DNA from: Antedon mediterranea
Taxonomy: Eukaryota > Echinodermata > Crinoidea > Comatulida > Antedonidae
Length of the DNA stretch: 64,000 bases
Reading direction: 5' to 3'
Assembly: GCF_964355755.1 (NCBI RefSeq)
Contig: NC_092679.1
Location: 1,364,001-1,428,000 of the forward strand
A model generated the notes under the pieces. That model saw only the letters and a program-made list of their open reading frames with translations, did not search any database and was not told the DNA's origin. A program made the translations under genes and the position numbers. Of the stretch, positions 1 to 64,000 are shown piece by piece. The first letter of the stretch is position 1; each line of letters starts with the position of its first letter.

Positions 1-1759
1 ACACTGGGTCGAATCATCCCGGGTCGAATCGTCGAGGCTTTGCTTGTTGTGTGTGGGAAGATTGCTAGCCTAAAATAACTCTAATCTAGGCCCTAGCCTC
101 TAGGCCTAGCCTATAGCTTAATAATACCCACGGGACCACATGCCTAGATATTTTATTCTAATTAAGGAGATTCGAGGGGATGATACTTCTCACAGAACAT
201 TGCTTCATTTAATTTATCTCTCCTACTAAACATAACAAATCAGCCAAGTTAGAAGCTAGGCTAGGCCTACCGTAGGGGCCTACAGGGATAGAGGAGGTCG
301 TCGAGGACGTAGTAGACAGCGATTCCCCAACAACAAAAATAAATTTATCAGTATCGATGGCGCGCCACTCATGACATATTTTAAATAATATCCACATACC
401 TCTCCCCTCTCGAAATCTGTCTCGCAATATTTTACACAAATTTAAACATTGGCTTTAAAGGCACCTCGTGATCAAATTGAATGAGGCAAAAGTTGGCGAG
501 AAGTGGAATCTGTACAATTGGCAATAAGCCCAAAAGAAAAACAGTTATGAAATACCTTTTTCAACTTTGTATGTATCCGTCTCATGGGTATGAACATTAA
601 TAGAAAAATGATATATCCGAATCTGACAATTAATATTGTTTATCAACAGATCTAATGGGGTGTGTAGGCCTACCGTTATAACAATATATAATAAATTGAC
701 AAATTTACTGTAATTTCTTTTGAAACCAAATTATTTAAACAATAATTAAAGGTATTAATTAAAAAGATTCCTATGCGATTTGCAAGCCAAATTAAGGCAT
801 GTACGGTCCGTATACGGTAAGTTAATTTTCTCTCAAAACAAGTTTCATAGCCTTTAAGGCCTAAATGATTATTGAATATACATCTTATATTACAAGTTTC
901 CTCTAAAATAACATCAAAACAAAATGAAATTGATGACATTGAAACGTAATCAAATCGGACAATAAAACCATTACAATGTGGCGGGTTTGTGGAGGAAACA
1001 AGTTTACTGGAAATGTTAGACCTAAATACATGTATTGACTTTCACTATAACAGCTCAAGGTCTAAATTCTATTTTGAAAAACCATTATTTCACAGAATTT
1101 CAAACAACAATCTACATTATGGCGTTTTATACGTATACTTAAAAGAAAAATCGAGTAAAAGACAAATTTACAGACAAAGTCTAGTGTATAGATATGATTT
1201 GTGTTAATTTGACTTGGTTATGTTTAGCAGTGGCAGATTAATGCGGAGCCAGGATTTATTGTAACATGCCGTATAATACTCTGTCAATGATATTATTATA
1301 ACAACATTTATGACCTTAGTGAGTGACAGCGTTCACAGCAAATCAGAAAATACAGTAGGCCCGGCCATATACTTTTTTAAGTAGACTGCCTTTTTTTTAA
1401 ATTTATGTATTCTTCTAAAAAACTAATTATTACCAACAGTTCATATTATTGGAATAAATATGAATTACTTTGCTGCTGTCTTTGGTAATCAACTTGCATA
1501 TTGCCTAGCCTTACAAAGATGCATTTTTAATTTTATGTATTGTGTGGTTACAAGCTTTATTATTATATTACGTCATTAAACTTTGGCTTTAGTAATCAAA
1601 TCGAGGACCATCTAAAGTATCGGTAAATACATGCTCACATAGTGATAAACTTCATTTTGTGAGATCAAGGAAACAAGTTGACACACATAGAATATTCGCA
1701 ATACAATCTTCTTTAATTCGAGCAGGTTACCAGTAAGATCGGTGGACGGATATTTACAG
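1..1759. other. Upstream region, no supported gene
   Basis: I see no coding region I can support. The first 40 bases hold two copies of the 10-mer GGGTCGAATC. TAGGCCTA octamers occur near 111, 262 and 665. The rest is AT-rich. Short open frames on both strands have no family resemblance and no plausible splice context, so they are not called. Confidence 0.5.
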
Positions 1760-2722
1760 ATGAATTACTCGAGCTACAATGATACATATGGGACCAGGAC
1801 CGAGGCAATATCATGGGATTTCACTGATGTAGCATTTGTCACTGTTTTTTTCACAAGCATCATCAGTACTGCTGGCATGTTGGAAAACCTGATTGTTGTT
1901 TTGGCTGTCTGCTGCATTCGTCAACTTAGGAAGAAGCCAAATGTCTTACTTGTTAACTTGGCCGTCGCTGATTTTATGTGTGCTTTTTTCAGCTTGTTTG
2001 TGTTGTTTGTAGGAGAAAGTACTCCACCTTGGTGGTGGGGGTGGTTTGGAGTGAGCATCTTAAGAACAATGATAAGCGTAATGACTTGTTCGTTAATATT
2101 TGTTCTTGCTGTGAGTATGGAACGGTTCATAGCTATTTCTGCTCCGATAAAATATCGAGACATTATGACAGGAAGGAGATTAGCAATACTGTGTATTTGC
2201 TTATGGATATCGGCTTTTTTATATATATATATAATAGTTTTTTGGTTTTATTTTTCCTCTGTAGAACTCAGTTTCGCATTGACCATAACTATTGGATTTG
2301 TGTATATCTTAATGTATTTTATTTTAATGTATACAACAAACCGTGGACACACGGCAGCCGGATCTGTTAAACAGAAACGACTACGATCAGTATTTATCAC
2401 ATTTAGTATTCTAGTATTTTCTCTGTTCTTGTGTTTAATACCAAATCAAATATTGCTGTTAATCGATTACAATCTGATAAGACATTCGACCACCGTGTTC
2501 TACTATCGTTGCTTCGAGAATGGTCTTTGTTATTTTATTACGTTACCGCTTTTGATGATGAATTCTGCTTTAAATCCCATCGTTTACTGGTGGCGTATTC
2601 CTGAGTTAAGAGACGGAATCAAACGTGTACTGTGTTCGGGACTGTGTTTCGTATGTGTTCGTTCTGGACCAGAAAATAGAAACAATCAAGGAAACCAGGT
2701 TGAAGACGAGCAGCGGATGTAG
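1760..2722 (+). CDS. Rhodopsin-type GPCR, copy 1 (the only intact copy)
   Basis: Single-exon class A seven-transmembrane receptor of 320 residues; ligand unknown. The first in-frame ATG (1760) follows TTTACAG directly, so a spliced 5' leader is possible. Visible motifs: N-glycosylation sequons at residues 2 and 7; TM1 with LEN (N43 = 1.50); TM2 NLAVAD (D71 = 2.50); TM3 ends in MERF (E121-R122, in place of DRY); TM6 has P228; TM7 has NPIVY at 272-276. The usual Cys 3.25 and any Cys in loop 2 are absent, while loop 3 has C-x5-C (C251, C257). The tail holds several Cys (292-299) that could be palmitoylated. It heads an array of five same-strand paralogs, which resembles the lineage-expanded GPCRs described in sea urchin, but I cannot prove membership. 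Function as a sensory receptor is inference. Confidence 0.88.
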   Translation: MNYSSYNDTYGTRTEAISWDFTDVAFVTVFFTSIISTAGMLENLIVVLAVCCIRQLRKKPNVLLVNLAVADFMCAFFSLFVLFVGESTPPWWWGWFGVSILRTMISVMTCSLIFVLAVSMERFIAISAPIKYRDIMTGRRLAILCICLWISAFLYIYIIVFWFYFSSVELSFALTITIGFVYILMYFILMYTTNRGHTAAGSVKQKRLRSVFITFSILVFSLFLCLIPNQILLLIDYNLIRHSTTVFYYRCFENGLCYFITLPLLMMNSALNPIVYWWRIPELRDGIKRVLCSGLCFVCVRSGPENRNNQGNQVEDEQRM

Positions 2723-3239
2723 GATGCATAGGCATAGGCCTACAGATTAAGTCGCCATGCAACATCTATCTCTGAAAAACTTATGAACATAACATCTCAC
2801 TAGCATTTTAAATAATGTACAGGCATAGGCCCTAGTGTATCTGAATGTTATTTTTGTAGAATTATTCTTCTTATTACTGTATTCAGAGTCTTCTACACAC
2901 CACAATGTTTAAGTAATGTTGTTATAGTCTTGTTTTATTTAATGAAATTGCTTTGTACTAATGCTTTAGTAATCGTTACCTTTAAAATTTGAAAAATTAG
3001 TAAATATTAAATAGACAGTTAATATGTTATACAAATGCAAGAGAAAGACAACCGTGCCATACCGATATATGTTTGGTAATCGGTAATACAAAGTGATGAT
3101 GTAATGTAAAGAGATGATGTTATGGTATCTGGCAAACGTTCCATACAACATGGTTTAAATAGAAATTTTAGCTTTGTTTTTTTAAATTTATTATTAGTTT
3201 ATGTATATATTTTTTTCTTTTTCGTATTTAATGTTATAT

Positions 3240-3361
3240 CTTGGGGTGGGTCAAACTTAAAGTCTTTATGACTTATACGACTCTCCTCCCACATAATCAC
3301 TTTATTGCATTTATGTATATATTTTATTATATTGTGGAAATAAATTGAAATTGAAATTGAA
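3240..3361 (+). mobile_element. Probable non-LTR retrotransposon 3' tail
   Basis: AT-rich segment ending in AATAAATTGAAATTGAAATT, a short tandem (ATTGAA) tail of the sort left by CR1/L2/RTE-like insertions. No coding part remains. The class is a guess from the tail alone. Confidence 0.3.
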
Positions 3362-5012
3362 CTATATCGCTGATTTCTTGTTATTGGAATATGAATTTAC
3401 TCTGACGTATTGTGATTTTAGAGTATACTTTCTGACATAGCTTTGTTTCTTTTTTTGTGTGTGTTTATTCATTTCCATTGATTAAAGTATTAAAGTTTGT
3501 TTACATAATAATATATGTTGGGATTAATCTAATCATGTGATAATTAAATACTGCCCCCTATGGGTGTTACTTCCCCCTATAATTGTAACAGTCTTTTTCA
3601 AATGATTTGCTTTCTTTTGTATTCATGAACCGGTCAAGGAAGCAGATAGTTTTGTCTCTTATGTAATTAAAGATCTGATTAAAAGGACCATAATGATCTC
3701 TATTGTTATGCTAAAAACAAATTAAAACCAAATACACCACCGGACCGTGGTGGTAAAAGTGAGAAAAGGCGTGTTTTTTCCTTTTGTGTTGTCGTCCACA
3801 TCCTTACATATAATAGTCAGGGTCATGTCAAGAAGTAGGCCTACAATATTACGAGATGACCATAATATAAACAAACAAAATTTTTTTTATAATTAATTAA
3901 AGAATACATAACACAGACAAGACAAGTACAGTACAATTACAGATAAAATGTGCACAAAGTATCAGAGCCTAAGTATCAGCTTGAGTATAAAAAAATATAG
4001 GGCCTAATGCTTCTTAAACTTTATGTTCTTGCGGAAAACAGGGAGAGAATACTATTTTTTTACGTGGACGTCAAAGCCGTTAGCATAGAAGTTGACCAGA
4101 GACTGATCAGTCGTCAAATGTTTTATGTTTGACTAAGAGGATCTTCAGTAGGCAATGGTCGCTAAACCAACTAAATAATGGCGATAATATACAGCACATA
4201 CAGGTAGTACAGTAAAGGCCAATTTACACAGACGAGAGGTAACGGAAAGCGGTAAACAAAAATATAAGCGGAAACGCCTCCTACAGGATAGGTAGGCCTA
4301 CAGGCCGATGAAAAAAGACTATTAATTTCTGGATGAATTCTGGAGTCATAAAAATTAATTTATGATCCAACGTGGTTCTTAGAAAACTACCTTAATATTC
4401 GGAGACAATATTTAATACTGTAGGCCTACCAGCAGTTTATATTTACTGAATATAATACACAATTTGTATCAATGTTACTCTAAAATAACATAATTAAACT
4501 TGGCCTTTTTTTGGATTGGTATAATAATGGCATTTTAGCTGGAACAAATAATAACTACTCTCTTCAAAATTGGGAATTAGTAGAAAGTTTGAATTTAAAT
4601 AATAATTTTATTTACTATTTTAAAAAGCTATAGGCCTCCTGCAAGACAAATTAAAGACATTTTCCTTGAAAGAAAAAATTAAAATGTTTTGTTTTTGGTT
4701 GAAAAAGATATTGTACCACCCGATAAAACCATAATTTAAAGAAAAATAGTCAGCCGGAAGCGGATTGTCGGGAAGTCATTGGGGTTTTTTCCTAAAATTT
4801 AGGGCCTAACCGTTTTTTCACTTTTGTAAGAAAAATTTTAAATTTTGTTTCTTTTTTGGCAAAACTACAAAATGGCCTATTCAAAGTTTAATTTTATTCA
4901 TAACTAATGTTTCGGAGAATAGATCACGGTAATACTGTAATAAATGCATGATTATTATTTTCTAAAAATAATTGTGTCAATACTATATCAAACTGTTAAT
5001 GTTTAGAGCCTC

Positions 5013-5062
5013 TTACCTAGAGTTTCTATTACAAGTTTTTTATAATAAGAAACTCTAGGTAA
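5013..5062. repeat. Perfect 15-bp inverted repeat (hairpin)
   Basis: TTACCTAGAGTTTCT at 5013-5027 is matched by its exact reverse complement at 5048-5062 with an AT-rich spacer. It lies about 210 bases upstream of GPCR copy 2. It may be a remnant of a small palindromic transposon. Confidence 0.6.
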
Positions 5063-5274
5063 AGTATAAAGTAACACTATTAAACATTAGATTTCTTAGT
5101 TGGTACCACCAAATTGAACAATATAATGTAACCCAAGCATAAATTGTTTAAAACAGTTTTTGTTTAACTTTCTCTGCTTTACTGGAACTTCGTTGCAAAT
5201 TATGCAATATACAGATGATCTATTTTACAGATTCCCGATTGTAGGCCTTCAACGTTATTTTATAACTTTAAGAG

Positions 5275-6195
5275 ATGAATTACACGGAGACAGAAAAAGT
5301 ATACCCTATGGATTATTATATTGATTATGAGGATATTCCCTTTATCAGTGTTTTTTTCACAAGCATCATCAGTGCTGCTGGCATGTTGGAAAACCTGATT
5401 GTCATTTTGGTTGTCTGCTGCACCCGTCAACTTAGGAAGAAGTCAAATGTTTTAATTGTTAACTTGGCCGTCGCTGATTTGTTATGTGCTTTTGGTAGCT
5501 TTCTTCTTTTGTTTGTACGTAAACGAACGTATGATTTCAATGAATATTTCATCATAATCATGATGCTAACCATAATGACTTGTTCGTTAGTGTTTGTCCT
5601 AGCTGTAAGTATGGAACGCTTAATAGCTATTGCATTTCCGATAAAATATCGATACATTGTGACAGGAATGAGATTAGCAATACTGTGTACTTTCATATGG
5701 GTATCGGTTTCATGTGTAATTGCTTATCTTTTATATTCTTTTTTCGGGTACACTATTTCGCCATCGCCTGTAACAATACTGAGTTTCGCATTGACCATAA
5801 TTATTGGATTTGTGTACATTTTGATGTACTTTATTTTAATATATACATCAAATAGTGGAAACACGGCGGCCGGATCTGCTAAACAGAAACGACTACGATC
5901 AGTATTTATCACATTTAGTATTCTAGTATTTTCTCTGTTCTTGTGTTTAATACCAAATTAAATATTGCTGTTGCTTGATTACTATAGTATACTATACTTC
6001 TCCCGTTGCTTATGGGGAGGTCTTTGTTATTTTATTACGTTACCGCTTTTGATGATGAATTCTGCTTTAAATCCCATCGTATACTGGTGGCGTATTCCTG
6101 AGCTAAGAGACGGAATCAAACGTGTACTTTGTTTTCTATGTGCAGAAAATGGAAACAATCAAGGAAACCAGACTGAAGATGAACAAGAGGTGTAG
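5275..6195 (+). pseudogene. GPCR copy 2, single nonsense mutation
   Basis: Tandem paralog of copy 1. Frame is open from ATG 5275 to TAA 5959-5961, then continues in the same frame to the natural stop at 6193-6195 (307 codons in total). Copies 1 and 3 have CAA (Gln, just after the TM6 proline) where this copy has TAA, so one C-to-T change breaks it. The product would stop after TM6 and lack loop 3, NPIVY and the tail. MERL replaces MERF at TM3. The C-x5-C pair of loop 3 is still encoded downstream of the stop. A splice-acceptor-like CTATTTTACAG lies about 45 bases before the ATG, as in the other copies. Whether this is fixed or a polymorphic null allele cannot be told. Confidence 0.85.
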
Positions 6196-7536
6196 GATGT
6201 TGCCGTTAAAGTCGTGAAACATGAAACATATACAGTTTTTTTCTTTTTCTTCTTCCTCTTCTCCTCGGGAAAAACAAAAGATTTTGAGGTTTGGTGTTGT
6301 AAGTCTGTTTAAAGTTGTTATTTTATTTGATGTTTTTATCCGTGCCTATATTTATTTTAATTGTTATTTTATATATTTGTTTACTCATAAGCCATAATTG
6401 GCTAGTCAAGAGTGTGAGTAGATAAATAAATAATACAAACGGCTACATATTGGCAAGTATGGGAAAGGATGTGTGCTTAGCGATACTACAGTCTCAGCAA
6501 TTGGACACAGTAACATTATCCACTTGCAAGTAATATTGTTATAGATAATATTAGTACAACTGACTTTCAAGTATTCAGAATAATATCTAATGGTGAAAAA
6601 TCTGATTCTTTAAATAATTTACGCCTTATGTTGTGCCAATAGTTATAGTCCGGCAGCCAAGGGGTTTAACCTTGCAATGTTTTCTATATATATTTTTTTA
6701 TGGATTTTGATTCTCGATAACGTCAGAATTAAGATTATTTTACTGGACGGCTGTCAGCATTGAGACATTTGCATAACTAGCAAACAAAATAGCCGCTATT
6801 TTTTTTTTATAAAACATGCTATATCTCTGGAAATACTGGACGTAGTGAGATAATTTTGGTGTCAAATTGTTCACAATGTATGTTTATATTAGCTCTAACA
6901 GAAATTGTCAAGTATTCAGAATAATATCTAATGGTGAACATCTTATTCTTTAAATAATGTACGCCTTATGTTGTGCCAATAGTTAGGCCTTTTTATACGG
7001 GGATAGAAATTATACAACTTGACGTGACTGAGACTTAGATGTAGCATCTGAAAACCCTTTAAAGTTCAATAAAGTGTTAAATAGAAGACCTAAAAATAGT
7101 TCAGTATATTCATTACTTACAATATTAATAATAAAAAATATAATTAATTAGCAATATTAATTAATCAGAAAATTGTAAAAAGTGACAAGAACATTGTTTT
7201 ATCACCATGCATGTTGCTTATGATGTCATATTGTCCTCATCATCCGAAAGAGTAATTTTAATTAAAATTTCGTAATTAGTCTATTTTAATCAAGTGGAAT
7301 TATTAATTTAGGATTTAGAAACTTTAAAATATTCTTCCTTTCTTTCTTTGAATTACTAAAATATTAAGCCAACGACAATATAAAGTAACCCAAGCATAAA
7401 TTGTGTCAACAGTTTTTGTTTAACTTTCTCTGCTTTACTGGCACTTCGTTGCAAATTATGCAATATAGGCCTACAGATGATCTATTTTACAGATTCCCGA
7501 TTGTTGGCCTTCAACGTTATTTTATAACTTTAAGAG
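6196..7536. other. Intergenic, GPCR copies 2 to 3, with duplicated flanks
   Basis: No gene. The 3' flank of copy 2 (about 6196-6640 and 6985-7270) reappears behind copy 3 (about 8426-8880 and 9050-9330), showing that the unit duplicated was larger than the coding region. A roughly 75-bp stretch starting CAAGTATTCAGAATAATATC is present twice within this spacer (near 6568 and 6910). Confidence 0.6.
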
Positions 7537-8425
7537 ATGAATTACACGGAGACAGGAATAGTATACCCTATGGATTATTATGAGCCTATGCCCTTTATCA
7601 CTGTTTTTTCACAAGCATCATCAGTGCTGCTGGCATGTTGGAAAACCTGATTGTTATTTTGTCTGTCTGCTTCACTCGTCAAATGTTTTAATTGTTAACT
7701 TGGCCGTCGCTGATTTTTTATGTGCTTTTGGTAGCTTTCTTCTTTTGTTTGTACGTGAACCTATGAATGATTATAATGAATATTACATCATAGTCATGAT
7801 GATAACCGTAATGACTTGTTCGTTAATATTTGTTCTTGCTGTGAGTATGGAACGCTTCATAGCTATTTCTGCTCCGATAAAATATCGACACATTATGACA
7901 GGAAGGAGATTAGCAATATTATGTATTTGTGTACTTACGTTTCTATTTCTTTATAATTATTTTTATTTTTATCCTGTTATTCTGAGTCTTACATTGACCA
8001 TAATTATTGGATTTGTGTACATTTTGATGTACTTTATTTTAATGTATACAACAAACCGTGGACACACGGCAGCCGGATCTGTTAAACAGAAACGACTACG
8101 ATCAGTATTTATCACATTTAGTATTCTAGTATTTTCTCTGTTCTTGTGTTTAATACCAAATCAAATATTGCTGTTAATCGATTACAATCTGATAGGACAT
8201 TCGACCACCGTGTTCTACTATCGTTGCTTCGAGAATGGTCTTTGTTATTTTATTACGTTACCGCTTTTGATGATGAATTCTGCTTTAAATCCCATCGTTT
8301 ACTGGTGGCGTATTCCTGAGTTAAGAGACGGAATCAAACGTGTACTGTGTTTCGTATGTGTTCGTTTTGGACCAGAAAATAGAAAAAATCAAGAGGACCA
8401 GGTTGAAGATGAACAAGAGGTGTAA
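7537..8425 (+). pseudogene. GPCR copy 3, two deletions, mosaic sequence
   Basis: Paralog with the copy 2 leader and ATG (7537). Two deletions relative to copy 2 break it: one T lost from a T-run at 7603-7608, and about 16 bases missing near 7681 in the first intracellular loop. From the second deletion onward TM2-TM7 is open to the stop at 8425, with MERF, loop 3 C-x5-C and NPIVY intact. An ATG at 7580 opens a 281-residue frame that replaces TM1 by unrelated residues, which is unlikely to fold as a normal receptor. The 3' half is nearly identical to copy 1, but the leader, first part and 3' flank are copy 2-like, indicating gene conversion or unequal exchange. Confidence 0.82.
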
Positions 8426-10262
8426 TATGTTACCGTTCAAGTCGTGAAACAGCAATATATACAGTATTTTTCTTTTTCCCTCGGGAAAAAGAAAAAAAGA
8501 GTTTGAGGTTTGGTGTTGTAGGTTTGTTTAAAGTTATTTTATGTTTTTATCCGTGCCTATATTTATTTTAATTGTTATTTTATATATTTGTTTACTCATA
8601 AGCCAGAATTGGCTAAAGTCTTGTAATTTAAACAAGAATGGGATTAAATAAATAAATAATACAAACGGCTACATATTGGCAAGTGGAGAGGATGTGAGCT
8701 CATACTAGAGCCTCAGCTATTGGACACAGAAACATCCACTTGAAAGTAATAGAGTTATAGTATTAGTACAACAACTGGCTTTCAAGTATTCCGAACAATA
8801 TCTAATGGTGAAAAATCTGATTCTTTAAATAATTTAGGCCTACTCCTTATGTTGTGCCAATATTTAGACCTTTTAGACGGGGATAGAAATTAGAAAAGAG
8901 GAAGACGGAAAAGAAGGTGAGGAGATGATCTAACAACATACACTGGAACGGCTGCATGGACTAGGACAGCAAGAATTAGACAGAAATGGAAATTTTATGA
9001 GGAGGGCTTCATTCAACATATGGATGAACTATGCTTAGATAGACAACAACTTGACGTGACTGAGACTTAGATGAATAAGGTTATATAAATAGAAGACCTA
9101 AACATTGTTCAGTATATTCATTACTTAGCAATATTTAATTAATTAAAAATATAAATTAATTAGAAATATTAATTAATTAGAAAATTGTAAAATAACAAAA
9201 AAGCGACAGGAACATTATTTTATCACCATGCATGTTGCTTATGATGTGATATTGTCCTTATCAACCGAAAGAGTAATTTTAATTAAAATTTCGTAATTAG
9301 TCTATTTTAATCAAGTGGAATCATTAATGTTCTTCTTTTCTTTCTTTGAATTGGTAAAATATTAAAATATTAAATATTAAAATATTAACCAAAGACAACA
9401 AACAGCAAAGAACATGAAGAGAAAAACCTACAAAAAAAAGATATAAAAAATATCTAAACAACCACAAAAATATCTTTCAAGGGGATTTTATTGTAAAGCT
9501 TTCTATATTGTTTTAATTAATGAAAATAGCACAGTTTGTATGCTTTAAGTCTTATCACTGTAGGCTATACCACATTGCTTAAGTACAGTAGTTAGTTTTA
9601 TTAGCCTACAATTAATTAAATGATAATATTAATTTGCTTTTTGTTACTTTTGATATTTTGTGGATTAATGAATATTAAAGACATTCGAAACAATAGTTAT
9701 AATGTGCTGTATTTTGTTAATGTTTTTAAAAAAATGACGACCGTTTACAGATAAATGATAATTATAAAAATAAATGATGTAAATAAAGAGGTGATCATGA
9801 TGTCATGACGGTGTCCGGCGAATTTTCAACACAAGTACTTATCAAATTGACACATGAATATAGGGGGCAGCATATAGGAACAAAAAATACGCCAAGATAA
9901 AGCTTTACTTTTATATAACATGTGGTTGTGTTAGGGCTATTAATCCTAACCACAAAAGTCAGACAATATCTGTAATAATACTTGGTCATGAAAAGCCAAT
10001 GATAAAAATAAAATTTAATTTCTTTCGTAACTCTAGGTCTGTATCTAAAAAAAAGAATCTTTGTAATTAATGATGTTTATGGTGCCAGTAAAGTGTCAAG
10101 ACAATAATTAATATTACACAGGCAGTTTTACAGCCTCTTCTTTAATTAATGATTATTCTTCGAAAATGCGTCAGCAAACATTCAATTTTCCTCCATTGGT
10201 AATTAAATCGAATACTATAAAGCAAAGCACATAATGGCAAACTTCAGTTGTGAATAAATCAA
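8426..10262. other. Intergenic, GPCR copies 3 to 4
   Basis: No gene. It begins with the duplicated 3' flank shared with copy 2, includes a retroelement coding fragment (8895-9069), and continues as AT-rich sequence up to the 31-bp minisatellite. Confidence 0.5.
8895..9069 (+). mobile_element. Non-LTR retrotransposon C-terminal fragment (tentative)
   Basis: Reading one frame gives a basic RGRRKRR stretch, then an in-frame stop, then DDLTTYTGTAAWTRTARIRQ, KWKFYEEGF and a stop at 9067. This is the pattern (basic-rich, then TAWxRxAxxRxxW) seen at the C-terminal end of many LINE reverse transcriptases. The element is a dead fragment. The matching flank of copy 2 (near 6995-7030) lacks most of it but keeps the final bases, so copy 2's flank probably suffered a deletion. 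Confidence 0.4.
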
Positions 10263-10615
10263 GCAAGCAGGTTGACACGCACCGAACGCACAAGCAAGCA
10301 GGTTGACACGCACCGAACGCACAAGCAAGCAGGTTGACACGCACCGAACGCACAAGCAAGCAGGTTGACACGCACCGAACGCACAAGCAAGCAGGTTGAC
10401 ACGCACCGAACGCACTAGCAAGCAGGTTGACACGCACCGAACGCACTAGCAAGCAGGTTGACACGCACCGAACGCACAAGCAAGCAGGTTGACACGCACC
10501 GAACGCACTAGCAAGCAGGTTGACACGCACCGAACGCACTAGCAAGCAGGTGGACACGCACCGAACGCACTAACAAGCAGGTTGACACGCACCGAACGCA
10601 CTAGCAAAACAGTTG
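10263..10615. repeat. 31-bp minisatellite, about 11 units
   Basis: Units starting GCAAGCAGGTTGACACGCAC repeat every 31 bases (10263, 10294, 10325 and onward to 10573), with a decayed last unit at 10604. Variation is almost limited to one A/T site. It lies 290 bases upstream of GPCR copy 4. Minus-strand open frames across it are a by-product of a stop-free unit whose length is not a multiple of three. Confidence 0.93.
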
Positions 10616-10904
10616 GCCATTAATAAAGTCAACCATATACAAAAGGAAAACTTGTTTTCTGCGAAATCTTTTTCTGAAATTAACTTTCTCAAGGTACCTG
10701 TTAAAAAAAAAGGGGCCGTGACATTAATAATTGGGTTGAAGTACATTTTTTTCGCAAAAATTAACAGAATGCAAATAATGATTATTCAAATACTATATAT
10801 TGAACAATAATCTATTTTACAGATTTACGAACGTTCTATTTGCAGTTATATTTTTGCAAGCCATCATTTTATAACATAGTTTCACCATCGACGAACTTTA
10901 AGAG

Positions 10905-11847
10905 ATGGCTTACTCAAGCAATGTGACATATGGGGCACCGACACCTTGGCAATGGTGGTATCATCCTCGTCCGGATCCGGATATTGCCTTTATCACTGTT
11001 TTGTTCACTAGCATCATCAGTGCTGCTGGCATGTTGGAAAACATCATTGTTATTGCCGCTGTCTGCTGTATTCGTGAACTTCGGAAGAAGTCAAATATTT
11101 TACTTGTTAACCTGGCCGTCGCTGATTATTTTAGTGCTTTTTGCAGCTTGTGGGTGTTGTTGTTTGTAACGCAAGTCGGGTATAGAATTGCAATAGACAC
11201 TATAGTAACACTGATAACCGTAATGACAAGTTCGTTAATATTATTTTGTTCTTGCTGTCAGTATGGAACGCTTCATAGCTATTGCATTTCCTTTCAAATA
11301 TAAATACGTTGTTACAGTAAAGAGATTAGCAATATTATGTACCTGCTTATGGGTATCGGTTTCACTTTTGTTGTGTTGGTGTTTCAAATGGAAAATGCCT
11401 ACTATAATTCTGAGTTTCGCATTGACCATACTGATTGGGTTTGTGTATATTTTAATGTACTACATTTTAAAGCATACAACCAACCGTCGACATACGGCGG
11501 CCGGATCTGTTCAACAAAAACGGCTACGATCAGTATTTATCACATTCAGTATTCTATTATTTTCTCTGTTCCTGTGTTTAATACCAAACCACATATTATT
11601 GCTGTTGATTTCTAGTGCATTTGACTATGACTCTCTATTCTACGTCCGTTGCTACTATGACGGTCTTTGCTTTAATATTTCTTTACCGCTTTTAATGATG
11701 AATTCTGCTTTAAATCCCATCGTATACTGGTGGCGTATTCCTGAGTTAAGAGACGGAATCAGACGTGTACTGTGCTGCTGCGTATGTTCTCGTTCTGGAC
11801 CAGAGAGCGGCGCAACAAGGGCCTTGGGTCAGGGGGTGCAAAGATAA
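10905..11847 (+). pseudogene. GPCR copy 4, 4-base insertion
   Basis: Paralog with ATG 10905 and stop at 11845-11847. An extra ATTT-like 4-mer at about 11238-11246, within TM3, shifts the frame; the upstream frame then ends at 11303 and the rest (from MERF at 11263 through NPIVY) is open in the next frame. Without the insertion the length would be 313 codons, in line with the other copies. Loop 3 retains C-x5-C, and the tail is distinct (CCCVCSRSGPESG). The N-terminus and loops 1 and 2 are unlike the other copies, while IL1-TM2 and TM6-TM7 are nearly the same. Confidence 0.82.
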
Positions 11848-11864
11848 CAGTTTTTCAGATTATT

Positions 11865-12040
11865 AATTTATGACCCAATGTAGTATACTTGGAGTAACGT
11901 ATGACAATAATTTATCATGGGGAGAGCATGTAGATCAACTAATTAAAAAATTAAATACTAGACTGTACTGTTTGAGGAAAATGAGAGTTTTTAGGGTTAG
12001 GGAAGAGATACTTACTTACTATGTTTTATTCATCTGTTAT
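11865..12040 (+). mobile_element. Reverse transcriptase fragment of a non-LTR retrotransposon
   Basis: One frame reads LGVTYDNNLSWGEHVDQLIK followed by KLNTRLYCLRKMR and an LTYYVLFI stretch. LGVxxDxxLxWxxHV...RLxxLRxxR is the well-known segment after the catalytic region of Jockey/CR1/RTE-like reverse transcriptases. About 55 residues remain, then similarity fades. It sits just after the stop of GPCR copy 4. Confidence 0.75.
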
Positions 12041-12403
12041 TTTTTCAATCTGGGATTATTGTTAGACCCAGTCAATTTCACCCCCCTGATCCCTCACTGT
12101 AGGCTGGAACAGTAAATTCAATCTTTATTCTACACGCAACTGCATTTATATATTGTTCATAATTGTAGCTTTTCTATTATTATTCTTTATTGACAACTGG
12201 GGATAACAGTGTCCAACATGGCACACAAATAGTAGGCGATACAAGCATGAAAATAACAATAACAAACTTGGATAATATTTTCACTAACTTTAAGAACTTC
12301 AAAAACAAAATTTTGACAGTAATAAAGATTCAATAGAAAATAAAAACATAAGGCTATGGCAATGTATATTACATGTTTGGCGTATGTGTGCAGTAAATGG
12401 GCA

Positions 12404-13417
12404 TTCACATAATGGGTGTCTCGAAAACAGAGACCTCGAAAACAGAGACCAGAGACCCCCACTAAAACGTCTCAATATTACGTAATATAGAGGGTCTCTA
12501 CAGAGACCCCCACTAAAACGTCTCAATATTACGTTATATAGGGGGTCTCTGTTTTCGAGTTTTTCACGAAACCAGAGACCCCCACTAAAACGTCTCAATA
12601 TTACATTATATAGGCCAAGGGGGTATCTGTTTTCGAGTTTTTCTCGAAAACAGAGACCCCACTAAAACGTCTCAATATTACATTATATAGGGGGTCTCTG
12701 TTTTCGAGTTTTTCTCGATAACAGAGACCCCACTAAAACGTCTCATTATATTGGGAGTCTCTTTTTTCGAGATTTCCCGAGACCCCCTAATATAATCCCT
12801 GTTTATTAAGAGTGTTGCAAATACCCACCAACGAGCTTGGTCATAAATTATTAAAACCCAACTTTTATCGCAAAAACCGTGAATTTATTATTGAAATAAT
12901 CTCCCGCTTTTTAGCTTCTAACACAGCATGCATCTTACTTCTGGGACGTCGACCTTGTATTCCAAAATGACAGTCTTTTCACACGCGTTCAAGAATTCAT
13001 CAATCTCTTCTTATCGTTGCGGCATTTTCTTTGATCGGCATACGTCATTCTGTGATTTTGAGACGTTTTAGTGGGGACCCCCTATATAACGTAATATTGA
13101 CTTAATATTGAGACGTTTTAGTGGGGGTATCTGTTTTCGAGAACTCGAAAACAGAGACCCCCTATTACGTAATATTGAGACGTTTTAGTGGGGGTCTCTG
13201 TTTTCGAGTTTTTCCTCGAAAACAGAGACCCCCTATATAATGTAATATTGAGACGTTGTAGTGGGGGTCTCTGTAGAGACCCCCTATATTACGTAATATT
13301 GAGACGTTTTAGTGGGGGTCTCTGTTTTCGAGATTTTCTCGAAAACAGAGACCCTGGGTCTCGGGTCTCTGGTCTCTGTTTTCGAGGTCTCTGTTTTCGA
13401 GACACCCTTCACAGAAT
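12404..13417. mobile_element. Fold-back transposon with nested hairpin arrays
   Basis: The element (12414-13407, 994 bp) starts GGGTGTCTCGAAAACAGAGA and ends with the exact reverse complement. It is flanked by TTCACATAAT (12404-12413) and TTCACAGAAT (13408-13417), a 10-bp target duplication with one mismatch. Each arm (about 12414-12790 and 13060-13407) is an array of 70-80-bp units holding GAGACCCCCACTAAAACGTC, an AATATTACGTAATAT-like palindrome, and an inner hairpin GGTCTCTGTTTTCGAG / CTCGAAAACAGAGACC. The two arms are inverted to each other around a 250-300-bp non-repetitive centre. A 9-11-bp duplication fits the Mutator-like superfamily, but no transposase is present, so the class is inferred. 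Confidence 0.85.
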
Positions 13418-13796
13418 GCGTGAAGCTCGGTCTGCACTTCTACCATACTGAAACTCTCATGCTCACATAATTTAAGTATGTAGTTCTTTCTTTCTGTTTG
13501 TTGTTGATTTACTTTATATTGAAAGTTTATTGATTTTAAAGGAATTGATTAAATTTAATTCTGCTTTATTCATAATTTCAATCTTGAATACATTTATTTT
13601 TGACAGCTTTTTATTTCATTACCTTCACTCGTAAATGAAATCGGTACCTTGAGACATTTAAGGGTAAGAGTTACGATGTGTCGTGATACATTAATCATTA
13701 ATTTTGTAGATTTGATTTGTTAGATAAACCTGACATGTAATAATTCAGAATGCGTGTAGTGGTAAATTTTATGTTTTCTTAAAAGTATAACAAGTC

Positions 13797-14457
13797 ATGA
13801 TGATGTCATCGGTTGTGTCAACATTAACCTGCTGATGGATTTCATGTTAAAACATTACATTTGATTAATGTTTAGCATCAAATTTACTTTGAAGTACTTT
13901 GATTGACATAATGATGTCATCGGTTGTGTCAACATTAACCTAGCGAAGGATCTCATGTTAAACTTTAAATTTGATTAATGTTTAGCATAACAAAATAGTA
14001 TTTTTTGCCATCCTTACTGTAATAAACACATTTATTTATAAATAAAATTGTATTCCCACTGGGAAAGTAAAAGTTAAGCTAACATTTGTAGCATCTACTG
14101 TATATAAATAAATGTGCACTTTAAACAAACCTAGCACATCTTTCTAGACAAGTAGGGGGTTACCCTAGTGTACTAGTATACACACAGCCACTGTCACACA
14201 CAGACACTTATCATAACTCATCATTAGGGCCCCTTGATTGTCAGCATACGCTGTTTAGGGTCACCCTCTATAAATAAGGTTGAATAAAAATAAACAAAAG
14301 TTCTTAAGACAAAATAAAAGTTTTAAAATATGACATACCATGTTCAATGGCGTTCACACGCCTGTTGGTGATTTTAATTGCCTCATCTAGTGTGATGAAC
14401 GAAGTCTGAAGAGAAGCCAATATCACTAATAATTCAACCGCTTTAGCATAATTCTTG
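13797..14457 (-). pseudogene. Duplicated fragment of ATP6V1D (exon 6 plus intron)
   Basis: This segment repeats 19.0-19.67 kb with only scattered differences. It holds the 3' two thirds of ATP6V1D exon 6 (14339-14455), still reading ASLQTSFITLDEAIKITNRR without stops and followed by the same splice donor. The homology breaks at about 14457 inside the exon, so the acceptor and the rest of the gene are missing. It also carries a 115-120-bp internal repeat (units containing GATGTCATCGGTTGTGTCAA). It is a dead segmental duplicate placed inside the GPCR array, about 5 kb from the real gene. Confidence 0.9.
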
Positions 14458-15186
14458 TTAGTAGGACAAAATAAAGTTACAAGATAAACTCTCTTCTTAA
14501 ATTAAAAAATCATACATTTATTAAAATAATAATTTTAATTACTTAAGATATACTATAGGTGACGATCTGCATTCTTTTTATTTTAAAGTTAGGCCTACTA
14601 GATATGTTTTCTATTTTGTATTTTTATCTTGAGTTTTTTTTTTAAACATTTATTTGTATATAAATGCTTCTACATTTGTGTACTGCTTTATTTATCTGCC
14701 AAATGAATTTAATTTTGGATAATAGTCTAAGTTGATTAGATTTTGTCAGTGAGTTTTTAAAAGAGAATTAAATATCTTGTTTCTACTAAAATAACATACT
14801 TATTTCTCAGTTGGCCATCGACCATCAATAAAGCCAACCAAATTCAAAGTTTTCGAATAGATAGATATCTATTACTATTTACCATAATATTTATAATTAT
14901 ATGTATTGTGAATGTATAGTGAATGAATAATAAATGGCTGAATGGCCTTAAGAAAAAAAAAGGCAAATTTGCGGAATGTTGACGCATCCTTATTCATATA
15001 GAGTTATTGTATTTCTAAAATTAACTTTCTCTAAAGGTATCGGTCAGAAAAGGTGCCGCATATAAATACAAATTGATTATCAGGATATAATAAGGATAAA
15101 ATCTACTAATCTATTTTACAGATTACGAGCGTATACGTCATTTTACCATTAGTTTCATTATCAACGAAGCAATTAACTTAAAAGAG

Positions 15187-16097
15187 ATGGATTTTTACTT
15201 TTACAATTGGAGTTGGCCATCAAACGGTTACGAAAGCTTGGATCTTTGTTGGGATCCTTACAGCATTCCGTGTTTGTCTTCTGTAAGTGTTTTGTTCACA
15301 AGCATCATCAGTGCTGCTGGCATGTTGGAAAACATGATTGTTATTATCGCTGTCTGCTGCATTCGTCAACTTAGGAAGAAGTCAAATGTCTTACTTGTTA
15401 ACTTGGCCGTCGCTGATTTTTTAAGTGCAATGTTCTTGTTGTATTTAAAAAGTATGCATATATATGCATATCATGTTATAACAACAATGATAATCGTAAT
15501 GACTTGTTCGTTAATATTTGTCCTAGCTGTAAGTATGGAACGCTTCATAGCTATTGCATTTCCGATAAAATATCGATACATTGTGACAGGAAGGAGATTA
15601 GCAATACTGTGTACGTTCTTATGGGTTTCGGCTTTAATATATTTATGTTGTGTTGTTGACGAGACCGCTGGATTGACGACGAGTTTCGCATTGACCATAA
15701 CTATTGGATTTGTGTATATCTTGATGTACTTTATTTTAAAGTATACACTTAACCGTGGACACACGGCAGCCGGATCTGTTCAACAGAAACGACTGCGATC
15801 AGTATTTATTACATTTAGTATTCTAATCTTTTCTTTGTTTCTGTGTTTATTACCAAACCATATATTATTGTTTATTAAGTATTATTCATTCTTAACACGT
15901 TGCGTCGATTTCGCTAGAGTGTTTGCTATAAATTTTCTATACCGCTTCTCATGATGAATTCAGCTTTAAATCCTATGGTATACTGGTGGCGTATTCCTGA
16001 ATTAAGAAGCGGAATCAAACGTGTACTGTGTTTTGTTGCGTTTTGGATCAGAAAAAAGAAACAATCAAGAGGACCAGACTTAGGTGGTCTAGTATAA
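15187..16097 (+). pseudogene. GPCR copy 5, one-base deletion in TM7
   Basis: Paralog with ATG 15187. Frame is open through TM6 and then hits TGA at 15952-15954; one base is missing at about 15925-15941 relative to the other copies. In the shifted frame TM7 follows with NPMVYWW and an RKKKQ-rich tail to TAA 16095-16097 (304 codons in total if the base is counted). MERF and the TM2 Asp are kept. The second Cys of the loop 3 C-x5-C pair is lost. The truncated product would lack TM7. Confidence 0.82.
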
Positions 16098-16660
16098 ATG
16101 CAATATAATAATAGAGATTAGTTAGCTGCTGTCTGTTAACATTTCGCGAAACTTAAAAAAAGATAAATGCTTGTGTTACTTAGAAATACATTTAGTAGAG
16201 TAATCTATATATAAATTTACGTAAGGGCAAAATTCGGTAAATCGCGCCTTACTTTTAGAATTTTTACTCGATGGTATGTAAAGTTGGTTCGTACTTTCGG
16301 TACTGATTTTAACCACCTGATGTAACCCTGTTTACTAATTAAATTAAGTTAGATAATTAGTTATTGACGATTAAAACGAATTTAGGTTCAAAGATTTGCC
16401 CCAAATAGGGGTGTTTTCCGATCGTGGTATACACTGTCTAATGGATGTCCATCTTGAAAAATACCCGCCACAAAAATGCGAGGAGGCTTCGCATTTTTCT
16501 ATCTCCTCCTACGATAATTGTTTTTAATAGCTGAAAACCGGTTGAACAGTTCGAGTACAGCATCATAATGTTGAAGACAGGCCGATTTTCTTTAAAAAAT
16601 ACTATTTTGTTACATTTAATATACGTTTTTACAAATGTATTGATTTGTGATGAATGGAAC

Positions 16661-17183
16661 ATTCCAAATTATTTGGTTTAACCATACAGGTATAGATTTA
16701 GATTTATGGGCCTCCTTGGAGAATAAACATAAATAGTATTGCAATGCTGTACAATACTGTTAAGGTATTAACCACTTTTGATCGCAATTTGAATCGCAAA
16801 TGTCTTACTGTGAGTGTTGGTACTGTTAGATGTAATATAAAAATATATACAAATAAACTTTATTACTGTGAGTGTGGGTAGGCCCTACTGTTAGATTATA
16901 AACATATAATATACAAATAAACATTCCAAATTATTTGGTTTAACCATAGAGGTATAGATTTAGATTTATGGGCCCCCTTGGAGAATAAACATAAATAGTA
17001 CTGCAATGCTGTACAATACTGTTAAGGTATTAACCACTTTTGATCGCAATTTGAATAGCAAATTTCTTACTGTGAGTGTTGGTACTGTTAGATGTAATAT
17101 AAAATATATACAAATAAACTTTATTACTGTGAGTGTGGGTAGGCCCTACTGTTAGATTATAAACATATAATATACAAATAAAT
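16661..17183. repeat. 262-bp tandem duplication, two copies
   Basis: The unit starting ATTCCAAATTATTTGGTTTA at 16661 is repeated from 16923, with a few substitutions and small indels. The high identity suggests a recent event. No coding potential was seen. Confidence 0.88.
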
Positions 17184-17713
17184 AAACGTTATTACTGACA
17201 GTTGCTTCTCAACGTTTGTATTAATTAATAATTTAAAAATATATAAACGTCGTAGTGGTGTATCGTTACATGTACTTTACTATTTCAATCGACTATGACA
17301 GTGAGAGTTTTAACAAAGTACCGTATTAAATCGTAAATGTTTTACTGTATTTAGTGGTATATTATTTATAGGCCTATAAAACATTAAAAACAATATTTCG
17401 TTACTGAGTGGATAAGAATATATTTTAAAATGTTTCCTCTTTGTACCTATCTTCTTTCCCCATCCCTCAACCCTTAATGTTACATACAAAACACAAATTG
17501 GGTTTGTTTAAATGAGTCCGAATAAAAAAATTTGTTTCTCTCTCGGAAGTAATTCCCAGGGTGCTAATTTTGGTTGACTACATAAATCATTGTGTATATT
17601 TATTCGTTTCTGTAAACGACAATGTATTATAGTCCTGCGGTACGTACATTTGAAATTTCCATTTTTTTCTCGCTGGAAATACTGTGTATTCGAGAACCAT
17701 CTGTGGGCACGAC

Positions 17714-17750
17714 CTAGATGGTACGCGAGCGAAGCGAGCGTGCCATCTAG
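17714..17750. repeat. Stem-loop CTAGATGG..CCATCTAG with mirror loop
   Basis: CTAGATGG and the downstream CCATCTAG are inverted complements. The core GAGCGAAGCGAG reads the same forwards and backwards on one strand (mirror repeat). A second locus with the complementary core and CTAGAGGG stem is at 63700-63736. It may mark an end of a mobile element. Confidence 0.6.
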
Positions 17751-18703
17751 TTATAATAATTTGTAAAGATATTGACAACATTAATTAAATTATATATTCG
17801 ACAAACAAATTACGTTCACAATTCGTTTTGTTGAATTTAAACGGAAGACGTTCCAAATCATGACAAGATCAGGCTAATGATTTACTTAACTGTACATACT
17901 GTAACTAACACTAAGTTTGGGTCCCACAAACAATGTAATGTACCTGCAACGAGATTAATTTGCTCAATCACAATGATTTTATAGTAACGTTAATATCCTG
18001 GATGTCTAATGTCCTGAAAAATCCAAGCACTGTAAATACACCGTTGTCGCTAAACCAGGCTAATTGAAAATTCTGGTCAACACCAGTTATATCTCGTTCA
18101 TCTCGAATTTTGGCGCCTCCTACCCCAGTGCACTAAGGTCACGAATATAACTAGTTGGCATTGAGGAGAGAATGCACGATGACTTCTGAGACCAACTTCA
18201 TTTTAGCATGAACAATTTTGAAACGAACGTTAACAAAAAGATGATTCATTACAACAATTTTTTTTACAGGAGTTAGACGGAATGCTTTTATAAATTGTGT
18301 ATTATTTGACACACAAACTACACATTAACTTCATACCGTACAAGTATTAATGTTTACACCTCTTATTATACACCATACATACAACATTTCATTATATGCC
18401 TATTACTAAATACTGCATTATAGTTTAAAGACTGCTAAATTCAGGACACCAGGAGGAATACCACCTGGAATGTATGCAAATTATGCTAATAGGCCCTTCA
18501 CTGCTGTCCAATCTCTCTATGGTAACATTTAAAGAGAAGATCGGCCAAGTGTTTTTTCAAGGGTTGATTTGATTTGGCCTTGTAAACTTCTGTAATTGTT
18601 AATTTTGTTCTTATTGTTATTTCATATTCTAATATATATATATATATTAAGTTATAATAAATCCACATATTATATTTAATAATTATTTATAAATGTATTA
18701 ATG

Positions 18704-21263
18704 TTAAAATAATAAATCTTCATCTCTTTCCTCAATCAGATTCTGTGGTTCTTCTTGTAATGCAGACTCTTTTGCCATTCTTTCTAATTTCATCTTTTCA
18801 TTTCTGTCTCTTATAATTTTCTTCTTCTCCTGTATTTTCTTTAACCTGTAAAACTCCTCCCTTTCTCTTTCGTCAAGTTCTGTCGTGATGTACTGAATTG
18901 TTTTCTCAATTCTTGGAATTATGACTGAAACATTTTAATTTTCTCAAATTAGTGGCAGAAGGGTAAAACAAAAAAGCGGATTAAATCAATAAGATTTTGA
19001 GAATAAGTACTTTGATTGACATAATGTCATACGTTGTGTCATCATTAACCTTATGATGGATTTCATGTTAAAACATTAAATTTGATTAATGTTTAGCGTA
19101 AAATTTATTTTGAATTACTTTGATTGACATAATGATGTCATGGGTCATGTCAACATTAACCTGGCGAAAGGATCTCATGTTAAACTTTAAATTTGATTAA
19201 TGTTTAGCATACCAAAATAGTATTTTTTGCCATCCTTATTGATTTTAATTTTAATTAATTGTATTCCCACTGGGAAAGTAAAAGTTAAGCTAACATTTCT
19301 AGGATCTACTGAATTCAAATAAATGTGCACTTTAAACAAACCTGGAACATCTTTCTAGACAAGTAGGGGGGTTTCCCCGGTGTACCTAGTATATACACAG
19401 CCACTGTCACACACAGACACTTATCATAACTCATCATTAGGGCCCTTTGATTGTCAGCATACGCTGTTTAGGGTCACCCTCTATAAATAAGGTTGAATAA
19501 AAATAAATAAAAGTTCTTAAGACAAAATAAAAGTTTTAAAATATGACATACCATGTTCAATGGCATTCACACGCCTGTTGGTGATTTTAATTGCCTCATC
19601 TAGTGTAATGAACGAAGTCTGAAGAGAAGCCAATATCACTAATAATTCAACCGCTTTAGCATAATTCTTTTTAAGAATGTCAATTTGTTGTCCGCCTCGT
19701 GACAGACCTGTCAACTCATAAGCTGTAGAAGACAAAACAAAGTATGATTACAAAATGCTTGTATCATTCAACTTTCTTGGTAAATAGATTCTTTCTTTTT
19801 ATAATATAATGTGAACTAGGTACATACTATCATTTCCCTCAGAGTACGGCTCAAAGACTGGCAAGTTGACACCTGCAAAAAAAACAATAATTTATAGCAA
19901 TCAAATACAGTAAATTATAAAATATGTTTGATATCTCTATTCATTTAGGAAATGCATCGTAACCAAAATACATGCGGCATTTCTACAAACTAGTTTGAAA
20001 AAAACAGTGTGATGTGCCCAAATATGATATGTCCAGATATGGTAGTGATACGATAACATGTCATATATGGGTACATAACATTTTTGTTGTCACATAAAGT
20101 TTGATAGTGTAAATAAAAATAAACACAAACAATTACCTGCAACATTCTCTTTTTTACTTCTCACTTTAGTTTGAGCTTTTGTTACATTTTGTAAAACCAT
20201 GTGGCTAGAATAAAGATATTTAGATGTATTTAAATATTGAGGATAATTAAATGGAACATTGCTCATTCAGAACAACGATGTTATACAAATAATGCTATAT
20301 TAGCAAATAAGTTAGCACTATAATTGGGTTGGTTTTATGGCCTGATTTAACGTTCCGGTTTGGCAAATCGCATCAAATGTCAATGTTTTGTTTTTTCACA
20401 CGACTATGCCCCAATAATCGATATGCACGTAGTTTTGTGAAACAAAACAATGACGTTTGATTTGATTTGCCGGCGCCTGAACAGGTGTGAAAGACCCTTA
20501 GTTTTAAGTAGTATGAGTATCTTACCAGAAAGCAACACTTACCTTATATTTCCACTTGTAAACTTAGCACCTGCCAATGACAGTGATGCTTCCTTCATGC
20601 ATTCGCCCATTTTTGTTTTAGTCTAAAAATACAATTTTAATTACTATAAGTAAAAACTGAATCAGTGCACCCTTGATCAGTAGTAAAAAAAAGTAATGAT
20701 ATAAATTTACGGATTGAATATCAAGAGTAGAGCACAATGTTGCTTACATCAATTATCTTTCCTAATATCTTTCTGAATCGTAGAATAAGTGCATCTGCTT
20801 TCTTCTTCAGCAAACTGTGCCCCTTTTGAGCTCCTTTCAAGCGGCCTTTCATAACCGTTAGTGCCCTGAAAATGAAAAACACAAAATCGGATCGGATTTG
20901 TTTTTTTTTTTTAAAGGACTAGCCTAGATAGGCCTAGCCTAGGCTATATACAGATACAAATAATATTATCATCTGTTACTAGGTTTTATTACTGTAATTG
21001 AAATTATACAATAGACCGAAACGCCTGGTCTAGGCTAGCCCGTGGCAGAACGCCCAACCTTTACACCTCTCTCAGCCTGCTGCTACCGTGACGGTGGCCT
21101 CAAACCCAAAACATCAATAATTTAGCGAGAGGCCTAGCGGAGAGGTAGAATGTTACCTATTCTACAACACATCTAGACCAAATATGTTTATTTGTAATCA
21201 ATAGAATACAGTAACTATTTACATTCGAGAAGGAAACACATCTAATCGATCTTTTCCAGACAT
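18704..21263 (-). CDS. ATP6V1D: V-type proton ATPase subunit D, complete
   Basis: Central-stalk subunit of the V1 sector of the vacuolar H+-ATPase, which couples ATP hydrolysis to rotation and acidifies lysosomes and other organelles. Seven coding exons, all GT-AG: 21223-21263, 20748-20865, 20543-20622, 20137-20204, 19828-19872, 19552-19722, 18704-18924. They join in frame to 247 residues, the usual family length. Diagnostic stretches: MSGKDRLDVFPSR at the start, MKGRLKGAQKGHSLLKKKAD, YELTGLSRGG, ASLQTSFITLDEAIKITNRR, and RIEKT..YITTELDEREREE, with an acidic DEDLLF end. The coiled-coil helices at both ends are as in the family. It is head-to-head with the 21.6 kb gene. A truncated copy of exon 6 lies at 14.3 kb. 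No defect was seen. Confidence 0.97.
19990..20112. mobile_element. MITE family A, copy 1 (partial ends)
   Basis: In an ATP6V1D intron. Carries the family core GTGATGTGCCCAAATATG and the right part ending AGTTTGATAGTGTA; the outermost AAGCTCTG termini are lost. Confidence 0.75.
20320..20502. mobile_element. Palindromic element (possible MITE)
   Basis: In an ATP6V1D intron. GGCAAATCGCATCAAATGTC then TTTGTTTTTTCACA on the left is mirrored by TTTTGTGAAACAAAACAATG and TGATTTGATTTGCC on the right. A single copy is clear in this window. Confidence 0.55.
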
Positions 21264-21608
21264 TTCAGGTGTTTATAAATTGATCTTTAATACAGCAAAA
21301 ATCTAATTCTCGCTAAAATGTAGAAAAGTCACCTGACGGATAGAGGGCAGTGTAGTACTTTGATTAAGATTTTTTTTCTTTTCTCAAACTCTCGTTTTGC
21401 GTACTATAGAGGGCGTTATCAATGTCATGACAACAACAACGCTTAAGTTTGTCATTGTAAACAAAACGGAAAGTTTAAGCAGGGAGTTGTAAGTTTAAGT
21501 ACACTTTGCATTTCAGTCTACCTAGTAACCAGTTACTTCCATACTGTGAAAAGAATTAATAAAACTTACCAAGTTCTTGAAATTCATAAATTTAGTTTAG
21601 AAAATATT
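21264..21608. promoter_or_regulatory. Divergent promoter region, ATP6V1D / SPATA45-like
   Basis: Only about 345 bases separate the two start codons. A GTCACCTGAC sequence at 21329-21338 differs at one base from the palindromic CLEAR-type E-box that controls lysosomal genes including V-ATPase subunits in vertebrates. No TATA box is obvious. Shared control of the two genes is inference. Confidence 0.45.
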
Positions 21609-22048
21609 ATGAATCGACAGGAAATGAATGAAATAAATAATACTCGTGAGTCTTGGTGCGCTGTAGAACTGAGCAGCAGACAGTCTTGGTGTAGAACTGA
21701 ACGTAAACACAATCCAGACGCCTTTAAAAGCACAGCGTTTAGCCCAGAAAGAAATCAAGAAACGCAGTCCAGATGTACATTTGAAGTCAACGATAAGACT
21801 CATAGAGAACGCAGACATTATCCAAACAAAAGTTGTGAGTACATTTTATTTATATTACTGTATATACTAGGCATAGGCTAGGCATAGGTCTAAATTAATA
21901 GACCTAGGCTAGGCTAATAATAATTATTTGTTTTATTATATTTTTTCCAATTTCAGATTTTCGCATGTACAGTTTCTCTCTTTCCGAAAAGAAAACTATT
22001 GATATACTTTTATCATGCATTTTTAAAAACTTTTTTAAATTGTTATAA
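21609..22048 (+). CDS. Small protein, SPATA45-like (tentative)
   Basis: The main coding block reads NEINNTRESWCAVELSSRQS then WCRTERKHNPDAF and a basic HRERRHYPNKS end. The first in-frame ATG is 21609, but the frame is open upstream (INKTYQVLEIHKFS from about 21552), so a 5' exon carrying the true start may exist. A donor at 21835 (GTGAGT) can join to an acceptor at 21957, giving an end at 22046-22048, or to 22187, giving an earlier stop. The RESxCxVE..RxxRxHxPDA pattern recalls the small vertebrate protein SPATA45, whose gene is the convergent neighbour of TATDN3 in human; here the gene is also convergent with TATDN3. Function unknown. Identification rests on a short motif plus position. Confidence 0.5.
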
Positions 22049-23302
22049 AAATAACATCTATGCTATTTGATTTGTCCTACTTCTTGTTCCCCCATTCCCC
22101 TTCCACCCCAGCCTCTGTCAAATATTTCTAAACTATTTGGACTTTCATTTAGTTTATAATAAATACAGACATTATTTTGTTTACAGCTTATAGCCATCTG
22201 GCCATATGAAGAAAGTCGAGTGATTCATCGAGTAACGAATAATTAATTGATGGAGAAGCAATGACGAAGATACATTTGATATTGGAGCAATATACGAAAT
22301 TGTGCATTAACTAATTTACAATAGCAACATTGCAAATAATTGAAAACAACATTGTACTATTATTATTGATTATTGCTTTATGTATAAAAATTTAGTTGAA
22401 AATAAACAAATTATTGAAGAATTTGTTGTAAGAACGACTGCTTTGATATATCTAATACAATGTTAATTGTAACTATGGTAACATGGATAATAAAAAAAAC
22501 CACATTAATTCCAATTTATAACTTACAAGCTGGCTAAGCAGGGTAAATCTAAGATTGGTGGTCAGTGGTGCTGATTCATTCTCAATAAAATCTAAGGGGT
22601 GGGGGCATAGACAGTATATTAATTTAGTGTCCAATGCTACATAGATGTCTTTCCAATAGTAAATGGTGGCCTTATGCCCATAGTCACTAGAGTTTTTCTC
22701 TATAATAAATGAATGAGTTTATAAAGTGTTTCAGTAACAATCAAAACTAACATCCATTAATTCTATTGGTGCATATCATGGGTGGTTTTGTTTTGATTCA
22801 TAAGAATGTGCAACTTTATCATTGTTCAATGTCATGTGTGTGGTTTGTATGATTTTTAAAAATACATTTTTTAATGAACTAGTATTCATCGTTTTGTCTC
22901 ATTTTTCTTTCAAGTTTTTAGTAGATTTTGTAAATCTGAAAGCACTAGTACACTAGTGTTTACATTTTTAGATATAAAATTAGGAAAAAAAGAGAGAATA
23001 ATTTGTATCACAGAGAACACACCCTCACCCCTACCTCTCATGGTAATTAAAACAAACAATTTCACAAATAAAACTGTACACCCACCTCAATCTTAAACAT
23101 GGATGAGTTCGTACTTTTTTTGCACCAGGCTAAATCTGCTGCACCCTTTAAGTCTCGACACCCATACATCGTCTGAATTAACTGTCCTAAAACTTCTGTA
23201 AAATATGATCCACTTGTGTTCACATAACACTACTGTTTTTGGCAACATGCAGACTTTATATTAATGTCAGCTCAATAGAGTTCTTAGAAAGTTCTTTTTG
23301 CG
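22049..23302. other. Convergent spacer, SPATA45-like / TATDN3
   Basis: 3' flanks of two convergent genes. An AATAAA at about 22399 could end the plus-strand transcript. No further gene or clear repeat is seen. Confidence 0.5.
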
Positions 23303-26154
23303 TTATGGCTTTAAAAAGTGTGCAAGTTTTGGAAAAAGTTTAAAAGCATTGATCCTCGTTTGTCGTCTGACTTCATCTGTTGTTATATTCTTGATTTTTG
23401 CAACCCATTCACAGGATATGCTGATATTTGAAGGTTCATTTCTTCCCTAATAAGCAAAAATATTTTTAGATAATCATACACAAAAAAACAAGGACTACAG
23501 TACATTATGATAATAACCATAAAAAAGATAAAAAGTAGTAAGAACAAAAATGTGGAATTGTTAGTATTTCTTCCATATTGTCAACGTCTCAAAAGCTAAT
23601 TCCAGAAAACATTTTGACAGGTTGAGTGTGCTCCTCTTGTTACTACACATTATTTGCGTACAGCGCTTTTGATTTAATCCATTTAAAGTACAAAATGAAT
23701 CGTTGAAGCAACATACTTCTTTTTCTGGTCCAAGTGCTGGGGCATCTGTTTCTAAAAGAAGATTTTCAAGTGGTATTTTGGACACTAATCGTTGTTTCTA
23801 CACAATGAAAAAAAAAAAGTAAGAAAAAGTGCAAATGACTAATAATTATGGATATCATATATTGGAGTGGAGTTGTGTTTTGGTGGTTAAGATGCTTGGC
23901 TACCAATCCAAGGTTCCTGGGTTCAAGTCCTGTCAGTGTCAGGATTTTTCTGACAAATTATAACTCCACTCCCAAGACGTTACTTATGTAGAGCATCTTG
24001 TGTATTATGTTTGTCTTGTAAACAGGATAGTGAATTAATTTGCTTATGGTTATCCTTGGCAATTTGCCTATTACCATTATAATTATGGTGACATGGTAAA
24101 ATCTGTATTAATCCGGTAAACATAGTTTTTATTTATATTCTCAATAATACATATTATGTCCAAATAAGGATTTACCTGGTCACTTCTGATAATTGATGGT
24201 GGAACAGAAAAATAAAAACCACACTCCACACCCAGCATTGCTACGGATGGTTTGCCATCAAAAGCATGAAGAAGAACTTTTGTTGCACCTACAAAATCAA
24301 ATGAAAAAAATGCACACAAAAAAAAAACATGTTTATGTGATAAGGTATGCATTTTCAACGTAAAGATTTGACCGGCATATAATAATCACCTTGCTCTTTC
24401 AAAAGGTTGACAGTTGGTCTTCCAGCTGACCGAGAGTGGACATTTCTATAAACAAAAGACATTTAGGTCACAAAAGGGAAGCATGGAAACGTAGAAATGA
24501 CGATGAAAACAACTCTATATTCTGCAATCCAGTTCATCAATCCACTGATGGTAATAATGACAAACTTACACTGGTAGGTCTAGTTTCTTGGCTAACTGAA
24601 TTTGTTGGGCAAACACTTGCCGCTGCTCATCTCTCTGTTCCTTTGTTTTGCAATACCAGGGAGTAAAATCTAAACCAATCTGAAGAAGAAATTAAAATCA
24701 AATAAATCGTAAACAAATTCAAATATATTACAAAACTATTTAACAATATTAATTAAAAATACTAGGCCTACCTCCCCAACAGCAACAAGTTTATTCGCAT
24801 TTTTTGTAATTACATCACACACGCCCTCAAGGTCCTCTAGGCAAGCAGCTCGTTGGCCATTCACTTTGTCAACCTATTATAATACATCAAAACATAAAAT
24901 GGTTTACAATATATCTGTTCAAGTCACCATCATAAAATACAATGTTCTTCATTAATCAATTTTTCTTTATTCATCGCATAAACAAACAAAACACATAACA
25001 AAAAAGGAGTAAAACAAAAGATGAAAGGGACCTCCCCCCAAGGGGCTTGCGATAGAAGACCCACTAAAAACTATTTACATTAAGATAGCGTAAATAAATA
25101 AATCTGTACCTGAACTGGATGAAGACCAAGACATGGGAAGACAAATCCAGGATGTTCCTCAGACAATGCCAATACTTTTTCAAAATCTTCTTTAAATTCT
25201 GTCACAGCTACTATCCCGTCAACTCCTACCTAACAGTTAATTAAATCACAATTCACAAAAGTTTAAAAATTGCAATTTTGTCTATTAATTATTCTCTATA
25301 TTATTAGAGGAAGAAGATAAGAATTATTAAAAAAAAAAATTTCTGGATAAGGAGATACAACAATCGGAGATGTTGTCCTTAAATATTTTTGTTCTTGAAG
25401 TGGTTATTAAGCTATGTCTACACTATCTTTTTGCTAAAAATTTGTGATGTACCCAAATATGGTAGTGATATGACATCATCGTGTCCATATACGGACACAT
25501 CACATTTTTTATCAAATAATGTTATTTAGTGTAGACAGAGCTTTAAGCATTGAGGATGAAAATGTTCTGGCCTGGTTGCACATCTTGGTGTTTTGCAGAT
25601 ATTTTTGTATTGTATCATTTGAAAATATTAATAAAAAAAAAATGTTTTTTCACCTCTTTTGCCCTTTGTATCACCTCTTCTAAATCCTGCGAAAATAAAA
25701 GCTTCAATATTATTTATCCTGAAAAGTGTAGGAAACCAAATAAAGCCCAAGGCCCCTTTTAATGCAATAATGCCGCAGTAAACAAAGCGTTTATCGTAGT
25801 ACTAGTTACAGTATGCATGGTCCCTATAAAAGGAGTAGGCCTACTACTACTGTACTAGGCCTATTACAGCACTAGAGGCATAGCCTACTTATACTACTGT
25901 ACTACTATCTAATAGTAAGTAGAGAAGTACTAGCCTAGGTCTTCTACTGTAGTACTCTAGTAAGTAGTACTTAGAATAGTAGGCTCAGTCAGTGCCTGTT
26001 CTGTACTAATACTAAGTGTAGCTAGCTTACTGTAGTAAGTTGTAACTGTTTCTCTGTAGCCATGAACTATTTTATACAGTAAATAAAGTAAAAAATCAAC
26101 CTGGTCGAATTCAGATGCTGATAGATGGCAGTGGCCATCTATAAATCCAGTCAT
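23303..26154 (-). CDS. TATDN3: TatD-type metal-dependent hydrolase, TATDN3, complete
   Basis: Putative deoxyribonuclease of the TatD family (TIM-barrel, divalent metal). Nine coding exons: 26101-26154, 25654-25686, 25110-25229, 24772-24873, 24570-24679, 24390-24445, 24176-24288, 23717-23797, 23303-23446, all GT-AG, joining to 270 residues, close to the usual length. Motifs: N-terminal DGHCHLS (metal ligands HxH), [17 protein letters not shown] (metal-binding Glu), [36 protein letters not shown], and [15 protein letters not shown] (catalytic Asp of the ETD motif). All expected ligands are present, so it should be active. The start codon is 137 bases from that of NSL1 on the other strand. Confidence 0.96.
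23866..23960 (+). mobile_element. tRNA-derived SINE head
   Basis: In TATDN3 intron 7. TGGTGGTTAAGATGCTTGG fits a pol III A box, and GGGTTCAAGTCC about 30 bases on fits a B box. It does not fold as a full tRNA, so a SINE is more likely than a tRNA gene. Another SINE-like pair is at 39.97 and 44.45 kb. Confidence 0.5.
25407..25545. mobile_element. MITE family A, copy 2
   Basis: In TATDN3 intron 2. Left end TTAAGCTATGTCTACACTAT, right end TAGTGTAGACAGAGCTTTAA. Inner palindromic core with ATATGGTAGTGATATGACAT. Confidence 0.88.
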
Positions 26155-26291
26155 TTTGAAGTTAAAACAGAAGGTTTTGGTCACCTTTTTGTTTTGCATC
26201 GACTGCTCACACAGGGCATGCGCATTTAAAAGAAGCAAAAATGATTTCTTGAAACGTTGGTGGCGCTCTGAATGTGGCGGTAAAATTCAAA
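26155..26291. promoter_or_regulatory. Compact bidirectional promoter, TATDN3 / NSL1
   Basis: Only 137 bases separate the two ATGs. GCATGCGCA at 26216-26224 matches an NRF-1 type half site, a common element of bidirectional housekeeping promoters. No TATA box is evident. The same head-to-head pair exists in human, so shared control may be old. The site's function is inference. Confidence 0.6.
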
Positions 26292-28175
26292 ATGGACAAT
26301 CCCAAAAACAGACATATTTTATGTTATAATCAACGTTCTGTTAAACATGCTACAGATGCAGTATGTTCTGCAGTTGGAAGAGCAATTGAGGATAGTAGGG
26401 AATTAAACGATGACCAAAAAGAACGTCTTACGAAGCGATTTATTGAGGTAAAACGCTAGGCCCACACCCACCATCATCATATCAATCATCTAAAAATGGA
26501 CACACACACAGACTGCTGAGAGAGTGTGGGACAGTGGTGATAAAGTGTTGTAATAGGCCTAGCCTAGATAGATAGCTAGGATGGAATGTAAATAAAAGTC
26601 TGTCAATGATCTAGATGATCTTGAACAATTTTAAGCATAGGCCTTGGCCATGTTTTACTTTTTAATATTTATATCATCAATATGTATTTTTTTGTCACCA
26701 GATTTATGAAAACACACAGCATGAAAATATTTTAATAGATGGTCAAGTATGGGGGAAAGTTGATGAGAATGCTCTGGAAAAAACAAAAAGCAAGTGAATT
26801 GAAAATACAGTACTTTATATTTTTCATATTTTTGCTTTGTTTTGTTGATCATCTAGGCCTATATACAGTATTTAAATATAATAAATAATCAATCATATAC
26901 AAATACTAATTAATGAATTGGAAAATTTTTATTTCAGAATTTGATGCAATCAATATCAAACGGCGTCAGGAGGTGGAGGAGTTGATCGTTACCACAGATA
27001 CGCAAACAGTAACCACGACAAAGAAGAGAAAGACATACCCAAAAGCAATCACAGTACAAATAGCAAAGAAATTGATGTCTGAACATGCTACTTTGGTACT
27101 TAGAATGATAACGCTAGACTTAAGCTCTGTCTACACTATCAAACTTTATGTAACAAAAAAAATGTGATGTGCCCAAATATGGAAGTGATATGCACAAATA
27201 TGGAAGTGATATGACATCATTATGTTCATGGCACATTTGTTGTCACATAAAGTTTGATGTGTAGACAGAGCTTTAAAATTTGATTAGCACTATTAATAAG
27301 TGACCCACCCTCAATGAAACATATTCTTTACTTTTTTCCATCAAACTAATTTCACAGTGTTATTCACATCAATTGTTTACTGTATCTTTTTGTTTTATAG
27401 GAAGAATATCAACCAACCCCAGAGGTTAACATCGACAATGAAATTAAAAATTCATTAATAAAAAGCAGTAAGTATATTCAGTTTAAAATAATTTAGTATA
27501 GTTTTCATTGAATGTCAATTTGTAAAATGAACAATCCTAACAAAATAAAATTCATTTTTACATTTTTTTTTAAATTTTAACAAAGTAACAATTTTTTTTA
27601 AATTTCAGCTGATGAAATTAACAATGAAAAACTACAAGAATCTGCTCATTGTATTCATTCATGTACAAAGGTTTGTTTATTATATTTTATAAAACATTTT
27701 TTTGTTTTCCTTTTTTGTTAATCTTTTTCTCGTTTTCGTGTTTGTATCTGTCTTGTTTTGTAAGTGCTGTTGAGGGCCTCATGCATGTACTGTCAGCCTC
27801 GAAGACAAAAATAAATTTAAATCTTAAACTTCCGACTTTGAATTCACTTTTAAAAAAAAATCTATTTTTCAGACAATTCCAACACTGGAAGCAAAGTGTG
27901 AGAGGGTACATCAGACACTGTGTTCATATTACAAAATTAAGGACAGTAAAACGAATAAAATTATTACCAAACCTAGTCCAGGAGAGTCTAGCATGGCAAC
28001 GTCAATCACACAGTTAAGGTCAAGGGTCAGTGATGAGACACCAAGTCCAATCAAGCGTAAAGGGAACTCCTCCGACAAAATGAATATTAAAAAGATACAA
28101 AACCACCCTATTAGTTATAATCTACGACGACGGTCACCCAAGAAACTCGAGACAGAAACATATCATTTTTATTGA
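26292..28175 (+). CDS. NSL1: Kinetochore MIS12-complex subunit NSL1, complete
   Basis: NSL1 is part of the four-protein MIS12 complex that joins centromeric chromatin (CENP-C) to the NDC80 complex and so to microtubules. Six coding exons: 26292-26447, 26702-26789, 26938-27095, 27401-27467, 27610-27671, 27873-28175, giving 277 residues, close to the human length. Recognisable parts: ENILIDGQVW in exon 2, a helix ending RRQEVEELIV, then KKRKTYPKAITVQIAKKL (basic, Tyr-Pro as in NSL1), and a C-terminal YNLRRRSPKKLE, the position of the NDC80-binding tail. Intron 2 starts with GC (GCAAGT) instead of GT; only this choice keeps the frame. A weaker start in the same frame at 26274 is not an ATG. Confidence is high from sequence plus the conserved partner gene. 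Confidence 0.92.
27120..27276. mobile_element. MITE family A, copy 3
   Basis: In NSL1 intron 3, about 25 bases after the exon. Ends TTAAGCTCTGTCTACACTAT and GTGTAGACAGAGCTTTAA. Confidence 0.88.
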
Positions 28176-29882
28176 ATTATGGAATCAATTTCTGTACTCC
28201 CAATAGTAAAAATACAGTAGTACACTTATTTGTTATTATGTGACTAATATATAATACAAGTAATAGCGTTTAATGTTGATTTGACATTAAAATGTCTATA
28301 TTTTAGTATAACATTATACATATTTTAATTGAAATTCTAAGCTCCAATAATTTTACTTTTCTTTTTCAAACAATTTGACCCAAGTGATTGGTTACACTTG
28401 CTTGTTTGATCAATATACTATAATATGTTTCAGCTGAATGTAGTGTACAACTGATAGACCTATAAAAGAAAGTCAATACATTCATGCTCTGTATCTGTTT
28501 GTAAATAGTATTTTATTTTATATTTTTCGTGTATTTTATCATGTTTTGAATTACTATATTAGTTTTTAGTTATCTGTTGCATGTATATCGGTGCAAAAAG
28601 AAATTTGTAACATTTGATGACGGCTTTGATTAAATTGAATTTAATACATACACATGTAAGTAAGAACACAAATGTTGGTTAGGTTTGGATCACAACATTT
28701 CTATGGATTAAAATACAATAAACTTATGTAGTGATAAAGTCAAATTATTTGTGAATGAAGTTACTAATTGTTGTTGGTACAGAAACAGTAGTAGTTCTGT
28801 ACTGTAAACAACAGAGGGAAGAGTGATCTGTGTAGATTAATATTTCACATTCGGCGTCTCATAGACATATTCAGTGAAGCGTGACAGCAAGAAAGAAGTA
28901 AACAAACAAAACTGGCTGCATGGAGTTGAGAGGGAGATTTAAAACTTAAAACGGTAAAATTAAAATATCTTTTCTCCATGATTGAATTATTAAGTCTAAT
29001 TGATGATAAAATGTATGTATGTATGTTATGAATGTAACTTTTTGCTTTTACTCAGAAAAATAGCCATTGTTATGATAATGTACTCTACTATAGCCTCTAG
29101 CTAGGCCTAGCTAGTAGTAGGCCTACTAGCCAGCTTAAGAATTAGGCAGGGAGATGCTGATTAAAGTCAGGGCATTATTAGCCTGGGTGCAGTACAAATT
29201 TTGCGGGAAAAAAGTATAGGAAAAGTTTTTTTATTCTTTTCTGATAGAGTATACCATATAGAATGTCAGAAAAAAAATCCCCATCCCAGGGTCTTGGGGA
29301 AAATTGTTTACGGCACTTTTAAATTTTGGCCTATATAACACACACAAAATCAAATGCCTATTACACACAAATAGCTATATATAGGGGATAGGGAAAACCA
29401 ATTCAGGTTTTTTTTTACTTGGAGTTGTGTTATGATGATTAAAATTAGCTGAGGATTACTTTAATAACTACTTCTCATAGTAGTTGATAAATCGAGTCGA
29501 TAACAATGACATCATCATGCCAGAATCCAATATGGCGTCCAATTTGGCGGGAAAAATAGGGTATTGCTAAACCCCGCAAACCCCCGAAAACCTCCAAAAA
29601 ACATAGCAAACCCCACCAAACAAAACAAAACCCCAAAACATTTTTCCTATAACTGACTGATGACCGGGGGGGGGGGGGGGGAGTTGTGGAAAGATGGAAT
29701 TTCTGTGGCTGACACTAGTGTTAAGGGAACTAAACGTCTTAGTCCAGAAAATTACAGAAGAAAATAGATTGAGACTAATTTTTGACAGTTCAGAACATAA
29801 TCATTTTAATATGTTTTCTTTTCAGAACATGATAAAATTGCATAGAGATTAGACTTGAACCTATGTCATAAAGACTTTAAAG
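28176..29882. other. Spacer, NSL1 to LRR gene
   Basis: AATAAA at about 28718 may end the NSL1 transcript. Two adjoining TAGGCCTA octamers lie near 29104-29125. A C/A-rich tract (29570-29640) is followed by a G16 run (29666-29681). A CTTTTCAG acceptor-like site at about 29819-29826 precedes the LRR start, so a spliced leader is possible. No other gene is seen. Confidence 0.5.
29570..29681. repeat. C-rich tract then G16 run (possible G-quadruplex)
   Basis: Several CCCC blocks between 29570 and 29640 (G4-forming on the minus strand) precede an unbroken run of 16 G at 29666-29681 on the plus strand. The run length may be inexact because such runs are hard to sequence. Confidence 0.6.
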
Positions 29883-30647
29883 ATGAATTCTACGGACATT
29901 CCAAATATTATCCATTTCAAAATGAAAGAAGCAAAGTTCACTGCACTATTCTCCCTATCAAACATAGACTTTAGAAAAATACCAATGGAACAATTTGTTA
30001 AAATGTTAAATCTGAAACATCTTTACCTCAGCAAATGTACTATCAAAGGAAAACTTCCTGATGTTTTTACTAATTTCGTAAACTTGATGACTCTAGATTT
30101 ATCCCACAATGCAATTGAACATATTTCTGACGAATCTTTTGAACATTTTCCTAATCTTAAAAAACTCCAGTTGTCTTACAACCGACTCAATTCAATACCA
30201 AGGACTGTTAACAAATTGGTTAGTTTAGAAGTACTTGTTTTATCAAATAACTCATTGGTCGAACTTGCCCCCGAGATTGGCGAGCTTCAGTTATTGAAGA
30301 AGCTTGACGCCGAGGATAATCTTATAAGAGAAATTCCTTGTTCTCTGTTTGCTGGTGACTTAGCAAAAAGTTTAGAATATCTGAACTTGAGTGGCAACTT
30401 ACTTGATACTTTACCCGTACAAGTTGGACTTCTGGTAAATTTGGAAGAACTAAATATTGGAAGAAACCAGTTTGTACGTCTACCAGCGTCTGTTAAAGCG
30501 TTGTTAAAACTAAAAGCATTCCATTACGGTGATAACGATTGGATGGTTTGTCCGCCAACTTTGCGCAGAGTACCGGCAACAAATCAAGCTAGTTTCGGAC
30601 CGCTTGCACTCGAGAAAATCTACAGTTATATTTATCCCGATGTGTAA
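29883..30647 (+). CDS. Leucine-rich-repeat protein, single exon
   Basis: 254 residues from ATG 29883. About seven LRRs in tandem (LKHLYLSKC, LMTLDLSHNAIEHI, LKKLQLSYNRLNSIP, LEVLVLSNNSLVEL, LKKLDAEDNLIREIP, LEYLNLSGNLLDTLP, LEELNIGRNQFVRLP), spaced 22-24 residues, then a cap with W(M)VCPPTLRRVP and YSYIYPDV. There is no signal peptide or membrane segment, so an intracellular scaffold of the plain LRRC type is likely. I do not recognise a specific ortholog. The N-terminal 35 residues hold no known domain. The transcript may have an upstream non-coding exon. The frame is clean. Confidence 0.85.
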   Translation: MNSTDIPNIIHFKMKEAKFTALFSLSNIDFRKIPMEQFVKMLNLKHLYLSKCTIKGKLPDVFTNFVNLMTLDLSHNAIEHISDESFEHFPNLKKLQLSYNRLNSIPRTVNKLVSLEVLVLSNNSLVELAPEIGELQLLKKLDAEDNLIREIPCSLFAGDLAKSLEYLNLSGNLLDTLPVQVGLLVNLEELNIGRNQFVRLPASVKALLKLKAFHYGDNDWMVCPPTLRRVPATNQASFGPLALEKIYSYIYPDV

Positions 30648-31778
30648 CAAACAAAAATATATTTTGAAGGAGACAATTTTCTTCACTATTGTAATTAATA
30701 CCAATTTTATTTTCTGATTATAATAGCAACATTTTAAGTTTAAGATTTAATATTTAATTTAATCAAAATGCTGAATAGAGGCAATTTATTCCGTAAAATT
30801 TTACTGGTAAGACCAGCTTGGAGAGGACATGGACAGGTGACGAACAATTTAAAACAAATAATTGATTTGTGTAACTAGATAATCACTAATGATAACCACA
30901 ATCACACATGTCATTAGCCGCAGTTAGGTGTCAAATTTTAAATTATCTGCAACAACTACTAGACTACGTTTAAGATACAAAATCAAAGCTTCTATATTGA
31001 TTTTTGAGCAAGGCAGGTAATCGTCAGTTTCCTCTTTGTAATTGTAATGAGCTGTGTACGTTTGAAACCGATCTACCGTGCCGTTCCAACTACTCAAGTG
31101 TACGCATTTTCACTAGTGCCACACAAATTGAATTAAAGAATTTGAGTGTTATAACTCTTGTCGTGTTAATTAAGTCATTAAGGTAAGATGTAATAATAAT
31201 TGTTTTAATTTTAGTATGACACATCTTAGTAATCACCGTGACTATGCTGCCTAGACAAACACAAAGATGATATGTTTGTTTTTGATCAACAAATTACAGA
31301 TTTTAATATTCCCTAATTTATTTAGTTGCCGGGCAAACCATCAATTTATTTAGTCTTGTGTAGTAATAAAATAGATTCAATGATATTCATTACGATCAGT
31401 GTTTATTAAGTTTTAAAATATATTATATTATTTATTATATTATTATTTATGTTATTTATTAATTAACAAAACCCTTGAGATTGTATTTGTTGATTTATTT
31501 TACTTTTGTGTAACATGTACTAATTATAATTTAAAATAAAATATGCAGTATTGTTATTTAAACTCACTAAAGGGAAAATGTGTATTTTAAGCTATTTAAA
31601 CTATGATACATTTATGGCCACATTCCTATGCAAGCTCAATATTCTTGTAAAAAAAAATAAATATAATTAAAATTAGTAACCATAATTTGGTTTTAAACCG
31701 CAATATCACTGTTCATACAAAGATATTTATCACTAATAATCAAGGAATGTTAAATACAGTATTTATTTATATTTTTTA

Positions 31779-31845
31779 AGGGGGTGGGTTATGGTGGGGG
31801 TATCTCAGGTGGGGTGGGGCATCTCAGGTGGGGTGGGGCAGGGCT
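31779..31845. repeat. G-rich short tandem repeat
   Basis: GGTGGGGTGGGGCATCTCA-type units repeat about 2.5 times after GGGGGTGGGTTATGGTGGGG. Four or more G runs in a short span could form a G-quadruplex. Confidence 0.6.
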
Positions 31846-32541
31846 GTAAGAAGGTTTAGAAATCCCTTCTATGAAAATATAAAAACTTTTTCATTGATAA
31901 AATTGTACTTTTTTGTCTGAAAAACTGAATAGTATACCCTAAATAATTGAAAGTTTAAGTAATTTTACAAGGTGTGTGTCGTTAAATGAATTAACATTAA
32001 TTTGGAATGGACAATAAAAAATACATTAAATTTGATCACAAATAATCAAACATCTATAGGTTTAGATTACAACGTTAATGACTAATAAGTACAAATAGTG
32101 TCCCCACCTACTCAATAGTATACTCGCTCAAGCGTATAAAGACAAAGGTCATATGAGAAGTTTAGTTATCGCCATAACGACTAAAACGGCCTATCCAGAT
32201 TTCAATAGGTTTGTAGTTTAGCATGTGAATGCATTGGCTTGCGGATCAATATGTATTACACAGTGAACTTCTATTATAACTCAATGTAAGTCTGTCTGTC
32301 ACCAGTATCTACAATTTATGTATATTTTGATATGTAATTATTATGTATCTGAATTTCAAAACTGTATAACTATTAAAAGTAAGTACATATTGTTGATATT
32401 ACTAATTATATTTATTGTAGACCGTTTAAATTGATTAGAATAATGCAAATGGTTACAAACACTTATTGTAAAGGGTTGTTGGGTTGTGAATCAATAACGT
32501 CTACTTAATGTTGCAGTCAGGCCTGCAAGACCAGCAGCCTC

Positions 32542-32696
32542 TAAAGCTCTGTCCACACCTTCAAACTTTATGTGAGGTGCCTATATATGGACATGATGAT
32601 GTCATATCACTACCATATTTAAGCATATCACTACAATATTTGGGCACATCACACTTTTTTTGTCAAACTAGTTTGATAGTGTAGACAGAGCTTTAG
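32542..32696. mobile_element. MITE family A, copy 4 (near full length)
   Basis: Ends CTAAAGCTCTGTCCACACCT and GTGTAGACAGAGCTTTAG. The two halves form a long imperfect palindrome around TGATGATGTCATATCACTAC. Confidence 0.9.
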
Positions 32697-32923
32697 ACAT
32701 TAGCAGCCTGTTTAATACTACCAGGAGCTTGTTTAATCTATATTTTACTGTATAAAATATCTAGATTCTATTTTGCTATTGTTTTTTTCAGTTCCAGGTA
32801 TTGAAGTATGATCATCTTACAGGATGGTTGATTTTATTTTGGAAATCTTGAAAATTAAATGGCAATTCTATTACCCACCAACAAACTGATAATAATTAAC
32901 ATCACAGGTTGAAAAAGAAAAAG

Positions 32924-35900
32924 ATGCAAAATAATAAAGATGAAATAATTGAGAATGATCGTGTAAATATGACTAGATTAGAATCAAATCCGCAGCCTTT
33001 AAATAATACTGAAGAGTCGACAGTTAATTCAAGTAAAACTGACAGTAGCTTTGCAGAGGCTGTTTCAAATAGCAAATCACATGACAATGTACAGAACTTA
33101 GAAACTAAAAAATCAGACAATGATATTAAAACTCGACAAGGACGAGGGCGACACAAACATCGAGCAGAGGACAAATCAAATGAAGTCGTCAATGTTGGGA
33201 ACAATTATAAGGAACATGTAGATGGTGTTGGTCACACGGAAAATAATACAGAACATTCTGGAAGTGTGGGAAAATGGGAAAAGAAACTGGAGAAAAAAAA
33301 ACTTGAATATAAAGAACAAAAACATGATTTAAAACAAAAGTTACAGGACACGAAAACAAAATTTCAAGAGGAAGTAAGTATATCCTACTGACTAATGTCT
33401 TTTATTATTATGTATATATTTTTTAATATATAAAGTATCAATGAATTGCAATCAGACTATAAGTGAGTTAAGGTCCTATGTAAAGCACCTAGAGGGGTCA
33501 GTGATCCATTAGGCGCTATATAAATACTGTTTATTATTATTATTATAAGGTCTTAATATTTCTTAAAATTCCAAAAAGAAAATTTAGTGAAAAAAAAACA
33601 CATAAATAACAGTATAGTATTGATTTCTATAAAGTAAAACCATCATGAAGCCCCTACTGTACAATGGGTCTATGCTTAAGCCCTTACTGTACAATGGGTC
33701 TATGCTTAAGCCCCTACTGTACAATGGGTCTATGCTTAAGCCCCTACTGTACAATGGGTCTATGCTTAAGCCCCTACTGTACAATGGGTCTATGCTGAAG
33801 CCCCTACTGTACAATGGGTCTATGCTTAAGCTCTGTCTACACTATCAAAATGGTTTGACCAAAAAAAAGTGTGATGTGCCCAAATATGGTGGTGATATGC
33901 CCAAATATTATAGTAGCATCATCATGTTCATAATATATGGCCACATCACATTTTTTTTATCCCATAGTTTGATCAGAGATGTAAAATAATATCCCTGGTT
34001 TGATAGTGTAGACAAGGCTTTAAAGTATATAATTTACACCCCAGGGTTGTCTTGTACCATGGAACTACAGTATAATATAATATCTTATATCATAAGACAC
34101 ACCTGCCCTACAGTATAACACAATTAATTTCATTCACATTGTATCTATATTCTAGCCACCATCTAAGCAAGAGGTAGGCAGTTGAACTTGGCATGTGTAT
34201 GTGTTTTATGTACAGTTGTATTGTAATACTATATAGTGTTTGTTGCATGTTTTTATATAAAATAATATATATAAAACCGGAAAAAAAATGAATTCAATGA
34301 AGATACAAACAGAATACTATAAGCAAAATCAAAATGATAAAGTAATTTAAATCAGGCAGAAAGAAGTATAGAGCTTTCGGTAAAAAAAAAACCTCCAGTC
34401 TTTCATATTCATACACACTGTATCCAAACTATACAACACAATAGAATGTATATTAAAAGATGAACAACAATATAGTACAGTATCAAAATCATCAATATCA
34501 GAAATACATGTACAGTATGATAAATTACATGTCATTTTTCGTTTGAATCTAATTAACTACAGAATGGTGCCATAAATTTGAAGTGTAATTATTGACACAG
34601 TAATCAAACTCTGTGTAATTAAAGTTCCTTCAATGCAAACACATTTTATTGAGTAGTTACGACCAAACGTTTAAAAAAAAAGAAAATTTAACGAGAATCT
34701 TTATTGATTAACCTGTTGCTTTTTACGCAATTAAGCAATCCGCGGTAGAATTGATTGAACGCATAATATAAAGCGCTTGATTGGCCCTTTATCGACCAAT
34801 CATTTCTCCTACACCATGTAGAACAAGACAGGACTTAAAATTCTTGTATAAATTTCTTAATTCTATTTTAATTGTTTCGTTATTTTACTTTGACATCTCT
34901 GACATACTGTAATTTTCGCTTTGATCACCTTGTCAAATTTTCTTGCGTAAATGTCTGTAAAAATGGGTGTCTCTGTAGATTTTCGTTGTTCCTTAGATGT
35001 TTTGGTGTAACCTTTTCAATTTCAATGTATTATTGTATATGTTAATAATATTTTAATATTCAACTTGTTGGTGTTCACTGCTTGAAATAAAGAACGATCG
35101 GCAGGAACGTGATGTTTTTGTGATAAGCACTATTTACAATACCTTCTGCAATTATGATAAATGGTAGTTACTTGTTGGAGGTCACTTTATATTGTCTGAG
35201 ATAACAGTAGTGTCATTAGAAAACAAACATTTACATGACAAATAACGCACAAGTTTATTGTAATCCAGTAGCTACTGTCTCTGTATTGCTAACAATACAA
35301 AGAGAAGATTAAGGTACTTTGGTAACCATGGTAACCATGTCGTTAAGTTCCCTCGCATATAATTTATATTACAATTATGATCAATAACAACATTTTACTG
35401 AAACTCAATTTATCCTGTGATCCATTTTATTATAATTTTAAACACAAATAGTTGGTTGTATAGTAACATCACTGTGTATAGACTTAAGCCTTGTCTATAC
35501 TATCAAACTTTATGTGACAACAAAATGTGATGTACCCATATATGGACATGATGATGTCATATCACTACCATATTTGTGCATATCACTACCATATTTGTGC
35601 ATATCACTACCATATTTGGGCACATCACACATTTTTTTTGGTCAAAGTACAGTAGTTTGGTAATGTAGACAATTGTTTTCATATACAGTGGTAAGATCAA
35701 TAGTTGTTGGTGCAGTGCTATCTGGTATGGCAATTTAAATCCTTGTTTATACCATGTGTTTTTTACATACTATACTTTTAACATATTATTTTATGTTGTG
35801 ATACAATTAAAACGGAGATATGGTTTTGTAAACAGATCAAGAAGTATGAAACGGATTTATCCGACAAACGACGAGAATATTTGACACAGCTAACGGAACT

Positions 35901-37743
35901 ACAGATGGATGAAGAAATGCAAAGTATGGCAAAAAGAATGGAAGAACTGAAAGAACTCGAAGACGAATTGGATCGGCGGTTTAAACAGTGCATGGATTTC
36001 GAGACAGAGGTGAGAAAACCCATGGTCTGTATCGTAAGTCAGTTTGTGTGTTCTGTGGTGGAGAGTTTCTAACATGCTGTCACAATACTGTTACTGCTAT
36101 TAATACCTGTCCATAAGTGACACCAATGGTAAGATGTTTTAATTTGGTGGACAGTGTCTAACTTGCTGTCACAATACTTTTTTAATGTATGAACCTACAG
36201 GGTAAGTTCAATTTGGTGGACAACTTAGTACTGTACTAATTTTCATTGTTTGGGATGGGGATTTCTTGCATTATTTTTGGTTGCGGTTTCTGAATTTTAA
36301 ATCACAATTTATTTTTAGAACTAATCATTTTCAATGTTTTGAATGGTGGAATTCTTGCATTATTTTGTTGATTTCTGAATTTAATTTGTTACTTTAACAA
36401 AATTTGTAAAGACTGAAGTGGAAAAAATTTCATGCAGTGTGTGATCAGCTATTTCTGTCTAAATTAAGTATTTTAATATTGTATTTTGCAATTTTATTTT
36501 TAGATTGAGCAGGCAGAAAAATACCTTGACAGAAGAAGTGAAATATGTAAGAGTCGAGAAGAGCAGCTGAAAAATCTAGACGAGGTATTTTAACATATTC
36601 TTAACTTTCTCACGTTGATGTCCTAGCGTAAAAATCTTTAAAGAATGAGGTTGAAACTAAATTAAGATTCAGGACAAAATTTAAATTGTATACAACGTAA
36701 AAAATTGTAATTCAATGAAGCTTTTCTACAAATTGCTGAATTTGTCTTGAACATTTTAAATTTGTGTTTGATTGATAATTAAGTTACAATAATTATGTTA
36801 AATTCACAATTGTCGTTTTCAGGAATTGGATATACTACACAGCGAACTTGAGCTTGACAAAGAACGATTGCAGGGGTCAGGGGTCAACGTTAATTCAATA
36901 CTGACAACTAAACGTGGTGAAAGGTATTAAAATAAATAAGAAGTGTGTCACAGAATCGAGCGAAGAATTCAATATCGACTAACAATAAATTGACATCACA
37001 TTTTGAATGTTCGTCCTGAATTTTGGCAAATTTAAAGCTCCCTATTCTACTTCCACTAACTAAAAATAAAATTACTGTAGTGTAGATTTGTCATGGTATT
37101 ATTGTAAAGATACAAAACATGACCTGTCATTAATATTCATATTCACAGGTTCAATGACCTTCAACACCTGAATGACGAAGATGATTACATTCTAAAAGCT
37201 AATTTACGTAAAACAGAAACGGAGTTAAAATCAACCAAATACAATTTACAAACAATGTCAGAACAGTTACATTCTGTACATGATGAGGTGAGTGGTTTAA
37301 AGGCGGAAAAGAAGAAAAACGAACAAAAAATTAAACATCTTGAAACGCAACTAGCAGTGGCGCTTGGACAATTAAGCCAAAGGAATTTGGCAAGTGGAAA
37401 CAGTACACCAACAAACAAACCTAAAGATCAAGAGCGTTACAAATCTGTACACAAACATATCACGTTAAACAGATTAAATGAAGATGGACTATTGAGCATA
37501 AACCAACAGGCTCAGCTACGTAGGAAAAACAGCAGCGACAGGTCATCGTCTTCTGACGGGGGTCGCGCATCTCGGTATAGTATCAGGCGTAATGAGTCTA
37601 AATTGACAAGTGGACTGCAGCCAGGTACATCTGATGGTATGGGATCATCGGAAGGATCTGGTAGTATGATCGGTGACCATGTTGTTGATAGCACGGTCTG
37701 TGAGCCTGCGTCCAGTAAAAGCACAACATGTAATGTCATGTGA
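32924..37743 (+). CDS. Coiled-coil protein with a CaaX-like C-terminus (CNVM)
   Basis: Exons 32924-33373, 34156-34173, 35836-36009, 36504-36584, 36823-36923, 37149-37743 join in frame to 472 residues. The second exon is an 18-nt microexon (PPSKQE). Residues 1-115 are polar and disordered, with a basic RGRGRHKHR patch. About residues 117-330 are highly charged heptad sequence (KKLEKKKLEYKEQKHDLKQK; LTELQMDEEMQSMAKRMEEL), predicted coiled coil. The last 140 residues are Ser-rich and end CNVM, which fits a CaaX box with Met, as in farnesylated lamin B or K-Ras. I do not recognise the family. Start: the exon opens after ATCACAG at 32908 and the first ATG is 32924; an upstream coding exon cannot be excluded. 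AATAAA at about 38207 fits the 3' end. It is tail-to-tail with KNTC1, stops 740 bases apart. Confidence 0.82.
33647..33829. repeat. 30-bp minisatellite, about 6 units
   Basis: Units AAGCCCCTACTGTACAATGG plus GTCTATGCTT repeat every 30 bases with few changes. It is in intron 1 of the coiled-coil gene and runs directly into MITE family A copy 5. Open frames on both strands are by-products of the 30-base (3n) period. Confidence 0.93.
33826..34023. mobile_element. MITE family A, copy 5, fused to a minisatellite
   Basis: Left end TTAAGCTCTGTCTACACTAT overlaps the last minisatellite unit; right end GATAGTGTAGACAAGGCTTT. An extra GATCAGAGATGTAAAATAAT insert lies near the right end. Confidence 0.85.
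35484..35672. mobile_element. MITE family A, copy 6
   Basis: Left end TTAAGCCTTGTCTATACTAT. The core ATATCACTACCATATTTGTG is repeated three times inside, so this copy grew by internal tandem duplication. The right end is degenerate (GGTAATGTAGACAATT). Confidence 0.82.
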
Positions 37744-38482
37744 CCTGTAGTCACTATATTGTGAATGGAGATCAAGTAATTCAATTAATTCGGTTGAAAT
37801 ATCATCCTTGTGTCCAGGATACAAAAACATCAAACAATTTCAAATAGCACAATAATATCGCACACAAATAGTATACAGTAACAGAAAACAAAATCTATTG
37901 TAATTGTACCACATTAGAAGAGAGCTCATCATTTTCCTACCTTAAGTGTCGAAATGTTATGGATTGCTGAGAATGTAGTATCTAGTAACAATTTGTTAAA
38001 ATATATAATACAATTTTATAAAAAGTTTTAACAATGCAGATGTATGCATCATGTGCCTATGTTTTCAAATAATTTTTGTAACATTTCTGAACTCTCTCTA
38101 CTGTATAATTTAATAAGTGGATGCAATTTTGTTTTAATTAAATGCATAAATATGTTATTATCCCTATTTAGGCAGGCAGACATTCAAGACTGATAAATTG
38201 TACAGTAATAAACTTGGTTACAACTGTATACAGCTTTTCTGTTACAATAAGGTGTAGAAAACTGGGAAAAACATGGCACAATCAGAAAATACAATTAAAT
38301 AAATATTGCTATCAGAATTTATTACTACCCATGGGTAATTTTTTACGTTTTGCAATAATATACTATCTAGTTATTCATATACATTGATTGAGTAATAATT
38401 AGTTATATAATTTGATTGACATAAAAGTACAATCAATGCCATATCGTCTTTTTTCAAACCATTATAAGGATATATTGGTCTT
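37744..38482. terminator. Tail-to-tail spacer, coiled-coil gene / KNTC1
   Basis: 3' untranslated regions of two convergent genes. AATAAA on the plus strand at about 38207, and TTTATT (AATAAA on minus) near 38317, are plausible polyadenylation signals, which would make the transcripts overlap little or not at all. Confidence 0.5.
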
Positions 38483-41400
38483 TCACATCTTGAGTTTTTC
38501 ATCAATTCTATCAGCATAACTTTCCAAGTTATGAAACGCCAGAAACACCTACAACAAATGTAAAACACCTTTTTCAATTATGAATTCATAATTCATCCAT
38601 GGTGACAGAGCAATTCTACATTCATCATTTTTATAATAGCACTTAACCAAATTGTGTTACTATATCTCCTAAACCGCATGACCAAAACTCACAGGATTCT
38701 CCTTCAGCCATTTGGCCATGAATAAAAATTGTATGTTTAGACCAATTTCACAATCAGGTCACAGAGACATGATCATGAATTTTACTAATCAAATGGTGGA
38801 CATTCATTTGACAGCAAACTGCTAATATTTCTAAATTTAAATAGCAAGTTGTACATAATATACAAACCTTTAGTTTTGTTAGGTGCGAGTCGTTGACAGT
38901 TTGTTTTGCGGCTTCTGTGTTTGGATGCAGTCGTAGGTAATTACTGACAAGCTGAGTAGCATCATTTATCCTATAAATTAAAAACAAAACTATCTATATA
39001 AACTTCATTGGAAGAGTGGATATAAGTTCCTCTGAATTCTTTACAATACACTAAAGCCTTGTCTAAACTATCAAACTTTATGTGACAAAAAATGTGATGT
39101 GCCCATATATGGACATGATGTCATATCACTACCATGTTTTGGCATATCACTACCGTATTTGGGCACATCACCCTTTTTTTTGTCAAACTAGTTTGATAGT
39201 GTAGACAAAGCTTAAAAAAGAATCTCTATACAAAACAAAAGCTTTTTTAATTGGAAGGGTAATTTGATGGAGAGCTAGTGTATATTAAAATATAATAATT
39301 TTCTATTCACAAACAAACTTATCCAGGGGCGGAGTAGGTTTTCATGTAGGCGTAGTGGCATAGTGTTTACCTGTCTTGCTGCAGTATGTACTTAATGACC
39401 TTTTCTATCCTCTGATGGCTTACAAGAAACAAAGCCAGTGGTTTGTAGTGACTGGTATTGGCTAAGTCATCATACATGCCTCTTTCATCTATATTTATGA
39501 AGACAGCCGATCGAATCTGAAAACACAATAGTAGATGGTGCACAGGCCAATGATGTATAGTTTTGTATGGTGTTATGAGAAAGGGATAAAGTATGATCAT
39601 AGTTCATAGTAAAGTCCACTAACCTGTTGGGACTGTGGTAAAACCTTTTTTTTTCCTTGGTATTTTTTCACTTGGTCCAATATTTTCAAGTGACACTTAC
39701 TGCTTAGCATAACCTTAGAAAAAACAAAATGGGTTTTTTCTGTTGAGTGGCGAGTTACTAATAATCACAAGTATGCCTCGTTAAATAGAGTGATTATTTC
39801 AACGAATTAGATATTCTCCCTTTTCAACCAATACATAATATCTACTGTGAATTATGTAGGCTAGACATTACTCTTTTACAAATAGTATATGAAGATTGTA
39901 ACAACCCTGTTGGTTCAGTACCTGCTGCTTACTTGGGCTCGAATCTAACCACTAGTCATCACCACAAGCTCGGTGATCTAGAGGTATGAACGCCAGGCTA
40001 GTGATCTGGAGGTCATGGGTTCGAGTCCCACCAAAGAATTACTCAAATGTACTTAGTATAAAGTACAATTACATCAGAGTAAGGAAAAACATCTGAACAA
40101 TTATATGAAAAATTGTGAGTAACTGATTTAATTCTGTTTTTCCCAACAATTCCATTTCTTAGTACCATATTAAATCTCCAAAAACGTTAGTATACTGTTT
40201 TGATATTTGGCTCTACACGGATGTATACCTGTAGCTGCTGTTTGCGCTTTTCAGTTTGCGGAATCAACAGTAAACATCCCAGGCTGTGGGCATGCATTTC
40301 AACTCCAAGAAACTGTCGTGAAAAATTTAAATGATCCATATCCAACAACATTGGACACCTGAAATTAAGAATTAAATAAGTAAATAAACAATACCGGATA
40401 TAAAAGAACCCCTATTAAGGAGACACATTAAGGACTCAACAAATAATAGGTGTGTCCCAAAGAAGGCGGTTCTATTGCAGTTTGGGTAATACAGCATTTA
40501 CAAATGTTTATCATTCCAAAATATCTGACCTTTGTAACAAAACGTATGCTTTATGACACGCTAACTCTTGGTCTTCTGTCAGAGGCAGTGATACTGAAAT
40601 GTCAAAGTTCAAATTATGAATTAATACTTGTTGTTATCATACATGTCTTTATGTAGCTAGTCATACCAACATGTGCCTGGTTACCTGTTGAGAATGGTCT
40701 GTTGATAATAATCTTCCAGACATTGGGTAGACATCTGACTTGCCATAAGCAAGGAATTGCAGATAGTGTCACCAAAACATGTTGTAAGTAATCCATCTGT
40801 AAATGAATATGAACAGCAATCTTTATGATGATCAAAAAAATGTAAATTTATGAGTTCCTTTTAACATAAAGAATACTACTAGATAGACTTAGGAAAAACA
40901 CAGTGGGGTTATAACTTAAGTATAATTAAAGACTTCAGTTCCATTATATTTACTTCAAAAGTTAGAGAAAATGTATTTACGCTCTTTAAAAGTTAAATTT
41001 GATTTTAAATTTTCACATAACTAACACTACAGCCAATAGAGATAATTTGTTTGGTCCTGAAGGCATCCTCTCAATAGGGGTGCTCTATTGTATTGTATAT
41101 AAAATACCAACCATGCTGTATTTATACAACTGCTGCAAGATACTGTTCCAAAGATTAGGGTCGTAAATCTCGTAATCCAAGCAGAGGTCAGAGATCAAGC
41201 GCAACGCTTTTGGTTCGTGGGCGTGATTACGCCACAAACCACGGACTAAACCATCCTTGTTTGACGTAACAAACGTTGTCATCTTCATCCCTGCATTTAT
41301 TGACTGTAAGTCGTTCAGATATAACAAGTTCTGCATGAAATCTCTAGTAAAATAAAATGATATATTAATACAAAAAAAAATAATAATAATAATTTTCAAC

Positions 41401-44400
41401 CTGCCTTTCACATTAAAAAAAAATTATTATAGAATATATGAATATGGTATAAGAATCACCTGCCCCTAAAGCAGCTCTGTCTACACTATTGAACTTGATT
41501 TGACAAAATAATGTGATGTGCCCATATGGAAACGATGACATCATATCACTACCATAAAGCATATCATTACCATATTTGAGCACATCAAACTTTTTTAGAT
41601 AGTGTAAACAGAGCTTAATGCTTACAGCACATGCCACTTTGCTAAACAAAGCAACTTGTTGAGTCCACATACCTGATATCATCCACAGGCCTTAAAGAAA
41701 TTCTCTCGATCTCATCTTTGTTGATCAAGTTAAATAGACATCGAAGAGCGCGAATTTGACATGCAAAATCCGTGTGAGAGGATGATTCCTAGTACAGAAA
41801 AAATTGGAAATTATCATGTTAATAGGTCATAGTTCATATGCAGGAAAATTGAGACATGCTTCCTCATGCTATTCCTCAACTAAACAGTCATGGTTTCTAG
41901 GCCCAGACGGCAATCAACACATCAATGAGTTGGTTCCTGATCATTGGAAATCAAAAGCTCCCTAATGCATGTTGATAAAGAATATACAATTGAAGAAAAT
42001 GTTTATAAATCCATATTTACCTTAAATGCGTGACCAAGCAGGAAGAGGGCGCTGTTCTCAATCTGGCTGTATTGTAATATATACATGACCCTAATTAAAA
42101 AAAAAGATAATTATTGTCATAAACATAGGTGAACATGTAATCCTACCAGGTACCCATTCACACCTGGGTGGAGAGAGACAAACGTAAGTGAGTATTAGCA
42201 TCTATCATCATTGCAGGAAAATATCAGGCTTTACTACAAACTGAAAATCTATGTTCACCTTCTTAAACTCTTTTCTTCTTCACTAATTTGGACTTCTTTG
42301 ATTAGGTTGAACGTATTGAATGAAAAGTTAATCTGCAGAAACAAACAATAAAAACATTTAATACTCAAAGTGTCCCTTTAATAGGGGTGTCTCCTGAATA
42401 GAGGTTGGATGTAGTGATACAAGATATATTTCCCTTGTTTGTTTCACAGGAAAGTGTTCCCTTAATAGGGGTGTTCAATGAATAGGGGTTGGGGACACCT
42501 GCAGTGATGCCTTAGGGACCCAACAATGTGTCCCTTAATAATAGAGGTGTCCCTAAATAGGTCTGTACTATGAATAGGGGTTGGGGACACCTGCAGTGAT
42601 GCCTTAGGGACCCAACAATGTGTCCCTTAATAATAGAGGTGTTCCTAAATAGGTCTGTCCTCTGAATAGGGGTTGGGGACACCTGCAGTGACGCCTTAGG
42701 GACCCAACAATGTGTCCCTTAATAATAGGTGTCCCTAAATAGGTCTGTCCTATGAATAGGGGTTGGGGACACCTGCAGTGACGCCTTAGGGACCCAACAA
42801 TGTGTCCCTTAATAATAGGTGTCCCTAAATAGGTCTGTCCTATGAATAGGGGTTGACTATAGTGTTAAAACATATTGCACTTTGTTCGGAGAAGATATAC
42901 TGTATATATTATTGATACATTAAAATTTATGAATATGCTTATTATTATTACATTAAATGTTACACTTACAGTTTCATCCTCCAGTTGTTTAGTCGGCGTG
43001 TACAGCAGCCATTTCTCAGTCAACGTCCGTCGTATCTTATTAATGTTACTGTTATTAACCTTTGCAATCTCATCAACAGCTTTGTGAATGTCTGAAAACA
43101 TTTAGTACATACTAAGTTTCAAAATGATATACTGCTTTATATTATTAATATTCATAAATAATGGTTAATTATCGGTGATATGTTTTAATGATGTTTTCTT
43201 CATACTGTTTTCGGAGTTGGAAGTGCAGAGTGCATTAAGGTCTTCAACCATGCTGTGTTCGAACTATGGAGTTTCATTTTTTAGTTCACACCAAACCAAA
43301 CTGTTGACTGACCCCGTGTGTGCAAATTCCAATGTTTTGCTAGGTAACTGGGCAAAGGGGTATTGGATATTTAATCTACTGTGTTGTTACCTGGTACACC
43401 ATCTAACTCTCCTGCCATTTTTTTCTCAATTGATGGATGTTCATACAACTTGAAGATGAGTCTCGCTGGAGTGTGAACAATTGAGAGGTATTCTTTGTCT
43501 GCAAGTCCATACTTGTATAGTACCTGTTCAGTTGCTAGGCAGCTATGCACCTCTACCAGCTTCTTATGCATCATGCTTGACTTCTCTAACTCTTTTGGCT
43601 GATGAGCAAAAGAAGACATTTAGATTTCACCGGATACATGAGCAGTATCAAGTCTAGCAACAATGAACATAATGCAGTATCTTTTAGCCCATATTTAATA
43701 CTGTATCGTGTCTTCTAACACTATACAGTAGCATATTCTTCAAAAGCGTTACGTCACGAAATTTCTGCAAAGTAGCTTTTTGGTAGATTGGTTAGTGTTT
43801 ATTTAGACGTTAGGTGCTATGGTATAGGCCTGTTCCTGTCAGCAGACACGATACAGCTAAGTGAAATAAAACAAAAAATCGTACCTTTTCTTTGCATGTC
43901 ACCTTCCACCTTGAAGCCAGTAACACACAGAAATGAAGAGCTACAACTTTTTCTGGACCTAGAGAGATTGAAATAAACAATGCTATATACAGTTTAATCA
44001 CTACTATGAGGACGCCTTCAAGGGGACACAACAAAGTGTCGGCTTAATAGAGGTGTTCCTTACTAAGATAAGATAAATCTTTATTGTCATGAACACAAGG
44101 CGAACATGAAATTTGTTAACAATTTCTATAGAATATCATAACGGTTAGTTGACATCAATAAATACTAAAAAAACTTCACTTCTGCTAGATAAACAGTAAA
44201 AATTACAAAACATCAACAAGAGAAGCATCAAGGTGGTCGCTTGCAGTGCAGCGCCCTCAATCTTGTGTTTCCTTCTTCGTTTTATTGCAAAGCGTCCCCT
44301 TAATAGGTGTCACAGACAGGCCCTACTATACTGTAAATGATTTAGTCCCCTTAATAGGGGTGTCACGGACAGGCCCTACTATACTGTAAATGATTTAGTA

Positions 44401-47400
44401 TGTATGATCAGTATACTTGGGCTCGAATCTAACCCCTAGCCATCAGCGCAACCTCAGTGGTTGGTGATGGCTAGTGATCTTGAGGTCATGGGTTCGAGAC
44501 TGAGAATTGAGAATTACTATTCTCAATGTACTTTAATAGTATAAAGTACAAATTACATACGAGTAGGGAAAAACATCTGACCAATGATATTATTTATGGA
44601 TTACTTTATTGTTGCTTACCAGTTGGTAATTCCTGAGCTACTAGCCTAGCTGATGCTACAGATACAGCAGGATCAGCTATGCTCATCAACATGTTCTTGA
44701 TGCCTTGCAGTGTCCTCATGTCCAGCTTCCTTGTCTTACTGCTGGATGCATTCTCTTTGTGTTTCTTCAAAACGTTGTGTATTGCGTTTACGTACAGCAC
44801 ATCCCTGTTAAGCTAGAATCATTTAACATGTTTCTATTAAATTGTTCTTAAAACCAAACCAAGTTAGAAAACTATTTATTTACTTGACTACTATATTACT
44901 TAAGCGTGGTTCCCACTAGTGATGAAACGCAGCGACGTATTGCATGATCACAAGTTGGACGCAGACGGGGGCAAACAAAATTATTGGAAGGGCACTTTCT
45001 TAGGTTGCGTTACGTTGCATCGCTAGTGGGAACCATGCTTTATTAGGATTATTGTGGACCAAAGCCTGAAATAGGTAATCCTAGAAAACCAAAGGTTTGT
45101 AACAGTATCTTGTTGGGTACCATATCAAAAAGTTAGCGTGCTCAATACTTAAGTAGTACTTACATTTAACAGTTCAGAAATTGGTATAAGGTTATCAACT
45201 GATTCCTCATTTAATTCAGGAGCTAAAAAGAGAAATTATAGTAGATTCAAGATTCAAGACATTTTATTGGTCCACTTAAAAATGGAAATTTGTTTCTAAG
45301 GTACTAAAGTTTAGGAATAATGTCAGTCAAGTTTGAAGAATCTATGATCGAACCCAGTCTCTGTGGATTACAAGCATAGCATTCTAACCCACCATAGTAC
45401 CACTACTTACATAATATTTTCCACTGACCACCGCAGACGAGTGGATGATATGGCAGACGCTCCGATGACAGTGGTGATAAACTCTCAGCAGTTACAACCA
45501 ACTGGAGAGATAAACATAAAATCACTGGCTTTACAAAGGGGGAAAAACTAAAAGAATGGAAAAACCAAAAGGGTGGAAAAACCAAAAGGATGTTTTAAAG
45601 CATTTCTGCTTTTGGGAAAATTAACTTTATAAAGTAATGGACGCACACAATGTGTAAAATTATTGTTCATTTTAAACCATTTTATGATTTAATTGTACTT
45701 AAGTTATTAATGAGAAATTACAAAGTAATTAAAAAGTATAGTAAACAATTTTGCTAATGTATAAATATTACGATGTATATGAATTCACCTTATCTTCTTC
45801 CGTTCTACACTGAAATTGAACTTCAAATGGACCAGGCGGCTCACATCTGGTATACATCACAAGGTAGTTAAGTAGGTCTAGACCCTAAACATGAAGAAGT
45901 GAATTATAAATGACATTTATAATAGTATGGTCCAGAGTCACATGTTGCCTGGGTTAAGTGTTGCCTGGATTAAGTGTTGCCTGGATTAAGTGTTGCCTGG
46001 GTGACGTGTTGCCTGGGTGACGTTTTGTCTTTGATGATTTTGAGTGAAATAGTTTTAAAATGCAAAATATAACTTTTTAGTATTTTTAAATATCTAATGA
46101 ATGAGTATAATATTTTCCCTACCAGCTGTGCTTTTGCCATTTTGGAGGAATCCTCTACGCTGAAAATAAGGATAATACGCAACACAAACGTCAAGCGAGT
46201 GTAATCGTAAGAATTAACCTATGAAAAGATAAAGATAGTAAATATGAGTAACGTGGCTTAGCAGGAAACATAAACTTACGCTCTGTCTACACTATCAAAC
46301 TTTATGTGAAAAAAATGTTATGTGCCCATATATGGACATGATGATGTCATATCACTACCATATTTGGGTTTGATAAGCAAGAATGAGAAAACCCAACTTT
46401 TCAAATAGAGTAGAATCTCACTTTCCGGACACCTCTAATTAAGGAGAACTTTCCTGTTAAACAAACAAGGGGTATTATTTTCTGAGGGGGTCCCTTTAGT
46501 AGAGGTTCTACTGTGTAAGTAGCAATTACAAGTAATACTGACATTATCATACAAACCTTATCTAGAATTTTAAAGAGTTTAGTGGCAAGCAGACTATGAT
46601 TGCCGATCTCCATAGTGAGGTTAGCCACGAGAACATTATCAAATGGTTTGGATGACGAGGAGGAGGACGGTGCCAACAAAACTGCCTCAAGATACATTAA
46701 CAACGCATCGTCTTTGTCTAAATTAAAGTCACTACAAAAAAATAAAATGTTCTTATTGTTTGAAGGTTTGCATGGTGAAATCGAATGTTGATTAAAGTTT
46801 GCAGTACACCACATGTATACATAGTTCTATAATAATAATATAATATTAACATCTTTATTTGAAAAGAACTGTTGAGTTTCTCAACTTTACGATAATATAC
46901 TTTGAATGCAGAAAGTCAAGGAAACTGGGAATATAAGTAAAATTGGGTGGGACTGTGAAAGCTAAAACAATAGCAAGGTTCACAGTGGGAGGGATTGAAA
47001 TGTTTATCAAATAAATAAAATCTCGCCATAAACCTTACCTACAGAACTCTTTAATCATATCGATACCAACAGCAGGATTATCAATAAGCAGTGGTAGCAC
47101 CTGTAGTTTGTCCGATATCTCCTTGCTCATAAAAGCCTCTTTAAACGGGATCTGGGAAATTGTAAAAGACCCAGTGATCATTAAATCAGTACACAAACTT
47201 GACTGTCTTGAATATTAATGAGTACATATAAATACCAAATATTTTGAAAATAATTATGTGTACCATTTTAAGTACATTTATACATTACATAACAGTTGTA
47301 AAAATGAAAGCTGTCAATACCATACCTTAAATTTGCCTAGTCTGTATCCCCAGGAGGCGTTCACCTCAAGTTCTTGACAAAGTGCTAACACTTTGGTCTC

Positions 47401-50400
47401 GTCACAGTACCTTGCATACTCGCACCCAACAGATGCAATACGCTGAAATAAAACATTTTAATAAATACTTCAATTCTGTATGCAATTAAAACATTTTTAA
47501 TTGCAGTATTGAATGATAAGAGACTTAGCTGAAATGAAGTATATTTGGACATTTTATACTTTTTCTCACTAAATTAATATTTACTTTTACATACCATAAC
47601 TTTCTTGTAGCTATGTCCAGCATTGGTCGTCAAAGACTTCAACTTTGTAAGAGCAATCTGCTTTGTAAGAACCGTTAGACAACCAAGTGCTAAATGTACA
47701 TCAACATAGCGACAACCAAACATCTGAAATTAATACAAAATACTATTTATCATTTATCCAATCTAACCATTTAGTGCCCAAATAAGGTAGTGGTAAGCCC
47801 AAACATGGTAGTGATATGACATCATTATGTCCATATATGTGCACATCACATTCTTGTTGTCACATAAAGTTTGCAAGTTGGATGTAGATAAGCTTTCTGT
47901 AAACCTGCATTTCTTCTACACTGCTTCATGTGTTCAAGATCTACCTTACCTTTTCCAGAAGTGTGGACACAACACTAGATACCATTTGCAGGCCTGTAGC
48001 TGCCACCTGCATCACAGTCTTCTTCTCACTGTCAATACATGCCAACAAAGCCTATATGAAAGAAATAGTAATTCAGTATTAATTCAGGCTAAACATGGGC
48101 CAGAATATGTTCACAGCCACACACATATATGCATGCATCATAACTAATTAATGATTGAAGTGTCGTTGGCTAAAACAACTTAAAGCTATATGTACTACTT
48201 CTTTTTACATAATTTGTCCTCAATTGAGGATTTGGCCCTCTACGGCACCCCTGCCCCTGACTACTTAACTAGACTAAACTTTCTTAAAATGGTCACAGTA
48301 CTGGATGGTCACAGGTTGTAATATTGAATACCTGATCGGTGGTTTGGTAGCCACTTGTATTGACAGCTATGTGCATAACAGCAGACATGAGTAACTCATT
48401 AAGAACATGGAACGCCATTTCAAACATGTTGTTCTCCATTAAATGATCCACAAGATTCATAGAAGCACTGTTTAGTTTGACCATTCCTTGTTCGTCATCA
48501 CATTCTTCAAATTTAATTTAATATAATATTTTTTATTTTCTTTCGCTGTGAAGTATTATACATTTTACTTTACTATGTACAGTGCAGTTACTCACAAATT
48601 ATTACTACAGTCAACTCACCCAATACCAGACACTTTTAGGCCGACTAAATATGCCTGGATTTCCAAAAAGTCTGGTATTCGAAATGTGCTTTTAATGGTA
48701 AATAGGAATTTGGGACCTTTTGGATTTCGAGAAAAGTCTGGTTTTGGGGGAGTTTTTCCGGTTTTCAGAGAGTCTAGTATTGAGAGAGTTAACTGTACTA
48801 AATTCATCACTAAACTTTTTAATACCACACTATTCTTGCAGTTGGATTTATTACTACAGGTATAATCACTGACAACAAATACATGACAAACTCCTTGACT
48901 ATTTTTCTATTTAAAATTTTGTAAAGAATAAAAAAAATATTTTTTAAAAAAGTAATAAATTTACCCTGGATTGCAGAATATACAAAAGAAGACTGTTGGT
49001 AAGTGTGTAAATTATGGAGGATTCTGGGAAGGGACGACATCGTGAGTTGGTTTGTAAGCGGTACAGCGACAACAGCATCAAGAACAAGCCTATCTTCTTT
49101 GAAATGTGTACTGTAGGACCAATGTGAGTAAGGGTCTGTCTTCATTGAGCCAGACAATTCCTACATAAAAAATGTAAACCATACATTACTATGATGTCTG
49201 AGTGCATGTACAGCTCTGTCTACAGTATCAAACTTTATGTGACAAAAAATGTGATGTGCCTACAGTATATATGGATATGATAATGTCATATCACTACCAT
49301 ATTTGGGCACATCAAAGTTTTTTTGTCAAAGTAGTTTGATAGTGTAGACAGAGCTTTACTGTGAGACAGTGGCATTGATCTACTGAGATTCATAGATTTG
49401 AACCACAAACCAGTTTGAAGTGTGGACAGAGCTTAATAACCGTTTTCATGTGTAAAACAACTGTATAGGGATTATATCTATCAAAATAAATGTGTTGTAA
49501 AGCTCTGTCTACAATATCAAACATGTTTTAGAAAAAAAAGTGTGATGTGCTCAAATATGGTAGTGACATTCCTAAATATTAATATGGTAGTGATATTCCC
49601 AAATATGGTAGTGATATGACATCAGACTTTAGAATAAATTTATATTTTTCAAACCTGCATAGATACTCCATACTGTCCATGTTCACATTGCTCATAAACC
49701 TCCTTAGCCAGAGACGTGTGTTTGCAAAGGATCAGACAATCTTGCAAAATATCTGAAATGATTTAAAACTATGGTTACTGCAGAAATAGACACACACGTG
49801 ATCACATCACATGATACAGCGCATTGAGAGCTTGCTTATAAAATGCACTATATAAGAACGAACTATTATTATAATGATGTTATACGATAAATCTTTGGCT
49901 TACCATCTTCGCAGAACGTGAGGGCGATACTTGCGAGTTTATTGATATCTACTGGCAAGTTTTTTGGAATTCCATTTTTTCCCGGACCAAATATAGCTTT
50001 GTGTTTGGTTGCTAACAGGTTGCAGAGGATGTGACATATAGTAAACAAGGATTTCGCTACTTTAGCATCACAACAATATTCAGATATTTCACTGTTGGGA
50101 AAAAATGTAGACTAATAATACAAACCAAATGGAAAAATATAGTATTTTAAATAATTTAACAAATAAGTAGTCTATAAAGCTCTGTCTACACTATCAGTGT
50201 AACTAGTTTGACAAAGTGTGATGTAGACAAATATGGTAGTGATATGCTTAAATATGGTAGTGATATGACATCATCATATCCATACAGTATATGGACACAT
50301 CACATAAAGTTTGAAAGTTCTGGTTTGAAAGTTCTGAAAAAATTGCCTACTGTACCTTGCAATGCGAATAGCAGACTCAATCTCACCACTTTCAGAAGCT

Positions 50401-50457
50401 TTGATTGCCATTTGACCTTTCAACTCCGACCTTGGGACTTGTACAAGATCACTCAAC
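38483..50457 (-). CDS. KNTC1: KNTC1 block 3: C-terminal exons
   Basis: Exons 50356-50457, 49904-50091, 49655-49752, 48965-49160, 48332-48504, 47950-48051, 47595-47723, 47326-47442, 47039-47151, 46557-46731, 46123-46218, 45789-45884, 45411-45501, 45164-45222, 44620-44812, 43885-43958, 43391-43598, 42970-43091, 42259-42332, 42021-42090, 41673-41788, 41112-41343, 40685-40796, 40530-40593, 40229-40358, 39624-39713, 39371-39516, 38868-38970, 38483-38548. Signatures: MKTDPYSHWSYSTHFKEDRL, DPAVSVASARLVAQELP, ARLIFKLYEHPSIE, KKLLDIHKAVDEI-like DIHKAVDEIAKVNNSNINKI, GLWRNHAHEPKALRL, CLEYKIYD-like CLDYEIYDPNLWN, CLWQVRCLPNVWKIIINRPF. The exon ending at 48504 has a weak acceptor (TTTGAAG), the least certain border. 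Confidence 0.92.
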
Positions 50458-53400
50458 CTGTCATAACATATGTGGTTCAAAAAAATAAATTCAACATAGT
50501 TATTGTTAAAATATTAATATTCATACAGACAAGGTAGGATTGAAATGCATCGGGTTCATTCTGGCTTAGTTATTAACCCTCTAAGTTGGCGACATGGGCC
50601 CAATTAGTGCTAACTTTGGTGGAATTTAAACGCATCGGGTGCCCTCTAAGTTGGCGACATGGGCCCAATTAGTGCTAACTTTGGTGGAATTTAAACGCAT
50701 CGGGGGCCCTCTAAGTTGGCGACATGGGCCCAATTAGTGCTAACTTTGATAGAATTTAAACGCATCGGGGGCCCTCTAAGTTGGCGACATGGGCCCAATT
50801 AGTGCTAACTTTGGTGGAATTTAAACGCATCGGGGGCCCTCTAAGTTGGCGACATGGGCCCAATTAGTGCTAACTTTGGTGGAATTTAAACACATCGGGG
50901 GCCCTCTAAGTTGGCGACATGGGCCCAATTAGTGGTGGGTAGGTACAGTAACTAAGTTTGTACAAGGCATATGCAATATCTACAAAATGTTTTATTACCG
51001 TAGAATCTTATTAAAGTTCAGCTCATCTCCACTCGGTTCTTTCTCGCCTGCAAATTGACTCTAGCAAAAATAAAAATATTTGGAAATATAAATTAACCAA
51101 AAAAAATTATACCACACACACAAACTTTGAAGTCATAATGGTTTTTAATTTCTGTACTAAGTTGCAATATTAAGGCTAGAATTGTCATAAACATAGTATA
51201 TATTATCAACAGTAATACTACTACACACTCACCATTCTGAGTCCATTTACCGTTCTGTTTCCCGTGTAAAACTTGACCACATACTTGGTCAGAATACTGC
51301 TTCTCTTCTCTTTATTTTTATAGTTTTCCATCGAAATAAACTCTTGATATTCAACCTAATTGAAAACAATAAGCAGGTATAAATAATGAAACAGGTAGTA
51401 ATAAAAAAAAATATTTGATTACTAATTAGTAATAATTACAATAATACACCAGAACCTCTATTAAGGGGACACCTTCAGGACCCAACAAGTTCTTTAACGG
51501 GTATAGTACTAATCTATTATATTAATAGTCTGTCAGAAATAATATAACTAAATATCCAAAAGTAGGGCATAATTCTATTTTAGCTGTCAAAATGTAGATC
51601 ATACGCCCCTAGTTCTACCCCTATTACTACACCTGAATCTGCCCCTATCGCTACCAGGTGGACCGTCCCCTAGTGCTACATCTGGAGCTATCTCCTGAAC
51701 CTGTAATTTGACATGTATTACCTGTAAAGCCAACATCTTAACAAGATTCTTCACAACCTCTTTCAGATTCTCACGTTCCATAGGCTCAAGGTCAAAGGTC
51801 AAGGTATACTTGACAATTTCTATACAAGCCTCAGTCACAAGAACTTGTTCTCTTTTATCCTTAAAAAAAAACATTTATAAACTATAATGCAAAAGAAGTA
51901 ACTAATCAAACGGAATCTAATAATACATACGGCAAGCCGCAAGAATGCCGATACAATTTTGACAAACCTCCTCAACTAGCAAACACTCGTGCGGCCAGTC
52001 AAGACGTATCAACGTCCATGTTAACATTTTACAACAACAATGATACGCCATTTCTGAATCTAGACTCTTCAGCAGTGGAACCACTTCTTCAATCTAAAAA
52101 AAATTAATTATATATATAAAAAAGGCTAGTAAGAGATATCAAGATTGTCTTGTTACAGTGCTCGTGCCATTAAACACTATCGTAGATCAATGGTTAGACG
52201 CAAACTTACCCGATCATTTGTTACCAAGAAACGAAGTCGGAACATATACACAAAATCTTCTTTAATGTCATAGTAAGCTTTGACAACTTGAAGAGCGTCC
52301 TCTATGGATGATTCGGTGTCTTTCGACAAAATATATTTAATGGCATCCTAAATATTAAAAAATTAATAAATCTTTGTAATAGTACAATAATTGAAATTAT
52401 AATTGTCTGCTGGTGTTTAGTTTGAGAAGCAAGGATTCTTAAATACTGAATTGCTTTAAAAATTAATGTTCACCTCAGCATGTACGCATTTGTTAACATC
52501 AAACTTATTCAAACCATACTTGATCAACATTCCCTTAAGTTCCATTAAACGGTATTTCTCCTTTAATTGATTCACTCTAAAAGAAAAAAAAGTAACACCA
52601 ATTAACTTGGTTAACGCCAATTAACTTGGTTAACACCAATTAACCTAAATTAACACCAAATAACTTAAATTAACAACACTAGCAGTAAAGCGTGGTTCCC
52701 ACTAGCGACGCAAAACAAGGACGTAACACAACGCAACTGAATTGACCAATCACAAGCGATGGCTTATTCGCTTGTGATTGCTAACTGTCTATAACTTCGC
52801 TTGTCATTGGTTAAAACGCTTGCGTTGCGTTTACGTTCTTGCGTTACGTTCTAGTGGGAACCAAGCTTAACCCGTGCTCCGCACGGTCTTTTTCTGCCTT
52901 AGCATGGCCAAGTATAACAGTACACTCTGATAAAAGTACTTTGACAAATTATTAAAATAAAAACAAATTGTATCACGAATAACATTCGGAACTACTGTAT
53001 TACGGCTATTGGTTTGTTACACACTATTCCTTCACTTCAATATATGTAGGCTAAAAAATTAAAGCAATAGTACAGTGGATATGGAACTTTGACTTTTGAC
53101 TGGAAAATAAAAGACGCTAAAGAAAAATTGTTCTGTGTAAACTAGATGATGCGCGCAAACACATAGCGAAAGTATAAAAATGCCAAACTATATTATTTTG
53201 GGTGTTTTTCGTGGTGTATTAATTATTTGATACATAGAGATAAAAAAAAGTGGACAAAAATCGAATGAAAAATACATTGCCACGGAAATACGAATTAAGT
53301 TTATTCATTTACATTTTATATTATTCATGTCCATAAGCTATGTTAGAAATGAGCTAACAATTCACTACGTTTTCTGTCGAGCCGTCTGTGTAGTCGAGTG

Positions 53401-56400
53401 GATTAGGCTTTGGACTTTACATGTCGATGTATGGGGTTCGAATCGATGAGCAAGTTCTTTTTACTTAGTGAGAGAGAGATTATTTAGAGGGTTATATTTA
53501 GGAACTTAACTATCTTTCACATAACTTCTCTGTACGAAATAAAAAATCACTTCCCGGCCCCTGAAAAATTGTTTTTTTAAACAAACAAACTGTCAACAAT
53601 ACAATTCGGAACAACTTACGGCCATTGATTTTGTTATACACGGAGTATTCCTTTATTTTGAAATATCTGTAAGCTACAAAATGAAAACAATACTGGATTT
53701 GGGGTGCGCCTCATAAAGTGACAACGTGCATGAGTGGGACAGACTTCGGCAGAGATTAAAACATTTTAAAAATATGAATTGGTAAGTTTATCGAATTAAG
53801 ATGATAAATATTGGAATAATAACAATGATTCGCGGAAACACGACACTCATTTGGATTTGTTTTATTTGTGTGTTTTTTTTTTGTTCATTTACATTTTTTT
53901 TATGTGTATTTTTTTTTCTATTTTTTTTTGTGTATTTTTTCGTATCTTTTTTGCTAGTTTTGTAATTACATTACATTGTGGTTTAGTTTTGATTTTTACC
54001 TTTAACGGTGATATTTAATTATTACACATGTCGCGGAATGAACTCGAACCTACTAAGAATTGATATCAATGGTCACGGCGATTTGCTCACTGAGCCAAAC
54101 CGTGATTTACAAAATACATTCTGTTCCAAGGATAGGTGTAATTAATTAAAACTTCAACGGCGCGATCATTTTATGCGGTTGACTAAAGACTGTTTATTTA
54201 GCGGCCCTGCATGGTATTTGTAGATCCGGCCATGGCAGTACACAACAGAGGAGGTTGGGTAGTTTATACAGTGACATAACATGGTCGTTGAGACATCAAA
54301 TTACTGCTATTTTTTGCCTTTTTTTAGTGTTTATTCTTAAAATTCAGGAAAGCAACATAGCCTATCGTGTGCGGCCCCTCAATAAACATCAGTGTGCCAA
54401 ATGTGAGCACGTAATTTTAAGTGGTTTTGGAGGAGATACGTAAAATTACGCGAAAAATTTAGTAGCATTAATATATAGATGTTAACACCAATGACATGTT
54501 AACACAAATAACAACATGTTAACACAAATAACAACATGTTAACACAAATAACATGTTGTTATCGCAAACCAATATACAATTTTATCAATATACAACTGCA
54601 TTGTACTTACTTGGGATGTTGTAAAGTAAGGCCCACTTGAACCAGGTTGGTCATGGCATCATTCCATGGAAATGGTACGTTATTCATTAAAAGGAATATG
54701 GCAGTGCATTTACGCTAGTTTAAAAAAACAGCAATAAAACATTGTTTAAAGGTAATCTGTTATTTTCAAGAAAACTTGGTGCGTTGACCCGTAGCTTGAA
54801 GGTAAAGCATCAGAGCCAAAATGTGAAAAAACATGTACAAGTTAAAACCAAAAAGAGTGCATTATTAATATATGAATGGTTCAGAATTTATTTGTATTGC
54901 AAATTTTCCATTTACATTTGCACATGGCTCTGGGAAAAGTGCTTCTTAAATCGTAACAAGAAATGTACCATTTTGACGTTAATATGCCATAATACAGATG
55001 TATGGATTGCAAAATGCAAGTTTATCTAATACCTCAACATCGTTGATGCATTCAATGACAGCAATAGCCTTCTCAAGCCAAAGTGCTTCATATGAGTATG
55101 TAAACTGCATACCATATCGCTCAATCAGATCCTAACAAAGAAGAAAAACAGTGTTATAGTTTTTATGCATTTTACACCCAATCAATCTTATTGGAGGGAT
55201 AATCGTTTTCAGTACCTCAAGATATTACAATCAAATACTAATGAAAAACATGGTTATATTTCATTTTAGATGAATTGGACGAACCCTATTGGACGGACAG
55301 TAGCTGTTTTTCTTACCTCAATGTACTGCAACAGTATCTCATCTTCACACAGGTTGTTTTCTGTCATATACTGACGTACGACAGTATCAAGTACATGTTG
55401 TACAAGGTTGGCAGCCTTCACACGATCTAACATCCGATAGGTTAGGCTGCTTGTGGTCTCCTAAAAAAACATAATAAAATGATATAAAGATAATTAAATC
55501 ATAATTTTATGAACGTCATATCACTGACAGCGTTGGTGGGTGATGCAAATCTGTTTCAACTGTATACAGCTTGGTTGACACAATTGCCGTAACGCAATCA
55601 TCGCGTCAAGTCTAAGCTTAATGATTAATTACACTTTGATGATTTGTTATACAAAATACAACTGCAGTCAGGAGAAAAATCGAAAAATACTTCCTTCTTT
55701 CTAGGAGTTTTATGTGGTTAAGTTAACAGTCTATATTGACAACTCTGTGACCACAGTTCTGATTTAGCAATTTTTACCCCTAACTGACTGGCTTTCCTAA
55801 ACACAACAATTCATTTTCACCAGTACTGAATACACAAACCTTAACATAATCATGCAGTGTCAATTTACATCGGTACTTTGTGTGGAGTCGACACAAATCT
55901 CGCAGATTCTTAGCGAGTTCCTTCAAACGAGACAACGCTTCAACCGATACATTTTCACCCTAAAATTAAAAATAATAGCATTAATGTATTCTAAAACAAA
56001 ATAAACATTTAGTTATAAACAACACATTATCATTAAATGACCCTTACCTCCTTTTCTTTTAATGTTTTGGAAAATCCACCCAAAGATAAATTGCAGATCT
56101 AAACGAGAGAACAAAATTTAGTCAAGTCAAAACGCAAATTACTGAAAATAATACTGTGGCTATCAAATATCTGGATCTCAATTGAAAAAAATATAATGAG
56201 TAAAAAAGTCAAAACAGTACAGTAAAACAGCCAGAAATAATTTGCAGACCTTTCAGGTAGCACATGTTTTGGTTTAATTTTTACTTTGTTTTCAATTCAT
56301 GTTCGATAACTTTAGATTTAAAGAAATATCGTTTGATCAATTTTTTTTAATGAAAATGTCCCCTAATTAAAAAGATATTTTTGTGTTAAAACTACCTGTG

Positions 56401-59400
56401 TTGAAAACTGTGTAGCAGTGTATAAACCTCTTCCATCATCTATAAAACACCCATTCTGATTGGCTGAGAAAAACAGCTCTGCTACCTCCAATGCATTTGC
56501 TGGCCAACCAGCCTATCATAAAACAAAACTAATTTTAGTTGAAGACTAGTAGGCTAAACTACAGTAAGTAGTTATATGAAAAAATAATCATGACAAGGAT
56601 GTTAATATGTTCTCTATTATATGCCTATTTGATATACTGTAAATAAAACCTACTTTCTCAGAAATTTCCATATTAATAGCTTTTTCTTCAAGCCAATTTG
56701 CTATACATTTCTGAAAATAAGAAAAACATATAAACACTTCAAAAACAGAATTAGGCAAACTAATTGTTAAGTACATTTTTATTCAAAACCTTTTCTCTTC
56801 TCTTTTCAAATTTGGAATTTGTTGCAGAATCTATCATAAATCTTCATCTATCACAAATCTTTCCTATAACCATTACCGCTACACTTATACTCGCGACAAC
56901 ACTACTCGTACTCACAACAATACTACACTTATACCTACAAGACTACACTCGTACTCACAACAAGACTACACTTATACTCACAAGACTACACTCGTACTTA
57001 CAACAAGACTACACTCGTACTTACAACAAGACTACACTTACACTCACAAGACTATCTCATACTTACCTGGCCTTGTGGAAACTTGTAGAGAACAAAGGGA
57101 ACTAGGTCCTGGCGTAACCATGGTATGACTTCCGTTGAGGGCGTGTTCTCAGGAATTGAGAGCATCATGACGTTCAGCTGATCTTCATCTATTGTGTTTT
57201 CAAAATCAGACTAAAATGCAAATAGGTTAAATTATGATCATATTGTTATTGTGAACATAGCAAAACACAGTATACTTATTCTAATATATAATTTTTCCTA
57301 AATTTTCTTTATAATAAAAATATATAAATGATTGTACCTGGTGTCTAGCCCAAAGCTTAGCAGCAGATGAGATCTCAGCTTTACTTAGGTTTCTAATAAT
57401 AAGTTCAAAGATGTCTGCTTTTCTGAATCTGTCCCAGCTTACAGCACTGAATTAAAGAATAAAGAGCATTATGAGTAGTATACGGACGAGGTAATGTATT
57501 TCAAAATCAACTAACCGTATGAACAGTATTCTTTACTTTATAATAATTCAAAAAAGTACAACTTAAGCTCTGTCCACACTATAAAACTAGTGATATGCCA
57601 TCATCATGTCCATATATGAGCACATCACATTTTTTTGTCACATAAAGTTTGATAGACAAGGCTTTAGATTATTTGAAACTTTTTTTACCTGAAAGACTCA
57701 CTGCCATAAGCTATCTTGAATGTACAAAGACGATGCAATGCTTCTGTTAGCTGGTGGGAAAACACAATAAACTTACAGTTTGAATACAGTAAACTCAAAA
57801 TGTAAAAAGACAATACAACTCAGGTACTGTAATACTAGAGGGACAACTTACTTTTGTCATCAGCATTGGTTTTGAGGCATTTGTATCCTCTGAAGTTATG
57901 ATAGCTCCCTCTATTTTGTTAAGCTGTAAAGAGAGTCAATCTAACTTGTTATATTTATTATGAATTAGGTCTTGGAACAAACTGGTTTTTATTTGTGGAA
58001 AAAAAGAGAAATTTAACATGAGATTAAAATTTAATAACTGATTTACCCTGCATCTCGCACAATCCAAGAGATTATAGGTGGCGTCAAATGTTGGAAATGT
58101 TGCTTCTATGCATTGGCGTACAACAAAGGCCTCGTCTGGAATCTCAGCAAGGCAAGCTAAAAAGTCATTGTAAATATGCTGAGCCTCATCTTCATCAGGT
58201 GTCCCATTCCATGGTGCTACTTTATCAAGTAAACTGGTTGCTTTCACTTTCATAACAAGCTGTTTTTATAAAAATAAATATTTTATTCAAATGTTTATGT
58301 ATAATACAATACAAATTATGTTTAGGGGTGGAATGGGGAACATTTCTTGAGCTAAATATGTATGTTTAGTGAAAACGAAAAATCGCAAATGATTTACGCA
58401 TATCCGACGCGAACCTGTACTGGAGCTGGACCATAGCAGGTGTGAAATACCCTTTAGAATCAAATGGCAAAAAACTCAGGTATGTTATTATAACATGGCA
58501 ATCTAAAGTCTGTTTTCCTGTCGACATTATTCACGCTATCGTTGTTGATCAAACCGTTCAACGACAATCGTTTGAAAACGATCAAGTTGAAATGATAACG
58601 ATAGCGAGTACCTTTTCCTGTAAATCGTTAACATTTTAATGTTTACGTAGAAGATTGCCGATTATTGTTAACGATAGCGTCGAATAACATCGACAGGAAA
58701 ACAGGCTTAACAACAGGACACAGAGCTTGCCTAGGCAAGATTGGAACTTGTTATGTTTAGCTGGCATGGAACTGATCGTGTCACAGGCACAGATAAACCC
58801 TTTGATCTCCGGAGCTCAGCATTCTGTTGTTAGATTGCCTTGGTTATAATGATAGTTAACCAATCATTTTACAAAATACACTAACCTCAACATCAAGTTT
58901 AAAGAGCCTGGCAAATTTTTCTGCTTCATCGAACTTTTGTTTATGAAGCAAACGCTGAAACCTGGTTTCTGGCAATGCTTCAATCAAGCAACGAACTCTC
59001 AACGAGCTAACAGTTTTGGTCCCTTCACTGATGCCCTCTATCACAAAAATCATTTCCTGAAAAAAAGAAAAAAAAATTCTTGTTGTACATATGGAAAATG
59101 AAAATGGACTGCCCTTTCTAAAAAAAAAACAAGAAACACGTTTTTGTTACCTATTACTATTCGTCTATCAATTTATCGTATTTTAACTTCTAAATTTTAA
59201 CCACACTTTAAAACTGTAAGCTTTGTGCAACAATGTGTATGTATTCTGGATATATTAACTTTAGTTCACAATTTACATCTATCTGATTTTTTATCATACT
59301 AATATTTGCCAATCTTTAACAATAATTTCTATTGTTATTTTATTATGATAATGGACAAATAAACTTTTTCAGTATTCAGTATTAGGGAGCATGTCAAAAT

Positions 59401-62400
59401 GATTTTACTTCAGTTAACTGACAGTAGAATACTTCTGACATGATCCCTTATTACAATATAGTAAATATAGTATTCTTGTGCGATTATGTTGTGTTTTATC
59501 TTTCTGAAAAAATAAACAAACTCTTTAGCAATCAACTAACCTGATTGAAATAAGCATCAGATAAAAATGAATGCTCCCCCACTTGCAGCTTATAAATCAG
59601 CTTAAATGAAGAAAGGATATAAACATGAATGCTTCGATGACCGTCAGTTGTTGGTTTGGACATTAACACTAGCCTTGTGTTCATTTGGTCACCACCTTTA
59701 GAGGATGTTGACTTCATTGAGGTACCACTCATTAGGAGAAACTCGTCCACTAACACATCACTCCATACATTCAGTAACAGTAAGGTCTTTAAGTTCCAAA
59801 TACTTAGCTCACACTGAAGAAGGAAAAATCGTATTTTAATTTCATAACGCAGCTTATAACTCTGCACAACTCTACTGAGTTTAACGGTCACTGTGCACAC
59901 GCTCAGATACACATGAGCATGCATAGTCTAATGGTGCCTTGCTAGTACTAACATTAAGATGTTTCCTTTACCTCATTATCCAAAAGCACTAAGTAATTAC
60001 TATTTGGACAAACTTGGCATCGTTTGACGGACAAGTCTGTAAATAAAACACAAAATAATTTATATACTGTAAAGTAAAGAAATATTTTTAATGAATTATT
60101 TACAAATAATAATAATAGTTATTTTTATTTTGTTTACTGTGACGGACGAGTCTGTAAATAAAACACAAAATAATTTATATACTGTATAGAAATGCTATAA
60201 AGGAATTATTTACAATAACAATACAGTTATTATCTGTGTTTTGTTGTAGTGTTTTAAGCTCTTTTACACTATAATACTATAAGTTTGACAAAAGTGTGAT
60301 GTGCTTAAATATAATAGTGATACACTTATATATGGTAGTGATATGACATCATGATGTCCATATATCATAGTCACATTTTGTTGTCAAATAAAGTTTGATA
60401 GTGTAAACAGAGCTTAAAAACAACCAACCAGCAAACAATGCTCCTCCAACCTCCCGACTTAAGCTGGTACACTTGTCATTCTTGCCCCATACTCCAACAA
60501 TCGAGTCTCCTGATCCCTACATAAACAAAATATTGCTGCACTAATTATAATCAATTAAGGATCCTTTACATCTAGTAGTCATATAGTAGTAATCAATTAA
60601 AGTGGTCAGTCTCTCTAGTCAACTAAAGCTACACTCACACTTTCACGGAAGGTGGCGCCGTGCAATTCCGTATATGTTTGTCCATTATTAAACAAAACGG
60701 CGTCGTCTTCCGTTCCGTGGAGCGAAACAAGTGTTAATGTGGCTTAAAGCAGGTAGACCTGCTCAATTAAAGTGGCTATACTTACACAAGTGATAATGAA
60801 CATCTTGTGACCAATGGTAGCTGTGCACAAGTCTGTAGTGCCATCTGTATGGACAGCCGATGTATCAATCACTTCTGTCTGGATGCCTGACAGAATCTAA
60901 AGAATTGAAAAATTAATGTTGTAAACTTCATTTTCAGTTTTTTTTTATTATTCATATTTCATACAGATATAACACATAAGGAAAAAAGGAAAAAAACAAA
61001 AAGATGTGTCTATGACAAGCAGTAAAAAGATTAACATTACAATAAGTTAATAAAGTCTAACCATTGTTTCTCAAAATCATTTGATTCTCCATTTTGCCTT
61101 GCAATATACCTTAAAATCATTAAATAATTTCTTAAACAAATATTTAAAACCTTAATACTTGGCAGAGTTTTACCAATTCTACATTTATAAATTAAATACT
61201 TTGTAAGAATAATAATTGTACAGAAAAACATTGCGAAATATCTTCAAACAAAATCGAATCAATTGTAAAAGTTATTTAAAATTTATAACACTAATATTGT
61301 GTTCTATATTTTACCATAGTGGTTTTACATATTTGCAGCCTACAAACAGATGAGGACTAATTTCTGTATAAATGTCTTAACATGACTTTCCACAAATGAA
61401 TTACTATTACTGAGATCCACAAATCTATAAATATTAAATCAATTGTACACATTACCTCCTTCTCTAAATCCGTATTGTTTTGTTGAATTGCTGCAAATGA
61501 ACAAGAATAAATCATCTTGAAAATATTGTTGTTGATTAAGGTTTCTTACGACACTTTTTACTATAACATGTGGTGTCATTCTATAAAGCTCTGTCTACAC
61601 TATCAAACTTTATGTGACACAAAAATTGATGTGCTAATATATGGACATGATGATGTCATATCAGAACCATATTTGGGCATATCACATTTTTTTGTCACAC
61701 CCGTTTGATAGTGTAGACAGAGCTTACAAACCAGACAATATTGAAAGCAAACACCACCAACTGCTCTAATCTATTTGTATATGCTTAATATTATGTCACT
61801 CTGGTGTTACATGCATGTTCATGAATGTCATTTTGAGAGATGGAAACTATTTGGTTCCGACTAGGACGCAACGCAACAACATAAGTGCAATGCAAGCTAG
61901 TTTACCAATGACAAGTGACAGTTTGTGTGATCTAATTGTGTTATGATTGGTTAAATTACTGATGTTTGGCTTTACTTCCTTGCATTGTGTCCTAGTGGGA
62001 ACCAAGCATATATGTTCTCTATAATATCTCTATGCTTATACATACCATCATTTAATTTATTCAAGTTTATATTGCTGAACCTATAGAGGATGCCATTAAA
62101 TGCAAGCACTAGCAAGTCACAGGTATCTATATGAAAATAAAACATTTTAAAAATGATTTTAACAAATGAAACCAGATGAAAATGTTTTCACATTTCCAAT
62201 TAAAAAAAATAATAATAAAAGATAAAATAAATATAAAAGACACATTAAAAAAAAAAATTCTTAATATAAACTTAAAGAGACTACTATGTCATTCTAATGG
62301 TAAAAGACCAATGAACTATTCTGACTGTGTTGCAAGAGAAACCAACCAATTTATGGCCTACCTATCAAATGATGAACATGTTTTACCTAGAAATGAAAAC

Positions 62401-63547
62401 AAAAACTTACTAATATGGCCCTTGGTTGAGAACATAACACGATTGAATGATTTAGTATCGTTCGCATTTGGAATAAGGGTCTAGGAAAAAATAAATTAAT
62501 AAAAATATATGATAATTCAGGTTCTTTATTCACAAGAATGAAAGGATGAAGTAGCCCTATTAAACATTACATGGTTAAGCTCTGTCTATCAAACTTTATG
62601 CAACAAAAAAATGTGATGTGTCTGAATATGGACATGATTTCATATCACTACCATATTTGAACTTGTCATAACTAGAGTAGTTTGATAGTCTGGAAAGAGC
62701 TTTTGTGATCTTTTTGTGATAGGATTAAGGGAGAAATTTAATCTTAAGTTTTACAGTAAAAGTTTCAAAATAAAAAAACCAACCTTTGTCAGAAACATGT
62801 GTTGGAACTCTGTATGGACAAAATGGATGGCACCCTTCCTATCTGCAACAACTAAGAATCTGTTGTCATGACTCCAACCAACAGCATCAAGAGTTGACTC
62901 TGAAATAAATTATTTTAATAGTAAGTTAAGGTGTGCTACAGTATACATATAATGAATGGTGTGTAATGGTACAAATAATGGCATGAGGTGAATGATGAAA
63001 GGTTATATTTCACTATTGAACGACCATTCAATAGTGCATACTATTGCATGCCATGTTCAATTCAAATAAACATTTATTTCTTTCATATTCATATTTTAGT
63101 AAAACATTATAATTTCTGATATTTTATATATTTTTTTTTTAGAGTTATAATAAATTAAAGTAAATCATAATGTATGAAAAAGGTGATTCAGTTATATAAA
63201 AAATGAAAGAGGCAAAAAACAGAAAAGGAAGCAATTTCGTAAAGTTTTTGAAGTGACCCACAATCGTCCAATCAAATGACAGGAATTAATTTAGGTGTTA
63301 TATAATATTTAATATTTCGACCCATCTTGCTATAATAGCAAAAATATTCACAGAGTTGATTCAAATTCTGTATATGGTACAGCAGTACTAGTAAAATATA
63401 TAATGCAGATCTGTATTTTTAATCACCAAAGCTCATTGAAGTCAAAAACTGACGACAGGAATCATCAAATAACGAGAGTTGGCCATCGGCTGCAACGCAA
63501 AATCCTTGCGGAGAACTACTGGCACATACACATGGATTCTTTAAAAC
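38483..63547 (-). CDS. KNTC1: KNTC1 / Rod, kinetochore RZZ subunit (5' end outside window)
   Basis: Rod is the large subunit of the Rod-Zwilch-ZW10 complex, which forms the kinetochore corona and recruits Spindly, dynein and the Mad1-Mad2 checkpoint proteins. I placed 57 coding exons (three block entries below) with GT-AG borders and matching phases. They total 6,648 nt: 2,215 codons plus TGA, against about 2,209 residues for the whole human protein. The first exon seen corresponds to the early beta-propeller, so roughly the first 40-50 residues lie beyond 64,000. The protein ends EKLKM. No stop or frameshift interrupts it, so the gene should be active. Family-specific segments include RLLHKQKFDEAEKFARLFKL and GLWRNHAHEPKALRLISDLC. 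It is unlinked to NSL1 in human (chromosomes 12 and 1), so the nearness here is unusual. Confidence 0.95.
39051..39215. mobile_element. MITE family A, copy 7
   Basis: In a KNTC1 intron. Ends CTAAAGCCTTGTCTAAACTA and GTGTAGACAAAGCTTAA, with the full palindromic core. Confidence 0.9.
39965..40110 (+). mobile_element. tRNA-derived SINE, copy 1
   Basis: A-box-like GGTGATCTAGAGGTATGAAC and B box GGGTTCGAGTCCC 45 bases on, followed by a tail with GTACTTAGTATAAAGTACAA and GGAAAAACATCTGA. The same head and tail recur at 44.4 kb, which supports a SINE family. Confidence 0.7.
41471..41618. mobile_element. MITE family A, copy 8
   Basis: In a KNTC1 intron. Ends CAGCTCTGTCTACACTATTG and AGTGTAAACAGAGCTTAA. 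Confidence 0.87.
42395..42856. repeat. About 90-bp tandem array, five units
   Basis: GGGGTTGGGGACACCTGCAG recurs at about 42485, 42577, 42669 and 42759, with a broken unit at 42849 (spacing 90-92). Each unit has CCCTTAATAATAG and GGTGTCCCTAAATAGG. The simple motif CCTTAATAGGGGTGTC also appears singly at about 40.42, 44.29, 44.34, 46.44-46.50 and 51.45 kb, so the array probably grew from one copy of a dispersed repeat. It is in a KNTC1 intron. Confidence 0.88.
44065..44140. mobile_element. Retrotransposon 3'-end-like fragment
   Basis: AAGATAAGATAAATCTTTAT then TGTCATGAACACAAGGCGAA, similar in style to 42100-42130 and to the conserved 3' ends of LINE/SINE families. No coding part. Class not determined. 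Confidence 0.3.
44411..44590 (+). mobile_element. tRNA-derived SINE, copy 2
   Basis: GGTGATGGCTAGTGATCTTG and GGGTTCGAGACTG (B box with a decayed end), then the same tail as at 39.97 kb (AGTATAAAGTACAAATTACA, GGAAAAACATCTGACC). Both copies share the flanking motif GGGCTCGAATCTAACC upstream. Confidence 0.68.
44900..45042. mobile_element. MITE family B, copy 1
   Basis: Ends TTAAGCGTGGTTCCCACTAG and CTAGTGGGAACCATGCTTTA are inverted repeats. The inner part has GATGAAACGCAGCGACG and CGTTACGTTGCATCG. In a KNTC1 intron. Confidence 0.85.
45245..45305 (+). mobile_element. Retrotransposon 3'-end-like fragment
   Basis: GATTCAAGATTCAAGACATT then TTATTGGTCCACTTAAAAAT and GGAAATTTGTTTC, a pattern seen at the 3' ends of many L2/CR1-like elements. 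Tentative. Confidence 0.35.
45943..46022. repeat. 16-bp tandem repeat, five units
   Basis: TGTTGCCTGGATTAAG (three units, one with a G) and TGTTGCCTGGGTGACG (two units) repeat every 16 bases in a KNTC1 intron. Two variants in blocks show later homogenisation of each half. Confidence 0.9.
46275..46368. mobile_element. MITE family A, copy 9 (left part)
   Basis: Left end TTACGCTCTGTCTACACTAT and core to CATATTTGGG; the right half is missing. Confidence 0.8.
47773..47875. mobile_element. MITE family A, copy 10 (inner and right part)
   Basis: Core GTGCCCAAATAAGGTAGTGG to GTCACATAAAGTTTG. Both terminal AAGC blocks are lost. Confidence 0.72.
49211..49358. mobile_element. MITE family A, copy 11 (full length)
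   Basis: Ends CAGCTCTGTCTACAGTATCA and GATAGTGTAGACAGAGCTTT with the complete palindrome between them. Confidence 0.92.
49498..49626. mobile_element. MITE family A, copy 12 (left part)
   Basis: Left end AAAGCTCTGTCTACAATATC; the core unit ATGGTAGTGATATTCC is duplicated; truncated after ATATGACATCAGAC. Confidence 0.82.
50174..50320. mobile_element. MITE family A, copy 13
   Basis: Left end TAAAGCTCTGTCTACACTAT; right end shortened, stopping at ACATAAAGTTTGAAAGTT. Adjacent to the exon at 50356. Confidence 0.83.
50581..50935. repeat. 65-bp tandem array, about 5.5 units
   Basis: Units starting CTAAGTTGGCGACATGGGCC repeat exactly every 65 bases (50581, 50646, 50711, 50776, 50841, 50906). Units differ at only a few sites, mainly C/A near the end. 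It is in the KNTC1 intron between exons at 50457 and 50999. GC content is clearly higher than in surrounding DNA. Confidence 0.95.
50999..59056 (-). CDS. KNTC1: KNTC1 block 2: alpha-solenoid exons
   Basis: Exons 58886-59056, 58047-58259, 57852-57923, 57689-57750, 57338-57446, 57067-57210, 56654-56710, 56396-56512, 56048-56098, 55840-55959, 55317-55460, 55033-55131, 54611-54714, 52474-52576, 52210-52347, 51968-52093, 51722-51859, 51233-51355, 50999-51060. These are helical repeats with clear Rod signatures: CLIEALPETRFQRLLHKQKF, DEAFVVRQCIEATFPTFDA, SIPENTPSTEVIPWLRQDLV, KCIANWLEEKAINME, YRLMELKGMLIKYGLNKFD. The intron between 54611 and 52576 is about 2 kb and full of repeats; most others are 100-700 bp. 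Confidence 0.93.
52592..52676. repeat. 19-bp tandem repeat (left half)
   Basis: TAACACCAATTAACTTGGT-type units repeat about four times. Similar TTAACACCAAT words resume at 54481 beyond a long insert. Confidence 0.8.
52686..52870. mobile_element. MITE family B, copy 2
   Basis: Ends TAAAGCGTGGTTCCCACTAG and CTAGTGGGAACCAAGCTTAA. The centre ACAAGCGATGGCTTATTCGC / TTGTGAT is itself palindromic. Confidence 0.88.
53388..53455 (+). mobile_element. tRNA-like segment (SINE head or tRNA relic)
   Basis: GTAGTCGAGTGGATTAGGC (A box) and GGGGTTCGAATCGATG (B box). No convincing acceptor stem, so not called as a tRNA gene. Confidence 0.45.
54026..54105 (-). mobile_element. tRNA-like segment, minus strand
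   Basis: On the minus strand TTGGCTCAGTGAGCAAATCG (A box) is followed by AGGTTCGAGTTCATTCC (B box). Like the one at 53.4 kb it lacks a clear cloverleaf. Confidence 0.45.
54481..54560. repeat. 20-bp tandem repeat (right half)
   Basis: GTTAACACAAATAACAACAT units repeat about four times at a 20-base period. Confidence 0.85.
56878..57060. repeat. 20-23-bp variable minisatellite
   Basis: GACTACACTCGTACTTACAA and GACTACACTTATACTCACAA variants alternate about eight times, directly next to the KNTC1 exon at 57067 (donor side). Expansion could come close to that splice donor. Confidence 0.88.
57563..57665. mobile_element. MITE family A, copy 14 (internal deletion)
   Basis: Ends TTAAGCTCTGTCCACACTAT and AGTTTGATAGACAAGGCTTT; about 40 bases of the core are missing. 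Confidence 0.82.
58504..58710. mobile_element. MITE family C, single copy
   Basis: Ends TAAAGTCTGTTTTCCTGTCG and CGACAGGAAAACAGGCTTAA are inverted repeats and extend inward through ACGCTATCGTT / AACGATAGCGT. In a KNTC1 intron. Confidence 0.83.
59541..63547 (-). CDS. KNTC1: KNTC1 block 1: N-terminal beta-propeller exons
   Basis: Exons 63427-63547, 62784-62899, 62411-62480, 62046-62126, 61456-61490, 60786-60896, 60429-60516, 59972-60036, 59541-59813. They encode WD-like strands: GFCVAADGQLSLFDDSCRQF; RFLVVADRKGAIHFVHTEF; DLLVLAFNGILYRFSNINL; GSGDSIVGVWGKNDKCTSL; CELSIWNLKTLLLLNVWSD. In human RZZ the Rod propeller binds Zwilch and lies at the site where farnesylated Spindly docks (established for the family, not shown here). 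The exon starting at 60036 has part of its 5' end and flank duplicated about 110 bases upstream on the gene (60140-60190), a dead copy. Confidence 0.93.
60254..60417. mobile_element. MITE family A, copy 15
   Basis: Ends TTAAGCTCTTTTACACTATA and GATAGTGTAAACAGAGCTTA. Target-like TTTTAA / TTAAAA on both sides. Confidence 0.88.
60624..60748. mobile_element. MITE family D, single copy
   Basis: TAAAGCTACACTCACACTTT and CGGAAGG on the left; CCGTTCCGTGG and AAGTGTTAATGTGGCTTAAA on the right. Imperfect inverted repeats in a KNTC1 intron. Confidence 0.65.
61584..61726. mobile_element. MITE family A, copy 16 (full length)
   Basis: Ends TAAAGCTCTGTCTACACTAT and GATAGTGTAGACAGAGCTTA. Confidence 0.92.
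61848..62011. mobile_element. MITE family B, copy 3
   Basis: Ends TATTTGGTTCCGACTAGGAC and GTCCTAGTGGGAACCAAGCA; more worn than copies 1 and 2. Confidence 0.75.
62575..62703. mobile_element. MITE family A, copy 17
   Basis: Left end TTAAGCTCTGTCTATCAAAC (a few bases lost), right end GTTTGATAGTCTGGAAAGAG. About 95 bases from the KNTC1 exon at 62480. Confidence 0.82.
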
Positions 63548-64000
63548 CTGTAAAATAAATAAAAGGATCGAGTGATTGAAGTAAAATAAAATTGTTAAAT
63601 AGGCCTAGATGAAAAAGCTTGGCTGGATCTTAGTTCAAAGTGTAACTCCACAAATATAATCTCAAATTGAATGTAGCATTATTAGTTTCTTTGTTAGAAC
63701 TAGAGGGTGAGCTCGCTTCGCTCGCTCCCCCTCTAGGAAGTGTAGACGATGGTTCTCGGAATGATAATGTTCTCCTTATACGTTTTCTGTCGGTTACCAT
63801 TATTGAAAATGCTTGACATTCGTAAAACTAAACTACTTCGTTTCACAGTGTTTTAGATGATTAATAACATTTGAAAGTATAGTTTTTATTGTTTGGTAGG
63901 GCCCTTTGTGGAGGCAGATGTCATTTGAGGGAGGTGCTTATTCGAGGGATATATGTTAAATTTTTTAGTTTTAATAATGGTAACATTTATAATCAAATGA
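63548..64000. other. KNTC1 5' intron at the window edge
   Basis: Upstream intron sequence of KNTC1. Holds a TAGGCCTA octamer at about 63600 and the stem-loop at 63700-63736. No further exon was recognised; the start codon of the gene is beyond the window. Confidence 0.55.
63700..63736. repeat. Stem-loop CTAGAGGG..CCCTCTAG with mirror loop
   Basis: CTAGAGGG and CCCTCTAG are inverted complements around a core CTCGCTTCGCTC, a mirror repeat and the complement of the core at 17.7 kb. Same architecture, opposite strand. Confidence 0.6.

Follow-up and report, generated by a model that had tools for sequence, protein, structure and literature searches.

The 64,000-nucleotide stretch of Antedon mediterranea DNA analysed here, which we call the window, contains a 994-bp repeat element (12414 to 13407). 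It lies between two frames of a cluster of single-frame receptor-like reading frames; two frames of this cluster were tested, and both match 7tm_1 (E values of 1.6e-24 and 5.6e-16). The positions given in a first-pass annotation of the sequence, 12404 to 13417, take in both target duplications. The parts of the element and other features of the window are collected in Table 1.

Table 1. Parts of the fold-back element and other features of the window (window positions)
Feature	Position	Strand	Description
Left target site duplication	12404..12413	.	TTCACATAAT; 9/10 equal to right copy
Left terminal inverted repeat	12414..12458	+	GGGTGT, then two tandem 15-mers CTCGAAAACAGAGAC at 12420 and 12435
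Left arm	12450..12795	+	array of 51-78-bp units, most of them a spacer (ACTAAAACGTCTCAATATTA...) plus a hairpin
Core	12796..13048	+	non-repetitive middle; ~185 bp missing after ~12888 relative to other copies
Right arm	13049..13362	-	same units as left arm, inverted array
Right terminal inverted repeat	13363..13407	-	100% complementary to left repeat
Right target site duplication	13408..13417	.	TTCACAGAAT; 9/10 equal to left copy
Receptor-like cluster	1742-15954		single-frame reading frames
Tandem array	10260-10607		31-bp unit, 11 copies, 97%
Leucine-rich-repeat frame	29883-30647		254 aa
Tandem array	33648-33831		30-bp unit, 6 copies, 97%; open as PLLYNGSMLK repeats

The terminal inverted repeats, which the first-pass annotation had called exact, are so over 45 nt, and the near-perfect 10-bp duplication that it reported is indeed present at the two flanks. 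Further in, the arms remain 96% complementary over 115 nt (12445-12559 and 13215-13329). Tandem Repeats Finder gave arm unit lengths of 51, 71, 67, and 51 bp, and the spacings between units include 51, 71, and 78. The first-pass annotation had described inverted arrays of 70-80-bp units, each with its own hairpin. The inverted arrays stand, with the unit size better given as 51-78 bp; the hairpin is found in most units but not in all, since two 51-bp steps lack it. Where present, the hairpin consists of two inverted copies of the 15-mer CTCGAAAACAGAGAC with about 5 nt between them. The same 15-mer thus makes up both the tandem pair at each end of the element and the stems of the unit hairpins. 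At up to two mismatches it has 17 matches in the window, all 17 inside the element, where shuffles lead one to expect 0.05.

The proposal that the element can fold as a whole or piece by piece agrees with our in silico results. As single-stranded DNA, the element has a predicted folding energy of -347 kcal/mol, compared with -99 ± 5 for 20 shuffled sequences. Four hairpin-bearing pieces of the arms gave predicted energies of -12.8 to -19.6 kcal/mol (z of -5.9 to -10), and a piece of the core showed no excess of predicted folding over shuffles (z of +1). There is no open frame of at least 110 aa inside this copy, a six-frame reading of the fuller core of another copy found short frames only, and an Rfam search of window positions 12200-13700 gave no matches. 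The element is a non-coding fold-back transposon with hairpin-array arms made from its own end motif.

All evidence comes from one genome assembly (354 Mb in 18 contigs). The 20-mer end motif proposed in the first-pass annotation has 125 matches in it at up to two mismatches, 66 forward and 59 reverse, and none when read backwards as a control. We paired inward-facing ends within 3 kb of each other among the 100 of these 125 ends that were listed. Twenty-five fetched pairs, the window copy, and two copies reached from unpaired ends (L035 and L037) make up a set of 28 two-ended copies. Fifteen unpaired ends had been fetched; the 13 without a clear second end were left out of the counts, among them L026, which by eye has a decayed second end and similar flanks. 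The copies range from 68 to 2545 bp and have the border GGGTGTCTCG in common, the sequence by which they had been searched. Many contain a middle core of up to ~500 bp; scoring 40 of 161 candidates gave at least 69 matching pieces, no more than two in any copy. In a scan of the 28 copies, core markers were missing from L010 and from all 12 copies no longer than 662 bp. With a median identity of 0.97 (range, 0.71-0.99) among 12 cores compared pairwise, the family is fairly young; partial cores probably account for the low values.

In the 28 copies the 15-mers follow a regular order: one or more outer 15-mers, followed by inverted pairs set apart by an oriented spacer. Together the copies contain 401 15-mers at up to three mismatches, compared with 0-3 for each of 20 shuffled 15-mers, and the number per element runs from 2 to 30. 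The long terminal inverted repeats consist of internal repeats and vary between copies, which is what marks an element as fold-back. The 22 nonduplicate copies hold 114 inverted pairs, 95 of them with a loop of 5 nt and 14 with one of 2 nt; the commonest other gap between 15-mers is 37 nt. A GGGTGT-like hexamer stands at all 44 ends of these copies (exact in 40), which follows partly from the search by end. Of the 267 internal 15-mers, one follows GGGGGT and none follows GGGTGT. We considered that units might have expanded locally, and this was not supported: units are as alike between copies (0.898) as within a copy (0.892), and the observed value was reached in 405 of 500 permutations. This comparison used 84 units, picked by an exact 14-mer, from 19 of the 22 copies. 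A concatemer of three exact 15-mers gave no matches at up to three mismatches.

Target duplications were then compared at all 28 copies. Exact 10-bp duplications flank 21, another five match at 8-9 of 10 positions, and the remaining two have an exact 9-mer (L018) and an exact 11-mer (L025). At a length of 10 the flanks agree at a rate of 0.92, compared with 0.23-0.35 at other lengths from 6 to 14; flanks that are not partners agree on average at 3.0 of 10 positions. Once a duplicate (L009) is set aside and the six copies at the GTTGTGATAC site are counted as one, 22 independent sites remain, of which 15 have exact 10-bp duplications, five match at 8-9 of 10, one has 9 bp, and one has 11 bp. 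The first-pass annotation had asked that duplication lengths be compared over many copies, and named other borders or a missing 9-11-bp duplication as evidence against it. Every one of the 28 copies has a duplication of 9-11 bp or a match at 8-9 of 10; a differing border was likewise absent, the border itself being the search query. The shortest copy (L003, 68 bp), two-ended and with flanks that match at 9 of 10, could have lost sequence once inserted and hence is no proof of a minimal end of 34 bp.

We also looked for an empty site. When the flanks of one copy (L012) are joined with a single duplication, the resulting sequence has a match spanning the junction at C1:30394987-30395127 and a partial one at C4:9329651-9329759. 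The first of these is a paralogous empty site (L091) with one target-like 10-mer, GTTGGGATAT, equal at 8 of 10 positions, where filled copies have two. One frame of this natural empty site reads TNNDLEGYPNRLNRKGRHGK, and the flank in L055 matches a locus with a Pfam MULE domain (L043; 48% over 68 aa), so the copy at this site sits in a fragment of another Mutator-like element (MULE). The GTTGTGATAC site is common to 13 left flanks, all ending at the junction; the MULE fragment therefore multiplied with the element already inside. At L055/L056 and 12 other places we observed a short repeat with 32-bp inverted ends, in which the element occupies one fixed site in the MULE-gene fragment and has been copied along with it.

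These data bear on whether the element is a transposon at all. One alternative is an inverted hairpin array, satellite-like or born of repair, that segmental duplication has spread, and some copies did spread as passengers of other repeats: 13 left flanks share the GTTGTGATAC site, and five copies lie inside five copies of a 17.5-kb MULE, three of which were compared. Against such an array stand the 22 independent sites with their differing flanks and 9-11-bp duplications and the empty site with its single target copy. For the copies examined this explanation is refuted, and for the family we consider its probability negligible.

A duplication length that fits Mutator-like elements, as the first-pass annotation had put it, is borne out by the 21 of 28 copies with exactly 10 bp; MULE superfamily duplications are 8-11 bp (PMC6446971), and those of the element fall within that range. 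The element encodes no D-D-E MULE transposase, which is usual for a nonautonomous member. Genome-wide, Pfam's MULE domain gave 36 matches. Comparing the coordinates of these and of 51 and 38 further protein-search matches with the 100 of 125 ends listed, we found no coding element with the element's ends; the one exception in this comparison is the element itself as a nested passenger.

Several candidate partners were rejected. The 17.5-kb MULE appeared to be one, as it houses the element in five copies and the ends share CGAAAACA. However, its end matches that of the element at only 14 of 37 bases, its duplications by eye are 8 bp in six of nine insertions (one is 9, one is 10, and one is unclear), and the nested element, which lacks its left end, is carried along as a passenger. 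This MULE (L045/L046, C2:1368470-1385959) has ends GGTCAGTCTAATTACCGAAAAC with a 10-bp minisatellite, a PHD-finger and OTU-protease frame, and a 651-aa transposase frame. There are 213 termini of it at up to three mismatches, and five copies share a 100% identical 623-aa stretch. The MULEs L051/L052 and L053/L054 have other ends, and no end of the element's kind was seen in L069-L071. In L053 (C3:23572600-23582500), the second MULE spans 4196-9184, with a 707-aa frame beside a PHD-finger frame that has a weak OTU match, and ends in the minisatellite CCGGAAAAAACC; in L069, a 174-bp satellite array of ~20 copies (10-3440) adjoins the MULE relative. A copy of the element on contig C7 whose core is split by nearly 12 kb looked coding; the frames in the gap are retrotransposon-like by eye, and no partner was seen there.

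By following weaker relatives, we reached a sibling family with ends GGGTGTCACGAAAC... and an 11.7-kb coding element (L072/L073, C4:32144210-32155897). This element begins with GGGTGTCACGAAACCTCAGACCACGAAAGCTCAGACC, contains an 874-aa open frame, has its other end at C4:32155897, and is flanked on both sides by the exact 10-bp duplication TATTAATTTC. The sibling family has 581 + 577 = 1,158 termini at up to three mismatches, with none in a backwards control, and exact 10-mers flank 10 of 12 of its elements (the coding element plus 11 short ones); the exceptions match at 9 of 10 (L085) and 4 of 10 (L083). Compared without gaps, sibling and element ends are equal at 29 of 37 bases, while the best match of the sibling end elsewhere in the window, on either strand, is 21 of 37. 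Like the element, the sibling has a GGGTGTC terminus, tandem 15-mers in the same register (positions 7 and 22, counted inward from the terminus), and a 10-bp duplication. It differs in its 874-aa frame, in a third 15-mer at position 54, and in 8 of 37 end bases; moreover, a scan of four short copies and the coding one showed no 15-mers paired in inverted orientation. Since the element lacks the sibling's exact terminal sequence and three-15-mer end, it falls outside the GGGTGTCACGAAAC family. The interiors are marginally similar, at best 41 bases at 78% (E of 0.015). The full-length, MULE-coding relative that the first-pass annotation proposed to look for thus exists as this sibling; no autonomous copy with identical ends was found.

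The sibling encodes a MULE-type transposase. Its 874-aa protein has the D, D, C..H, and E positions of such enzymes: D287, D356, C377, H380, and E492 recur in three other MULE-type proteins, with one of which it aligns at 22% identity (E of 5e-18). In Pfam, the MULE scores are 33 bits for L051, above the cutoff of 27.6, and just below it for L046 (27.3) and L053 (25.8); the 874-aa frame itself has no MULE match, a SWIM match alone that falls below the cutoff (E of 0.035), and no PHD match. A second coding copy on contig C1 is 99% identical over 839 aa, with one end found; its left end was not found in 501 bases (best, seven mismatches of 22). The coding sibling also carries a 236-aa frame on the minus strand (L072, 9097-9807) with no Pfam match.

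P/Galileo and hAT elements make target duplications of 7-8 bp, and the transposase of the P superfamily, Galileo included, is of the THAP type. That the element belongs to one of these superfamilies with shorter duplications would be in keeping with Galileo ends, which are long and internally repetitive and have several transposase binding sites (PMC3688188). Both the 10-bp duplications of the element family and the MULE-type protein coded by the sibling speak against it, and we judge this origin highly improbable. Common borders, 10-bp duplications at independent sites, an empty site, the lack of a long reading frame, and a coding sibling with a like end plan are the basis for reading the element as a nonautonomous MULE. 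Very probably, then, this is a fold-back, nonautonomous cut-and-paste family of the MULE superfamily, mobilised in trans by the transposase of a MULE with GGGTGTC ends.

Such a transposase, the sibling's or that of a lost closer partner, would bind the 15-mers, cut at the GGGTGT terminus, and insert the element with a 10-bp stagger. Internal 15-mers could act as additional binding sites; as ends they would be unfit because they lack GGGTGT. The number of units in the arms may vary among copies through slippage or recombination of inverted units, and their loss or reshuffling would account for the length range.

Which enzyme moves the family is evenly balanced in our view: it could equally be a closer autonomous partner of the same class, decayed or missing from the assembly, in place of the sibling transposase. 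The element's ends differ from the sibling's at 8 of 37 bases, and the family is fairly young by its 12 cores, so that an active enzyme existed recently. Furthermore, diverged relatives of the sibling transposase, 42-56% identical and partly with stops, exist at C7:10380095-10382442 and C3:12903237-12904327. Against a closer partner, no such element was found: the 3.5-kb stretches on one side of these relatives (L089 and L090) have no end of the element's kind, and the C7 gap holds no partner, both being partial checks.

Fold-back MULEs are already known, and the hairpin-array arms are an unusual variant of them. Tm1, a Mutator/Foldback family of root-knot nematodes, likewise has composite ends in which the number of 13-15-bp repeats varies; its duplications are mostly 9 bp, and some members carry a Phantom-like MULE transposase (PMC3169594). 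Its repeats are described as tandem in that report, whereas the units here contain an inverted 15-mer pair and the duplications are 10 bp. Tetris of Drosophila virilis is also nonautonomous and fold-back, with 8-10-bp duplications and no autonomous copy found, and the final parts of its ends are common to a second family (PMC4079207). It differs in its 220-bp repeats and in having only three structurally complete copies; that it is a fold-back MULE is a suggestion of its authors, who also state that most fold-back elements seem to be Mutator members (PMC4079207). Galileo has fold-back-like ends with several transposase binding sites and, unlike the element, belongs to the P superfamily (PMC3688188). 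Rehavkus has a 9-bp duplication, a PHD finger, and a minisatellite before its 3' end (PMC6446971), whereas our element has 10-bp duplications and is non-coding, and the sibling frame has no PHD finger. The 10-bp duplications likewise set the element apart from P/Galileo, with 7-8 bp. Drosophila FB elements have long ends of short repeats and 9-bp duplications. By this general description, they differ from the element in repeat sequence and unit plan. A search of the accessible literature, as distinct from the repeat collections Repbase and Dfam, returned no paper on this unit. Two things distinguish the element: units in which the terminal 15-mer is paired in inverted orientation, and the coding sibling.

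A more tentative idea, which we think rather unlikely, is that the arms are arrays of predicted transposase binding sites and the element a site-only parasite of a GGGTGTC-end MULE. Each unit would descend from a mini-element (15-mer, spacer, inverted 15-mer) that lost its GGGTGT cutting end, and ~34 bp per end would suffice for movement, a length that the 68-bp copy points to. If this is true, the element would collect transposase while presenting no false ends. The role of Foldback and Phantom repeats is called untested in the Galileo report (PMC3688188). Here one genome holds a fold-back MULE family, its 28 two-ended copies spanning 68 to 2545 bp, together with a coding sibling of like end plan, which allows direct comparison. 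That comparison makes it testable whether long, repetitive fold-back ends serve as extra binding sites or are a by-product.
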